A stretch of 64,000 nt of DNA, taken from contig JAKDPD010000004.1 in assembly GCA_030455605.1 (NCBI GenBank), positions 1 to 64,000 of the forward strand, given 5' to 3'. Source of the DNA: Lactobacillus sp. GTDB lineage: Bacteria; Bacillota; Bacilli; Lactobacillales; Lactobacillaceae. A program made the position numbers and the translations under genes. This document shows positions 1 through 64,000 of the stretch, in pieces. Within the stretch, counting starts at the first letter, position 1. Each line of letters opens with the position of its first letter. Below the pieces are notes generated by a model. That model was not told where the DNA came from. It worked only from the letters and a program-made list of their open reading frames with translations, and searched no databases.

Positions 1-155
1 AATCTGCGGGATCATCAACCAAGAACTGGCTATCTAGTTTCGCAGTAACTCTATTGAATACTTTTGAGACACTATATATTAGTGTGAAGTTAGGTGGTAC
101 CACGGAATCATTTTCGTCCTTGTTTAGCAGCAGGCTGAAAATGATTTTTTTGTTT
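1..155 (+). promoter_or_regulatory. 3' part of a T-box leader (antiterminator/terminator); the specifier loop lies upstream of the window
   Basis: T-box core AGGTGGTACCACGG at about 91-104, followed by terminator AATCATTTTCGTCC...GGCTGAAAATGATTTTTTT, just upstream of an amino-acid ABC transporter operon. Confidence 0.88.
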
Positions 156-181
156 TTAACGAAGATTTAGCACTAGCTGTA

Positions 182-943
182 ATGAAAGAAGCGAGCAAGA
201 TGTTACTAGAGCTTAAGGGTATTAAGAAGAAGTTTAAGAACAACGAAGTGTTAAAGGGCATCAACTTGGCAATTGATAAAGGAGAAGTTGTCGCCATCAT
301 CGGGCCATCAGGTTCAGGCAAGACGACGCTCTTGAGAAATATCAATTTCTTAGAAACCGCTGATTCTGGTACGATGGTCTTTCGCAATCAGGAAATCAAT
401 CTAGCGCACCCCAGCACAGATCAAGTTTTATCGACACGCCGGCACATGGCAATAGTGTTTCAAAATTACAATTTATTCAAGAATAAGACAGCTTTAGAAA
501 ATATTTCTGAAGGACTGGTCTTTGGGCAAAATATGGATAAAAGTGCCGCTAAGCAGTTGGCAGAAAAAGCGCTGAATCAAGTCGGCCTGTTAGATAAAAA
601 AGCTTTCTATCCCTCTCAGCTGTCTGGCGGTCAACAACAACGAATCGGAATTGCTAGGGCCACCGTGTTGAATCCCGATATTATATTGTTCGATGAGCCA
701 ACCTCAGCGCTAGATCCTGAACTGGTTAGTACCGTACTACGGGACATGAACCGGCTTGCGAAAAATGGCCAAACCATGATTGTCGTCACTCATCAAATGT
801 CTTTTGCCAGAAATATCGCCGATACAGTTATCTTCTTTGCTGACGGTGAAATCGTCGAACAAGGCAGTGCTAATGAAATTTTTGATCATCCCAAAAATGA
901 GCGAACACGCCAGTTTTTATCAGCAATTGCTGAAGATTACTAA
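182..943 (+). CDS. Polar amino-acid ABC transporter ATP-binding protein
   Basis: Walker A GPSGSGKTT, signature LSGGQQQR, Walker B IILFDEPTSALDPE. Confidence 0.95.
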   Translation: MKEASKMLLELKGIKKKFKNNEVLKGINLAIDKGEVVAIIGPSGSGKTTLLRNINFLETADSGTMVFRNQEINLAHPSTDQVLSTRRHMAIVFQNYNLFKNKTALENISEGLVFGQNMDKSAAKQLAEKALNQVGLLDKKAFYPSQLSGGQQQRIGIARATVLNPDIILFDEPTSALDPELVSTVLRDMNRLAKNGQTMIVVTHQMSFARNIADTVIFFADGEIVEQGSANEIFDHPKNERTRQFLSAIAEDY

Positions 944-963
944 CCATTCTGAGGAGAAATACG

Positions 964-1635
964 ATGAAGTTAAGTCGAATTATCACTACTTTACTTTCGG
1001 GCTTGCCAATCACCTTAATTTTACTAGTATTTTCTTTCATTCTGGCATCGCTCATTGGACTAGGAATTGCGTGGCTATCTTTACGTAAAAATCCCATCTG
1101 CACGATCATAGCGAAAATATATCTAGGTATTGTCCGTGGTACACCACCACTGCTGATGCTACTGTTAACATATTATGGTTTGCCAAAACTTCTTTTATTA
1201 ATTGGAATCAATATTGAAGCGTGGTCCAAATTGCTGTTTGGCATCATTGGCTTATCTGTTGGATGGAGTGGTTATTTATCAGAAGCATTCCGATCTGCTT
1301 ACTTGTCTGTCGATCAGGGGCAGTATGAAGCAGCGCTAGTCGTTGGTATGAGCCCGAGTGATGCTTTCTGGCAAATCATCATGCCCCAAACAATCCTTAT
1401 TTCACTCCCCAATATTCAAAATTTAGTGATTGGTTTGGTCAAAGCGACCTCACTCGTTTATGTCATTGGACTTGTTGATATGTACAGCACTGCCACAGAT
1501 TTATCGAACCAAAATCAGGGTGTTTATCAGTTAGGAATTTTTGTCGTGCTGGCATTAATTTACTGGATGGTTGTCCTAGGCATTGAATGGGTGTTTAGAT
1601 ATATTCAAAAAGCATATCAATATGTCACAGTTTAG
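964..1635 (+). CDS. Amino-acid ABC transporter permease (HisM/GlnP type)
   Basis: GTPPLLMLLLTYYGLP and EAALVVGMSPSDAFWQIIMPQ loop. Confidence 0.92.
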   Translation: MKLSRIITTLLSGLPITLILLVFSFILASLIGLGIAWLSLRKNPICTIIAKIYLGIVRGTPPLLMLLLTYYGLPKLLLLIGINIEAWSKLLFGIIGLSVGWSGYLSEAFRSAYLSVDQGQYEAALVVGMSPSDAFWQIIMPQTILISLPNIQNLVIGLVKATSLVYVIGLVDMYSTATDLSNQNQGVYQLGIFVVLALIYWMVVLGIEWVFRYIQKAYQYVTV

Positions 1636-1646
1636 AAGGTAAAACC

Positions 1647-2357
1647 ATGTTTGACTTGAAGTTTGCAATTAATTTATTTCCAAAAATATTATCAGTTGCC
1701 CCTATAACCATTGGCTTATCAGTCTTTGCCACGCTTATCGGAACAATTTTGGCCGTCTTAATTGTGATTGCGCGAGAGCGAAAAATTAAAGTACTTGGTT
1801 CAGTTGCCGCAATCTACGTGTCTTTTATCCGAGGTACGCCTATCATTGTTCAAATGTATGTCGTGTATTATGGGCTTCCCCAACTCTTGTTGACATTCAA
1901 AGGAATGGGGCTAAATACCAATCCGAATGGCATGCCAGCGATGTTAATTGCGATACTGGCTTATTCATTTAATGCTGCAGCTAATATTTCTGAAAGCATT
2001 CGATCAGCTTATCATTCCGTAGATTACCAACAGTACGAAGCGGCGGTGACAGTGGGAATGAAACCAATCCGAGCGATGACCAGAATTGTTATTCCCCAAT
2101 TAATTGCCAATTTTATCCCTAACTTTTCTAATCTTTTTTTGGATTTAGTTAAGGATACGGCAATTGTCTATAATATTGGGATTGTAGAGATTATGGCCAA
2201 AGCGAATATCTTATCCTCATTGGGATTTAAATATATTGAGACTTATCTCGATGCGCTCATTATTTACGTCTTGATTTGTTGGTTTTTTGCTAAAATATTT
2301 CATATTTTTGAGGGCGTTGCACGTAAACGACTCTCGCATACACAAGCGTTAATTTAG
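1647..2357 (+). CDS. Amino-acid ABC transporter permease (HisM/GlnP type)
   Basis: RGTPIIVQMYVVYYGLP and QYEAAVTVGMKPIRAMTRIVIPQ. Confidence 0.92.
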   Translation: MFDLKFAINLFPKILSVAPITIGLSVFATLIGTILAVLIVIARERKIKVLGSVAAIYVSFIRGTPIIVQMYVVYYGLPQLLLTFKGMGLNTNPNGMPAMLIAILAYSFNAAANISESIRSAYHSVDYQQYEAAVTVGMKPIRAMTRIVIPQLIANFIPNFSNLFLDLVKDTAIVYNIGIVEIMAKANILSSLGFKYIETYLDALIIYVLICWFFAKIFHIFEGVARKRLSHTQALI

Positions 2358-2372
2358 AAGGGAAATTATAAA

Positions 2373-3236
2373 ATGAAATCTAGAACTCGTATTATCTTAT
2401 ATACCATCATCGCGGTTGTCGTCGTTATCTTTATTGCGATTGGTTTTGGGCACAATGACGCTAAATCCAATTCTAAAGTAACACTCGTCAGTGTTGCTGC
2501 TCCGAATAACAATCGGCCATACACTTATCCAGCTAATGGAAAAATTGGTGGCTACTATGGTGCCTTGTTGGCACGCATCGATAAAGATCTAAAACAGTAC
2601 AAATTTCAACAGGTAACCACTGCACAAAATTCGGTATTTATCGGTTTACAATCCGGTAAATACGATTTAGCTGTTTCAAATTGGTGGTACTCTAAAGATC
2701 GTTTTGCCACTTACCTGCACTCAACCTCCAATGGGCTAGATGACCTGCGGTTAATCACCAAAAAAGGTGGTAAATCGGCTAATTCCCTTAAAGATATTGC
2801 AACTAAAAAATTATCATTAGCGCCAATTTCAACTGATGATGCTAGATATGCATTTATTCAAGAATACAACAAGAAAAATCCTAAATATAAAATTGATTTA
2901 AAAGGCATTGGTGATCAATCAGCCGGTGATGCATTGAGACAAGTATCCAACGGACAATATGATGTTGCAATTTATCCTTATGCTACATATAAACCCATAG
3001 CAAATACCAGTGAAGGCCATAAATTGCAAGTTTCTAAATCTATTGGTCTTGAAAATAGCTATTTCTTATTAAATAAAAACACCAAAAACCAAAAATTAAC
3101 CACCGCCCTTAACCATGAATTAAAGAAACTCAAGGATAACGGTTATCTCGAAAAAATTACGAAGCAATATCTTTACGAAAACACTTTTAAATTTCCGGGT
3201 GCCGACACCACCTTTAAGACGAATCCCGCAAAATAA
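2373..3236 (+). CDS. Amino-acid ABC transporter substrate-binding protein, N-terminal TM anchor, no lipobox Cys
   Basis: SBP_bac_3-like sequence; operon context; hydrophobic N-terminus without a lipobox. Confidence 0.88.
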   Translation: MKSRTRIILYTIIAVVVVIFIAIGFGHNDAKSNSKVTLVSVAAPNNNRPYTYPANGKIGGYYGALLARIDKDLKQYKFQQVTTAQNSVFIGLQSGKYDLAVSNWWYSKDRFATYLHSTSNGLDDLRLITKKGGKSANSLKDIATKKLSLAPISTDDARYAFIQEYNKKNPKYKIDLKGIGDQSAGDALRQVSNGQYDVAIYPYATYKPIANTSEGHKLQVSKSIGLENSYFLLNKNTKNQKLTTALNHELKKLKDNGYLEKITKQYLYENTFKFPGADTTFKTNPAK

Positions 3237-3268
3237 CAAATTAGCAAAGCTTTTTAGGAGAGATCATC

Positions 3269-4288
3269 ATGAACAAAGCAGAAGTATTGAAGACATTTTA
3301 TAATCAAAGCAAAGTGCGAGTACCATTTTCGGTTTGGCACCATTTCACACCTAATGAACACGTAGAAGCAACTGCAGATAATGGCATGTATGATGCAGAC
3401 TTAACTAAACAAACCAAATTTGTTGATGCCGTACATCCCGACTTTATCAAATTGATGAATGACGGCTACTTCACTTACCAGCTTAACAATGTCGACAATC
3501 CCAGAGATTTAGACTCTTTGGCTAAAATCAAACCAATTTTAGATAATGATCCATGGTTAACCACCCAAGGTAAGCTCATTTCAGCCCAAATCGCCAGTTT
3601 AAATCAGCCCGCAGTAACATTAAGTAATGTTTTTTCTGCTATCACCCTATTAAAATGGAAATTAGTTGCAGATAAGCCTGAACTTGACTTGGCTCAGGGG
3701 GATGTCATTTTTGCAGATTTATACACCAAAGCCCCTGAAATCGTAATCCATGCCTTGCAGGTCATCACTGGCGACATTAAAAAACAAATCAGCGCTCAAC
3801 ACCGTACTGGTATCGACGGTGTATTGTTTAGCACACAAGAGATTCAAGATGACCGCATTGGACAAGAATTCTTTGAAACCGTTCAAAAGAAACTAGATAC
3901 TGACTTAATTGCTGAAATCAATAAAACAGATAAAATTGGTATTCTTCACATTTGTGGATTTGGTGACGCAACCAATCACCTACCCTGGTTTGTTGACTAT
4001 AATCTACCAGTCGTAAACTGGGCAACACGCGTGGATAGTTACACCTTAGGTGAAGGAAAAAAATTATTCAAGAATAAAGTGGTATTTGGTGGTCTGGGCA
4101 TCACCAAAGATGATATTTTATACAAAGGCACAAAAGCTGAAATTCAAGCCGAAGTTCACCGCTTGATTGATGAGGTTGGGACTGAGGATGTCATTATTGG
4201 TGCTGATTGCACCATCCAACGTGATACGCCGCTTGAGCATATTCTCTGGGCTACAGAAGCAGCTCACGCTTATGGTGCTAAACACTAG
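3269..4288 (+). CDS. Uroporphyrinogen decarboxylase (UroD)-family protein
   Basis: UroD-superfamily C-terminus VIIGADCTIQRDTPLEHILWATEAAHAY; follows the ABC operon with a 33-nt gap. Confidence 0.75.
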   Translation: MNKAEVLKTFYNQSKVRVPFSVWHHFTPNEHVEATADNGMYDADLTKQTKFVDAVHPDFIKLMNDGYFTYQLNNVDNPRDLDSLAKIKPILDNDPWLTTQGKLISAQIASLNQPAVTLSNVFSAITLLKWKLVADKPELDLAQGDVIFADLYTKAPEIVIHALQVITGDIKKQISAQHRTGIDGVLFSTQEIQDDRIGQEFFETVQKKLDTDLIAEINKTDKIGILHICGFGDATNHLPWFVDYNLPVVNWATRVDSYTLGEGKKLFKNKVVFGGLGITKDDILYKGTKAEIQAEVHRLIDEVGTEDVIIGADCTIQRDTPLEHILWATEAAHAYGAKH

Positions 4289-4349
4289 ACAATTGCTTGA
4301 TCATGGTTAAAAAGCAAGCATTGGGTTACCAAATAATTTAGCTAAAACA

Positions 4350-4386
4350 AAAAGAGCTTGCCATTTCATGGCAAACCCTTTTTTAA
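4350..4386. terminator. Probable bidirectional terminator
   Basis: GCTTGCCATTTCATGGCAAACCCTTTTTT hairpin between convergent genes. Confidence 0.6.
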
Positions 4387-4395
4387 TACTACTAC

Positions 4396-5010
4396 TTACC
4401 CACGTTGCCCTTTACGCACCACATACTGTAATGGCGTCACAATTAATGGCGTCATTAAACCAGTAAATACTGCTTCTAGTAACCCATTAACAGCTAAAGC
4501 CGACACCAATAACCATAAGAGTGGCATCCCCGTGTTGCCTAAATATTTGGCAATCGTTTCTGGATGACCATTAAAGACTAGCGCAGTGAGCCCAATCACT
4601 AACAAAGTATTAGCTAAACTGGTTAGCACGCCAGCAGCCATGTAGCGTAATTTTTCATGACGAAAAGGTCCAACCGTGAGCTTTTTCGCAATTAGACCAG
4701 CCAGTAAACCGGCCACAATGCTCGGCACTAAGGAAATGAAGAGATTACGGAACAACAATAGGCTGACAATATCACCTGGTTGGGTATAAGCGAGCACTAA
4801 GCGCGTCAGACCCCAAAAAACACCAAATTGTGTGCCCGCCTTAGGCCCCATCAGACTCCCGTAAACTGCAATCGTTAGGGGAACCGTCGTAATTGCCGGT
4901 AAAGTCGGAAAAATGCGAATATAACCAATATCGGGCACAAAACTTTGCAATAACAGAATCGCCATAAACACGGCAGTTAAGGTTAACGCAAAGGTCGTAC
5001 GATGCTTCAT
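4396..5010 (-). CDS. ECF transporter S component (substrate unknown)
   Basis: Six-TM S-component-like protein with FPTLPAITTVPLTIAVYGSLMGPKAG. Confidence 0.75.
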   Translation of the reverse strand: MKHRTTFALTLTAVFMAILLLQSFVPDIGYIRIFPTLPAITTVPLTIAVYGSLMGPKAGTQFGVFWGLTRLVLAYTQPGDIVSLLLFRNLFISLVPSIVAGLLAGLIAKKLTVGPFRHEKLRYMAAGVLTSLANTLLVIGLTALVFNGHPETIAKYLGNTGMPLLWLLVSALAVNGLLEAVFTGLMTPLIVTPLQYVVRKGQRG

Positions 5011-5153
5011 GATAATTTCCTCCTCAATGATGAATCATTGTTAGCTTCTGCTAATAAGCCTAACAGATAACAGCGAGCTTGCAACTCCCAAGTTTCTGGC
5101 TAGGCACGGTGAAGTGAGCTTTGCTATAATACAATCAGAAATGAGGAACTAAC

Positions 5154-6242
5154 TTGAAGTGGTCAACAACTAAAATTAAAGCTTTTCGAAAAAACTTACT
5201 CGCTTGGTACGACCAAGATAAGCGCGAGCTTCCTTGGCGGCAAGACCATGATCCCTATAATGTTCTGGTCAGCGAAATCATGCTGCAGCAAACCCAAGTG
5301 CAGACGGTCATTCCCTATTATCAACGCTTTATTGACCAATTTCCTAACGTCCAAGCGCTTGCAAAAGCCCCCGAAGCGAAAGTTTTGAAAGCTTGGGAAG
5401 GTCTCGGCTATTATTCCCGAGCACGTCACTTGCAACAGGCCGCCCAACAATTAGTACGTGATTACCACGGTCAGTGGCCCACCACCGCTACTGGCCTTGC
5501 AGCACTCAGCGGTATTGGTCCTTATACCGCTGGTGCCATTGCTAGTATTGCCTTCAATCAGCCTGAACCGGCTATCGATGGTAACGCCTTTCGCGTCTTT
5601 GCGCGTCTTTTCTGTTTAACGGATGACATCACCCAGCCCAAGACCCGGCTCGTCTTTGATAAGCTTATCCGAAAATTGATTGACCCTGACCGCCCTGGCG
5701 ACTTTAATCAAGCCATTATGGATTTAGGTTCCAGTTACATGCGGGCAAAGGAAGCTGACCCCGCGCATTCTCCTGTAGCTGCTTTTGATGGGAGCTATCA
5801 GACTGGACGCGTTTATGACTTCCCCGTTAAAACAAAGAAAAAACCGCCAAAGCCATTTGCTTATTATGCGCTAGCCATTCATAGCCCCCAAGGTTGGCTA
5901 TTTGAGCAGCGTCCTAGTCAAGGCCTGCTAGCCAAATTATGGGACTTTCCCTTGGTCAATCAGGCCGAGCTCAAAACATTGCTAGTCAGCGACCAAATTC
6001 GCGAAGTAAGTCACCGTTTCGCTGCTGAAGCAGATGCCCCCCTTACCTTGACCGATCCAGGTTTAAAACCGGTCAAGCATACCTTTACGCATCAGCGCTG
6101 GACCATGACCATCTTGACCGCTGAAACGGCCGCTTTCAAATTAGATTATCTCCCCGCACGCTGGGTCAGTGACTTTAGTACCATTGAAATTCCCACGGTA
6201 CAAAAAAAGCTCTTACGAGCTTTAAATTTGTTACCGTCTTAA
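5154..6242 (+). CDS. mutY: A/G-specific adenine glycosylase
   Basis: LPWRQDHDPYNVLVSEIMLQQTQVQTVIPYYQRF, HhH LSGIGPYTAGAIASIAF, C-terminal NUDIX-like domain; TTG start. Confidence 0.95.
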   Translation: MKWSTTKIKAFRKNLLAWYDQDKRELPWRQDHDPYNVLVSEIMLQQTQVQTVIPYYQRFIDQFPNVQALAKAPEAKVLKAWEGLGYYSRARHLQQAAQQLVRDYHGQWPTTATGLAALSGIGPYTAGAIASIAFNQPEPAIDGNAFRVFARLFCLTDDITQPKTRLVFDKLIRKLIDPDRPGDFNQAIMDLGSSYMRAKEADPAHSPVAAFDGSYQTGRVYDFPVKTKKKPPKPFAYYALAIHSPQGWLFEQRPSQGLLAKLWDFPLVNQAELKTLLVSDQIREVSHRFAAEADAPLTLTDPGLKPVKHTFTHQRWTMTILTAETAAFKLDYLPARWVSDFSTIEIPTVQKKLLRALNLLPS

Positions 6243-7105
6243 CGTCGCGGTTGCAGTTTAAAGCGTAAGCGGTGTTTGTCTTTATCTAATAAATAATGCT
6301 TAAACAGATTCACGACTTGCGTATCTTGTGGCAAGGATGAGTGCTGCGCATCGTCCCCAGTCACATTAATCGCCATGTAACTTTTAACCTGATTTTGGAA
6401 GATATATTTACCGGCTAACACGGAATTTTCTGGTACCAGCCCATCCGAAGTATAACTTTCCCCGCCATAAATGTTATAGGCGAGTAAATGCTTCGGCAAA
6501 CGTTTGCGATACTTCAAGAAATCACTGTACATCTGCGTCTTCATTTTGGTGGAGTTTTCTTTAAAGTTATACGGTGATCCCAGCGTCATGAGCCGTTTAA
6601 TGTTAAGTTCATCATCATAACTATGATAATAATGCTCTAGCCAGTAAGTCCAAATCAGACCACCGTTAGAATAGCCAAAAGCCACGAAGTTCCGAAAATG
6701 GTAATCTTCACTCAGCTGATAGAACGCCTCGTCAAACCAATACGCCTGTTTCTTAATGTTACTGTAGCCATCGTGGTTATTACTAAATCCCACTACGATT
6801 AGCGGCTGACGATCATTACGATTAATCGCCCCCGTATAAGTTAACTTGCCATTTGGATCCACCTGAATTTTGAGCAGACTATGCTTCTCTTTACGATTTT
6901 GATTAAGCAGTGTGACCAATTGATTGAACCGATTAATGCTAGCTGATGACCCAGGTAGCATGATTACTGGGGTCATTTTTGATTGGCGCCGCTGGGACAT
7001 TTCCTTGTTAGAATCGCGCATCCAAGCATAAGTGGGGTAAATGGTTGCTAACGACAATAATAACACCAGCAAGATTAACCAGTAGCCCTTATTCTTTTTC
7101 ATCAT
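6239..7105 (-). CDS. Alpha/beta hydrolase, DUF915-like, membrane-anchored or secreted
   Basis: FVAFGYSNGGLIWTYWL nucleophile elbow, N-terminal signal/TM. Confidence 0.8.
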   Translation of the reverse strand: MMKKNKGYWLILLVLLLSLATIYPTYAWMRDSNKEMSQRRQSKMTPVIMLPGSSASINRFNQLVTLLNQNRKEKHSLLKIQVDPNGKLTYTGAINRNDRQPLIVVGFSNNHDGYSNIKKQAYWFDEAFYQLSEDYHFRNFVAFGYSNGGLIWTYWLEHYYHSYDDELNIKRLMTLGSPYNFKENSTKMKTQMYSDFLKYRKRLPKHLLAYNIYGGESYTSDGLVPENSVLAGKYIFQNQVKSYMAINVTGDDAQHSSLPQDTQVVNLFKHYLLDKDKHRLRFKLQPRR

Positions 7106-8381
7106 TAGCGACCCTTTCTTGAATCTTCATATCTAATTTAACCCAAGGTCTAAACCAACAAACGTCAATCACTAGCAAGATGATTGAATAAACGAGGACT
7201 CGCCAGCTCCCATTAGTCGCCACAAACGGCGCAATTGGCTGCAGGGTCCCAACCAGCACCGGAAAAGCAACGGCCGGTATCCAATTAAGCCATAGGAGCA
7301 ATGCACTCAGTAACATGTTAAAAGTGACCACGATTAAGATGGGTAGCAAATAGACCGGATTAAAGAGTACCGGTAAGCCGGCCAAAAAGCCGGTTGGCAC
7401 CCCAAACATTGCTGGAAACAGCGAAAAGCCAGCTAAGCGGCGCTTATAACGGTTATGCATGACCAGAAGTACTGTGATAATTAACGCTAAAGTCACCGAA
7501 CTAGAGAGACTGGCATAACCCGTATACAGCTCGCTCCCTAAATATTTATAAGGGACCCGCCAACTATTACTGTGTATTAGCGCATTATTCATATTAGCCA
7601 CTGCAGCGCCAGAATTGTTGGAATTATTCAAAGCGACAACCGGATACCCAATGCCAATTAGCGCTAGTAAGGTAATCAGTAAGGCTAACCCCACACCTTT
7701 TAAAATATTATTGGTACTCAGTTCAGTGCTAATCAACGAATTAAAGACTGCGTTTGAAATCTTCGTTTTAAACAGATAAACCCCTAAAGCCAATAGTAAG
7801 CCAATGACCAAGGCAACTAGCATCGGTTTGACTGCTTGCCAAACACGGACATCCAACCCAGCCAATTGTTCAAACCGTTTGTGACCTTGCCTTGGCGCTA
7901 GCCAGCGGAAGATATTGCCTACTAAGTACCCTAACAAAAATGGTAATAACACCATATTCATATCAAGTAATTGTGCATTAAACGGTAAGGTAGTAACAGT
8001 AGCAGGTTGATTGCCATTATAACTGGCAATGAGTAGCGTTAAAACGCTAGTAATTCCTGCCATTTGTGCGTCTTTATGAAAGAGCTTAGCCGTATAGCCC
8101 GCAGTTAAATACGCCACCAACAGCCCAGCTAAATTGAAGCTCGCAAACCGCACACTATTAAGCAAATAGAGGACATTGTCTGATAGCCAGGTTGGGATAA
8201 ACTGATAGGCATAACTAATATTATAAAGCCAACTATCATACCCGATGAAGGCAGTCATCAGTGTCTGAGCCATGACACCAATCAATAACAATGGCATTAA
8301 CGTAATAAAGGTCCGTTGGGCCACCCGAAAAAAGGATTTTTTACTAATCCAATAAAAAATAAATTCAAATCTTTCGGCCAT
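7089..8381 (-). CDS. PTS EIIC-like (cellobiose/lactose-type) permease, no adjacent EIIA/EIIB
   Basis: PTS_EIIC-like membrane protein (SLSSSVTLALIITVLL..., FNPVYLLPILIVVTFNMLLSALLLW); overlaps the downstream hydrolase by 17 nt. Confidence 0.75.
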   Translation of the reverse strand: MAERFEFIFYWISKKSFFRVAQRTFITLMPLLLIGVMAQTLMTAFIGYDSWLYNISYAYQFIPTWLSDNVLYLLNSVRFASFNLAGLLVAYLTAGYTAKLFHKDAQMAGITSVLTLLIASYNGNQPATVTTLPFNAQLLDMNMVLLPFLLGYLVGNIFRWLAPRQGHKRFEQLAGLDVRVWQAVKPMLVALVIGLLLALGVYLFKTKISNAVFNSLISTELSTNNILKGVGLALLITLLALIGIGYPVVALNNSNNSGAAVANMNNALIHSNSWRVPYKYLGSELYTGYASLSSSVTLALIITVLLVMHNRYKRRLAGFSLFPAMFGVPTGFLAGLPVLFNPVYLLPILIVVTFNMLLSALLLWLNWIPAVAFPVLVGTLQPIAPFVATNGSWRVLVYSIILLVIDVCWFRPWVKLDMKIQERVANDEKE

Positions 8382-8443
8382 TCTTCTTGGCTCCTTCTAG
8401 TGAGCGAACATGCTATAATAACGGTAAGAGTGAGGGGACTATC

Positions 8444-8671
8444 ATGTCAAAACATCGGATTAATCTGGATGATCAAACAGAAGCTTTACTAGACCAGTAT
8501 TTAGATCAAGCTGACTTGAAGCTGGATGCTGTCATCAATCAAGCTTTACAACATTATCTGGTTCATCAGATTGGTTTAAAAGTCGCTAAGGCCATTACCG
8601 CTGATGACACCGCTGATTTATCGAAACTTTTAGACCACTTAGTTACGGACAACATTCATAATAACTGCTAG
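8444..8671 (+). CDS. Small protein, ribbon-helix-helix-like
   Basis: MSKHRINLDDQTEALLDQYLDQADLKLDAVINQALQHYLVHQ; GTGAGGGG RBS upstream. Confidence 0.5.
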   Translation: MSKHRINLDDQTEALLDQYLDQADLKLDAVINQALQHYLVHQIGLKVAKAITADDTADLSKLLDHLVTDNIHNNC

Positions 8672-8717
8672 TATATAACATCGAATGGCTTAACATTGTA
8701 CCAGTCGTCTTTTTGTA

Positions 8718-8762
8718 ACAAAAAATCCTCAAAATCACCGAAATGATTTTGAGGATTTTTCA
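8718..8762. terminator. Rho-independent terminator (bidirectional)
   Basis: AAAAATCCTCAAAATCA-CCGAAA-TGATTTTGAGGATTTTT. Confidence 0.9.
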
Positions 8763-8768
8763 ATCTAC

Positions 8769-10928
8769 CTAGATATGGTTAACCAGTTGCATGATACTAT
8801 CAATTATCGGTTTCAACTTGGAAAATTTATTATTCATCACATTGGTCTGAACAATAAGTATTCGGCGATTGTTAGGACTAATCCGTAAGAAAGTATAGTA
8901 ACCATCGCCAGCACCATTAGCTGCCTTGCCAGCCGGCTTGTTGTAAAAGCCACAGTTGTAGTAGGCATTAGCCGCTTTGCCCTGGCTCATATAACCCCGC
9001 ATTTTGCTGGACAAAAATTTAGGTCCTAAAATATATTGCATCACCCGCGCTAAGTCGCTGGTGGACATCATCACGGACCCCGCGCCTAAAGCATTATGCG
9101 CATCTAAAACTGCTTGTGACCAATTAACCGCTTGCGCAGCCCGATGCTTATGGCCAGCAACTTTTTGCATTTGCTGCCCAACTGCCACGGTGGTCCGTTT
9201 TGGATTAACATGCCACATGAAAGCTGTCCGCTTGAGATGCAGCTTTTGAATATAAGTTTTAGTAAAGAGTGACTCATATGATTGCCCCGTGACCTTGGCC
9301 AAAATACCACATAAATAAACGTAATTAAGTGACGTATAGTGGAATTGACCATAAGTCGCCACTTGATTAAAAACCGTCTTTTGGATATTTTCTTTGAGAC
9401 TAGCAGTGTCAGACACAAACTTCGCCGTCCCAAGCTGACTACCAACTTTAATGTCAAGGCCAGAAGTCATATCTAGCAAATCTTTAATCTGAATCTTTTT
9501 ACTCCCAGGGACATCGGGATAAAACTTCGATAGCGCATCCGTTAATTTCAGCTTATGTTCTTGCACTGCTTTTAGGACTAAGGCCGCCGTTAACGATTTC
9601 TGCACCGAATTAATTAAGTATATCTTAGCAGCTTTAGGTTTCTGACCCATATTGATCAGGGTTTTACCGTTCTTCACCACTAATGACACATGTGCTAGCT
9701 TCAGTTGCTTTAATTTATCTTGAACCTGCCATTGCCGTTTCAGTGACTGGTTTACCCGTTTAACGTGGGTCCGCTTTTGCCACTTTTTAGTGAAGTAGTG
9801 CCACTTAAGATTATAACGATGATGGCGTTTGGAACGCTGAATAAAGTGATAGACAACTTGATCCAACGCAAGTAATCCTTGCCCGCCTAAATGATTACTA
9901 TCCTTCATAAATAAGGCGGGCTTTGCAACCTTCGAAAAATCAGCGACTTGATCAAATCCTTGACTGTATAACTGAAATTTCAACTTATTGACAACTTGCT
10001 GATACATCGTTTTGGCTAATTGGGGCGCATTTGGTTCATTCATTGGGGGAATGACAAATTGCACGGTCATTTTTCGTTTCGCAAACGCATGTAACAACAA
10101 TTCAAAATCACCATATTCTGGTGACTTCAAATCACTCCAACTAACGGTTGATGCCGTGTTAGAGTTAGTTGTGCGGGTCGCTAATTTTGATAATGCGGAT
10201 TCCGAATAGTTATTCGGCAATGAGCGCTGCACCCGCGTCAATAATACTCGTTGCTGAGCTAAATGATTGCCACTGAAGTAATTGTCAAGACTGGTCAACG
10301 CGCGCTGACGGCGTGCTAGCAAAAACTTTTCCCAAGACGACAGCATCTGACCTTTAGCAACCTGTTGCAAAGCTGAGCGAGTTAGTCCCTTAACAGTTGC
10401 CATTTGCAATAAGCGACTCGCCGCATAACGGTCAGGCAAACTGGTTTTAGCATGCAACAAGAACAAAGTCGTAGCAAGTGGTGAATAGTACTGCGTAAAT
10501 GCTTGTTGACCTTGGCCTTGCCGAGTAAACCATTTCGGTGACAGAATTACCACGGCCGACTTATGCTGCAACTGACGGCCTAGGCCCTCCATTCCCATAA
10601 ACTGAAGTAGGGACTGGCAGCCATCGCCACCAAGCAAAAACGGACGATACGTCCGTTGATACTTAACAGCCAGCACACTTGGATGTAAAGGCGTTAATTG
10701 AGGTAATTCACTTGTACCATAAAAAGGAACATAATCGCCTGCAAAGGCCTCCTGCTTTAAGCGCACCCCCTTTAACACTGCGGGTGTTTTGGCGGTAGCG
10801 GCTTCAGCAATCACCGTACGTGAAAAATGGCGCTTAATCGGAAATTGTGAGGCCAGCAAGACTAACAAACAGGCAATTAGCACTGGCCCTAGGGTGAGCC
10901 AAAGCTTGATGCCTTTATTCTTTTTCAA
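8769..10928 (-). CDS. dltD: DltD-like N-terminal domain fused to a serine beta-lactamase/DD-peptidase-like C-terminal domain
   Basis: DltD catalytic-type motifs YGTSELPQ and [10 protein letters not shown] in the N-terminal half; SxxK (SVQK) and YTSLNY motifs in the C-terminal half; overlaps dltC by 14 nt. Confidence 0.88.
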
Positions 10929-11154
10929 GGCTTGTTACCTTAGCAATGATTTTGTTTGGCGTAGCCCATTCATCACGATTAAATTCTGAAACGGGCACCT
11001 GAATGCCAAGCTCTTCTTGCAGACTCAACAACATTTGGACACTCGCCATCGAATCTAGTAACCCATTTTCAAAGATATCCTCATCCATCCGATCAGCTAA
11101 GTCTTCACCGGTTAAATCAGCTAAAATATTCAATACAACTTTTTGGTTATCCAT
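10915..11154 (-). CDS. dltC: D-alanyl carrier protein
   Basis: 79 aa from [11 protein letters not shown] with phosphopantetheine site [15 protein letters not shown]. Confidence 0.95.
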
Positions 11155-11238
11155 AATCAATCTTCCTCCTAAATAATGCTTATCTTCCCACCTAAATTTT
11201 AACACACGCCTTAATAGCGCAAGTGTCAAGCATACCAT

Positions 11239-12762
11239 TTATTGGTTAACCTCTTGAATGACCTGCTTAATGTCGACCTTCCCATTTTGGGAAATAGGCA
11301 AGGCTGAGCGATAAACAAAGCGCTGCGGAATCATATATGGCATGACTTGCTTCGCTAGAGATGCTCGCAACCGTTTGGTCAGTTCAGCTTCAGAATACTT
11401 GTCTTGTGCCGCTTTCGTTAGTTCAATTTCAGCCACTAACTGCTTTACTGTATGATTTCGGTTATACTTGGGCGCTACCACACCATAACGCACTAAATCA
11501 TTCTGGCTCAAGTAAAAATTAATCTCTTCGAGCTCAATCCGGTAACCATTAAACTTCACTTGAAAATCAATCCGTCCTGAATAAAACAGCAATTGCTTTT
11601 CTGCAAAGAAACCGGCATCCCCCGTGCGGTAACTATTATCAGTCGCGCCAGCTGACCGGAAAAAAGCCGCTTTAGTCTTTTCTGGATTATTCAAATAGCC
11701 TTTTGACACACTAGGACCAGCTAGAATCAATTCACCTTGGCCAGCTTCACCCTTGGTTTCATCTAGGGTAATTTGGGTATCTGCCTTCGCAAATCCAATT
11801 GGTAAGCGATCATATTTAGCTAAGATGTCGTCCGTTATTTCAACTTGCGTCACCGCGACCGTCGCTTCAGTCGGACCATACGTATTGAAGATATGGCTAG
11901 TTGGGAAGCGTTTTTTCAAGGCCAGCACTTCTGAATGTGGTAATTCTTCGCCACAGAATAAGAAGTGACTCAGCTCAGGGTGCTGCTTACTGCTAAAAGT
12001 AGGATCCAAGAAACACATTTGCGCAAAAGAAGGCGTCGATACCCAAACATTAAATTGTAATTGCGGCAGCGTCGCAAATAATTGTTTAAAGTCTTGCGTC
12101 ACATCATGGGGTAGCACCACTAACTTGCCACCACTCGTCAACGCTGGATATAAGCTCATCACCGATAAATCAAATGAATACGGTGCCTGCACTAAGAAAT
12201 TCGGCTGAGCCGGTAATTTAAAGTTACGCTGTTCCCAATTAACAAAACTTAAGAGGTTACGATGACTAATCATGACACCCTTAGGCTTCCCAGTGGTTCC
12301 CGAAGTGAAGATAATATAAAAAGTGTCATCCCCGTGCACGGCCTGACTGGCATCAATTGCTGGATGCTGGTCAGGGACATCTGCTGGTCTTAGAACTTGT
12401 AAGCCTGGTAAAGCAATGTCTGGCAAAACATCAATGGCAATGACCAAACTCGCTTGCGACACTTCTTGGATCATGACTAGTCGTTCCGCATTGGAATAAC
12501 TTGCAATCGGAATGTACGCATGACCAGCTTTAACACAGCCTAAAAAACAAGCAATCATCTCAAAAGTCTGACCGCCCCAAACCATAATGGGCTGTCCCTG
12601 CTTCAGCTGCATCGTCACTAACTTTGTAGCCCACGCATCAGAGCGCCGCTTTAGATCGCCATAAGTATTGGTACGACCTAAATAATCATAAGCAATCCGT
12701 TTAGGATCAGCCTCTGCCACTTGGTCAATGGTTTCAATGATATTATCCATATTTTCCTCCAA
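11239..12762 (-). CDS. dltA: D-alanine--[D-alanyl-carrier protein] ligase
   Basis: Adenylation core IIFTSGTTGKPKGVMISH, FNTYGPTEATVAVT, YRTGD, DFQVKFNGYRIELEEI; probable start near 12750. Confidence 0.95.
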   Translation of the reverse strand: MEENMDNIIETIDQVAEADPKRIAYDYLGRTNTYGDLKRRSDAWATKLVTMQLKQGQPIMVWGGQTFEMIACFLGCVKAGHAYIPIASYSNAERLVMIQEVSQASLVIAIDVLPDIALPGLQVLRPADVPDQHPAIDASQAVHGDDTFYIIFTSGTTGKPKGVMISHRNLLSFVNWEQRNFKLPAQPNFLVQAPYSFDLSVMSLYPALTSGGKLVVLPHDVTQDFKQLFATLPQLQFNVWVSTPSFAQMCFLDPTFSSKQHPELSHFLFCGEELPHSEVLALKKRFPTSHIFNTYGPTEATVAVTQVEITDDILAKYDRLPIGFAKADTQITLDETKGEAGQGELILAGPSVSKGYLNNPEKTKAAFFRSAGATDNSYRTGDAGFFAEKQLLFYSGRIDFQVKFNGYRIELEEINFYLSQNDLVRYGVVAPKYNRNHTVKQLVAEIELTKAAQDKYSEAELTKRLRASLAKQVMPYMIPQRFVYRSALPISQNGKVDIKQVIQEVNQ

Positions 12763-12872
12763 AACAACCTTGCTGGTATTAGTATATTATTTTGTAACAC
12801 ATTTGTAAAAATAAAGTAGGCGAGCTTTAAACTTTTTTAAGTTTAAGCTGGTAGCACCCGGTAACTACTAAA

Positions 12873-14084
12873 CTAGCTGCCAAACAAAGCATTGATATTC
12901 ACTGATAAAGTGCGATCCATCACCATCATGTGTGGCCGCGCATACTGTTTCGCACCAGATTCAAAAACACAGATTAGCTGACCGCGATAAGCTGTAATTT
13001 GCTCTAAATAGGGTGGCATTTCGACCACTAACTCAGCACTCCGTTCATCTAACGAGTTAAGTGCGGTAATTGGGAAAACGTACAGCTTGGAAGATTGGCT
13101 ACCATAAGATTGACTCAGAAAGATTTGATTTTGATAAATCGCAATCCCTTGAATTTGCTTATCCATCGAAGTTGACCCATTGGGATCAGACCAAGCCAGC
13201 GTCCCTGAAACTGACTTAACTTCCTTGTTAGTAATCGTATTCCGATACTTGCCGCGGCGAGCAATCGTGTAGGCCGCAGCCTTACCACGCCCTTGCAAGT
13301 TGAAGAAGCCAACAAACAATTGGTCGTCATAATAAGTCACTGCGGAAGCCCGTTCAATACTAGGAATCACAATTTGATGATTATAGGTAATCAAGGTGCG
13401 TTCACCTAAATGGTACTGCTCAATTGTTTTTAGCGATAAACTCATCAGCGCCGAGGCATGACCGAGAGAACCTGTTACCCAGATATTATGTCCTTTGGCA
13501 TCATAGGTAATACCGCCCAAATGCGGCCTGCCGGGTAACTGCAAGGTCTTCAAATAGCGACCGGTCCGCTTATCGAGGACATAAATCACAGAATTATGCC
13601 GATGCTTAGCATCATAAGCAGTAATCAATAAATATTTGTCCGCAATCGTCACGCCTTGCGGCGTCATTTGACTCGTACGCTCAAACCGCCGCGTTTTCAA
13701 ATTATAAGCAGCGGTAGTACGTAACCCAGGAACCACAAAATCCTTCCCATCCCAGGTACGAGGCGGAACATAATTAGACACTTTATTAATAAAAGGATAC
13801 AACCGCCGTAATTGTTTTTGATAGTTGATATAGGTCTGCCATGCCGGGCTGATACTGGTCTGATTAACTGCTAATTTTAGTGGTGGCCGGCTCTGCAGGA
13901 GCTGGCGTTCTTCATACCACTGATAACCATAGTAGCTAGCGGCACCAACGCCCGTAGCCACCAATGCCACTAATAATAATTCTCGTAAAAAACGGAATAT
14001 CATTTTCAATGCAATCAGCCCCCTTCTATTGCAAATTATTATACACATAATCGGTAGTAGCCTGCCATGACCTTCTTTTTTCAT
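12873..14084 (-). CDS. Secreted/membrane-anchored beta-propeller-like protein of unknown function
   Basis: N-terminal TM then repeated beta-strand-rich segments; true start probably near 14004. Confidence 0.55.
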   Translation of the reverse strand: MKKEGHGRLLPIMCIIICNRRGLIALKMIFRFLRELLLVALVATGVGAASYYGYQWYEERQLLQSRPPLKLAVNQTSISPAWQTYINYQKQLRRLYPFINKVSNYVPPRTWDGKDFVVPGLRTTAAYNLKTRRFERTSQMTPQGVTIADKYLLITAYDAKHRHNSVIYVLDKRTGRYLKTLQLPGRPHLGGITYDAKGHNIWVTGSLGHASALMSLSLKTIEQYHLGERTLITYNHQIVIPSIERASAVTYYDDQLFVGFFNLQGRGKAAAYTIARRGKYRNTITNKEVKSVSGTLAWSDPNGSTSMDKQIQGIAIYQNQIFLSQSYGSQSSKLYVFPITALNSLDERSAELVVEMPPYLEQITAYRGQLICVFESGAKQYARPHMMVMDRTLSVNINALFGS

Positions 14085-14118
14085 CTTTTTTACTAAAAAG
14101 GCGGTTTGGTCATACTTT

Positions 14119-14294
14119 CTTCACATTTAATCAGTATAGTAAGCAATGTAGTAAGCAGAGCGGTTTCACTTACTAAGTTTTGTTTTTCATTCTCCTTCAA
14201 TAAATAATGAAAAATGCTAGTGAATCGAGTCCCCCAACTCGGTTTACCTTATATCCCCATAAAAAGTCATACATCGGTATGACTTTTTATTTTT
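14119..14294 (+). ncRNA. Candidate sRNA unit A (predicted transcript about 14147-14292)
   Basis: -10 TATAGT 14135-14140; stem GTAGTAAG (14148-14155)/CTTACTA (14169-14175); hairpin TTTTTCATT...AATGAAAAA (14183-14214) with CTCCTTC loop; CGAGT-CCCCCA-ACTCG hairpin; 12-bp terminator AAAAAGTCATAC-ATCG-GTATGACTTTTT 14261-14288; no ORF. Confidence 0.7.
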
Positions 14295-14364
14295 TTGCAA
14301 ATGATCAATCATTAAGAGAACTAAATCTTTTCTTTACACTTTTATAAGTATTTATACGACAATC

Positions 14365-14503
14365 CTTCACATTTACTAGTTAATATAAGGGCTGTAGCAA
14401 GGAAGTAAAACTTGTTACATACTCCCACTTTTTATACATTCATTCTTACTCCTCCAAAGTAGATGAAAATAAAGCGACTTGCCTTCCCAGCAAGTCGTTT
14501 TTC
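14365..14503 (+). ncRNA. Candidate sRNA unit B (predicted transcript about 14393-14503), homologous to unit A
   Basis: -10 TAATAT 14381-14386; stem GTAGCAAG (14394-14401)/CTTGTTAC (14411-14418); hairpin exposing CCTCCAA (14451-14457); terminator CGACTTGC-CTTCCCA-GCAAGTCG-GTTTTT 14475-14502; no ORF. Confidence 0.7.
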
Positions 14504-14589
14504 TTTATCAAGTCACTCTCCTAGTCAGCTCATGCAAGCTTTTATATAATGAAATTAATGATACCAAATTTAGCCACAAAGGAGCTACG

Positions 14590-15078
14590 ATGTTCTCACC
14601 CACTATTCAACGGCTGATTGAAGATAAAGCTGGCGCATTCTTAATTCCTGCCAGCCGGATTGCTTGTGTTCAGGTGGATAACCCGCTTTATCATGCTTTT
14701 CTAGTTTTAACTAAAGACCACTACGCTAAAATTCCAGTGCTTGACCACCAACAGCGCGTTGTTGGGCTACTCAGTCTGTCCATGATTACTGATAAAATGC
14801 TCAAAAATACTGAGATTTCAACTGAACCGCTCAACCAGCTAACTGTCCAAACCGTCATGCAAACGCACTTCGCGACCATTAACTTCGCCCAAACTACCCT
14901 CGAAGCACAACTGCATCTCCTCATTAACAATGCGTTTTTACCAGTCGTTAACGATCGTGGGGTTTTTCAAGGATTACTCACACGTCGCGAATGGATTAAG
15001 ACTTTTAACTATATTGCCCACACCTTCGACAACAAATACCAAGTCAAAGAAATGACTTCTAATTTAAAACGATTTTAA
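14590..15078 (+). CDS. CBS-domain protein (CbpB-like)
   Basis: Tandem CBS pattern (YAKIPVLDHQQRVVGLLSLSMI; NNAFLPVVNDRGVFQGLLTRREWI); RBS GGAG before ATG 14590. Confidence 0.85.
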   Translation: MFSPTIQRLIEDKAGAFLIPASRIACVQVDNPLYHAFLVLTKDHYAKIPVLDHQQRVVGLLSLSMITDKMLKNTEISTEPLNQLTVQTVMQTHFATINFAQTTLEAQLHLLINNAFLPVVNDRGVFQGLLTRREWIKTFNYIAHTFDNKYQVKEMTSNLKRF

Positions 15079-15153
15079 ATTAGCGTGTTACAATACTCTT
15101 AGTGATTATGAGTCAAGCCTTATGTGACGGTGACTCATTGCTAGGAGGAAAAG

Positions 15154-17016
15154 ATGAAACACCAATGGAAATTTTATCTGATTGGCATAATCGGTATCGT
15201 CAGTCTGATCTTAAACTTTAGTTTTAACCCAATAATTGCCCTTAACCTGCCACTAGCTGCTTGGCTAATCAATTTATTCGGAATTGGCCTCACTTGGACG
15301 CTCGTTAAAGAAATGCTAGACACGCTCAAGCAAGGTAACTGGGGGGTTGACCTCTTAGCGATTATTGCGGTTATTTCGACCATTATTGTGGGCGATTATT
15401 GGGCCACTTGGATGATTTTGATTATGTTAACCGGGGGCGAAACTTTAGAAGCCTATGCCACCGGACAAGCCGATAAAGACCTCCGCAGCTTAATTCAAAA
15501 TTCGCCGCAAGTTGCTCACCAGCTGGTCGCTGGCAAACTACACGAAGTTTCGGTAGAAGAATTAACACCTGGTGATGTGGTTTTAATTCGCCCTGGTGAT
15601 TTAGTACCAGTCGATGGCGTCATCATTAAAGGCGCATCTGATTTCGATCAATCTTCACTGACTGGCGAAAGTTTGCCTAGCAATCACGGTGTTGGTGATA
15701 CCTTAATGTCCGGATCCATCAATGGTGAAACAGCCGTTGAGATGAAGGTCACGAAGCACGCCCAAGACTCTGAATACCAATCAATCGTGCGCTTAGTGAA
15801 AAGTGCTGAAGCCCAACCAGCCAATTTCGTCAAACTAGCTGATCGCTATGCAGTGCCCTTTACGATCATTTCGCTAATCATCGGTCTAGCCGCTACTGGT
15901 AGCTCTCTCTGGTTTAACCCCCAGGCAGATTGGCAAGTCCACTTTATGCGTTTTGCCCAAGTAATGGTCGTTGCATCCCCATGCCCCCTACTCATTGCCG
16001 CACCAGTTGCTTTCGTTTCCGGCATGAGTGCGATATCACGCCACCATGTCATTGTTAAGTCTGGTCCGACGCTCGAAAAATTAGCCCAAGCGAAAACTTT
16101 TGCCTTCGATAAAACGGGGACTTTAACCCAAAATCGTCTAGTCATCGATCAAGTCGTTTCCAATGGTCACTATGACACGGCAACATTACAGCAACTTGCC
16201 GCCAGTGCTGAACAACACTCAAGTCACATTATTGCTGCTTCACTCGTCCAAGCCACTGACTCACTACTAGCAGTTAGTGCCTTAACTGAATCCACTGGCA
16301 ATGGGGTTAGTGGTATTGTTGTTGGCAAACATGTGATGGTTGGTAAGCGTGATTATGTCAGTGCCATCCCGATTACCCCAGCGGACAGTACCGCCATTTA
16401 CATTACCATCGATGGCCACTATGAAGGCTATATTACCTTCAAAGACCAAATGCGTGTCGAAACCCCTAGTACGCTAGCTCGTTTGCGGCGGCAAGGGGTC
16501 GAACACTTAATGATGCTTACTGGTGACCAGCCAGCGGTCGCGGAGCAAATTGGGCGCGCTGCTGGTGTCGATGATATCCGCGCTAATTTACTTCCCGGCG
16601 AAAAGATTGCGGCCATTAAGGCTGTTCCCGCTGCTAAAAGGCCAGTTGTGATGGTGGGTGATGGTGTGAATGATGCGCCTAGTTTAACCGCTGCTGATGT
16701 GGGCATTGCAATGGGTGCTAGCGGCGCCACCGCGGCATCTGAAAGTGCGGATGCCGTCGTGATGGTTAACGATTTAGCTAAAATCAGTGATGCAGTGGCA
16801 GTGGCCAAGCACACCTTACAGGTTGTCAAAGTAGATGTATTAACTGCCATTACCATTGTGATCTTAATCGAGCTTGTTGCCTTCACTGGCATTATTCCCG
16901 TATTTTGGGGCGCTATTTTACAAGAAGTGGTCGATTTAATTACGATTTCGCTAGCTTTACTGGCAAAAAAGGCGCCGAAGAACCCAGCTCACACCGGTCT
17001 TCCCGTCACTGCTTAA
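15154..17016 (+). CDS. Heavy-metal P1B-type ATPase, SPC-type membrane motif, no N-terminal metal-binding domain
   Basis: DKTGTLT, TGES, GDGVNDAP, VVASPCPLLIAAPVAF. Confidence 0.93.
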   Translation: MKHQWKFYLIGIIGIVSLILNFSFNPIIALNLPLAAWLINLFGIGLTWTLVKEMLDTLKQGNWGVDLLAIIAVISTIIVGDYWATWMILIMLTGGETLEAYATGQADKDLRSLIQNSPQVAHQLVAGKLHEVSVEELTPGDVVLIRPGDLVPVDGVIIKGASDFDQSSLTGESLPSNHGVGDTLMSGSINGETAVEMKVTKHAQDSEYQSIVRLVKSAEAQPANFVKLADRYAVPFTIISLIIGLAATGSSLWFNPQADWQVHFMRFAQVMVVASPCPLLIAAPVAFVSGMSAISRHHVIVKSGPTLEKLAQAKTFAFDKTGTLTQNRLVIDQVVSNGHYDTATLQQLAASAEQHSSHIIAASLVQATDSLLAVSALTESTGNGVSGIVVGKHVMVGKRDYVSAIPITPADSTAIYITIDGHYEGYITFKDQMRVETPSTLARLRRQGVEHLMMLTGDQPAVAEQIGRAAGVDDIRANLLPGEKIAAIKAVPAAKRPVVMVGDGVNDAPSLTAADVGIAMGASGATAASESADAVVMVNDLAKISDAVAVAKHTLQVVKVDVLTAITIVILIELVAFTGIIPVFWGAILQEVVDLITISLALLAKKAPKNPAHTGLPVTA

Positions 17017-17042
17017 CGTGTTATTTTATAAAAGACAATCAA

Positions 17043-17076
17043 AAAAGACTGCTTCATAACAGCAGTCTTTTTTATA
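17043..17076. terminator. Bidirectional terminator
   Basis: AAAAAAGACTGCT-TCATAAC-AGCAGTCTTTTTT. Confidence 0.9.
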
Positions 17077-17085
17077 TATCCCGTA

Positions 17086-17742
17086 CTAGATAAAGCCCAA
17101 AGCGTTATAGGCCACATGTACCAGAATTGAATAACGCACATCTCGCGTCTTTAAATAGACCCCAGCTAAAATAATTCCTAACACGACATACACCCACAAA
17201 TATGGACTAAAAGTGGGATCGTGAAGGTATCCAAAGACTAAGCCACTTAATACTAGATTAAAGCCAGTATGCCAGCGTGATGGTCGTGCAAAACTTAAAT
17301 TAAATAATAGGCCGCGAAAAATCAATTCTTCACAGATTGGTGCAATCAAGACCACCATGATGGCAAAGAGTCGTTTTTGACCATGCCGCTCAATCGTATC
17401 TAAGGCTTGCTGGTTGGCAGAATTACCATATCCTAATAAGCCCAGCATCGTTGCGCTGGCAAACACAATTAGTATAAAACCACCTAATGCGATGAGCAAT
17501 CGGCGCCAATCCCAATGAGGCGCTAGATTAAAGCGCCAAGCATTATCACCGCGTAAGCTCCAGCGGTAAAGCCAATAAATCAGTGCTAGTCCCACGAGCG
17601 TGACTAGTGCCAGCCAACCTTCTGAAGCAGCTGTGATATGGTAGCTTTTCGGATAAAAGTATAGGCTCTGCAGCATACTATAAGTTACAAAGGCCAGGAT
17701 TAAACTAGCCAGCTTCAATCCGATGATCAATCCTTTTTTCAT
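17086..17742 (-). CDS. CPBP family intramembrane metalloprotease
   Basis: APICEELIFRGLLFN and FGYLHD motifs. Confidence 0.9.
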   Translation of the reverse strand: MKKGLIIGLKLASLILAFVTYSMLQSLYFYPKSYHITAASEGWLALVTLVGLALIYWLYRWSLRGDNAWRFNLAPHWDWRRLLIALGGFILIVFASATMLGLLGYGNSANQQALDTIERHGQKRLFAIMVVLIAPICEELIFRGLLFNLSFARPSRWHTGFNLVLSGLVFGYLHDPTFSPYLWVYVVLGIILAGVYLKTRDVRYSILVHVAYNALGFI

Positions 17743-18160
17743 ATTTTCACCTCTATTGCACCATTATATGTGTTCTTCAGATAGATTGCTGCATAATAAC
17801 CTAAAAATGTGTCGGCAATTGCATCACTACATTTGGTGCTTTTTAGTGCTTTCTAAGATTTAAAATACTAGATAATGTGTTTTTTAATTATTTTAGCGTT
17901 TCAATTCATGCTAACCCCGTGTGGTAAAAGGGTTAAACGCCGCTTTAGCCAAAATGGAGAATCCTATGATATCAGCATTTCAAGCACTTCTGAGCTTTTG
18001 ACAACCCCCGCAATTTGGGCTATGGTCATTAACGTTGACCTCACTTGTGACGATCGCGCAACTAGGGATTGACTCATTTGGAAATGAGGACACTAATACT
18101 AGTTATTAGTCCTACTCCTAACCACAATTATTAAAATCGAAAGAATTTGAGGCATACAGC

Positions 18161-19246
18161 ATGATGAACATTCGTCATATCAGTACTATCGTTACCGTCG
18201 CTGTCGCAGCAGTAGCACTAACTGCTTGTGGGGGCAGACGTGGCCAAGCCAGCAATAAGGCATCTGATGCCAAGCATTCAGTTGCCCTCATTACAGATGG
18301 TAATGGCGTTAATGACCATTCCTTTAATCAATCTGCTTGGAATGGTTTTCTCGCTTATGGTAAAGCATATCAATTAAAACGAGGTCAGAACGGTTATCAG
18401 TACTTCCAATCAGGTAGTGCGGCTGACTTTGATAACAACTTTAGTCAAGCCGTTGCGGCCGGTTATCATACGATGTTTGGCGTCGGCTACTCACTTAAGA
18501 CTGCTGTTTCCACTGCGGCTAAGAAGTACCCGAAGAAGAATTTTGTCATCATCGATGATGTGGTCAGCGGTCAAAAAAATGTTGCCTCTGCTAATTTCAA
18601 GAGTGAACAAGCTTCCTACCTAGCTGGCGTCGTTGCTGCTCACGAAACCAAGACAAACACAATTGGGTTCATCGGGGGCGTTCACGGTGATATTGATGAT
18701 TTGTTTGACGCTGGTTTTACTCAAGGGGTAACTGATACCGCTAAGAAATTACACAAACATATTAAATTACTGAACCAATATGTTGGTAGCTTTGATGCCG
18801 TTGATAAGGCCAAGGCCATTGCACAGGCCATGTACACGAAGAAAGCCGATATCATCTTCCATGCTGCTGGTGGTGCCGGTGATGGTCTATTCGCTGAAGC
18901 TAAAGCCATTAATCAAACCCGTCCTGCTAATAAAAAAGTTTGGGTAATCGGGGTTGATGTTGATCAATCAAACTTAGCTAACTATCATACTAAAGGTGAC
19001 CAAAAAGATAACTTCGCGTTAACCTCCGTTATTACCGGCGTGAACGTAGCGGTTAAAGATATTTCTGAACGTGCTTACCATGATAAATTCCCTGGTGGTC
19101 AAAACCTGATCTATGGTTTAAAGAATGACGGTGTTTCACTTACCCGTGGTCAAATCTCAAGCCAGGCTTGGATTGCCGCCCAAAAGGTCAAAACTGATAT
19201 TATTAATGGTAAGATTAAAGTTAGAATCCACCCCCTTAGTAAGTAA
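18161..19246 (+). CDS. BMP-family nucleoside-binding lipoprotein (copy 1)
   Basis: Lipobox LTACGG; VALITDGNGVNDHSFNQSAWNG. Confidence 0.93.
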   Translation: MMNIRHISTIVTVAVAAVALTACGGRRGQASNKASDAKHSVALITDGNGVNDHSFNQSAWNGFLAYGKAYQLKRGQNGYQYFQSGSAADFDNNFSQAVAAGYHTMFGVGYSLKTAVSTAAKKYPKKNFVIIDDVVSGQKNVASANFKSEQASYLAGVVAAHETKTNTIGFIGGVHGDIDDLFDAGFTQGVTDTAKKLHKHIKLLNQYVGSFDAVDKAKAIAQAMYTKKADIIFHAAGGAGDGLFAEAKAINQTRPANKKVWVIGVDVDQSNLANYHTKGDQKDNFALTSVITGVNVAVKDISERAYHDKFPGGQNLIYGLKNDGVSLTRGQISSQAWIAAQKVKTDIINGKIKVRIHPLSK

Positions 19247-19372
19247 CATTATTCGTCATTGTGCGATAAAGATTTTTTCCTCATAAGTATCCCGCTATTG
19301 ATTGACGCCATACGTACTTAATGATACAATTCTATTAAATTGTTCGTATTATTTGTGGCGGAGGGAAATTCG

Positions 19373-20458
19373 ATGAACGTTCAGTTCAAAAGAGTCTTGT
19401 CAATCGGTGTTGTGGCAGTTACTAGCGGACTTTTACTAGGCGCATGTTCGGGCAAACAGCAAGGAGGAACAGCTAATCGCAATGTTAAGCATGGCATTGC
19501 ACTAATCACCGACTCTAACGGGGTTGATGATCATTCCTTTAACCAAGCAGCTTGGTCTGGTTTTAAAGCCTATGGTCAAGAACATGGGTTAAAGCAAGGT
19601 AAAGGCGGCTACCAGTACTTTCAGTCAAGTAGTGCAGCAGATTATGCGCCTAACTTTGACCAAGCAGCAGCTGCTGGTTATCAAACCATCTTCGGCGTTG
19701 GCTATCAGCTAACGGACTCAGTGGCAGCTGCTGCTAAGAAGAATCCGAAGAAGAACTTTGTGATTGTCGACAGCGTTATTCCTAATCAAAAGAATGTTGC
19801 TTCTGCAACCTTCGAGAGTAATCAAGCATCATATTTGGGCGGTCTGGCTGCTGCTTATAGCACTAAAACTAACAAAGTGGGCTTCATCGGTGGTGCCAAA
19901 TCATCCGTTTTAGACCTCTTTGAAGCTGGCTTTAGACAAGGGGTAGCTGCTGGCGCCAAGGCCTTGCATAAGAAAATTTCCGTTCAGGTTCAATACATTG
20001 GCAACTTTACTTCAACCGATAAGGCGAAAGCAATTGCGCAATCAATGTATGCCGACAAAGCCGATATTCTTTACCAAGCTGCTGGTAACGCCGGTAACGG
20101 TGTCTTCTCAGAAGCTAAAGATTATAACCAAGCGCGTCCAGCCAGCAAGAAGGTCTGGGTAATTGGGGTTGATACCGATCAAGCTAGCTTAGGCGACTAC
20201 AAGTCCAAGGATGGTAAGACGGACAACTTTACTTTAACCTCAGTCCTCAAAGGCTTAGATGTCGCTGTTCATTCACTCGCTAATGACGCCTATAATGGTA
20301 AATTCCCTGGTGGCAAGCATATCGTTTACAGCTTGAAACAAAATGGGGTCTCCATTACTAAGGGCAACTTAACCACTAAGACTTGGGCTGCTGTCCAAGC
20401 CGCTCGTAAACAAATCATTGATGGCCAAATTACCGTTGCTACTTCACCTAAGAAGTAA
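19373..20458 (+). CDS. BMP-family nucleoside-binding lipoprotein (copy 2)
   Basis: Lipobox LLGACS; IALITDSNGVDDHSFNQAAWSG; paralogue of the preceding gene. Confidence 0.93.
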   Translation: MNVQFKRVLSIGVVAVTSGLLLGACSGKQQGGTANRNVKHGIALITDSNGVDDHSFNQAAWSGFKAYGQEHGLKQGKGGYQYFQSSSAADYAPNFDQAAAAGYQTIFGVGYQLTDSVAAAAKKNPKKNFVIVDSVIPNQKNVASATFESNQASYLGGLAAAYSTKTNKVGFIGGAKSSVLDLFEAGFRQGVAAGAKALHKKISVQVQYIGNFTSTDKAKAIAQSMYADKADILYQAAGNAGNGVFSEAKDYNQARPASKKVWVIGVDTDQASLGDYKSKDGKTDNFTLTSVLKGLDVAVHSLANDAYNGKFPGGKHIVYSLKQNGVSITKGNLTTKTWAAVQAARKQIIDGQITVATSPKK

Positions 20459-20479
20459 TCAATCCTAATTCAGCTAGCT

Positions 20480-20512
20480 GAAACTCTTCGTGCTAACGGA
20501 GAGTTTTTTCAT
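20480..20512 (+). terminator. Intra-operon terminator/attenuator between binding-protein gene and ATPase gene
   Basis: AACTCTTCGTGCTAACGGAGAGTTTTTTC. Confidence 0.7.
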
Positions 20513-20528
20513 AAACAGAAAGACCATT

Positions 20529-22058
20529 ATGGAAACAAAAACTCAAAATATGATTGAAATGCGTCACATTGTTAAAGACTTTAATGGTTTTAAAGCCAAT
20601 AATGATATCAATCTCACCTTGAAGCGCGGTGAAATTCTAGCTTTATTGGGAGAAAATGGCGCTGGAAAATCAACGCTAATGCAAATCCTTTCCGGGTTAC
20701 TCGCACCAACTGCGGGTGCTATCTTAGTCCGTGGCAAGCAAGTCGACATCAAAGATCCTAATACTGCCAAGGCTTTAGGCATTGGGATGGTCCACCAACA
20801 CTTCATGCTCGCGTCTGCTTTCAGTGTCTGGGAAAATATTATCTTGGGTGATGAACCCGTAAAACATGGCAAACTTGACGTTAAAGCCGCTCACGAAAAA
20901 GTGACTGCGCTATCCAAACGTTATGGCCTAGCGATTAATCTAGATGCTAAAGTGGCCGATATCACCGTCGCACAGCAGCAACGTGTTGAAATTCTAAAAG
21001 TCTTATATCGTGGCGCTGAAATTTTGATTTTTGACGAGCCAACAGCAGTGCTAACCCCGCAAGAGATTACTGAGTTTATTAAAATCCTCAAGGGACTAGC
21101 AGCTGAAGGCAAAGCCGTCATTTTAATCACCCACAAACTTGATGAGATTAAAGCAGTGGCTGATCGCGTCACTGTCATCAGAGCTGGACAAGGAATTGCC
21201 ACGCTAACAGTTAGTGACACAACAGATAATCAACTGGCTGAAATGATGGTCGGGCGCCATGTCAATATGAAGCTTGATAAATCCGCTGCCAAAATTGGTC
21301 AAGAAGTGCTCCACGTCTCTGACCTAAAGGTTAACGAAGCACGAGGGAATTTAGCCGTCAAAGATCTGTCTTTCAACTTGCATCAGGGAGAAATTCTAGG
21401 GTTAGCCGGCATTGATGGTAATGGCCAAGACGAATTGGTTGAAGCACTCACAGGTCTGCGCCGGGTCAAAGCTGGACAAGTTATCATCAAGGGTAAGAAT
21501 ATGACTAATAAGAAAGTACGCGAAATAACGGAACTGGGCGTTAGTCATATTCCTGCTGACCGGCAGAAGTTTGGCCTCATACTACCTTGGTCCGTGGCTG
21601 ACAATATGGCCTTACAAAGTTACTACCACGAGCCTTTTTCTAAGCACGGAATTATTAACTTTAATGCCATCCATGAACATGCCCGTAAGCTAATCAAACA
21701 ATTCGACGTCCACACCACTGACGAGAATTTACCGGCTGGTGAACTATCAGGTGGTAACCAACAAAAAGCGATTATCGCGCGTGAACTTGACCGTAATAGC
21801 GATTTAATCATTGCCTTTCAACCAACACGTGGCTTAGATGTCGGGGCAATTGAATATATCCACCAACAACTATTGGCCCAGCGAGCTGCTGGTAAGGCAA
21901 TTTTACTGATTTCGTATGAACTAGATGAAATCATGCAGTTATCCGACCGCATTGCCGTTTTACATGACGGGCAAATTTCGGGAGAAGTTCGGCCAGCTGA
22001 TACCACTGACCGTGAATTAGGGTTATTAATGACTGGTGCGAAGAAAGAAGGACGTTAA
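20529..22058 (+). CDS. Nucleoside ABC transporter ATP-binding protein (double ATPase)
   Basis: Two ABC domains (GENGAGKST...VAQQQRVEILKVLYRGAEILIFDEPTAVLTP; LSGGNQQKAIIARE); start 20529. Confidence 0.93.
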   Translation: METKTQNMIEMRHIVKDFNGFKANNDINLTLKRGEILALLGENGAGKSTLMQILSGLLAPTAGAILVRGKQVDIKDPNTAKALGIGMVHQHFMLASAFSVWENIILGDEPVKHGKLDVKAAHEKVTALSKRYGLAINLDAKVADITVAQQQRVEILKVLYRGAEILIFDEPTAVLTPQEITEFIKILKGLAAEGKAVILITHKLDEIKAVADRVTVIRAGQGIATLTVSDTTDNQLAEMMVGRHVNMKLDKSAAKIGQEVLHVSDLKVNEARGNLAVKDLSFNLHQGEILGLAGIDGNGQDELVEALTGLRRVKAGQVIIKGKNMTNKKVREITELGVSHIPADRQKFGLILPWSVADNMALQSYYHEPFSKHGIINFNAIHEHARKLIKQFDVHTTDENLPAGELSGGNQQKAIIARELDRNSDLIIAFQPTRGLDVGAIEYIHQQLLAQRAAGKAILLISYELDEIMQLSDRIAVLHDGQISGEVRPADTTDRELGLLMTGAKKEGR

Positions 22059-23187
22059 TTTGTTTAACCTGAGTGAGAAAAATAAAAAATTTTTAGTCCC
22101 AATTGTTTCAGTCATAGCTGGTTTTCTGGTTGGGGCCATTATTATGTTGGTCTGGTCTTACAACCCGATTCAGGCTTATGGATCAATGTTTATTAGTGCC
22201 CTGGGCAATATGAATGGGATTGGCGAAACAATTCGTGAAGCCACACCACTTATCTTTACTGCGATTGGCTTTGCGATTGCCTCATCGGCTGGCTTTTTCA
22301 ATATTGGTCTGCCAGGACAAGCACAAGCGGGATGGATTACCGCTATCTGGATTGCACTTGCAAACCCTAATTTGCCTAAATACATCTTGCTACCTGTCTG
22401 CATTATTGCTGGTGCCCTAGCTGGTGCTATCGTATCTGGAATTGCCGGTGTACTGCGCGCTTACTTTGGTACCAATGAGGTAATCACCACGATTATGATC
22501 AACTATATCGTGCTCTATCTCTGCCAATACTTGATGCAGCAAATTATGAGTCCCAAATTACGGGTCGACATGGATGCCACCAAAGCAGTCTCTGCTAACG
22601 GTAGCCTCCATCTTGATTGGCTGTCTAACTGCTTTGGTCAATCACGCATTAACGCTGGAATTTTCTTAGCTTTAATTGCCTTGTTTTGTTTTTGGTGGTT
22701 AATGCGAAAAACCACAACCGGTTTTGAAATTAAAGCCGTTGGTTTAAACCCGTTGGCCAGTCAATACGCTGGGATGTCAGCTAAGAAAAATATTATTGTC
22801 TCAATGCTCCTTTCGGGTGCTTTTGCCGGCCTTGGCGGGGTGGTACAAGGTCTGGGGACTTACCAAAACTACTTCACGCAAACTGCCAGCCTAGATATTG
22901 GTTGGGATGGTTTATCTGTTGCCCTGCTAGGTGGCGGCAGTGCCTTAGGAATTCTAATTGCGGCGTTGCTTTTCTCAATTTTAAAGATTGGTGGTTTAGG
23001 CATGCAGACGATTGCAGGGATTCCTTACGAAATTGTCTCCATTGTAATTGCTGCAATCATCTTCTTCATCGCTATTAATTATGTGGTAGGGTTATTATTC
23101 AGCCGTAAAGCGGCTGTAAAAACCCCAACTGATCATTATCCAACTAATAATCAAACCGTAACCTTAGGCAAGGAGGAACAACTCTAA
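22036..23187 (+). CDS. Nucleoside ABC transporter permease
   Basis: BPD_transp_2-type permease, IGLPGQAQAGWITAIW; true start may be the TTG near 22060. Confidence 0.9.
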   Translation: MRRKKDVNLFNLSEKNKKFLVPIVSVIAGFLVGAIIMLVWSYNPIQAYGSMFISALGNMNGIGETIREATPLIFTAIGFAIASSAGFFNIGLPGQAQAGWITAIWIALANPNLPKYILLPVCIIAGALAGAIVSGIAGVLRAYFGTNEVITTIMINYIVLYLCQYLMQQIMSPKLRVDMDATKAVSANGSLHLDWLSNCFGQSRINAGIFLALIALFCFWWLMRKTTTGFEIKAVGLNPLASQYAGMSAKKNIIVSMLLSGAFAGLGGVVQGLGTYQNYFTQTASLDIGWDGLSVALLGGGSALGILIAALLFSILKIGGLGMQTIAGIPYEIVSIVIAAIIFFIAINYVVGLLFSRKAAVKTPTDHYPTNNQTVTLGKEEQL

Positions 23188-24143
23188 TGGATTTAATTAC
23201 AACGCTCGCCTTAATCGTTTCATCAACATTAGTCTACTCCGCACCACTAATCTTTACGGCTCTTGGAGGCGTTTATAGTGAGCATTCCGGTATTGTGAAT
23301 ATTGGTCTAGAAGGTATTATGACGATGGGGGCTTTTGCAGCCGTCATTTTCAACCTCACTTTTGCACCGGTATTCGGGGGAGCCACACCTTGGTTTGGTT
23401 TACTAATTGGGGGCCTAGCCGGTCTATTATTCTCGCTGCTACATGCGGTCGCCACAATCAACTTTCGAGCTGACCATGTCATTAGTGGGACCGTGTTAAA
23501 CCTAATGGCCGCACCACTTGGGGTCTTTCTCATTAAAGCCATCTATGATAAAGGCCAGACAAACAATATTACGGCTAACTTCGGTTACTTTAGCTTTCCC
23601 GGCCTAGCCAATATTCCGTTCTTCGGTCCGATTTTCTTTAAGAACACTTCCGCTCCGGCTTGGTTAGCCATTGTCGTCACGATTTTATTATGGCTCGTCC
23701 TGTATAAAACCCGCTTTGGTTTGCGACTGCGTGCTTGTGGTGAAAACCCTCAAGCCGCTGACACCATGGGCATTAATGTCTACGGGATGCGTTATGCCGG
23801 TGTCCTTATTTCCGGTTTTCTAGGCGGGATTGGTGGCGCGGTCTTTGCCCAAGCCATCTCTGGTAATTTTTCAGTTTCGACAATTGTCGGTCAAGGATTC
23901 ATGGCGCTAGCTGCCGTCATCTTTGGTAAATGGAATCCCCTTGGTGCAATGGGTGCTTCACTCTTCTTCGGTTTTGCACAGAGCCTGAGTGTCATCGGTA
24001 ATCAATTACCAGGCTTCCAGCACATTCCATCTGTTTACATGCAAATTGCGCCTTACGTCATTACGATTGTAGTGCTAGTCGCCTTCTTAGGTAAATCAGT
24101 TGCACCAGCTGCTGATGGGGTAAACTATATTAAATCTAAATAA
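23187..24143 (+). CDS. Nucleoside ABC transporter permease
   Basis: BPD_transp_2-type permease, GIVNIGLEGIMTMGAFAAV; overlaps the upstream stop. Confidence 0.92.
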   Translation: MDLITTLALIVSSTLVYSAPLIFTALGGVYSEHSGIVNIGLEGIMTMGAFAAVIFNLTFAPVFGGATPWFGLLIGGLAGLLFSLLHAVATINFRADHVISGTVLNLMAAPLGVFLIKAIYDKGQTNNITANFGYFSFPGLANIPFFGPIFFKNTSAPAWLAIVVTILLWLVLYKTRFGLRLRACGENPQAADTMGINVYGMRYAGVLISGFLGGIGGAVFAQAISGNFSVSTIVGQGFMALAAVIFGKWNPLGAMGASLFFGFAQSLSVIGNQLPGFQHIPSVYMQIAPYVITIVVLVAFLGKSVAPAADGVNYIKSK

Positions 24144-24159
24144 CGACAGATCACACTAA

Positions 24160-24192
24160 TCAAAAAAGCAGGCTGAAGCCTGTTTTTTTGAT
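24160..24192 (+). terminator. Rho-independent terminator
   Basis: AAAAAAGCAGGCTGAAGCCTGTTTTTTT. Confidence 0.85.
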
Positions 24193-24266
24193 TTTGTAGC
24201 CGCTTTAATTGACTTTGTGCTATTGCCCTCGTTATAATGGACTAGACCACTAAGGAGAGGGATATT

Positions 24267-24971
24267 ATGAAAGTTATCGTAACTAAAGATAAATACGCTG
24301 GTGGCAAAGCCACGTTTGACATTTTTGCAGAGGCACTAAAACAGGGGGCTAAAGTATTAGGATTAGCTACTGGATCAACCCCACTGACCTTTTATCAAGA
24401 GGTTGTCGCAAGCTCGCTCGATTTCTCGGATGTCATTAGCATCAACTTAGATGAATATGTTGGCCTAGCACCGGATAACCCGCAAAGTTATCATTACTTC
24501 ATGCAAAAGCACTTATTTGATGCCAAACCGTTTAAAGCTAGCTATTTGCCAGACGGTCTCACTCAAGACTCAGCAGCCTTTTGTCAGCAATACGATCAAC
24601 TCATGCTAGACCACCCAATTGATGTACAACTTTTAGGGATTGGTCAAAACGGCCACATCGCCTTTAATGAACCAGGCACCTCCTTTGACCTCGGAACTCA
24701 TGAAGTACAGCTAGCTGAAAGCACCATTAAAGCCAATGCGCGTTTCTTTAACGATATCAGTGAAGTCCCTAAGAGTGCTATCTGCATGGGGATTAAAAAC
24801 ATTATGGCGGCCAAAAAAATTGTCTTATTAGCATTTGGCGCTGAGAAAGCTCATGCCGTCAAACAACTCGTTGAAGGGGCCGTTACCGAGGCTGTCCCGG
24901 CAACCGTGTTACAGCGGCACCACGACGTTACAGTGATTTGTGATGAAGCAGCCGCTGCTGAATTGAAATAA
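24267..24971 (+). CDS. nagB: Glucosamine-6-phosphate deaminase
   Basis: [43 protein letters not shown]. Confidence 0.97.
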
Positions 24972-24978
24972 CTCTAAA

Positions 24979-25014
24979 ACACCAAGTATATTAGCGTACT
25001 TGGTGTTTTTTTAC
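24979..25014 (+). terminator. Rho-independent terminator
   Basis: AACACCAAGTA-TATTAGCG-TACTTGGTGTTTTTTT. Confidence 0.9.
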
Positions 25015-25210
25015 TACAGAAAATAATTTAGATGTTATTCACAATTTAGCGGTGTGAAAGCCTAATCATATTTCAGTTAGCTTGTCAATAAAGTATAGCA
25101 AGCTTGTAACAAGTATCATTATCTTTGGAAAAAGTATTGTTAAGGCCAGCCGATAAGCTTAAAATAGAACAGTAATCATTGGCTATTTAATTAACTTTGG
25201 AGGTAGAAAA

Positions 25211-26284
25211 GTGAGCATCGAGTCAGCAATTGTAAAAACATTCACTAATCCAGCGATTGTTTCCGCAATTACATCAACTATTTTTATTATTTTATTAGGC
25301 TTTTGGCTACGCAAACAAGGAACATTTGGTGAAAAATTTGGAAAGGTTTTAACCAAAGTTGTTTTAGCGGTAGCACTACCCGCTCTGGCCTTCAACTCGT
25401 TTATGCAACCAATTGATCCCAAATCATTGCATCAAGGCATTGGTATTTTGATCTGGGGAATTGTCGTCTATATCATCTTGATTTTTATCACGCCGTTACT
25501 ATATGGTCGTGAAACTAAAGACCGCCGTGATGTGATGGCTATTCTGACAACTTTTGGTTCAACCACCTTCTTCGGAATTCCAATTGTCGGTGCTATTTAT
25601 GGTGCTAAAGGTGTGATTTATTCCTCAATTTTTAATATCGGCTACCGAATTTTCCTTTACTCTTATGCTTATATCAAAATGAGCGGCTTAAAGATGGAAG
25701 CTAAAAATGTGGAAAAAATGTTCCTAAATCCCATCGTGATTGCGACCTTTTTAGGACTCTTTTTATGGATTATTCAAGGAATTGTCCCGCAAGTCACTGT
25801 ACCTTTAATGAACAATGGTGTTCCAGCAGTCGGGATGGCGCACGTAGCCTTTTACCGGATTGACCAAACGGCAGTCTGGCTCTGGCGACCATTAAACTAT
25901 CTAGCCGGTTTAGCTTCACCACTGGCTTGGTTGGCTATTGGTTGTACCCTAGGTTCTATCTCAGTCAAAGATGCTGCTGCTAATAAGCTTGCTTGGTATT
26001 ATTCTTTTAATAAAGTGATTCTAGTCCCATTAATCAATATCGGCATCCTCGTCTTGTTGGATATTACCCATATCATGCCCCTCAGTTACGTAGCTATTGC
26101 AACCATCGTCATTATGATGGCAACACCAACGGCTGCAGTCGCTTCAGCCTATGCCATCTCATATGACCGTGAAGCCGTGCTATCGTCAAACGCATCGTTA
26201 CTTTCAACCATTTCGGCTGTTATTATGATGCCAATCTGGATTGCAGTACTAAATATCTTGAATCAAACTGGTTTATTTCATTAG
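25211..26284 (+). CDS. AEC family transporter (malate permease/auxin efflux carrier type)
   Basis: Ten-TM AEC pattern; TTFFGIPIVGAIYG. Confidence 0.85.
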   Translation: MSIESAIVKTFTNPAIVSAITSTIFIILLGFWLRKQGTFGEKFGKVLTKVVLAVALPALAFNSFMQPIDPKSLHQGIGILIWGIVVYIILIFITPLLYGRETKDRRDVMAILTTFGSTTFFGIPIVGAIYGAKGVIYSSIFNIGYRIFLYSYAYIKMSGLKMEAKNVEKMFLNPIVIATFLGLFLWIIQGIVPQVTVPLMNNGVPAVGMAHVAFYRIDQTAVWLWRPLNYLAGLASPLAWLAIGCTLGSISVKDAAANKLAWYYSFNKVILVPLINIGILVLLDITHIMPLSYVAIATIVIMMATPTAAVASAYAISYDREAVLSSNASLLSTISAVIMMPIWIAVLNILNQTGLFH

Positions 26285-26306
26285 CTAAAGAAAGGATTTA
26301 TTCATC

Positions 26307-27311
26307 ATGAAAATCGCTTGTTATGGTGTTCGCCCTTTAGAAGAGGCCTACTTTAAAAAATTAAATCGTTACAATTACGACTTGAAACTAGTTCCAGAAT
26401 ACTTAAATCATGACAATGTAACTGAAGCAGAAGGTTGCGATGCAGTCTTAGTCCGGGGTAACTGTGTTTGTGATCGTCAAAATCTGACTAAATTTCAATC
26501 TTATGGCATTAAACTTGTCTTTACCCGTACCGTTGGCTTTAATCACTACGATCTCAAAGCTGCCAAAGAATTAGGTATCAGTATTTCACGGGTCCCTAAC
26601 TACTCGCCTTACGCCGTAGCCAATTTAGCTTTTACCTTAGGCTGTAGCCTAGTACGCCACGTTGCACAAGCGGCTAACCAAGTACAGGCAGGCGACTTTA
26701 CCGTCGAACCAGCATACTTTGCAAATGAATTTCAGACCTTAACAGTCGGTATCTTCGGTGCTGGTAAGATTGGCGCAATTGAGGGCAAACTTTGGCGTGC
26801 GATGGGTGCACGGGTATTAGCTTATGACCCTTATCCATCAGATTTCGCTAAACAGTATGTCGAATTTGTTAATCAAACTGATTTAATTGCCCAAAGCGAT
26901 GTAATTTCAGTTCATGTTCCGTATTTCCCAGGAAAAAATGAAAATTTGTTCAACGCTGATTTCCTGAAACAAATGAAGCCTACTGCTTATCTCGTTAACA
27001 CGGCTCGTGGCGAGTTAGCTGATACGGTGGCTGTTGCTGAAGCCGTTAAAGTGGGCACCATTGCGGGATATGGTGCCGATGTTGTCATTGATGAAACCAA
27101 AATTAATGGCCACCACTTTGCCAATATCGCTGACATTCCTAACGCTGGTGTCCGTGAATTGATGGGATTATATCCAAAAGTCTTGCTAACGCCACATATG
27201 GGATCATTTACGGAGCAGGCGCTATCTGACATGATTTCAATTTCATATGATAACTTCCACGAAATGTTGACCACTGGTCGGACGAAAAACATGGTCAGTT
27301 ATCAGGGATAA
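26307..27311 (+). CDS. D-2-hydroxyacid dehydrogenase (D-lactate dehydrogenase-like)
   Basis: NAD-binding VGIFGAGKIGAIEGKLWRAMGARVLAYDPYP; catalytic VNTARGELADT; TPHMGSFTEQA. Confidence 0.9.
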   Translation: MKIACYGVRPLEEAYFKKLNRYNYDLKLVPEYLNHDNVTEAEGCDAVLVRGNCVCDRQNLTKFQSYGIKLVFTRTVGFNHYDLKAAKELGISISRVPNYSPYAVANLAFTLGCSLVRHVAQAANQVQAGDFTVEPAYFANEFQTLTVGIFGAGKIGAIEGKLWRAMGARVLAYDPYPSDFAKQYVEFVNQTDLIAQSDVISVHVPYFPGKNENLFNADFLKQMKPTAYLVNTARGELADTVAVAEAVKVGTIAGYGADVVIDETKINGHHFANIADIPNAGVRELMGLYPKVLLTPHMGSFTEQALSDMISISYDNFHEMLTTGRTKNMVSYQG

Positions 27312-27343
27312 TTTTTGAAATAACCAATTACCATTTCGATTAT

Positions 27344-27380
27344 CAAGCTTAAAACCGTAAGTCAAACTTACGGTTTTTTT
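27344..27380 (+). terminator. Rho-independent terminator
   Basis: AAAACCGTAAGTCAAACTTACGGTTTTTTT. Confidence 0.9.
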
Positions 27381-27535
27381 GCTTTAAATCATTTAATATT
27401 AAATAATAAATAGTTTATTGGTTTTAAAGCAACTCACTTGACTTTTATGGGATTAGGCTAATTAAAAATAGGCTTGATTATCCCCTACATCTTGCATAGA
27501 CTAGTATTATATACGCTATATCTGGTAGAAAGAAT

Positions 27536-28183
27536 GTGATTCAAGTTATTGTTTTAAGTGGGCCAATTGGAGCCGGAAAATCCAGTCTAACAGGCATTTT
27601 AGCCGAACATTTGGGAACCAAAGCATACTTCGAAGGGGTTGACAATAACCCTGTTTTACCGCTGTATTACAAGGACATGAAGCGGTATACTTTTTTGCTC
27701 AACATTTATTTACTCAACCATCGACTGGCACAAATTAGTCAAGCAATCCAAGAAAAAAACAGTGTTTCTGATCGTTCAATTTATGAAGATTCACTCTTTT
27801 TTAAGATGAACGCTGACAGCGGTATTGCTGATAAGACGGAATTCAAAATCTACAACAATCTACTAGATAACATGATGGCGGAAACACCTGGTAATCCAAA
27901 CAAGAAGCCAGATTTGCTCATCTACATTAAGGTCTCGCTACCAACGATGCTGAAGCGCATCGAAAAGCGGGGTCGGGACTTTGAACAGCTATCGACTGAT
28001 CCTGGCTTAAAGGATTACTATGCACGACTACTTAGCTATTACCAGCCATGGTACGAAAATTATCAAGCATCACCTAAGCTTGTGATTAACAGTGATAAAT
28101 ATGATTTTGTGACTGATGAAGCAGCAAAAAAGGCTGTTTTAGCACAAATTGATCAAAAACTACACGAATTAGGTAAACTTTAA
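27536..28183 (+). CDS. Deoxynucleoside kinase (dAK/dGK-type), copy 1
   Basis: P-loop [54 protein letters not shown] start. Confidence 0.93.
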
Positions 28184-28193
28184 AAGAAGGAAC

Positions 28194-28865
28194 GTGATGA
28201 CCGTTATTGTTTTAAGTGGGCCAATTGGAGCCGGAAAATCCAGTCTAACAGGTATTTTAGCCAAATATATTGGGACTAAGCCATTTTATGAAAGTGTCGA
28301 CGACAATCCCGTCCTACCTTTATTTTATGCTGATCCGAAAAAGTATGCCTTTTTACTACAGGTGTATTTTCTAAACACACGTTTTCGGAGCATTAAGGCG
28401 GCCTTGAGCAACGATAACAATTTGCTCGACCGTTCTATCTACGAAGATGCCCTCTTCTTCCAAATGAATGCCGATATTGGTCGGGCGACGCATGAAGAGC
28501 TCACCACTTATTATGATCTTTTAAATAATATGATGAGTGAACTCAAACGGATGCCAAAGAATCAACCTGACTTGCTAGTCCACATTAATGTTTCGTACGA
28601 CACCATGCTAGAACGAATCAAACGCCGGGGACGTTCCTTCGAACAATTAAGCTATGACCCGACACTAGCTGATTATTATCAAAACTTGCTTGATTACTAC
28701 AAGCCTTGGTATCAAAAGTATCATTATTCACCGAAAATGGAAATCGATGGTGATAAATTTGATTTTATGGCAAGTCAACAGGACCGGCAAGCTGTCCTAG
28801 ATGCCATTACCAATAAACTCCAAGAAATTGGTAAACTACCTAAGGATTGGCAACCAAAAGCTTAA
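28194..28865 (+). CDS. Deoxynucleoside kinase (dAK/dGK-type), copy 2
   Basis: Same P-loop, DRSIYEDALFF, RGRSFEQLS; 10 nt after copy 1. Confidence 0.93.
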   Translation: MMTVIVLSGPIGAGKSSLTGILAKYIGTKPFYESVDDNPVLPLFYADPKKYAFLLQVYFLNTRFRSIKAALSNDNNLLDRSIYEDALFFQMNADIGRATHEELTTYYDLLNNMMSELKRMPKNQPDLLVHINVSYDTMLERIKRRGRSFEQLSYDPTLADYYQNLLDYYKPWYQKYHYSPKMEIDGDKFDFMASQQDRQAVLDAITNKLQEIGKLPKDWQPKA

Positions 28866-28973
28866 TCTGCGCTACAAAAAAGACACTTAATTAGGTGTCT
28901 TCTTTTGTTAGAATAAATATATCAATTTTGCTAACTTTTCCTTTTATAAACATTGTTAAAAGCAGTTATTGCC

Positions 28974-29327
28974 TTAAAAGCATGACACGACTAGCGCAAC
29001 AGCGCTAAATATTAACAATGAAAGCCAAAGAACCAAACTCAAGCCTTGGATAGCACCTAAAAGCATTGCATAAACACAAGTTATGATTAAGAAGGAACTA
29101 ACAATCAACGTAATTCTTTGAAAATGATACCTTCCAAAGATGTTTAAGACTCCCAAAACTCCCACTATTAATCCTAAGACACCACCAATGATAGAAAAAG
29201 TGATACCTGACTTATTACCGACATCTACAACCCCTCCAAGAGCAAAAAGCCCGTTAAGGAAGAGCAAGATAGCTACCAAAGCAGCTAGAATATCGATTAT
29301 GACAACTAATACCTTAGATATTTTCAT
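28974..29327 (-). CDS. Small membrane protein of unknown function
   Basis: 117 aa, about four hydrophobic segments; RBS AGGAGG upstream. Confidence 0.6.
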   Translation of the reverse strand: MKISKVLVVIIDILAALVAILLFLNGLFALGGVVDVGNKSGITFSIIGGVLGLIVGVLGVLNIFGRYHFQRITLIVSSFLIITCVYAMLLGAIQGLSLVLWLSLLIFSAVALVVSCF

Positions 29328-29424
29328 TATCTCCTCCTAATACAATTTAGCTTTAAAGTTTACCAAAGCATAGGATAATTATATATCAATACGTAATAGG
29401 ATACTACTTTATATTGCAAAGTAT

Positions 29425-29486
29425 TGTCATTCACCGAAAATGGAAATCGATGGCGAGTCAATGGGATTGGTAACCAAAAGCTTAAT
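29425..29486 (+). pseudogene. Decayed 3' fragment of a deoxynucleoside kinase gene
   Basis: ATTCACCGAAAATGGAAATCGATGG and AACCAAAAGCTTAATC match the 3' part of the gene ending at 28865, with internal deletions. Confidence 0.85.
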
Positions 29487-29496
29487 CACCACATCA

Positions 29497-29535
29497 TAAA
29501 AAAAGCGTCCTAGTGTTGACTAGACGCTTTTTTAA
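29497..29535. terminator. Bidirectional terminator
   Basis: AAAAAAAGCGTC-CTAGTGTTGACTA-GACGCTTTTTT. Confidence 0.85.
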
Positions 29536-29541
29536 TTTCAT

Positions 29542-30948
29542 TTACTCATGTAACGGAAAGATTTTATCAGGATTAAGCACACCATTAGGGTCAAATAGCT
29601 GCTTAATCCGTCTTAACAAAGACGTATATGCCTTGCCATAGTAGCCTTCAAAATAATCTTTACGTGCATAGCCGATGCCATGTTCACCAGACATATTGCC
29701 GTCAACTGCTGCAGCAGTTTTATAAAGTTCACGAATCACAAGATCACGTTTTTTGGCAAAATCTGTTGCCGATAGCTGATCCGAACAAAGGTAAATATGT
29801 AAATTGCCATCACCAGCGTGACCAAAATTAGGAATTCGCATCCCCGTTTCCTGTTCCAATTCATCAATTCGCTGTAACACATCCGGAATATGATTAATCG
29901 GAACCGAAACATCTACTTCATCCATTTGCGGAGTTGATTTCTGAATAGCCAATAGTAACGCTTCCCGCGCATCCCAGATGACTTTTGCCTCATGACTGGT
30001 AGCATCTAAAACAACTGGGGCAAATGCATTAAAAGCTTTAGTAGCAGCGACCGCGGTTTCTACCATGGCAGTTAACTCGCCTGATGTGAAAGCATCAAGC
30101 CCTAAAATAATAAAACCATCACCCTCAGTGATTGGGAATTTTTGATTATAAAATTTTTCCCAAAGATTTAAGACTTTGCGCCCCATGAATTCCACTGTGG
30201 TCGGTTCAACTCCTGAAGCCAAAATTGCGGGAACAGATTGAATCGCATGCTTCAACGTATCAAACGGAATGACCGCGTTAATGATATGCCGTGGTCGTGG
30301 ATATAACCGCAGCGTGGCTTCACAGACAACCCCTAAAGTTCCTTCGGAACCAATAATTAAGTCTTTTAATGCATAGCCTGAGCTGGACTTAACTGCCTTA
30401 GAGCCAAAAGTATAGAGTTTTCCGTCCGCTAAGGTAACTTTCAAACTCCGAATATGCTCTCTGGTTACGCCATACTTGATAGCCTTTAGGCCTCCGGCAT
30501 TCGTCGCAATATTGCCACCAATCGTTGCCCAATGCATCGCTGGTGCTGGCATATAAGTAAACGGCTTATCTGCTAAATACTCCTCGATATCCTTTAACCT
30601 CGCCCCAGCTTGCACTGTCAAGGTCAGTGAACCAGGATCATAGGACAAGATGTGATTAAGCTTGACCATGTCGAGTGAAATACCCCCATGAATCGTCAAA
30701 TTAGCTCCCATTAAGCCCGTTGAGTTTCCACGTGGAACTAATGGAATTAAATGGTCACTCGCATATTTAACCACTTTCAACACTTCATCATTAGTTGCTG
30801 GCTGAATCACCAAATCCGGCATCGCTCTAACTGTTTTGAATTGATCATGATCCCAATGCGGTGTTGGCTCCGTAATAACACGCGCCGGATCAGCAATATA
30901 CGACCGCAGCATTTTAATATCGTCTGCCGTCAAATGATAATAACTCAT
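29542..30948 (-). CDS. FAD-linked oxidase, GlcD/D-lactate dehydrogenase type
   Basis: FAD_binding_4 PRGNSTGLMGANLT, TIGGNIATNAGG, C-terminal NFGHAGDGNLH, SGEHGIG. Confidence 0.93.
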   Translation of the reverse strand: MSYYHLTADDIKMLRSYIADPARVITEPTPHWDHDQFKTVRAMPDLVIQPATNDEVLKVVKYASDHLIPLVPRGNSTGLMGANLTIHGGISLDMVKLNHILSYDPGSLTLTVQAGARLKDIEEYLADKPFTYMPAPAMHWATIGGNIATNAGGLKAIKYGVTREHIRSLKVTLADGKLYTFGSKAVKSSSGYALKDLIIGSEGTLGVVCEATLRLYPRPRHIINAVIPFDTLKHAIQSVPAILASGVEPTTVEFMGRKVLNLWEKFYNQKFPITEGDGFIILGLDAFTSGELTAMVETAVAATKAFNAFAPVVLDATSHEAKVIWDAREALLLAIQKSTPQMDEVDVSVPINHIPDVLQRIDELEQETGMRIPNFGHAGDGNLHIYLCSDQLSATDFAKKRDLVIRELYKTAAAVDGNMSGEHGIGYARKDYFEGYYGKAYTSLLRRIKQLFDPNGVLNPDKIFPLHE

Positions 30949-31182
30949 ACTTTACCTCCGTAGTTACGATTACTAGCAATGACAAGTTTAAATGCCAACC
31001 ACCCTATTATATAGCAGTTATTTAAAAGCGATAACATTAATGCCCGCTAGCATTAAAATAACTCTTTTTCAGGTGATGAGTCTCCTTATAATTCGTGTTT
31101 ACAAGAATATCCAACAGTGATAGAGTTTATATGTGGCATTTTTAAAATAAGATGCGAACAATTATCACCATGGAGGATGTAA

Positions 31183-32499
31183 ATGAATACTTTAACTAAG
31201 TACTTCAGTTTAGATAAGCTGGGGACGAACGTGAAGCGGGAACTACTTGCCGGCTTAACGACCTTCGTCAGCATGTCATATATTTTATTTGTTAACCCGA
31301 GTGTGCTTGGCGACAGTGGCATGGATAAGGGTGCAGTCTTCACTGCAACAGCCTTGGCCAGTGCATTAGGCTGTTTCGTCATGGGTCTAGTTGCTAATTA
31401 TCCCATTGCTACGGCACCAGCTCTAGGCATTAATGCTTTCTTCACCTATACCGCTTGTATCGGGATGGGTGTTAAGTGGCAGACAGCCCTAGCAGCCGTT
31501 TTTGTGGCGTCATTTATCTTTATTTTAATCACACTCTTTAAATTACGCGAAATGATTATTGATGCAATCCCCGCTGACTTAAAATTCGCGATTTCGGCTG
31601 GGATTGGTTTATTCATTGCCTTCTTGGGCTTAGAAAATGGTGGTTTAGTCACTGCCAGCAAAGCTACTTTAGTCACGGTTGGGCCATTAAATACGCCTAA
31701 AGTCTGGATTACCATTTTAGGTTTATTCGTTACCGTCATTTTAATGATTTTAAACGTGCCTGGTTCAATCTTTATCGGGATGGTTGTTGCGGCTCTCTTC
31801 GGGATTATCATTGGCCAAATTCAACTCCCTAGCACTTATATTGCTACTGCACCTAGTTTGGCACCGACCTTTGGTCAAGCCTTGTTCCATATTCAAGACA
31901 TCAATTCTATGCAGATATGGGTCATCGTGTTAACTTTCTTGCTGGTCACATTTTTCGACACAACTGGTACCTTAATTGGATTAGTTCAACAAGCAGGGCT
32001 CATGAAGGACAATAAGATGCCTCGGGTTGGTAAAGCTTTAGCAGCTGATTCAACTGCCATGATGGCCGGCTCAGTCTTAGGGACTTCACCAGTTGGGGCT
32101 TATGTGGAATCAAGTGCCGGAATTGCAGTCGGTGGTCGTTCTGGCTTAACCGCGGTGTTTGTCGGGATTTTCTTCTTGATCAGTATGATTTTCAGTCCCC
32201 TCTTAAGTGTCATTACGGACCAAGTTACTGCCCCAGCGTTAATTATGGTTGGTGTCTTAATGGCCCAGAATTTAGCCAAAATTAGCTGGAAGAAGTTAGA
32301 GATTGCCGTTCCGGCCTTCCTGATTATGGTGGGTATGCCACTCACTTATTCCATCTCTGATGGTTTAGCCTGGGGAATGATTGCTTACCCAATCACGATG
32401 CTTGCAGCTAAACGTGGTAAAGAGATTACCCCTATCATGTGGCTACTCTTTATTATCTTTATCGTCTTTATGTGGGTTTTAAATATTGCACCTAAATAA
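31183..32499 (+). CDS. NCS2 family (AzgA-like) purine permease
   Basis: AGLTTFVSMSYILFVNPSVLGDSGMD; TFFDTTGTLIGL; YVESSAGIAVGGRSGLTA. Confidence 0.93.
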   Translation: MNTLTKYFSLDKLGTNVKRELLAGLTTFVSMSYILFVNPSVLGDSGMDKGAVFTATALASALGCFVMGLVANYPIATAPALGINAFFTYTACIGMGVKWQTALAAVFVASFIFILITLFKLREMIIDAIPADLKFAISAGIGLFIAFLGLENGGLVTASKATLVTVGPLNTPKVWITILGLFVTVILMILNVPGSIFIGMVVAALFGIIIGQIQLPSTYIATAPSLAPTFGQALFHIQDINSMQIWVIVLTFLLVTFFDTTGTLIGLVQQAGLMKDNKMPRVGKALAADSTAMMAGSVLGTSPVGAYVESSAGIAVGGRSGLTAVFVGIFFLISMIFSPLLSVITDQVTAPALIMVGVLMAQNLAKISWKKLEIAVPAFLIMVGMPLTYSISDGLAWGMIAYPITMLAAKRGKEITPIMWLLFIIFIVFMWVLNIAPK

Positions 32500-32564
32500 A
32501 GCGTGTCATTTAAAACTAACAATTGACATTTAAACCAACTTCAGCTAGGATTATATCCAAGTTG

Positions 32565-32820
32565 AAGAATTGCATAGCAATGACAAGGAAAGTACCTTAC
32601 TTAAGCTCCTACAGAGACTTCTGAATTGGTGAGACAGAAGAGAGTAGCCGTAAGCGAACATGGCCTTCGAGCGCGTATGTCCGATATTTAGGATGTGCTG
32701 GGTCCGCCCAATATAGCGGTAGCGTATTGTAACGATTGTACGTGAAACAAGCTAAGTATATAGGTGGTACCGCGCCAAGCGCCCTATTGGATCAATTGAT
32801 CTGATAGGGTGCTTTTTAAT
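32565..32820 (+). promoter_or_regulatory. T-box leader upstream of oppA-like gene
   Basis: AGGTGGTACCGCG (about 32762-32774), terminator GCGCCCTATTGGATCAATTGATCTGATAGGGTGCTTTTT, structured Stem I-like region upstream. Confidence 0.93.
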
Positions 32821-32883
32821 TGCCATAGCGCTTCACTCATTGGTTTTCAAATTGTGATTTAAACAGAAAGAAGGACGTCATTC

Positions 32884-34509
32884 ATGACCCTTAAACATTC
32901 ATTACTAGTAGCTGGCTGCTTGCTAGCTGCTTTAGGCCTAAGTGCCTGCGGTAATTCCAAATCAGCAACTAACCAGCAAAAAGTCCTTAATTGGTCAGAA
33001 ACCATGCCGCTATCGACGCAAGATCCATCACTGGCGACTGATACCACCAGCTTTCAAGGTCTCTTAAATACGGGAGATGGGTTATATCGCTTAGATCGTC
33101 ATAACCATCCTAAGCTCGCTTTAGCCAAGCAGGTAAAGGTGTCGAACGGCAGTAAAACTTACGACTTTACCTTACGTTCAAACGCTAAATAGTCCAATGG
33201 CACGCCACTAACTGCTGAAGATTTTGTCTATGCTTACCGCCGAACGTTAACGCCTAAGACAAAATCAGCCATGGCCTTCTACCTTTACCAGATTAAAAAC
33301 GCCCAGGCCATTAATACCGGCAAGAAACAGCCAAGTAGCCTTGGTGTAACGGCGCTTTCTAAGACACATTTGCGCATTGAACTTACCCGGCCACTTAGCT
33401 ACTTTAAGATTTTACTCTCATGGCCACTCTTCTTCCCGCAGAATCAAAAATTCATTCAAAAGTCTGGTTCACTATACGGGACTCAGTCTCGCTATACAAT
33501 CTCCTCTGGTCCTTACGTCCTAACCAAATGGACGGGCAACAACAAGTCATGGACCCTAGTAAAGAATAAGCATTACTGGGATGCCAAGAAGGTTCGCTTA
33601 GCCAAAGTCAATGAACAAGTAAGTGAATCAACCACAACTAGTTATAACCTCTTCCAAGCGGGTAAGGTTGATGCCACTCAGCTGAGCGGCCAACAAGTCG
33701 CTGCCAATAAGCATCAAGCTGGCTACCACGAGCGCTTGGCTTCTGCCATTCAGCGTCTTGAGTTGAATCAGAAGAAAGTCAAAGCCTTTGGCAACTTAAA
33801 GATTCGCCAAGCTTTCTCTTACGCCATTAACCGTAACCAACTTGCTAACAATGTCCTCAAAGATGGCTCAGTGCCGGCTAAAGGCTTTGTTCCTAGTGGG
33901 ATGGGTACTAACCCGAAAACTGGCGCAGAATTCCAAAATGACGCTTACGTTAAAGATGCGACTGCCTACGATTTGACAAAGGCTAAACAGCTATTGCAGG
34001 CTGGTTATAAAGAAGCTGGTACCCATGCCATCAAAGTCACCCTGCTCGTCAGTGATACGGATGCCGCTAAACAAACTGGTAAATTCTTACAAAGTCAACT
34101 TGATCGTCTCCCTGGTGTTGATATTAGTATCCAAAGCCTGCCTTACACGCAGTTAATTCAACGTCAAAGTACCGGCGATTATGAATTAACCGTTAAAAAC
34201 TGGCAAGCAGTCTTTGCTGATCCGATTAACTTCCTCGATGTCTACGAATCCGGTTCAAGTTATCTCAACAACGGTTGGCACAATGCAAAATTTGATCATT
34301 TATTGGATTTAGCCGAAAACCACTACGGTAGTCAACCTGCCAAGCGGTGGGAGCAACTCGTGGCTGCGGAAAAAGTACTCATGAATACACAAGGGACGAT
34401 TCCGCTAATTCAAGTTGCTAAACCACAACTCTTGCGGACCAAGGTACAAAATGTTTCCTTTAATCCGACTGGCGTTCCTTATGACTTTAAAACCGTAACG
34501 CTAAAATAA
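32884..34509 (+). pseudogene. OppA-like oligopeptide-binding lipoprotein with in-frame amber codon at 33190-33192
   Basis: SNAK*SNGTPLTAEDFVYAYRR reads through in the same frame (1626 nt = 542 codons); lipobox LSACGN. Confidence 0.93.
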
Positions 34510-34516
34510 CTAATAC

Positions 34517-34564
34517 TAAAAAAAAGCCTGACTTTTGCAATTGCAAAAGTCAGGCTTTTTTTTA
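34517..34564. terminator. Strong bidirectional terminator
   Basis: AAAAAAAGCCTGACTTTTGC-AATT-GCAAAAGTCAGGCTTTTTTTT. Confidence 0.95.
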
Positions 34565-34576
34565 ATATTCAACTAC

Positions 34577-34876
34577 TTACTTACGTGCCGTTGCTTCGGC
34601 TTTTTTATGCTCGTAATCAGCAATGACCAACTGAACATTCTTAGTCCCGCGCCAGGCAGCATAGCCGAACAGCCACATGCCACAAACGCCAACAGTTGCT
34701 AGGACAATCCCAATCACGAACAGCCAAGTCATCTTCTGATAGGCAAAGTAAGTTAGCACCACACCAATCCCAACAATCAATAAGAAGAGCTCAAACCAGT
34801 ACCCCAAATTACGAATCATATGCTTTTGGTAAGCAACCTCATTGTCATACTTGGTGGTTAATTCTTGTTGAGTCAT
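34577..34876 (-). CDS. Small two-TM membrane protein linked to man-type PTS
   Basis: 99 aa with two hydrophobic segments; AGGAG RBS. Confidence 0.6.
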   Translation of the reverse strand: MTQQELTTKYDNEVAYQKHMIRNLGYWFELFLLIVGIGVVLTYFAYQKMTWLFVIGIVLATVGVCGMWLFGYAAWRGTKNVQLVIADYEHKKAEATARK

Positions 34877-34914
34877 CTAACTACTCCTCATTGATTACGT
34901 CTTAGTAATGTCTT

Positions 34915-35740
34915 TTAGTAGGTCAAGCCTGGGTTGAAGAAGCCAACTAGTACCCCAACAAAGGCAATCACCACTAATAATAACATGGTATTAACGGCTG
35001 AAATCTTCTTTTTCGACATTAGCCACCAGCAAAGGAAGATGAAGGCTACAGTCAGCAGACCAGGATAAATATTATCGAGTTGCGTTTGTAAGCTCAAGAA
35101 AGTTTTCCCAGCTGCATTCTTTAAGGCAAAGGCGGTCTTAACATTAACCCAAGTGGCAGCAACACCACCAACAACACCGATAGCTTTTATAATCGCACTA
35201 CCTTGTTTACCAACTAAGAATTCAACAGCTCGGTCACACCCATTTGGTAGCCTCTAAAGAAAAGGAAGTTCATCCCAAAGTAAGCAATGAGGTTCCACAC
35301 GATAATGTAGAAAATCGCCCCAACTGGTGAACCACCAGTCGACATTCCTAGCGCAATCCCTAATAAAATTGGAATCAAGGTACCCACGATTAGGGAATCC
35401 CCAATACCGGCAATTGGGCCCATCAGCCCTGCACGCATACCGTTAATCGTTTCACCGTCAACCGCATCACCATTAGCTTTAGCTTCTTCTAGCCCAGCAG
35501 TCACGCCAACAATAACCGACCCTAATTGTGGTTCAGTATTGAAGAAGGCCTTGTAAGTGGTCATGGCTTCTTTTTGATCTTCAGGCTTATCATACAATTC
35601 TTCCACAATTGGTAGCATTGATGTTAAATAACCAAACGTCTGCATATGTTCTTGTGAGAAACAAGTCAAATGGCCGTAGTACCAATGATGAAAAGCTTTG
35701 GTTAAGGTCTTTTTGCTAATTTTTTTCTTTCATCTGCCAT
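34915..35740 (-). pseudogene. Mannose-class PTS EIID with two frameshifts
   Basis: Frame 1 MADERKKLAKRP* (ATG at 35740); then KKTLTKAFHHWYYGHLTCFSQEHMQTFGYL (ORF to 35214); then VEFLVGKQGSAIIKA...GLLTVAFIFLCWWLMSKKK (to 34915). Confidence 0.9.
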
Positions 35741-35742
35741 CG

Positions 35743-36600
35743 TTAAATATCCTCCTCGTCACTCGCATCGTTACTCTCGGCAGCTGGACTATCCGGGCCA
35801 CCAGAATGACTACTACGTGCCATTTCCAATTGATAAGTTAATAAGGCAAAAATCAATGAAACTGCCGCAACTGAAACTAAGTTCAACTTCAACGAAGCAG
35901 CTAGCGTGAAACCAACTAAAAATGGAATAAAGTCAATTGGCTTATTGACAATTTGCCGTAATAAAATGGCAATCCCGACACATGGTAACATTGAACCTAC
36001 CGTAAAGAGTGTCTGCATTGGAATACCGTCCATTGGCAAAGCATTCCGCAAGGCCACAACAGCACTCGCACCAAGCTTAGTCATAATCAAAGTTGGCAAA
36101 AATGAAAAGAGCAAGTGTGAAATCCAAGGAAGACCCCAGTCAACCATATATAACTTGTGGAACCTACCTTGATCAACATATTTCCAACCCATATGTTGCC
36201 AAATCAGGTTCATCGTAGCTGTTCCGTAGAAGAGCACCGTACCAACCGTACCAACTAAAGTCCCCATGGACTTAGCTAGGTTAGCTGCATCGACACCTGT
36301 CTCCATTAAATGTTGTGACTGAACAGCTACCATTGCTAGCGGAATCCCAATATAAGAAACTGCGTGTACATCGGCTGAAACTGTCCCACCAGGTGTAACT
36401 AACGCAATGTAAACCAATTGCATCGCTACCCCACAGGCAATCCCTAACTGCACATTACCAAGGACCAGACCACAAACCAAACCACCTACTAGTGGTCGAC
36501 CTAACGTGTAATTACCAATTGAAGAGCCACCCATCCCAGGCATTGATGACAAACTGGCAAAAATACCTAAAATGATGGCCTGAAGCCAACTAATCGTCAT
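35743..36600 (-). CDS. Mannose-class PTS EIIC
   Basis: EII-Sor IIC sequence: QLGIACGVAMQLVYIALVTPGGTVSADVHAVSYIGIPLAM. Confidence 0.93.
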   Translation of the reverse strand: MTISWLQAIILGIFASLSSMPGMGGSSIGNYTLGRPLVGGLVCGLVLGNVQLGIACGVAMQLVYIALVTPGGTVSADVHAVSYIGIPLAMVAVQSQHLMETGVDAANLAKSMGTLVGTVGTVLFYGTATMNLIWQHMGWKYVDQGRFHKLYMVDWGLPWISHLLFSFLPTLIMTKLGASAVVALRNALPMDGIPMQTLFTVGSMLPCVGIAILLRQIVNKPIDFIPFLVGFTLAASLKLNLVSVAAVSLIFALLTYQLEMARSSHSGGPDSPAAESNDASDEEDI

Positions 36601-36620
36601 TGTTACTTTCCTCCAAATTC

Positions 36621-37124
36621 CTACAAATTAAATTTATCCCTAAATTTATCCCAAGTTCCAATCTCAACATCTGGTAATAATTGGAACTTAACGGTATAGC
36701 CGGCCTGTGTCAATGCTTCGAAGCAGGCCCCTTCTTCAGGTGTAAAGGACTGATTATTACCAAGTTTGATTGTTCCCGGCCGATCATTCCCAGGGCCGAC
36801 GACAATTTGCTTAACATCACTAGGTACAAACTTAAAGTCAACTAACAATTGCTTCATATCTTGCGGTGTCTTGGTAATTAAAAAGTAGCGGGTGCTTGAT
36901 GCTAACACCTTGCTAGCAACACTCCTAAAATGATCAAGCGTCCAAACAAACCCCTTCTTGCCTTGGCTTTCAGCAGCTGAAATATAAGCCTGCTTCAAGA
37001 CCGGATTACTTGCAGCTAAATCATTAACGGCAATAATTCCATCACATGGTAATTCCTTAGCCCAACGAGTTACCGTTTGGCCATGAATCATCCGATCATC
37101 AATTCTGACAAATGAAACTGACAT
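36621..37124 (-). CDS. Mannose-class PTS EIIB
   Basis: VRIDDRMIHGQTVTRW active-site His region. Confidence 0.95.
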   Translation of the reverse strand: MSVSFVRIDDRMIHGQTVTRWAKELPCDGIIAVNDLAASNPVLKQAYISAAESQGKKGFVWTLDHFRSVASKVLASSTRYFLITKTPQDMKQLLVDFKFVPSDVKQIVVGPGNDRPGTIKLGNNQSFTPEEGACFEALTQAGYTVKFQLLPDVEIGTWDKFRDKFNL

Positions 37125-37145
37125 TTTAATCCCTCCTTTGAATGT

Positions 37146-37583
37146 TTAAATATCATCATCATCGTCTGCTTGAGTGGTCAATTGAAACCGTTGCAAGGCA
37201 CTATTGCCTTCACTTAAGATACTCTGGCTAAGTGTCTCATTATCCATATCATCCATTGAAACAAGTGCTGTCAGCGCCATGGTCAAATTGGTGCCACCAA
37301 AAATCAAAGCTGTCCCCAAGTATCCGCGCTCCTGCAAGATACTAGTGAAGGTGGTTAAGGGACTCCCCCCGACGATGTCAGCCATGACCACAAACTGATC
37401 ATCCGGCCTAAAGCCTTTAACATCAAACCAAGTTTGGATTCTGGCTTTAAAATCACCAACCGCCTCACCTGGCTTTATTCCTAGCGCTTCAACCCGCTCA
37501 ATCGCATCACCTGCGAACATCCCTAATGACGTTTTTAATCCGGCAGCTAAGCCACCATGGCTTACTAGTACTAGATATTTCAT
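37146..37583 (-). CDS. Mannose-class PTS EIIA
   Basis: MKYLVLVSHGGLAAGLKTSLGMFAGD and DIVGGSPLTTF; start ATG near 37583. Confidence 0.95.
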   Translation of the reverse strand: MKYLVLVSHGGLAAGLKTSLGMFAGDAIERVEALGIKPGEAVGDFKARIQTWFDVKGFRPDDQFVVMADIVGGSPLTTFTSILQERGYLGTALIFGGTNLTMALTALVSMDDMDNETLSQSILSEGNSALQRFQLTTQADDDDDI

Positions 37584-37623
37584 TGCGAATACTCCTCTCA
37601 ACTCACACCATAATTATCAGTCA

Positions 37624-37640
37624 TTTGGGTGCGCTTACAT
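37624..37640 (-). promoter_or_regulatory. cre-like CcpA site upstream of the man-type PTS
   Basis: ATGTAAGCGCACCCAAA versus WTGNAARCGNWWWCAWW, two mismatches in W positions, about 40 bp upstream of EIIA. Confidence 0.6.
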
Positions 37641-37787
37641 AAGTGCTAAATGTCACAAATTATTGCCTTTTTTAATGACATTTGTCATAATTGAAACATT
37701 GTTCAACTAGTTCTTAGTCTGTTACTATATAAACGGTCTAAACCGCATACATTATCTTGAATAGAAGAAAGTAGCAACCTCATAAAA

Positions 37788-38591
37788 ATGAAAAAAATCT
37801 TATTTACCGACATTGATGGCACCCTGATTAATTCAGATCATCAAGTGACGCCTTTAACAAAGTTAGCGCTTCAAAATTGGATTTCTCAAGGCAATTTATT
37901 TGTCCCCGTTTCAGCGCGTAATCCCGCTGGTATTGCAACAGTAGCCCGAAAAATTACGACTAGTTATGCATTTGGAGCGTTTAACGGTGGATTAATCTAT
38001 GATCATAAAGGACAATTGTTACAATCAATTACCATGCCCTTTACGCTTGCACAGCATGTACTAGCTACTGTTACTAACAAGTGTGGTAACGCAGTCAGCT
38101 GGAATTTATACGCCTTCAATCACTGGTACTGTTTAGCGCCAAAAACTGCCGCCATTAAACAAGAAGAAGCCATTGTTGCTAATTCTGCAGTGCCCATCAG
38201 TTTAGCTAAGATAGCGCACGAGCCACTTAAACGTGTCCACAAAATTTTATTAATTGGACCGCCAGCCAAGCTTATTCGCCTGAAAAAAATGCTTAGCACT
38301 CTCCTACCGTCTTTGGACTATGTTAATAGTGCGCCGCACTTGTTAGAAGTCGTCCCTCAAGGCGTAAACAAAAGTGCTGTCGTCCCTTTGTTAAGTGCCC
38401 ACTATCAAGTCAATTCAGCCAATACCTGGGCTTTTGGTGACAATTATAATGATGAAACACTCTTAGCGGCTGTCACTCACAGTTATTTGATGGGTAACGC
38501 CCCCAGTGACTTGAAGGCCAAGTTCAAACGCATCACTCGCGATCATGATCACGACGGAATTTATTGTGCCCTGGCCAAGCATTATGCGTAA
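37788..38591 (+). CDS. Cof-type HAD hydrolase
   Basis: FTDIDGTLINSDHQVT; AFGDNYNDETLL. Confidence 0.92.
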   Translation: MKKILFTDIDGTLINSDHQVTPLTKLALQNWISQGNLFVPVSARNPAGIATVARKITTSYAFGAFNGGLIYDHKGQLLQSITMPFTLAQHVLATVTNKCGNAVSWNLYAFNHWYCLAPKTAAIKQEEAIVANSAVPISLAKIAHEPLKRVHKILLIGPPAKLIRLKKMLSTLLPSLDYVNSAPHLLEVVPQGVNKSAVVPLLSAHYQVNSANTWAFGDNYNDETLLAAVTHSYLMGNAPSDLKAKFKRITRDHDHDGIYCALAKHYA

Positions 38592-39567
38592 GGCCTTAAA
38601 AGCAATTTTGCTAGAACTCACTGTAGCTGGGATTATCATCAGTTTCTTCGTTTGGCTGGCCAGCGGCGCCAGTCAACATCCTCAATTAAAAATTGGGAGT
38701 AGCTATATGACAATGAATAATCCCTTTTACCAAGTTATTAATGATGAAATTGCTAAGCAAGTTGAACAAAAAGGCGATTTATTGAGTAATCGTGATCCTG
38801 GACTAGATGTTAATCGCCAAATCGAACAAATCCACGCATTAATGCGCAGTGGTGTGCGCGTTATTATACTGAATCCCGTGGATGGGCAAAATAGGAGGTT
38901 ATTGCAAGCTTTACAGGAAGCAAAACGATCTGGGATTAAGCTAGTCGTGGTTGACAGCCAACTAGCAAACAAGCAGCTGGCCGATACCACCATTATTTCA
39001 GCTAATTATCACGCCGGTGAACTCTGTGCGAAACACTTATTGCGCCAGCGGCAAAGTGCCAAAATTCTGTTGCTCGACCATTACGGTGCTTTATCCGCAC
39101 GAGACCGAATCGCTGGTTTTTTAGCCACGTTGCGCCGTGCGCCACATCCTCAGCGCTACCAAATCATTAATCACCTCAATAATTGGGGACAAGCCGAAGT
39201 TACACTACCAATTGTTAAGCGGCTACTAACTCATGGCTTAAAATTTAATACCATCATGGCGATTAATGATCAAATTGCCGTTGGTGCGCTCGCGGCATTA
39301 GATGCTAAAAGCGTGACGCAACAAGTTGATGTTTATAGTGTCGATGGCTCTAGTAATATGAAGCAATTAATTAAAACCAATCACGATGCCATTGCGACAG
39401 CTGCACAAGCGCCACAAACACTGGGGCACCAAGCCATTACCGCAGCTTATCGGCTATTAGCTGGTAAACCCGTGCCACACCGCATCGTTATTCCAGTAAC
39501 GTTAATCACGAAACGTAATCAACATCTTTACAACATTTCAGGGTGGCATTATGGCAGTATCTTTTAA
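38584..39567 (+). CDS. RbsB/LacI-fold sugar-binding protein, TM-anchored, no lipobox
   Basis: Peripla_BP_4-like: INPVDGQNRRLLQALQEAKRSGIKLVVVDSQL; N-terminal TM; overlaps HAD and HK genes. Confidence 0.88.
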   Translation: MRKALKAILLELTVAGIIISFFVWLASGASQHPQLKIGSSYMTMNNPFYQVINDEIAKQVEQKGDLLSNRDPGLDVNRQIEQIHALMRSGVRVIILNPVDGQNRRLLQALQEAKRSGIKLVVVDSQLANKQLADTTIISANYHAGELCAKHLLRQRQSAKILLLDHYGALSARDRIAGFLATLRRAPHPQRYQIINHLNNWGQAEVTLPIVKRLLTHGLKFNTIMAINDQIAVGALAALDAKSVTQQVDVYSVDGSSNMKQLIKTNHDAIATAAQAPQTLGHQAITAAYRLLAGKPVPHRIVIPVTLITKRNQHLYNISGWHYGSIF

Positions 39568-40861
39568 AAAACTAGTTATTTTTAGGCGGATTTTATTGTG
39601 GTTTAATCTTGTGGTGGTCACTTTTAATGCAGCCTTATTTGGTGCTATCAGTCATTACTTAGTTGACCATCAGCTCAGCAGCAGTTTCATTGCGCACCTG
39701 AATCAACTACCAGAAAACCCAAACCGGATTTTTTTTGAAGCAAGCAGTGCATTCTTGCTACTGATGCTAATCATGACTGTTCGCCATCATTTTAACTTTT
39801 CTCAAACACTAACGAATCGGTTGCTTTTATTAGAATTTACCCTCACTTTACTGGTACTACTCGCCCTACGTTTCAGTTACAATGGCGTGATTCTACTCTT
39901 CTTTGTAGATTACTTTTTAGCTAAACGCCATACGACTGCTGTCCAGCAATTAGATTCTTGGGTCTTAATGCTACTGACCATCTTGGTAACCTTGTCACTA
40001 GCCGGACCCATTTCGACGACCCTGACAAGCTCACCGCAATTAAGCACTTATATCGCCTACCTACCCGCTAGGCCAAGAGCAAGCATTATTTTAGTTCGAA
40101 ATTTTCTAACGACCTTTAATTTGTTAGCTTTCATCGTTATCTTGATGCTATACACAATTTTTCTCATGAAACAAGAGAATCAAATCCGGATGGCACTCAT
40201 TAAATCAGATCAAGCAAACCAAGACTTGCAACATTATGTTGCCTTATCAACCCACATTGCCAAAGATCACGAGCGAAAACGGATTGCGCGGGACTTGCAT
40301 GACACGGTTGGACATGCATTAACTGGCATTTCAGCTGGTGTTAATGCCACTATTGCCTTACTTGATTTGAATCCTGCGGCGGCTAGACAGCAATTACAAA
40401 AAGTTGCTAAAGCAGTCCAAACTGGCATTGATGATGTGCGCCAATCACTCACCCAATTACGGCCCGAAGCGCTAGAAAAATCGACTTTTAAAGGGGCTTT
40501 AGATAAGATGCTCAGTGACCATGCCGCAATTTCGCAGATGAAAATCATTTTTAACTATCGCATTGCGGAGCCTAACTTTGAAAAAACCACTGAGAGCGTC
40601 CTCTTTCACGTGATTGAAGAAGCTGCTACCAACGCCCTCAGGCACGGCCATGCCAAAAGGATGATTATTACCTTTACTGAAACCAAGACACACTATCAGT
40701 TGCTCATCAGCAATGACGGTGTTTCTGCTGGTTCGTTTCAATTAGGCTATGGTCTCACACAAATGAAGGAGCGAGTTGCCATTATTGGGGGTAAAATAAG
40801 CTTTGATGGAAGTCATGGTTTTGAAATCAAGCTAACTATTCCCAAAGGAGACCTACTATGA
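39551..40861 (+). CDS. Sensor histidine kinase, HisKA_3 (NarL/DesK class)
   Basis: Multi-TM N-terminus, HERKRIARDLHDTVGHALTGISAGV, HATPase VIEEAATNALRHGHA; overlaps RR start. Confidence 0.93.
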   Translation: MAVSFKKLVIFRRILLWFNLVVVTFNAALFGAISHYLVDHQLSSSFIAHLNQLPENPNRIFFEASSAFLLLMLIMTVRHHFNFSQTLTNRLLLLEFTLTLLVLLALRFSYNGVILLFFVDYFLAKRHTTAVQQLDSWVLMLLTILVTLSLAGPISTTLTSSPQLSTYIAYLPARPRASIILVRNFLTTFNLLAFIVILMLYTIFLMKQENQIRMALIKSDQANQDLQHYVALSTHIAKDHERKRIARDLHDTVGHALTGISAGVNATIALLDLNPAAARQQLQKVAKAVQTGIDDVRQSLTQLRPEALEKSTFKGALDKMLSDHAAISQMKIIFNYRIAEPNFEKTTESVLFHVIEEAATNALRHGHAKRMIITFTETKTHYQLLISNDGVSAGSFQLGYGLTQMKERVAIIGGKISFDGSHGFEIKLTIPKGDLL

Positions 40862-41542
40862 TTAAAATTCTAGTCGCTGATGATCAAGAATTAATTCGTG
40901 ACTCACTAAAAATCATTCTCGAAGTGAATCCTAATTTTAAAGTCATTGCAACTGCCAAAAATGGTCAAGAAGTGCTCGCGCAATGTCAGATTGAATGCCC
41001 AGATATTATCTTGATGGATGTCCGAATGCCCATTATGGATGGTACTGTTTGTACCAAGTATGTCAAACAGCAATATCCTCATGCCAAGGTCATTATTTTA
41101 ACCACATTTGATGATGACACTTTTATTTATAGTGCCCTTAAATATGGCGCTTCAGGCTACTTGCTAAAAGGTGTTTCCAACAAAGAACTCTATCAGGCAA
41201 TTGAAACGGTTAATCAAGGCGGTGCTATGATTAATCCTGAAATAGCTAAAAAAGGTCTTTCAATTATTTTCAAAAATGGCACGTAGTAGCTACAATATTG
41301 AAGTTGATGAAACGGCGGCTAAACACTTTTCCAGAGGCGAGTTACGAATTATTAAACAAGTTGGCTTGGGGCGTGCTAATAAAGAAATTGCCAAAAAATT
41401 ATTTCTCTCTGAAGGGACAGCCAGAAATTATATCTCGCAAATTCTGGCCAAACTCAACCTGCGTGATCGTACCCAGCTTGCTTTGTGGAGTGTTCAAGAA
41501 GGCATTATTACGCAGCAATTAGGAGATACCGATGAAGCGTAA
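40858..41542 (+). pseudogene. NarL/LuxR-family response regulator split by a frameshift at about 41246-41284
   Basis: Receiver MIKILVADDQEL...LSIIFKNGT* in one frame; HTH RGELRIIKQVGLGRANKEIAKKLFLSEGTARNYISQILAKL in the +1 frame. Confidence 0.88.
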
Positions 41543-42803
41543 AAAATGGGGTTATTGGATACTTATTGGATTGCTAGTGATAGCTTTTTTGACCTACCAA
41601 CGCTGGCGCCCGGAGCGACAAGAGTTAACTTTAGGATTATCCACGGGCAGTCCATGGGGTGTCCCTAGTGCTAACTCCTACAAAATGCTGAACTATTTAA
41701 TACATCACTTTAAACAGTCACATCCCAATGTCACGATCCATGTAGAATCTGGTATTACTAAAAGCGACTATGGTAATTGGTTAGCCAATAAACTACTCTT
41801 TCGTGAGGAGCCTGATCTTTATCTCGTCCCGGAAAGTGATTTTAACACCTTGGCCGCAGATGGCGCACTGCAATCACTGAATGCTAGGCTAGCGGCTAGT
41901 CGCACGAAATCACGTTTTTATCCAGCGGCTTTAGCCGCGGGGCAATATCATGGCGAGCAGTATGCCCTACCATATGAACAGAACCCTACCTTTATGTTGG
42001 TCAATCTTGATTTATTGAAACGACGTGGTTTGCGCGTACCGGGTGCGAATTGGACCCCGAGCCAATTTCAAAAAATTATCAGCAAAATTACCCGACCGTC
42101 CCACCAAATTTACGGTGTGACTGCCCGCTATGACTAGAAGTTAGCATTAGCAAGTTACCATACCAGTCTCTTTACAGCTAAAAATCAAGTTAATCTTAAT
42201 CAGCCACGAACCAGACGTGCGCTGTCATTAATGGAAAATCTCAACATTATTAATGCTGAGCAAAATGTTACTTCAGCTGATTTTGATGAAGGACGTGTTG
42301 CCTTTACCCCACTAACCCTGGCACAATATCGCAGTTATACCAACTACCCTTATTACGTCTCACGCAGCTTCAAGTTCAATTCGGCGATTATCAGAAATCC
42401 TTGCATTGTCAAGCATGCAGGAACTCCTCTAGCTACTGCGCTTTATGGGATTTCTAGCCGTTCCCACAATATCAAACTAGCCTGGGAATTTCTCAAAATG
42501 ATGACTACTGATTCAGCCGTCCAAACTAAATTAATGGCTGATAGTCAAGGCGCTAGCATCTTAAAAACGGTTGTCAAAAATCCCCATGCCATTAGTGTCA
42601 TCCAGACCCAAACAAATTCCCGTGCTCTTACCAGCGCCAAGCTTAATGAGATTCTCGAGACTGGTATCCAGTATCCTAAATTTCGAGGCTATTATCAGAC
42701 CATGGTCCAAGCTAACTACATTATTACCCAGGGAATAAAAGCCAATAACCTTGATACTAAGCTCTTCGAAATTCAATCTCAGCTTAATCATCGTCGCAAT
42801 TAA
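41532..42803 (+). pseudogene. UgpB-like extracellular solute-binding protein with in-frame amber codon at 42135-42137
   Basis: GVTARYD*KLALASYHTSLF...NQPRTRRALSLMENLNIIN continues in frame (1272 nt = 424 codons). Confidence 0.88.
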
Positions 42804-42892
42804 CGCATTCCTGCCTAATACATTGCCAAGATTCGCTTTTTAAGGTAAAGTTTCTTACATAAAGTAAGCATATAAGCTAATGGAGGTTCCAG

Positions 42893-43528
42893 ATGAAAAT
42901 TACAATTATTGGTGCAAGTGGCTTTGTTGGCCGGGCCACGGTTGATACAGCGTTAAAGGATGGTCATCAAGTCATCGCCGTTTCTCGCCATGGTGACTTT
43001 CCGGCTCACAAAGATTTGACCGTGATCCATCATGATATTAACGACTGGCAAGCTTTAGTCCCTCAATTAACAGGGACTGACTTAATTATCTCCACCTTTA
43101 ATGCAGGGTGGAAAAATCCAAATCTCTATCACGATTTTTTGGCAGGGGCACACGCCATTAATCAGCTCGCTAACAAGTTAGATCAGCGAATTATTATTGT
43201 TGGCGGCGCAAGTAGTCTATATGATCGTAAAACGGGCCACCAGCTTTATCAGGATGGTAATAAAGAATTCCAAGCAATGGTTCGAGGTGCATATGACCTT
43301 TATCAGGATGTTAAACACGACTTATCGTTCAAATGGACTTTCGTCAGTCCTGCAGTTGACCTAAACTATAGCGCACCAAGCGATGACTACAATGTTGGTG
43401 GTGATTATGTGCTTTATGACCATCGAGGCAATAGCCGCATCAGCGTTTATGATCTCGCTGATTTACTGATTAATGTGGCACCTAATGCTCAGCTCCTTCA
43501 TCGGCGGATTACTTTAGCTGAAAAATAG
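42893..43528 (+). CDS. NAD(P)-binding Rossmann/epimerase-like protein
   Basis: MKITIIGASGFVGRATVDTALKDGHQVIAVSR. Confidence 0.9.
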   Translation: MKITIIGASGFVGRATVDTALKDGHQVIAVSRHGDFPAHKDLTVIHHDINDWQALVPQLTGTDLIISTFNAGWKNPNLYHDFLAGAHAINQLANKLDQRIIIVGGASSLYDRKTGHQLYQDGNKEFQAMVRGAYDLYQDVKHDLSFKWTFVSPAVDLNYSAPSDDYNVGGDYVLYDHRGNSRISVYDLADLLINVAPNAQLLHRRITLAEK

Positions 43529-43550
43529 TCCCATAGGTTGATTAGCATAA

Positions 43551-43588
43551 CTAGAGGTAGTACCGTCTCATGACGATACTACCTTTTT
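43551..43588 (+). terminator. Rho-independent terminator
   Basis: AGGTAGTACCGTCTCATGACGATACTACCTTTTT. Confidence 0.85.
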
Positions 43589-43692
43589 GCTTGCCCTTAA
43601 GTGCTACGCATACGCCAAGCAAAGCAATTGACAGCTGAAACTGATATGATATGATTACAAGTGTAAACTAGTAATGCTTGGAGGGATTTACG

Positions 43693-44070
43693 ATGATACT
43701 CAGTCAATGGCTGGTTTTAATTATTGGTCTATTATTAATTGCTTTTACTGCATGGTGGTTCTTTGGAAAACGCCATAGCGTCAGTCAAGTTGCTGATCAA
43801 GTCGGCTCAGGACAAATTGGAACAATTACCGTAGCTGGTGGCTATTCGCCTGATACCTTAGTATTTAAGCGCGGCGTACCCGCAACGGTAAAATTCAATT
43901 TACGCGATTCGACTGCTTGTTTATCAGAAGTTAGCTTCAGTCAGCTTGGTATTAAAGAAAAGCTCAATCGCCAAGCCCAAACCGAAATTAGTATTCCGAC
44001 CGATAAAGCAGCTGAATTCAACTTTGCTTGTGGTATGAATATGTTCCATGGCAAGGTCATTGTTAAATAA
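43693..44070 (+). CDS. Membrane-anchored cupredoxin-domain protein
   Basis: TVAGGYSPDTLVFKRGVPATVKFNLRD, FACGMNMFHGKVIVK. Confidence 0.85.
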   Translation: MILSQWLVLIIGLLLIAFTAWWFFGKRHSVSQVADQVGSGQIGTITVAGGYSPDTLVFKRGVPATVKFNLRDSTACLSEVSFSQLGIKEKLNRQAQTEISIPTDKAAEFNFACGMNMFHGKVIVK

Positions 44071-44101
44071 TGTCTTAAGTCGGAAAGGTGGTTAGCCAAG
44101 T

Positions 44102-45897
44102 ATGAAACTCTCAAATATGGCTAAATTTTGGATTTCTTTTGTCTTAGCCATTCCCATGCTAATTCAAATGTTGTTGATGCCATTTCATGTTATGTTTCCT
44201 GGTCATAACGAAATTGCGCTAGTCACCACCACACTTATTATGGGATTAGCTGCATTTCCTTATTGGCGAAGTGCTTGGCAAGCTTTCAAAAAACATGCCG
44301 CTAATATGAATACGCTAATTGCGCTGGGTACCTCAGCTGCTTATTTTTATAGTATTTTTGCGATGCTGACACACCGCCCCGTATACTTTGAAAGTGCCGC
44401 GTTTGTGACGGTCTTTGTCTTGCTTGGTGATGCCATGGAAGAGAAGATGAACCACAATGCTTCTCAAGCTTTAAGCGCCCTCTTAAAATTACAAGCTAAA
44501 TCAGCCCAAGTCAGTCGTGCTGGCCACTTTATCACTGTTCCCATTGCCGAGGTAAAACCGGTTGATCTTATTCGCGTTCGCCCTGGTGAAAAAGTACCCG
44601 TTGATGGCATCATTGTCTCTGGTAGTACTGACTTAGATGAATCACTAGTAACTGGTGAAAGTATGCCCGTTCATAAACAACCCAAGGATGATGTGATTGG
44701 CGCTACGCTTAACACTACTGGTACTTTCACCTTCAAAGCAACCCAAGTTGGTGCCGACACCCTGCTTGCCCAAATTGTTAATTTCGTCAAGCAGGCACAA
44801 GCAAGCCACGCCCCAATTCAAAATCTCACAGATCAATTGTCACATATTTTTGTGCCAATCGTTATCATGATTGCGATTATTACCTTTGTTGTCTGGTACA
44901 GCATATTAGCTGCACCATTGGTCGAATAATTATTGTTTGCAATTTCGGTGATGGTGATTGCCTGTCCTTGTGCCTTAGGACTTGCTACCCCAACGGCATT
45001 GATGGTCGGAACTGCCAAGAGCGCCAAGATGGGCGTCCTCATTAAAAATGGCGAAGCGCTCCAAAAAGCTAGTCAAATCACCACCCTAGTATTTGATAAA
45101 ACCGGCACCATTACCAAGGGTGAGCCAGCCGTGACCGACATTATTGGTGAGCCAGTAGTTTTACAAGTGGCCGCCAGCCTAGAGGCCGCTTCCGAACACC
45201 CCTTAGCACAAGCCATTGTCCGCCGTGCAGGATCATTACAGTTAAGTCCAGTAACAGACTTTAAAGCCGTCGCTGGAAAAGGCGTCACGGGGCAGCTAAA
45301 TGGCGAAGCAGCAGCCATTGGTAGTGCCAAGCTGCTCACTGAGGACTTGCCCGCTAAACTAAAGCAGGAAGCAGATACACTTCAACAAGCTGCTAAAACC
45401 GTCTTATATGTGAGCCTTAATCAAACAATAATTGGCCTGATTGCCTTGCAAGATACGCCTAAGGACAATGCTAAAATAGTCATGGCTACTCTAGCTAAGC
45501 GCGGCTTTAAGACCATTATGTTAACTGGTGACAACCCAGCTGTAGCAGCCCAGATTGCCCAGGAAGTTGGCATTAGTGAAGTGTTTGATGGGGTCTTACC
45601 AACGGACAAATCAGCTAAGATTGCTGACTTACAGACAAAAGGTGAAAAAGTCGCTTTTGTAGGAGATGGAATCAATGATGCCCCAGCCTTATCAACGGCC
45701 GATATTGGTATTGCAATGGGCTCAGGGACTGATATTGCTATTGAATCAGGTGATATTGTCTTAATGCAAGATGATTTAGCCGGAGTCGTTAAAGCCCTAG
45801 CCCAGAATTAGCAGGACTAGCAATGGCGTTCAGCTCCATTTCAGTTTTGCTCAGCTGATTAGCACTCAACCGCATTAAGCCAGCATCACTGGCTTAA
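44102..45897 (+). pseudogene. copA: Copper P1B-type ATPase with TAA at 44927-44929, a C-terminal deletion/frameshift and a TGA at 45856-45858
   Basis: [29 protein letters not shown] continues in frame; C-terminus jumps from GVVKALA to the off-frame [30 protein letters not shown]. Confidence 0.92.
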
Positions 45898-45907
45898 ATT
45901 ACCAGCA

Positions 45908-45940
45908 AAAAACGGATCACCTAAATGGTGGTCCGTTTTT
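45908..45940. terminator. Bidirectional terminator
   Basis: AAAAACGGATCACCTAAATGGTGGTCCGTTTTT. Confidence 0.85.
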
Positions 45941-45955
45941 GTTTCACATGAAACT
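45940..45955. promoter_or_regulatory. parS-like palindrome
   Basis: TGTTTCACATGAAACT matches 14/16 of TGTTTCACGTGAAACA, about 9 kb from dnaA, intergenic. Confidence 0.65.
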
Positions 45956-47338
45956 TTATTTTTCTGCATACCATTCAGTATGGAAAACACCTTCACGGTC
46001 ATTGCGCAGATAAGTGTGCGCACCAAAGTAATCACGCTGTCCTTGAATCATATTTGCTGGTAACTTCGGATTAAAAATTGACTCTAAATAGTTTAACGTT
46101 GCGCTGAGTGTTGGCGTTGGTATACCGGCTGACATTGCTAACGCAATCACCTGCTTCAGCGCCGGTAAATTAGCTTTCATTAGCTGAGCAAAATATGGTG
46201 CTTCAAACAACAGGCCCATCTTTGGTTGATCAGCATATGCTGTTTCAATTTCTTGTAACATGCCCGAACGAATGATACAACCTGCCTCCCAATTTTGAGC
46301 AATCGCTGGGTAACGTAACCCCCAATTATAAGCATTAGCCGCTAAGGTAAGTTGCTGGAAGCCTTGCGCATAAGCAACCGCTTGTGCCAAATTTAAGGCT
46401 TTTTCTAGATTAGGCACGAAGTCAGCTGGCACATCACTAGTCAGTTGCGGTGCCTGACCAGAGCGCTGAGTCTGCTTACTCATAAAGCGCCCAATCACGG
46501 CCTCAGCAATCACACTGATTGGTGCACCAAGTGCTACCCCATCTTCGAGCATCCAATTGCCAGTCCCCTTATAAGAGGCCACATTAAGGATACGGTCAAT
46601 CACTTCGCCAGAACTTAAATCATCTGGTTGAGCTAACACCTTAGACGTAATCTCAATCAGATAAGCATCAAGATCGCCTTGATACCACTTTGCGAAGATT
46701 TTAGACATCTCCTGATTGCTCTTACCGGCTACGCGCAAAAGGTCATAAACTTCTGAGACCTCCTGCATAATGGCATATTCAATCCCATTATGGACCATTT
46801 TAACGTAGTGACCACTAGCTTCAGGACCAATGTAACTCACACAAGGCCGGCCACTAGGTGTCTTCGCTGCAATTGCGGCAAGAATCGGTTCAACCTGTTT
46901 GAAGGCAGCTTCATCACCGCCCGGCATTAACGCTGGACCATTTAAAGCCCCTTCTTCACCACCAGAAACACCCATCCCAATAAAATGGATACCTGCTGAA
47001 GCCAAGGCTTTAACCCGGCGATTGGTATCATGGAAATTGGAGTTGCCTCCATCGATGATAATGTCACCCGCATCCAATAAAGGTTTTAATTGCGCTAAAG
47101 TTAAATCAACTGGTTTCCCAGCTTTAATCATAATCAAAATTTTACGGGGCTTGGCTAGTGAAGCGACGAACTCCTGCCAAGTGTAGGTCGGAACTAATTT
47201 CTCATCTTCATATTTAGCCAAAGCATCCACTTCGGGACGATCGATACTAAAACCTGATACTGAGAAACCATGATTTCTGATATTCAAAGCCAAGTTCTTA
47301 CCCATCACCGCTAGGCCAACTACGCCAAATTGTTGCAT
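45956..47338 (-). CDS. gnd: 6-phosphogluconate dehydrogenase (decarboxylating)
   Basis: GLAVMGKNLALNIRNHGFSV, IIDGGNSNFHDTNRR, GMGVSGGEEGA, VKMVHNGIEY. Confidence 0.97.
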   Translation of the reverse strand: MQQFGVVGLAVMGKNLALNIRNHGFSVSGFSIDRPEVDALAKYEDEKLVPTYTWQEFVASLAKPRKILIMIKAGKPVDLTLAQLKPLLDAGDIIIDGGNSNFHDTNRRVKALASAGIHFIGMGVSGGEEGALNGPALMPGGDEAAFKQVEPILAAIAAKTPSGRPCVSYIGPEASGHYVKMVHNGIEYAIMQEVSEVYDLLRVAGKSNQEMSKIFAKWYQGDLDAYLIEITSKVLAQPDDLSSGEVIDRILNVASYKGTGNWMLEDGVALGAPISVIAEAVIGRFMSKQTQRSGQAPQLTSDVPADFVPNLEKALNLAQAVAYAQGFQQLTLAANAYNWGLRYPAIAQNWEAGCIIRSGMLQEIETAYADQPKMGLLFEAPYFAQLMKANLPALKQVIALAMSAGIPTPTLSATLNYLESIFNPKLPANMIQGQRDYFGAHTYLRNDREGVFHTEWYAEK

Positions 47339-47475
47339 ATACTACCTCCATCAATAAGCTCTAGCTTTAATTATAATAGAAGCCAGAGAAAAATGTACAA
47401 TAAAAAAGCGCTCCACAATGTGAAACGCTTTTTCTATCAGTTAAAATGACAAGCAAGGCTTATCCCTTTGACTGA

Positions 47476-49296
47476 TTAATATTCTGAGGCACCTGAAGTC
47501 GTGTCTGGTTCTGGTTCTGGCTCTGCTTCTTCTTCAGAAGCACCTGAAGCAGCATCAGCAGCAGCGGCGTCAACGACACCATACTTTTCAGCAAAGTAGC
47601 TGAAAGGCTTCAAAGCTTGTGCTTGGTACTTCTCAACAAATGCTGGGTCGTCCAAGGTGTTTAATTCAACTGAGTAAGGCATTTCCTTAGTCAACTTAAC
47701 GTCAACTAACATTGGGCCATCACTGTTCTTCCATTCTTTAACAGCTGCTTCGAATTCAGCCTTTGAACGGACAGTAACACCCTTAACGTTCATACCTTCT
47801 GCAACCTTAGCCCAGTCGTTATCTGGAATGATAACACCTGATAAAGGTTGGTTAGATTCATCTCTTTGTTCAGCTTCGATAAAGCCAAGCGTTTCATTAG
47901 TGAAGATGACGTTCATAACGTGTTGGTTGTAACGGGCTTGAGTCAATAATTCTTGACTCATCATTGCGAAACCACCATCACCTGATAAATGCCAAACTTC
48001 GCGATCTGGATAAACCGTTGCGGCAGCAACTGCAGCAGGAGCACCGTAACCCATGGTTGCGTATAAACCTGAAGTTGACCACTTTTGATCACCGTGTAAG
48101 TTAATCAAACGAGTGAAGTTAATGTTGACATTACCAACATCAATTGCAAAGACAGCATTGTCTGCAGCTTGCTTGTCAATGACATCAAAGATAGGTTCAG
48201 TCCGAACACGACCGTTATCCTTGATAGAATCATCCTTAAAGCTGTCAAGCCAAGCTTCCCAGTTTTCACGGTCAGCTAAGCCAGCCTTGTAAAGTGGGGT
48301 TTCAGCCTTTTCTTCACCAGCATCAATTAATGCACTTAAAGACTTCTTAGCATCTGCAAGCATTGGGACATCAACAGCGTGACGTTTACCAAGTTTAGAT
48401 GAATCAACATCGATTTGAATCATCTTAGCCTTTGGATTGAAGAAGAAGACTGAGAATGGTGAGTTGTTACCAACCCAGACAACTAAGTCAGCATGAGTTT
48501 GGATATCGTTACTTGCCTTAGGGGCACAACGACCAATTGAACCAAGGTAAGCTGGGAACTTATCTTCAACAATTCCCTTAGCAATAACAGATGAAGTCAA
48601 AGGTGTCTTGAACTTGTCTGAAAATTCCTTTAGTTCTTCGCCGGCACCTTGACAACCCATACCAAAGTAAACAACTGGGTTCTTAGCTTCCTTCAACAAC
48701 TTAACTGCAGCTTCAACTGAAGTCTTAGTTGGTTCAGCATAGTTAGCGTCAACATGAGCATTAGCGTTAACACGGAAGTTATCGTTAATTTCTGCCCAAC
48801 CGAAGTCCTTAGGAATAATCAAGATAGCAGGACCCTTATGTGCATATGCTTGACGAATAGCTTCATCCATTAAAACAGGAATGGCTTCCTTAGTCTTAGC
48901 TTGGTGAACCCAAGTTGCAACATCACGGAACCAAGGTTGTTCATCGAAAGCTTGGAAGAAGTTAATGTCTTGACGACCAGTTGGTACGTTAGCAACGATT
49001 GCTACCATAGGAACCTTGTCGTATTTAGCATCATACAAACCATTCATCAAGTGAATAGCACCAGGACCAGCTGAGCCAAAGCAGACACCAACTTTACCTG
49101 AGATCTTGTATTCTGAGGAAGCAGCCAATGAAGCAGCTTCTTCATGACGAACCTCCACAAACTTAATCTTATCTTGCATTTCATGAAGTGCATTCATAGT
49201 TGAGTCGAACGAACCACCTGGATAACCATAGATGTGGCCAATTCCCCAGTCAACTAAGACTTGCAACATCGCATTTGCGCCTTTAATTTTTGCCAT
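47476..49296 (-). CDS. pox: Pyruvate oxidase (TPP/FAD) with acidic low-complexity C-terminal tail
   Basis: IYGYPGGSFDSTMNALHEM, TPP fold GDGGFAMMSQELLTQARYNQHVMNVIFTNETLGF; tail ASGASEEEAEPEPEPDTTSGASEY. Confidence 0.93.
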   Translation of the reverse strand: MAKIKGANAMLQVLVDWGIGHIYGYPGGSFDSTMNALHEMQDKIKFVEVRHEEAASLAASSEYKISGKVGVCFGSAGPGAIHLMNGLYDAKYDKVPMVAIVANVPTGRQDINFFQAFDEQPWFRDVATWVHQAKTKEAIPVLMDEAIRQAYAHKGPAILIIPKDFGWAEINDNFRVNANAHVDANYAEPTKTSVEAAVKLLKEAKNPVVYFGMGCQGAGEELKEFSDKFKTPLTSSVIAKGIVEDKFPAYLGSIGRCAPKASNDIQTHADLVVWVGNNSPFSVFFFNPKAKMIQIDVDSSKLGKRHAVDVPMLADAKKSLSALIDAGEEKAETPLYKAGLADRENWEAWLDSFKDDSIKDNGRVRTEPIFDVIDKQAADNAVFAIDVGNVNINFTRLINLHGDQKWSTSGLYATMGYGAPAAVAAATVYPDREVWHLSGDGGFAMMSQELLTQARYNQHVMNVIFTNETLGFIEAEQRDESNQPLSGVIIPDNDWAKVAEGMNVKGVTVRSKAEFEAAVKEWKNSDGPMLVDVKLTKEMPYSVELNTLDDPAFVEKYQAQALKPFSYFAEKYGVVDAAAADAASGASEEEAEPEPEPDTTSGASEY

Positions 49297-49358
49297 ATTA
49301 AGTGCATCTCCTTATTACAATCAATTCCAACTCGTATTAAAGCACCCGAAATTCACAA

Positions 49359-49375
49359 ATGCAAGCGTTATAATT
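49359..49375 (+). promoter_or_regulatory. cre-like site 1 upstream of pox
   Basis: ATGCAAGCGTTATAATT, mismatch to WTGNAARCGNWWWCAWW at the conserved C. Confidence 0.5.
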
Positions 49376-49390
49376 AGCATTGTGTCAACA

Positions 49391-49407
49391 TTGTAAGCGA
49401 TTTTTAT
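49391..49407 (+). promoter_or_regulatory. cre-like site 2 upstream of pox
   Basis: TTGTAAGCGATTTTTAT, two mismatches in the 3' half. Confidence 0.45.
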
Positions 49408-49663
49408 AATTATTATTTTCACAAACTTTCATAGTGAGTCGACCGTTTTGCCTTAATCATAGTGGTTCTTATTTGTGATATTGTTACTAATTTATGTCAA
49501 ATGAGTTTAAAAATGCTAAATAAAAATCAGCAAAAAAATTTGACTAACGGCTATTTTTACTCTACTAACGCGCTTTCATCCTTTGTTAGCGCGCTAAGTT
49601 ACACATCTGTAATGTAATTAATCAAAAACCGTTTTGTGCTAATAACCATTATCACTAATAACC

Positions 49664-51559
49664 TTATTTCGTCTCATGATAGTGACCATTTTGAATATAA
49701 ACACTCAAAATTGCCAAATCAGCCGGATTAACACCAGAAATCCGTTCCGCTTGGGCTAACGTTTCCGGACGAATTTTAGCAAATTTCTGACGCGCTTCAG
49801 TCGCTAGCCCATCAACCTGATCATAATCGAGCTGACTGGGAATTCTTTTAGCTTCTTGGCGCTTTAAGCGATCAATCTGTTGTTGTTCTTTCTTAATGTA
49901 GCCGGCATACTTTAAGGCAATTTCAACCTGTTCCTTGACATAACGATCTGATGCTAATTTGAGATGCGTCAACATTTCAATATCATCAATCGTCACTTGT
50001 GGTCGCCGTAAGAAGAGGTCTGCCTTCACCCCATCACTCAATGGTGCTTGACCTACTTTAACCAAAAAGCTTTGGACATCATCAATCGGATGAATCGTTA
50101 AGTCATGTAGCTTGGCAATCAAATCCTGAATAGCTTGTTTCTTAGCCAAGAAGGCCTCATAGCGGTCGGTATCAATCAAGCCTAGTTTACGACCATAAGG
50201 TGTTAAGCGTAGATCAGCATTATCATGGCGTAAAATAAGGCGATATTCAGCCCGACTCGTCAGTAACCGATATGGTTCATTGGTTCCCTTGGTAACTAAA
50301 TCATCAATTAAAACACCGATATAAGCTTCATCCCTGCCTAGGGTAAAGCCAGGTTGCCCTTTAGCCGATAAGGCAGCATTAATCCCGGCAATTAGGCCTT
50401 GACCAGCAGCTTCTTCATAACCCGAGGTCCCATTCATCTGACCAGCTGTAAATAGCCCCTTAATTTTTTTAGTCTCTAAAGTATGCTTCAGTTGCCAAGG
50501 CTCAATGACATCATATTCAATCGCATATCCAGGACGCATTAATTCAGCGTGTTGCAAACCAGCGACTGAATGTAGCATCTTAAGTTGCACTTCTTCTGGC
50601 ATCGAGGTCGAAAAGTCACCCACATAAATCTCTTTCGTATGGCGACCTTCCGGTTCGAGAAAAATTTGGTGCCGATCTTTATCTGCAAAACGGATAACTT
50701 TATCTTCAATCGACGGACAATAACGGGGGCCGACCCCCTTAATCAGACCACTAAACATCGGTGCCCGGTCCAAATTATCACGGATAATTTGGTGGGTCTG
50801 CGCATTGGTATAAGTCATCCAGCAAGAAACCTGGTCACGCAAATAGTCAGCATCTTTTGAAGTAAAAGAAAAATGACGTGGTTCCTGATCGCCCGGTTCT
50901 TCTTCTGTCTGATGATAATCAATCGTATTCCCATTAACGCGAGGTGGTGTCCCTGTTTTAAAGCGGCGCAGTTTAAAGCCGAAATCAGCCAAATGTTCTG
51001 ATAACTTAATAGCCGGGGTCGTGTTATTAGGACCCGAGGAATAAGTTAATTCACCAATAATAATTTTACCGCGAGCGGCTGTCCCGGTAGTCAAAACGAC
51101 ACTTTTGGCCAGATATTTAGCACCTGTGTTAGTAACGACACCGCGACAAATACCATCCTCAACCACAAGCTGATCAACAATGGCTTGGCGCAATGTCAGA
51201 TTAGGCGTATTTTCAATCGTCCGCTTCATTTGTTCATGATATTGCCACTTGTCAGCTTGGGCACGCAGGGCTCTGACCGCTGGGCCCTTACCAGTGTTGA
51301 GCATCCGCATTTGGATATAGGTCTTATCAATATTACGGCCCATCTCACCGCCTAGAGCATCAATTTCGCGCACCACTGTTCCTTTAGCTGGTCCCCCAAC
51401 GGAAGGGTTACACGGCATGAAAGCAACCATGTCGAGCCCAATGGTGACGACTAGTGTTTTTAAGCCCATACGCGCACTAGCTAAGGCAGCTTCAGATCCG
51501 GCATGACCGGCACCAACAACAATGACATCATATTCACTTGAATTGTAAGTCTTAATCAT
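49664..51559 (-). CDS. mnmG: tRNA uridine 5-carboxymethylaminomethyl modification protein MnmG
   Basis: [44 protein letters not shown]. Confidence 0.98.
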
Positions 51560-51566
51560 TTTTCTC

Positions 51567-52952
51567 TTACTTTCCTAAACAAAATTGGCTAAATAATTGG
51601 GTGATCAATTCATCAGGAGCACTTTCACCAGTAATTTCACCTAACGTCTCCCATGCACCCGTGAAATCAATCTGGGCCAAATCAACTGGCGTACCTGCAT
51701 CAAGCGCCGTGATGACATCTTGCAATTGATCAGACGCTTTGGTTAACAATGACACTTGACGCTGATTGCTGACAAGCACATCTTCATGACGATTCTTAAT
51801 TCCCTGAAAGAATAACGTCTTAATTTCAGCGGCCAAAGCAGATAAATTAGCCTCATGTAAAACAGAGACTGCAATCACTGGGCTAGCAGTCATCGCCTGG
51901 ATACTTTCAGCGGTAATTGCGGCCCCAAGATCGGTCTTGTTAAGGACCACGATACGCTTCTTCTGACTTGTCTTGGCTAATAATTCGCGGTCTTCAGCGG
52001 ATAATGGCTGACTGGCATCAATTAATAGGAGAATGAGATCAGCTCGAGCTAACGCCTGCTCTGAACGCGCGACCCCAATTTTCTCGACCTTATCTGCCGT
52101 CTTTCGGATACCAGCCGTATCAATTAATTCCAAGGGAATACCATCAACTGAAATCGAAGCTTCCAAGGTATCACGGGTTGTCCCGGCAACATCTGTCACA
52201 ATGGCTTGTTCACTATGGGTTAAATAATTCAATAACGAGGACTTCCCAACATTTGGTCGACCAACAATTGCCGTCGCCAGACCATTACGAAGAATTTTTC
52301 CCTCATTAGCTGTTGCCAACAACTGGCTAATTTCGGTCATGACCTGTTTGGCAGTTGCCTGCATCTGCGAAGCAGTGACGGTATCCGCATCATATTCTGG
52401 ATAATCAATATTGACCTCCACGTTAGCTAAAGTATCTAGCAATTTTTGCCGTGAGCGGCGAATCTTGGCTAACAACTTACCAGCTAATTGATTTACCGCG
52501 AGTGCCCGTGATTGATCCGTTTTAGCACGAATCAGGTCCATGGTGCTTTCCGCTTGCGTTAAATCAATCCGTCCATGTACAAACGCCCGCTTGGTAAATT
52601 CACCCGGATCAGCCATCCTAGCCCCATTTTGCAGCAGCAGCTGTAAGATGCGATTCGTAACAACAATCCCACCATGACAATTAATTTCAATAATATCTTC
52701 GCGCGTAAAGGTTTTCGGCGCCCGCATGACCGTCACCATCACCTCATCAATCACTTGCCTACCATCTGGTACCATCAAGTGGCCATAATGAATCGTGTGA
52801 CTAGGGACTTTAGTTAAATCCGCACCTTTAAAAAGCGCATTAGCGATAGTGACGGCAGCATCACCTGATAATCTCACAATCGAAATCCCACCTTCACCAA
52901 CGGGGGTTGAAATTGCTGCAATCGTATCGAATTCTGTTAATACCTGTGCCAT
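51567..52952 (-). CDS. mnmE: tRNA modification GTPase MnmE
   Basis: [24 protein letters not shown]-terminal CxGK (FCLGK). Confidence 0.98.
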
Positions 52953-53055
52953 CAGCTACTCCTTTTTCAATAAAAAAAGCGCAATAACCATCATTGCTGA
53001 TGGATAAAGCACTTTCACCGCTTTATCTAAAATAAATTAGACGATTTTCAATTGT

Positions 53056-53925
53056 TTAATGCCGCTTAATCCGCTTATACGCGCGCCGTAATTGATGCTT
53101 ACGCATCCGTTCAGCTTCAAGTTTAGCCGCTTGTTCGCGCCGATACTTGAAAGGATTCTGCAACATAAAAGTCTGAATCACTTGGAACAAGTTCGAAATA
53201 ACCCAGTAAAGTGAGATGGCTGACTGGAAATAAATGGCCCAGACCCCAACCATCAAACTCATGCCATACATCATAAACTTAGACATCCAAGTTTGTGAAG
53301 CTTTTGGCGCTGATAATTGGCTAATATAGGTAGACAAGAAAGTAAATGCCATTGCTAAGAGAGCCATTACATAGTATGGATCAGGCTTTCCCAAGTCCAT
53401 CCAGAGGAAACGACCAGTTTGTAATTCTGGTGTCCTAAAAATGGACATATACAAAATCCACATTACTGGTAACTGAATAAGCAATGGTAAACAACCCGTA
53501 TACGGATTCACGCCAGCTTCTTTATAAAGCTTACTGGTCTCTTCTCGCAATAACTGCTGCGTTTCAGCATCACGACTAGCATACTTCTTCTGCAGTTGTG
53601 ACAGCTGTGGCTGAATTTGCTGCATCTTGCTGGTACTCTTGATTGACAGCGCATTGAGTGGGAATAATAAAATCCGAATCAATACCGTGAAAACAATAAT
53701 CGCGAGACCATAATTATTATTCAGAATTTTAGCAAGCCACAGTAGGAAAGTTGAAAAATAATAAATAATCCAGCGTTCCCACCAGCTACCACTCGTGTGT
53801 GACACTGGTGCCATGTTTTGGCCAGCGCTATTATTGGCACACCCAGTTAAGACGATTGCAATCGCAAACACGGCTAGCACTGCTAACAAGCGCTTCAGAT
53901 TTCTCTTTGTCAGAATACTTTTCAC
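53056..53925 (-). CDS. yidC: Membrane protein insertase YidC/Oxa1 (lipoprotein form)
   Basis: Lipobox LTGCAN; KMQQIQPQLSQLQKKY; position next to rnpA. Confidence 0.95.
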   Translation of the reverse strand: MKSILTKRNLKRLLAVLAVFAIAIVLTGCANNSAGQNMAPVSHTSGSWWERWIIYYFSTFLLWLAKILNNNYGLAIIVFTVLIRILLFPLNALSIKSTSKMQQIQPQLSQLQKKYASRDAETQQLLREETSKLYKEAGVNPYTGCLPLLIQLPVMWILYMSIFRTPELQTGRFLWMDLGKPDPYYVMALLAMAFTFLSTYISQLSAPKASQTWMSKFMMYGMSLMVGVWAIYFQSAISLYWVISNLFQVIQTFMLQNPFKYRREQAAKLEAERMRKHQLRRAYKRIKRH

Positions 53926-54290
53926 TATTTTTCCTCAACTTTATCCGTTAGCGTGATGACCTGTCCCAGTTCTAAAGCGTGCAGTAAATTCCGCCGCACA
54001 GCTGGCATATCAAAGTCCCGAGCATACGGACGCATGATTACCAAGAAATCAAGCTTAGGATTAATGGCCGCCTTATTATCGGTTAACACCGCCCGGATGT
54101 AACGTTTCAGTCTATTCCTAGCAACAGCCGTGTGTCCGACCTTCTTACCTACTGAAATCCCCACACGAAAATGGTGATTTTGGTTGGCTGCTAACTTATA
54201 GACGACAAAAGCCCGATTGGCAACCGATGTACCATGTTCGAATACTTTCTGAAAATCCTTTTCGGATTTAACGCGATAAGATTTCCTCAA
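53925..54290 (-). CDS. rnpA: Ribonuclease P protein component
   Basis: [32 protein letters not shown]. Confidence 0.97.
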
Positions 54291-54343
54291 AACGTCTCAT
54301 TCCAGTCTATTTAGATTAAAAAAACCACTGGGACTCAGTGGTT

Positions 54344-54484
54344 TTAAGCAGATAAGACTTTTCTACTCTTGGCACGGCGTCTTGCTAAAACCTTGCGGCC
54401 ATTTGATGTGCTCATCCGCTTCATGAAACCATGAACACGTGAACGATGACGCTTCTTAGGTTGGTAAGTTCTCTTAGTAGTCAT
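54344..54484 (-). CDS. rpmH: 50S ribosomal protein L34
   Basis: [46 protein letters not shown]. Confidence 0.98.
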
Positions 54485-54659
54485 ATATTTGCACCTCCAT
54501 ATTCGTGTGCTGACTGCACAATTTCTTATTAAGAATAGCACGCTCGCCACTAAAAGCCAAGCTAATTTAATAAAAAGGTAGATTTACCCGCCGATTGATG
54601 ATCAATTATCTGACCGTCATTATTCATTCTCCTTTTTGCCGCCCTGGGGAGAAATCGGC

Positions 54660-54980
54660 GCGTATGTTTCCACAACAAGACACATGCACAACCAAATTCT
54701 CAATCTTTTCCACAAGACACATGCTGTTAGTTTTTTTGTCCACAAGCTGTGGATTATCTGAATTTTGTTAGTAGCAAGCCCTATTAATACGGTGTTTTTT
54801 TATCCACAGTTGCCTGTCAGCAAACGTGCTTTTAGCGATTTCTTCCATCTGCTGTGGATATTTTTCAAAGTTTACTTTCCACAGGTTGTTAATTCTGGAT
54901 TTTTATTATCCACTTGTGGAAAACCAGCCTAACTGATGTTAAAATAAGGGTTGCTTTTAATCACTTGGAGGAAACTTATT
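54660..54980. other. oriC: oriC upstream of dnaA: cluster of DnaA boxes
   Basis: Perfect TTATCCACA 54800-54808; variants TTTCCACAA (about 54668), TTTCCACAA (about 54708), TGTGGATTA 54748, TGTGGATAT 54853, TTTCCACAG 54876, TTATCCACT 54906; AT-rich; gene-strand inversion here. Confidence 0.93.
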
Positions 54981-56339
54981 TTGTTCGATATCGAAAAATT
55001 TTGGCAACATTTTAATCACGAAATGCGTAGCCGTTTTAACGAGGTAGCTTATAACGCCTGGTTTAAAAATACCAAACCTATTAATTATGACAAAACAAGT
55101 CATGAACTAATTATTTCCGTTCAAAATCCGGTCGCCAAGGGATACTGGGAGAAAAATCTGGCTTCCCAGTTAATTCAGTCTGCCTATGGTTATGCTGGAA
55201 TTGAAATTCTACCTACTTTTGAAATTGCTGGTAACTCGGGACCAGAGCGCATTGTCACTCCCAGCAAACCTACTAAGCAGCATTTTGAATCGCACGTTCC
55301 AGATGAATTTACCCAAGACTTAAAGTTGAACGACAAATATACCTTTGACAATTTTGTCCAGGGTGAGGGTAATAAATTAGCTGCCGGCGCTGCCCTAGCC
55401 GTTGCTGACAGCCCTGGTAGCTTTTATAATCCGTTATTCATCTTTGGCGGAACTGGCCTTGGTAAAACCCACCTGATGCAGGCGATTGGCCACCAGATGC
55501 TGGCGGAGCGACCGCAAGCGAAGATTGTTTACATTCAAAGTGAAACTTTCGTCAATGACTTTATCAACTCTATTAAGAATAAAACCCAAGATAAATTTCG
55601 TGATAAGTACCGAACTTGCGATTTACTACTAGTTGACGATATTCAATTTTTCGCTAAAAAAGAAGGGATTCAAGAAGAATTCTTCCATACTTTTGAAACC
55701 CTCTATAATGATCAAAAACAAATTGTGATGACCAGTGATCGGCTCCCAACCGAGATTCCTGATTTGTCAGAACGACTAGTCTCCCGCTTTACTTGGGGTT
55801 TACAAGTTGAAATCACACCACCAGATTTAGAAACACGGATTGCGATTCTAAGAACCAAAGCAGAAGCCGAAGGCCTGCCAATCGATGAAAATACCCTTGA
55901 TTATATTGCTTCACAAGTTGACACTAATATTCGAGAGTTGGAGGGGGCCCTCATCAAGGTGCAGGCACACGCAACCATTGAAAAGGAAGATATTAATAGT
56001 AACTTAGCACGTGATGCCTTGGCAGATTTAAAACTCGTCCAAAAAAATCGTGGCCTCCAGATTCCGAAAATTCAGGAAGTGGTCGCCAATTACTTCCAGA
56101 CTTCGACTTTCGAGCTAAAAGGGAAGAAACGTGTGCGCCAGATTGTCGTACCGCGCCAAATCGCTATGTATCTCTCGCGTGAACTAACTGACGCGAGCTT
56201 ACCAAAGATTGGTCAAGAGTTTGGCGGAAAAGACCATACCACCGTCATGCATGCCTATGAAAAGATTGATCGCCAACTAAAAACGAACGCCGATATTAAG
56301 CATGCAGTCCTGGATTTAAAGCAAATGCTTGACCGGTAA
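54981..56339 (+). CDS. dnaA: Chromosomal replication initiator DnaA
   Basis: FIFGGTGLGKTHLMQAIG, LLVDDIQFFAKKEGIQEEFFHTF, FGGKDHTTVMHAYEKI; TTG start with GGAGG RBS at 54967. Confidence 0.97.
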   Translation: MFDIEKFWQHFNHEMRSRFNEVAYNAWFKNTKPINYDKTSHELIISVQNPVAKGYWEKNLASQLIQSAYGYAGIEILPTFEIAGNSGPERIVTPSKPTKQHFESHVPDEFTQDLKLNDKYTFDNFVQGEGNKLAAGAALAVADSPGSFYNPLFIFGGTGLGKTHLMQAIGHQMLAERPQAKIVYIQSETFVNDFINSIKNKTQDKFRDKYRTCDLLLVDDIQFFAKKEGIQEEFFHTFETLYNDQKQIVMTSDRLPTEIPDLSERLVSRFTWGLQVEITPPDLETRIAILRTKAEAEGLPIDENTLDYIASQVDTNIRELEGALIKVQAHATIEKEDINSNLARDALADLKLVQKNRGLQIPKIQEVVANYFQTSTFELKGKKRVRQIVVPRQIAMYLSRELTDASLPKIGQEFGGKDHTTVMHAYEKIDRQLKTNADIKHAVLDLKQMLDR

Positions 56340-56342
56340 TCA

Positions 56343-56459
56343 TTATTAAGCTGTGGATAAAGCGCCTACTTATGCACAGCTTAATAACCGGTACTTTCCC
56401 CGCAGATTAGGCAGTAAGTTCCTTATAAACAGCTTCCACAGCCCCTACTACTACTAAAG
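56343..56459. other. dnaA-dnaN intergenic origin element: inverted repeat, DnaA boxes, candidate DnaA-trio
   Basis: TGTGGATAA 56352-56360, TTATGCACA 56370-56378, TTCCACAGCCCC then TACTACTACTAAAG up to 56459. Confidence 0.75.
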
Positions 56460-56501
56460 ATCATTTATAATAATAAGACCAAACAGAAACAGGAGATTAA
56501 A

Positions 56502-57632
56502 ATGAAATTTACCGTTAATCGTAGTTTATTTATTGATCACCTCAACAATGTAATGCGTGCCATTTCAAGCCGTGCCAACATTCCTATCTTGAGCGGGATT
56601 AAGCTCAATTTAACTGATAATGAATTGATTATGACTGGTAGTGATACCGATATTTCAATTGAAATTAAGATTCCAGTAAATGATGATTTGACAGTTGCAT
56701 CAACGGGAACGATTATTTTACCAGCTCGCTTTTTTAGTGAAATCATTAAGAAGTTACCTGGCAAAGACTTTTCATTTGAAGTACGTGATGGCTTTCAGAC
56801 CAAAATTGTATCTGAAAATAGTGAATTTACGATTAATGGTTTAGACGCCAATAATTATCCGCGGTTGCCAGAAATTCCTGACGAGTCAGCTTTTAGAGTT
56901 TCGGGTAAAGCATTACGTGAAATTATCAATGAAACCCAATTTGCTGTAGCAACGATGGAAAGCCGCATGGTATTAACAGGGGTGCATTTCATTTTTAATA
57001 CGAGTGAGATTAATGCCGTTGCTACTGACTCACATCGCTTGTCGGAACGTTCGTTGGCCTTAACTAATGGCCCTCAGGTTAAAACTGATTTGATCATTCC
57101 TGGTAAGAGCTTGCTCGAGCTGGCTCACATTATTGGTGAAAGCGAGCCGGTAGTAGAAGTATGTCCGGGTGAAAATCAGGTACTCTTCGTGATTGGTAAT
57201 TTATCTTTTTATTCCCGGTTGTTAGAAGGCAATTACCCAGATACAGACCGTTTACTACCAACGGAAAGCACCACTAGTGTGAAATTTGAAATCGCCGAAT
57301 TATTGAGTGCGCTTGATCGTGCCAGTTTACTAACTCATGCCAGTCGTAATAACGTTGTCAAGTTAACGCTAGATACTGACAAGCAAACGGTTCGTTTGTC
57401 GGGTGAATCGGCTGAAATCGGTAATGTCGAAGAAGCCGTTAGCTTCAGTGATCTGACTGGTGATAATTTGATGATTTCATTCAACCCAGATTATTTGCGC
57501 GATGCCTTGCGAGCTTCGGTAACCGATGCGGTAGTCATGAAGTTCACGCAACCACTAAGACCATTTACCGTTACGCCGGATGATGGAAAGGTTGACTTTA
57601 TTCAGCTAATCACCCCAGTTAGAACTTTTTAA
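56502..57632 (+). CDS. dnaN: DNA polymerase III beta clamp
   Basis: MKFTVNRSLFIDHLNNVMRAISSRANIPILSGIKL; C-terminal FTVTPDDGKVDFIQLITPVRTF. Confidence 0.97.
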   Translation: MKFTVNRSLFIDHLNNVMRAISSRANIPILSGIKLNLTDNELIMTGSDTDISIEIKIPVNDDLTVASTGTIILPARFFSEIIKKLPGKDFSFEVRDGFQTKIVSENSEFTINGLDANNYPRLPEIPDESAFRVSGKALREIINETQFAVATMESRMVLTGVHFIFNTSEINAVATDSHRLSERSLALTNGPQVKTDLIIPGKSLLELAHIIGESEPVVEVCPGENQVLFVIGNLSFYSRLLEGNYPDTDRLLPTESTTSVKFEIAELLSALDRASLLTHASRNNVVKLTLDTDKQTVRLSGESAEIGNVEEAVSFSDLTGDNLMISFNPDYLRDALRASVTDAVVMKFTQPLRPFTVTPDDGKVDFIQLITPVRTF

Positions 57633-57650
57633 GTAACAGCTTAAGTATAT

Positions 57651-57702
57651 TAAATAACACATTGCTAATCGTTATTTCGATTAAGCGCTGGTGTTATTTT
57701 TT
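57651..57702 (+). terminator. Probable terminator after dnaN
   Basis: AATAACACATTGCTAATCG-TTATTT-CGATTAAGCGCTGGTGTTATTTTTTAG imperfect hairpin. Confidence 0.6.
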
Positions 57703-57888
57703 AGTTAAGATAGTGAATTTAGCTATAGAATGCCGCTATGACAATTTTTAATTAGCTCATAGCCGATGAGCTTGTGTGACTAAAAGAAGCTCAAAACGCT
57801 TTAAATAGCCATTTAATTTGTAAAAACCTTCAAAAAAGCTTATAATTAGTAGCGATCGAGCCACGTCTGAGTAGCTCCGGAAGGGTAA

Positions 57889-58110
57889 TTGAAGGTGAGT
57901 CTAATTACGATATTTACAATTAGCGGTGACTACATCACTTTAGGGCAGTTTCTCAAAGAAGAAAGCTTCATTTCGTCTGGCGGTCAGGCGAAATTTTATT
58001 TACATGAGCACCTAATTAAATTAAATGGCGCAGCTGAAGATCGACGTGGTAAAAAACTACGAGCTGGTGATCAGCTAGAATTAGCTGGTAAACGCTACGA
58101 ATTTAAGTAG
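57889..58110 (+). CDS. yaaA: S4-domain protein YaaA
   Basis: S4-like [44 protein letters not shown]; start 57889 (TTG) or 57895 (GTG). Confidence 0.92.
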
Positions 58111-58112
58111 GG

Positions 58113-61200
<3,088 letters not shown>

Positions 61201-61210
61201 GAGGCAATAG

Positions 61211-63712
61211 ATGGACAATCATACTGAAGATCGCAGAATTAGAAATGTTGATTTAACTAAAACGATGCGAACGTCCTTCTTGGACTATGCGATGTCGGTC
61301 ATTGTTGCTCGGGCACTGCCAGACGTTCGTGATGGGATGAAGCCAGTACAACGGCGAATTCTTTACGGCATGAGCGAACTTGGGGTGACCCCCGACAAAG
61401 TTTATAAAAAGAGTGCCAGAATCGTCGGGGAAGTTATGGGGAAGTTTCACCCACATGGTGACTCATCGATTTACTTTGCGATGGCCCATATGGCGCAAGA
61501 ATTTAGTTATCGCTACATGCTAGTTGATGGTCACGGAAACTTTGGTTCTGTTGATGGTGATCGTCCTGCTGCTATGCGGTATACTGAAGCCCGTATGAGT
61601 AAAATTGCGGTTGAGATGCTGCGTGATATTAACAAAAACACCGTTGACTGGCAACGTAACTATGACGACACTGAAAATGAGCCAGTCGTCTTACCTGCGC
61701 GTATTCCAAATTTATTGGTTAATGGTGCCAGTGGGATTGCGGTCGGGATGACAACTAATATCCCACCGCATAACTTGGATGAGGTCATTTCGGGCCTGCA
61801 CCTCTTGATGAAGAACCCAGAAATTACGACGAAGGAATTGATGAAGGCGATTCCTGGTCCGGATTTTCCTACCGGTGGGATTATTATGGGGCGCGGCGGC
61901 ATTCTGCGTGCCTATGAACACGGTCGTGGCAGCATGGTGGTCCGGGCTAAGACTGAGATTGAAACTGAAAAGTCAGGGCGTGAACGGATTGCCATTAGTG
62001 AAATTCCCTTTATGGTTAATAAGGCTGAATTGGTCAAGAAGATTGCTGATTTAGCACGTAACCATGATATTGATGGGATTACTGGCATTCGCGATGAGTC
62101 TGATCAACAAGGGATGCGGGTAACCATTGATATTCGGCGTGATGCCAGTGCCAGTGTGGTCCTCAATAACCTGTTCAAGGAAACCCAAATGCAAACTAAT
62201 TTTGGGATGAACATGGTCGCAATCGTTGATGGGGCGCCGCATTTTCTATCACTGAAACAAATGTTGCAACATTATCTTGATCATCAAGAAGATGTTGTGA
62301 CTCGCCGGACTAAGTTTGATCTCGCTAAAGCATCAGCTCGTGCACACATTTTAGAGGGGTTACGCATTGCGCTAGACCACATTGATGAAATTGTACGCAT
62401 TATTCGTGGTGCTAAGACGGCCGACCTTGCTAAAGCAACTTTAATTAGCCGCTTTGAGTTGGATGATAAACAAGCACAGGCTATTTTGGATATGCGCTTG
62501 GTTCGGTTAACTGGACTAGAACGTGGCAAGGTAGAAGCAGAATACCAAGATTTGCTCCTTAAGATTGCAGACTATCAAGCTATTTTAGCCAAATCAGAAC
62601 GGATTGATCAGATTATTTACGACGAATTATTAGATATTCAAAATCGCTTTGGTGATGCGCGCCGGACTGAAATTAGTACGAGCGAAGTTATGTCAATCGA
62701 AGATGAAGATTTGATTGAAAAGCAGGATGTATTACTCACTTTGACGCATACTGGTTATGTGAAACGGATGCCGATTACGGAATTCAAAACGCAAAACCGT
62801 GGTGGTAAAGGGGTTAAAGGCTTAGGCGTCAAAGATGACGACTTTACTGAAAAACTGATTTACTCAAGTACGCACGATCGGTTACTCTTCTTCACTAATT
62901 TAGGTAAGGTCTATGCTAAGAAGGCTTACGAGATTCCTGAATATGGGCGTAACGCCAAAGGCTTGCCAGTCGTTAACTTATTGCAGCTTGATAAGGGCGA
63001 ACGCGTTCAGACAGTGGTCAACATTCCAGAAGGTGCAGCTGACCAATTCCTCTTCTTTGTAACTAAATTAGGGGTTGTGAAACGCACCCAGGTTAGTGAA
63101 TTTACCAATATTCGTCATAGTGGCTTAATTGCCTTAACCCTGCGTGACGGCGATGAGCTGACGAACGTATTGACAACTGATGGTAAACAACATATTTTAA
63201 TTGGGACGCATCTTGGATATGCAGCTACTTTTGCGGAAGAAACAGTGAGAGCCATGGGCCGAACGGCCGCTGGGGTACGTGGTATTCACTTACGTCCAGA
63301 AGATTATGTTGTTGGTAGTGATGTGCTTAAACCTGATGACGAGGTCATGATCATTTCTGAAAATGGTTATGGTAAACGGACTGCTGCTAGTGAATATCCA
63401 ATTAAAGGTCGTGGCACTAAGGGTGTTAAGACCGCTAGTGTGAGCGCGAAGAATGGCCCACTAGCTGGTGTGACAGTGGTTAATGCAGAGCGCGATATCA
63501 TGGTGGTAACAACTGATGGCATCATGATTCGCTTTAAGTTAGCTGATGTTTCGCAGACTGGTCGTGCCACTATGGGGGTTAGACTCATTAAGGTTGCCAC
63601 TGGTAGCCGTGTTTCAAGTTTAGTTAGTGTTCCAAACGAAGCTAGCCAAACTAATACGGACGCTGATGATACAACCACGGATACAATAGAAGCTGACAAT
63701 ATTACTGAATAA
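61211..63712 (+). CDS. gyrA: DNA gyrase subunit A
   Basis: [56 protein letters not shown]. Confidence 0.98.
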
Positions 63713-63900
63713 AAAATAAATTATCAATCTTTTCGCGTAATGTTAGTTAGCTAGTTAACCACTAGCTAGGATCACGTGTGAATAGGTTGGTAATTTTTTA
63801 TTTTTGTGCTAGAATTAGTGCTTGTGAGTAATGTCCAATTACTCCTTGTTCTTAGCATTCTAGCAAGAACCATTAAGTCCAGAAGGAGGTGCACAAAGTC

Positions 63901-64000
63901 ATGGCAACTACTAAGTACGAAGTAACATACATTATCAAGCCTGATGTTGACGAAGAAACAAAGAAAACATTAGTTGATGGTTACGATAAGGTTATCGTCG
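63901..64000 (+). CDS. rpsF: 30S ribosomal protein S6 (partial, truncated by window end)
   Basis: [44 protein letters not shown]. Confidence 0.92.

Follow-up and report, generated by a model that had tools for sequence, protein, structure and literature searches.

We identified in a Lactobacillus genome two tandem RNA units, A and B, which are likely to be two members of a multicopy family of trans-acting Lactobacillales small RNAs (sRNAs) that would block the Shine–Dalgarno (SD) sequence, related to LhrC and Ref84 in design and probably by descent. They lie in a 64,000-nucleotide stretch of DNA, the whole of which was analysed and is hereafter called the window. The family is real, widely conserved across lactobacilli and their relatives, and unrepresented in Rfam. 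To our knowledge, few regulatory RNAs are known in lactobacilli; a literature search on the core sequence, on such Lactobacillus sRNAs and on LhrC homologues outside Listeria, which covered few subscription papers, returned nothing relevant. Each copy carries its own predicted promoter and terminator, a 5′ stem kept by compensatory change, and a nearly invariant core complementary to SD, AUG and AAA. As judged from these sequences, it is very probable that the family base-pairs with mRNAs, mainly those for exported proteins, over their ribosome-binding site and start codon, much like LhrC. We infer its regulator, expression and targets.

The features of the locus are listed in Table 1. The initial annotation had described an identical box followed at a fixed distance by a –10 element, two differing 5′ stems that nevertheless pair, pyrimidine loops with additional C-rich tracts, and a plus-strand terminator for each unit, all of which were found. 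The box CTTCACATTTA occurs at 14119–14129 and at 14365–14375, with both –10 elements starting 16 nt from the box start. Three terminator-like sites are present at the locus against 0.4 expected; two of them are on the plus strand, and the third is the minus-strand face of the unit B terminator. The predicted minimum free energies are –39.5 kcal/mol for unit A and –30.4 kcal/mol for unit B, and in either case none of 200 dinucleotide shuffles folded as well. No ORF longer than 46 aa starts within the two units. Unit B, like the LhrC RNAs, presents three C/U-rich motifs, namely a single-stranded ACUCCC, UCCUCC in the hairpin loop and CUUCCCA in the terminator loop. Unit A is an unusually diverged member: the A-type loop of most relatives likewise contains UCCUCC, and at the position homologous to its CUCCUUC loop most relatives have UACUCCUCC. 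In the A-type units of relatives the core is followed by UAUCUAUCCC, as in the third-hairpin region of unit A. Elsewhere in the window, on the minus strand (8769–10928), a 719-aa ORF combines dltD with a beta-lactamase-type domain fused in frame at its C-terminal end (Pfam families DltD and Beta-lactamase); ORFs resembling dltC and dltA adjoin it.

Table 1. Features of the two sRNA units and the adjoining gene (positions in the window)
Feature	Position	Strand	Basis or remark
Unit A with promoter box	14119–14290	+	tandem with unit B
Unit A promoter: half-sites GTCATA (14109–14114) and TTCACA (14120–14125), 11 bp apart; –10 TATAGT (14135–14140)	14109–14140	+	sequence
Unit A sRNA, ~143–145 nt, diverged A-type member	14148–14290	+	fold z –6.3; iterated nhmmer homology to unit B
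Unit A 5′ stem-loop UAGUAAG/CUUACUA	14149–14175	+	fold; arms paired in A-type relatives
Unit A putative anti-SD hairpin, stem UUUUUCAUU/AAUGAAAAA, loop with CUCCUUC (14192–14198)	14182–14215	+	fold
Unit A third hairpin, loop CCCCCA, then UAUCCCC	14220–14247	+	fold
Unit A intrinsic terminator	14259–14297	+	terminator prediction
Unit B with promoter box	14365–14503	+	tandem with unit A
Unit B promoter: CTTTAC..TTATAAG (14332–14348), degenerate half-site TACGAC (14355–14360), TTCACA (14366–14371), –10 TAATAT (14381–14386)	14332–14386	+	sequence
Unit B sRNA, ~110–115 nt, B-type member	14391–14503	+	fold z –5.5; covariance model R1, 97.5 bits
Unit B 5′ stem-loop UGUAGCAAG/CUUGUUACA	14393–14419	+	covariation in B-type sequences
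Unit B single-stranded ACUCCCACUUUUU	14421–14433	+	nearly invariant among B-type copies
Unit B conserved core hairpin CAUUCAUUC-UUAC-UCCUCCAAA-GUA-GAUGAAA displaying UCCUCC (14450–14455)	14437–14469	+	conservation; exact-core pattern search
Unit B intrinsic terminator, loop CUUCCCA	14471–14503	+	fold and terminator prediction
Promoter-like site of the CBS gene, TAGTCA-17-TATAAT	14522–14550	+	promoter prediction
CBS-domain (CbpB/YkuL-like) gene	14590–15078	+	Pfam CBS; usual neighbour of the pair in Lactobacillus, not in other genera

Comparison of the promoters revealed a family box of two TTCACA-like half-sites 11 bp apart, the second of which ends about 9 nt before the –10 element. The unit B promoter layout is also found in B-type relatives. 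Searched as a strict pattern in 41 Lactobacillus genomes, the box was found 16 times, always upstream of family members, and its reversed control not at all. The double box precedes 69 of 136 Lactobacillus members, 23 of 32 from other Lactobacillaceae and 11 of 18 from the family labelled f9 (0–0.05 in shuffles); in the three members from the family labelled f2 the strict box is absent, with half-sites visible by eye. OmpR-type activators, CiaR among them, use promoters of this layout (PMC3091779), but the half-site TTCACA differs from the CiaR half-site.

A DNA search with the interval gave matches in 70 of 75 Lactobacillus genomes, a handful of them short. Iterated nhmmer runs ended in one identical set of 145 matches whichever unit served as the seed, A or B, which bears out the earlier claim that the two units are homologous. 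These matches lie in about 70 of the 75 genomes; four loci are represented twice among them, and 134 distinct units were retained. Most of the 70 Lactobacillus loci hold two copies (57), the others three (4), four (1) or one (8). The window belongs to a metagenome-assembled genome of Lactobacillus sensu stricto; the locus in UBA5804 is near-identical to that of the window, with a CBS protein 97% identical. The units fall into three sequence types, which differ in the 5′ stem and in the single-stranded linker. The sequence of the 5′ stem diverges strongly with its pairing kept: among 34–35 B-type sequences, four of eight pairs have changed on both sides, the covariation score was reached by none of 500 shuffles, and the pairing of 98% dropped to 31–48% once the partners were slid. 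In A-type relatives the arms are 90% paired as against 51% with the 3′ arms re-dealt, a contrast that is only indicative because the arms were taken from each sequence's own fold, which favours the former figure by construction. The 3′ core, ACUUUUU..CAUU..UACUCCUCCAAAGUA, is nearly invariant, and covariation thus supports the 5′ stem only, since the hairpin core hardly varies within Lactobacillus. Stems and loops are therefore kept in relatives, where their loss would have spoken against the initial annotation. Two Limosilactobacillus-type loci (L041 and L042) carry a relative of the CBS gene without a family unit upstream, so that the gene and the sRNA are separable.

Beyond Lactobacillus, the B-type covariance model gave weak matches clustered in particular Lactobacillaceae genera, and the DNA retrieved from other Lactobacillaceae contained promoter, core and terminator together, though the model includes neither promoter nor terminator. 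An exact pattern of the core was found in 29 of 395 Lactobacillales genomes, with one match for the reversed control; among 299 genomes class-wide it was found in the window's own genome only. A cross-genus model, with a threshold of E 0.001, detected members in 61 of 345 Lactobacillales genomes, which belong to Lactobacillaceae, f9 and f2. Most loci retrieved in this way show the full layout, and copy number reaches eight per genome, in f9 genomes; no member was found in the Streptococcaceae-like family f4. We take f9 to be Carnobacteriaceae-like, f2 Vagococcaceae-like and f4 Streptococcaceae, and, on the strength of strong Ref84 and LhrC matches, f3 to be Enterococcaceae and f8 Listeriaceae. 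Outside Lactobacillus, the neighbouring genes encode GreA, a bile-salt-hydrolase-type protein, an aldo/keto reductase, ribose-phosphate pyrophosphokinase, MupG, a DUF817 protein and a metallophosphoesterase. This recurrence of promoter, core and terminator next to unrelated genes in other genera and families argues for a trans-acting RNA and not a leader. Two f9 loci (L264:1185–1575 and L266:783–1368) hold tandem arrays of three or four almost identical copies spaced exactly 195 nt apart, which suggests recent amplification.

Searching the whole window against Rfam at its cut-offs gave no match; this check had been proposed in the initial annotation, and the family is absent from that database. 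The copies in the window matched neither LhrC (RF00616) nor Ref84 (RF02846), even at E 10. At the f9 and f2 loci, these two are the best-scoring of 4227 families. Ref84 aligns with f9 and f2 members over its whole model (1–87) at 40–45 bits, below its gathering threshold of 52, and LhrC with f2 members over its whole model (1–111) at 39–42 bits (E 0.0006–0.0025; gathering threshold 110). Whole-genome Ref84 searches recovered loci of the family in both f2 and f9 genomes; with LhrC, the single match in genome G458 is a family locus; in 14 control genomes no LhrC or Ref84 match appeared among the short list of candidates that such searches score. Because only a short list was scored, absences in the whole-genome LhrC search are not evidence; in genome G471 it pointed elsewhere, passing over a family locus to which cmscan gives 42 bits. 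In the reverse direction, the family model was applied to the LhrC and Ref84 loci: its best matches were without exception on Ref84 genes, with 22–28 bits on most strong Ref84 genes and 14–19 bits on LhrC genes. Common descent with Ref84 is thus likely and, given sub-threshold scores of C/U-rich sequence, common descent with LhrC plausible; the below-cut-off matches of the most distant homologs suggest that all three may belong to one superfamily.

The claim of descent, and only this part of our reading, competes with convergence, in which the family would work like LhrC and the csRNAs without sharing an ancestor with LhrC or Ref84. C/U-rich SD-binding motifs do arise repeatedly in low-GC bacteria, and every Rfam match lies below its gathering threshold; against this, the matches run the full length of both models, rank first among all families, and in whole-genome searches coincide with family loci, the control genomes being negative among the candidates scored. 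The promoters point both ways, for TCACA is present in 11 of 20 LhrC upstream regions versus 1.6 in shuffles, whereas TTCACA repeats were not found upstream of Ref84. Several Enterococcus Ref84 genes (upstream regions of L312–L319, L329 and L335) share another motif, roughly GTTATTTTTATGA; with this and the missing repeats, regulation of Ref84 may have been rewired. We consider convergence a serious, if rather doubtful, alternative, and retain common descent as the preferred reading.

The core, read 5′ to 3′ as ACUUUUU..CAUU..UACUCCUCC, has the reverse complement GGAGGAGUA..AAUG..AAAAAGU, in which an SD sequence is followed at the usual distance by a start codon and then by lysine codons. In the proposed mechanism, an OmpR-type response regulator, perhaps the counterpart of LisR, would turn on all copies together under envelope stress. 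The UCCUCC loop would make the first contact with the SD sequence, and the 5′ arm of the hairpin together with the upstream ACUUUUU would then zip over AUG AAA AAG (the CAUU/UUUUU arm). Such pairing would block initiation on a group of target mRNAs among which those for exported proteins would be over-represented. Since the copies differ in their flanking segments, they may share targets with different preferences. In Listeria, LisRK is mandatory for LhrC; the UCCC motifs of LhrC4 bind G-rich sequence that precedes the start codon of lapB, its stem A opens, and nucleotides 24–32 pair with lapB –2 to +7 (PMC4132741). Surface proteins, namely OppA, TcsA and LapB, are the targets proven for LhrC (PMC5880928).

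Putative targets were sought among 325–343 genes sampled from each of three genomes, with automatic gene calls and starts and with accessibility ignored. Genes in the top 5% of duplex energies were compared with the rest for exported-like products, defined as a signal-peptide-like or membrane N-terminus by a simple hydrophobicity rule. In the first control the fractions were compared by Fisher's test (four tests, uncorrected p); in the second the CUCCUCC block was held fixed and its flanks were shuffled in 60 trials. The exported-like fraction was 9/16 versus 55/309 in G512 (p 0.001, reached by 1/60 shuffled flanks), 7/17 versus 46/326 for the A-type unit of G003 (p 0.008, 2/60), 6/16 versus 48/314 in G288 (p 0.03, 20/60), and 5/17 versus 48/326 for the B-type unit of G003, which is not significant (p 0.1, 2/60). 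The enrichment holds against both controls in two of the four tests. Part of it is to be expected in any case, since a start of the form AUGAAAAAG is characteristic of signal peptides; judged by the shuffling control, the flanks seem to favour exported proteins further in both G512 and G003, and not in G288. The strongest duplex predicted for the B-type linker ACUCCCACUUUUUUAU in G003, a near-perfect match at –34.1 kcal/mol, joins it to the start of a gene for a 1627-aa cell-envelope subtilisin-like proteinase (L172:6461–11344, plus strand), the best of 343 starts and reached by none of 60 shuffles. A conserved single target for this linker was rejected, as a pattern search of 40 other Lactobacillus genomes found no equivalent start. 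Near the units in the window are two adjacent plus-strand genes for PnrA/Bmp-type lipoproteins (18161–19246 and 19340–20458), the second of which ranks in the top ten of predicted targets for each of the two units; TcsA, the known LhrC target, is of this type.

The same family might instead act mainly by titrating something other than mRNA, its UCCUCC loop mimicking the anti-SD sequence of 16S rRNA or binding a protein, with a global effect on translation. We judge this improbable: the near-invariance of the loop despite free drift of the 5′ stem, together with up to eight copies per genome, would suit such a role, but conservation extends past the loop into CAUU and UUUUU, the very segment that would cover AUG AAA and that 16S mimicry would not need, and LhrC, the nearest characterised RNA, pairs with specific mRNAs (PMC4132741).

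Pairing with mRNAs in trans is preferred, and two other origins that the initial annotation had named as possible refutations, a leader of the CBS gene and a decayed coding sequence, were both rejected. At 62 of 70 Lactobacillus loci a unit does precede the CBS gene in the same orientation, at a distance of no more than 400 nt; however, strong terminators and a separate promoter-like site intervene, and other neighbours are found at eight Lactobacillus loci and at the inspected loci of other genera, so that a leader or attenuator is most improbable. As for a decayed coding sequence or peptide on either strand, no ORF is conserved, and U runs of 5–7 and CAUU repeats of 1–3 among relatives vary in length, which rules out a conserved reading frame. 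An RNA antitoxin of a type I system, with its core antisense to one toxin mRNA bearing an ideal SD, is scarcely credible: read as its reverse complement, the core does give a strong SD with an AUG, and the best sub-cut-off Rfam match of the region is OrzO-P (30.1 bits, gathering threshold 60), but this match lies mostly on the terminator, no small ORF is conserved near the units on either strand, and regulated promoters in many copies throughout an order are at odds with such a system. With stems and loops conserved, the earlier proposal of putative SD-blocking sRNAs, made by analogy with csRNAs and LhrC, gains support as a prediction.

Occurring in nearly every Lactobacillus genome examined, the family can be deleted and probed by Northern blot in laboratory strains, and it offers a possible route by which one stress regulator sets surface-protein output in probiotic and dairy bacteria.

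Among known systems, the streptococcal csRNAs of the CiaR regulon are likewise multicopy and complementary to SD and AUG; their promoters, controlled by a response regulator, contain 11-bp direct repeats followed about 10 nt downstream by a –10 element. Their box, however, is TTTAAG-N5-TTTAAG whereas that of the family is TTCACA-type, and membership in the CiaR-type csRNAs was rejected on this ground; Lactobacillus has no CiaH homologue (PMC3091779). With the CiaR box absent, this analogy is functional only, as the initial annotation had held for csRNAs and LhrC alike; for LhrC, distant homology is plausible, because the f9 and f2 intermediates match the LhrC and Ref84 models below cut-off. 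Enterococcus Ref84 is organised like the f9 and f2 members, with an A/C-rich 5′ end, a CCUUUUUAUUUUUCAUUUUACUC hairpin with GAGUAA, then ACUCCUUUU and a terminator, but differs in a loop without UCCUCC and in promoters without TTCACA repeats. Compared with LhrC of Listeria monocytogenes (LhrC1–5, Rli22 and Rli33-1), the family has the loop UCCUCC in place of UCCC, an extra 5′ stem in the Lactobacillaceae copies, and a last TTCACA about 9 nt from the –10 element, which in LhrC promoters lies farther upstream. Both are multicopy, often tandem RNAs of about 110 nt with their own promoter and terminator, with TCACA half-sites in the promoter, an UUUUCAUU arm that pairs over AUG AAA (predicted for the family), and surface-protein targets, which are shown for LhrC and only predicted here. 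We tentatively propose, as an idea somewhat short of probable, that LhrC, Ref84 and the family form one ancient Lactobacillales lineage, driven by LisR-type regulators, whose core is antisense to a generic exported-protein start (SD plus AUG AAA AAG) and would lower the exported load as a class under envelope stress. If the tie to LhrC and Ref84 is true, the virulence-associated Listeria sRNA would be one branch of an order-wide envelope-stress RNA system.
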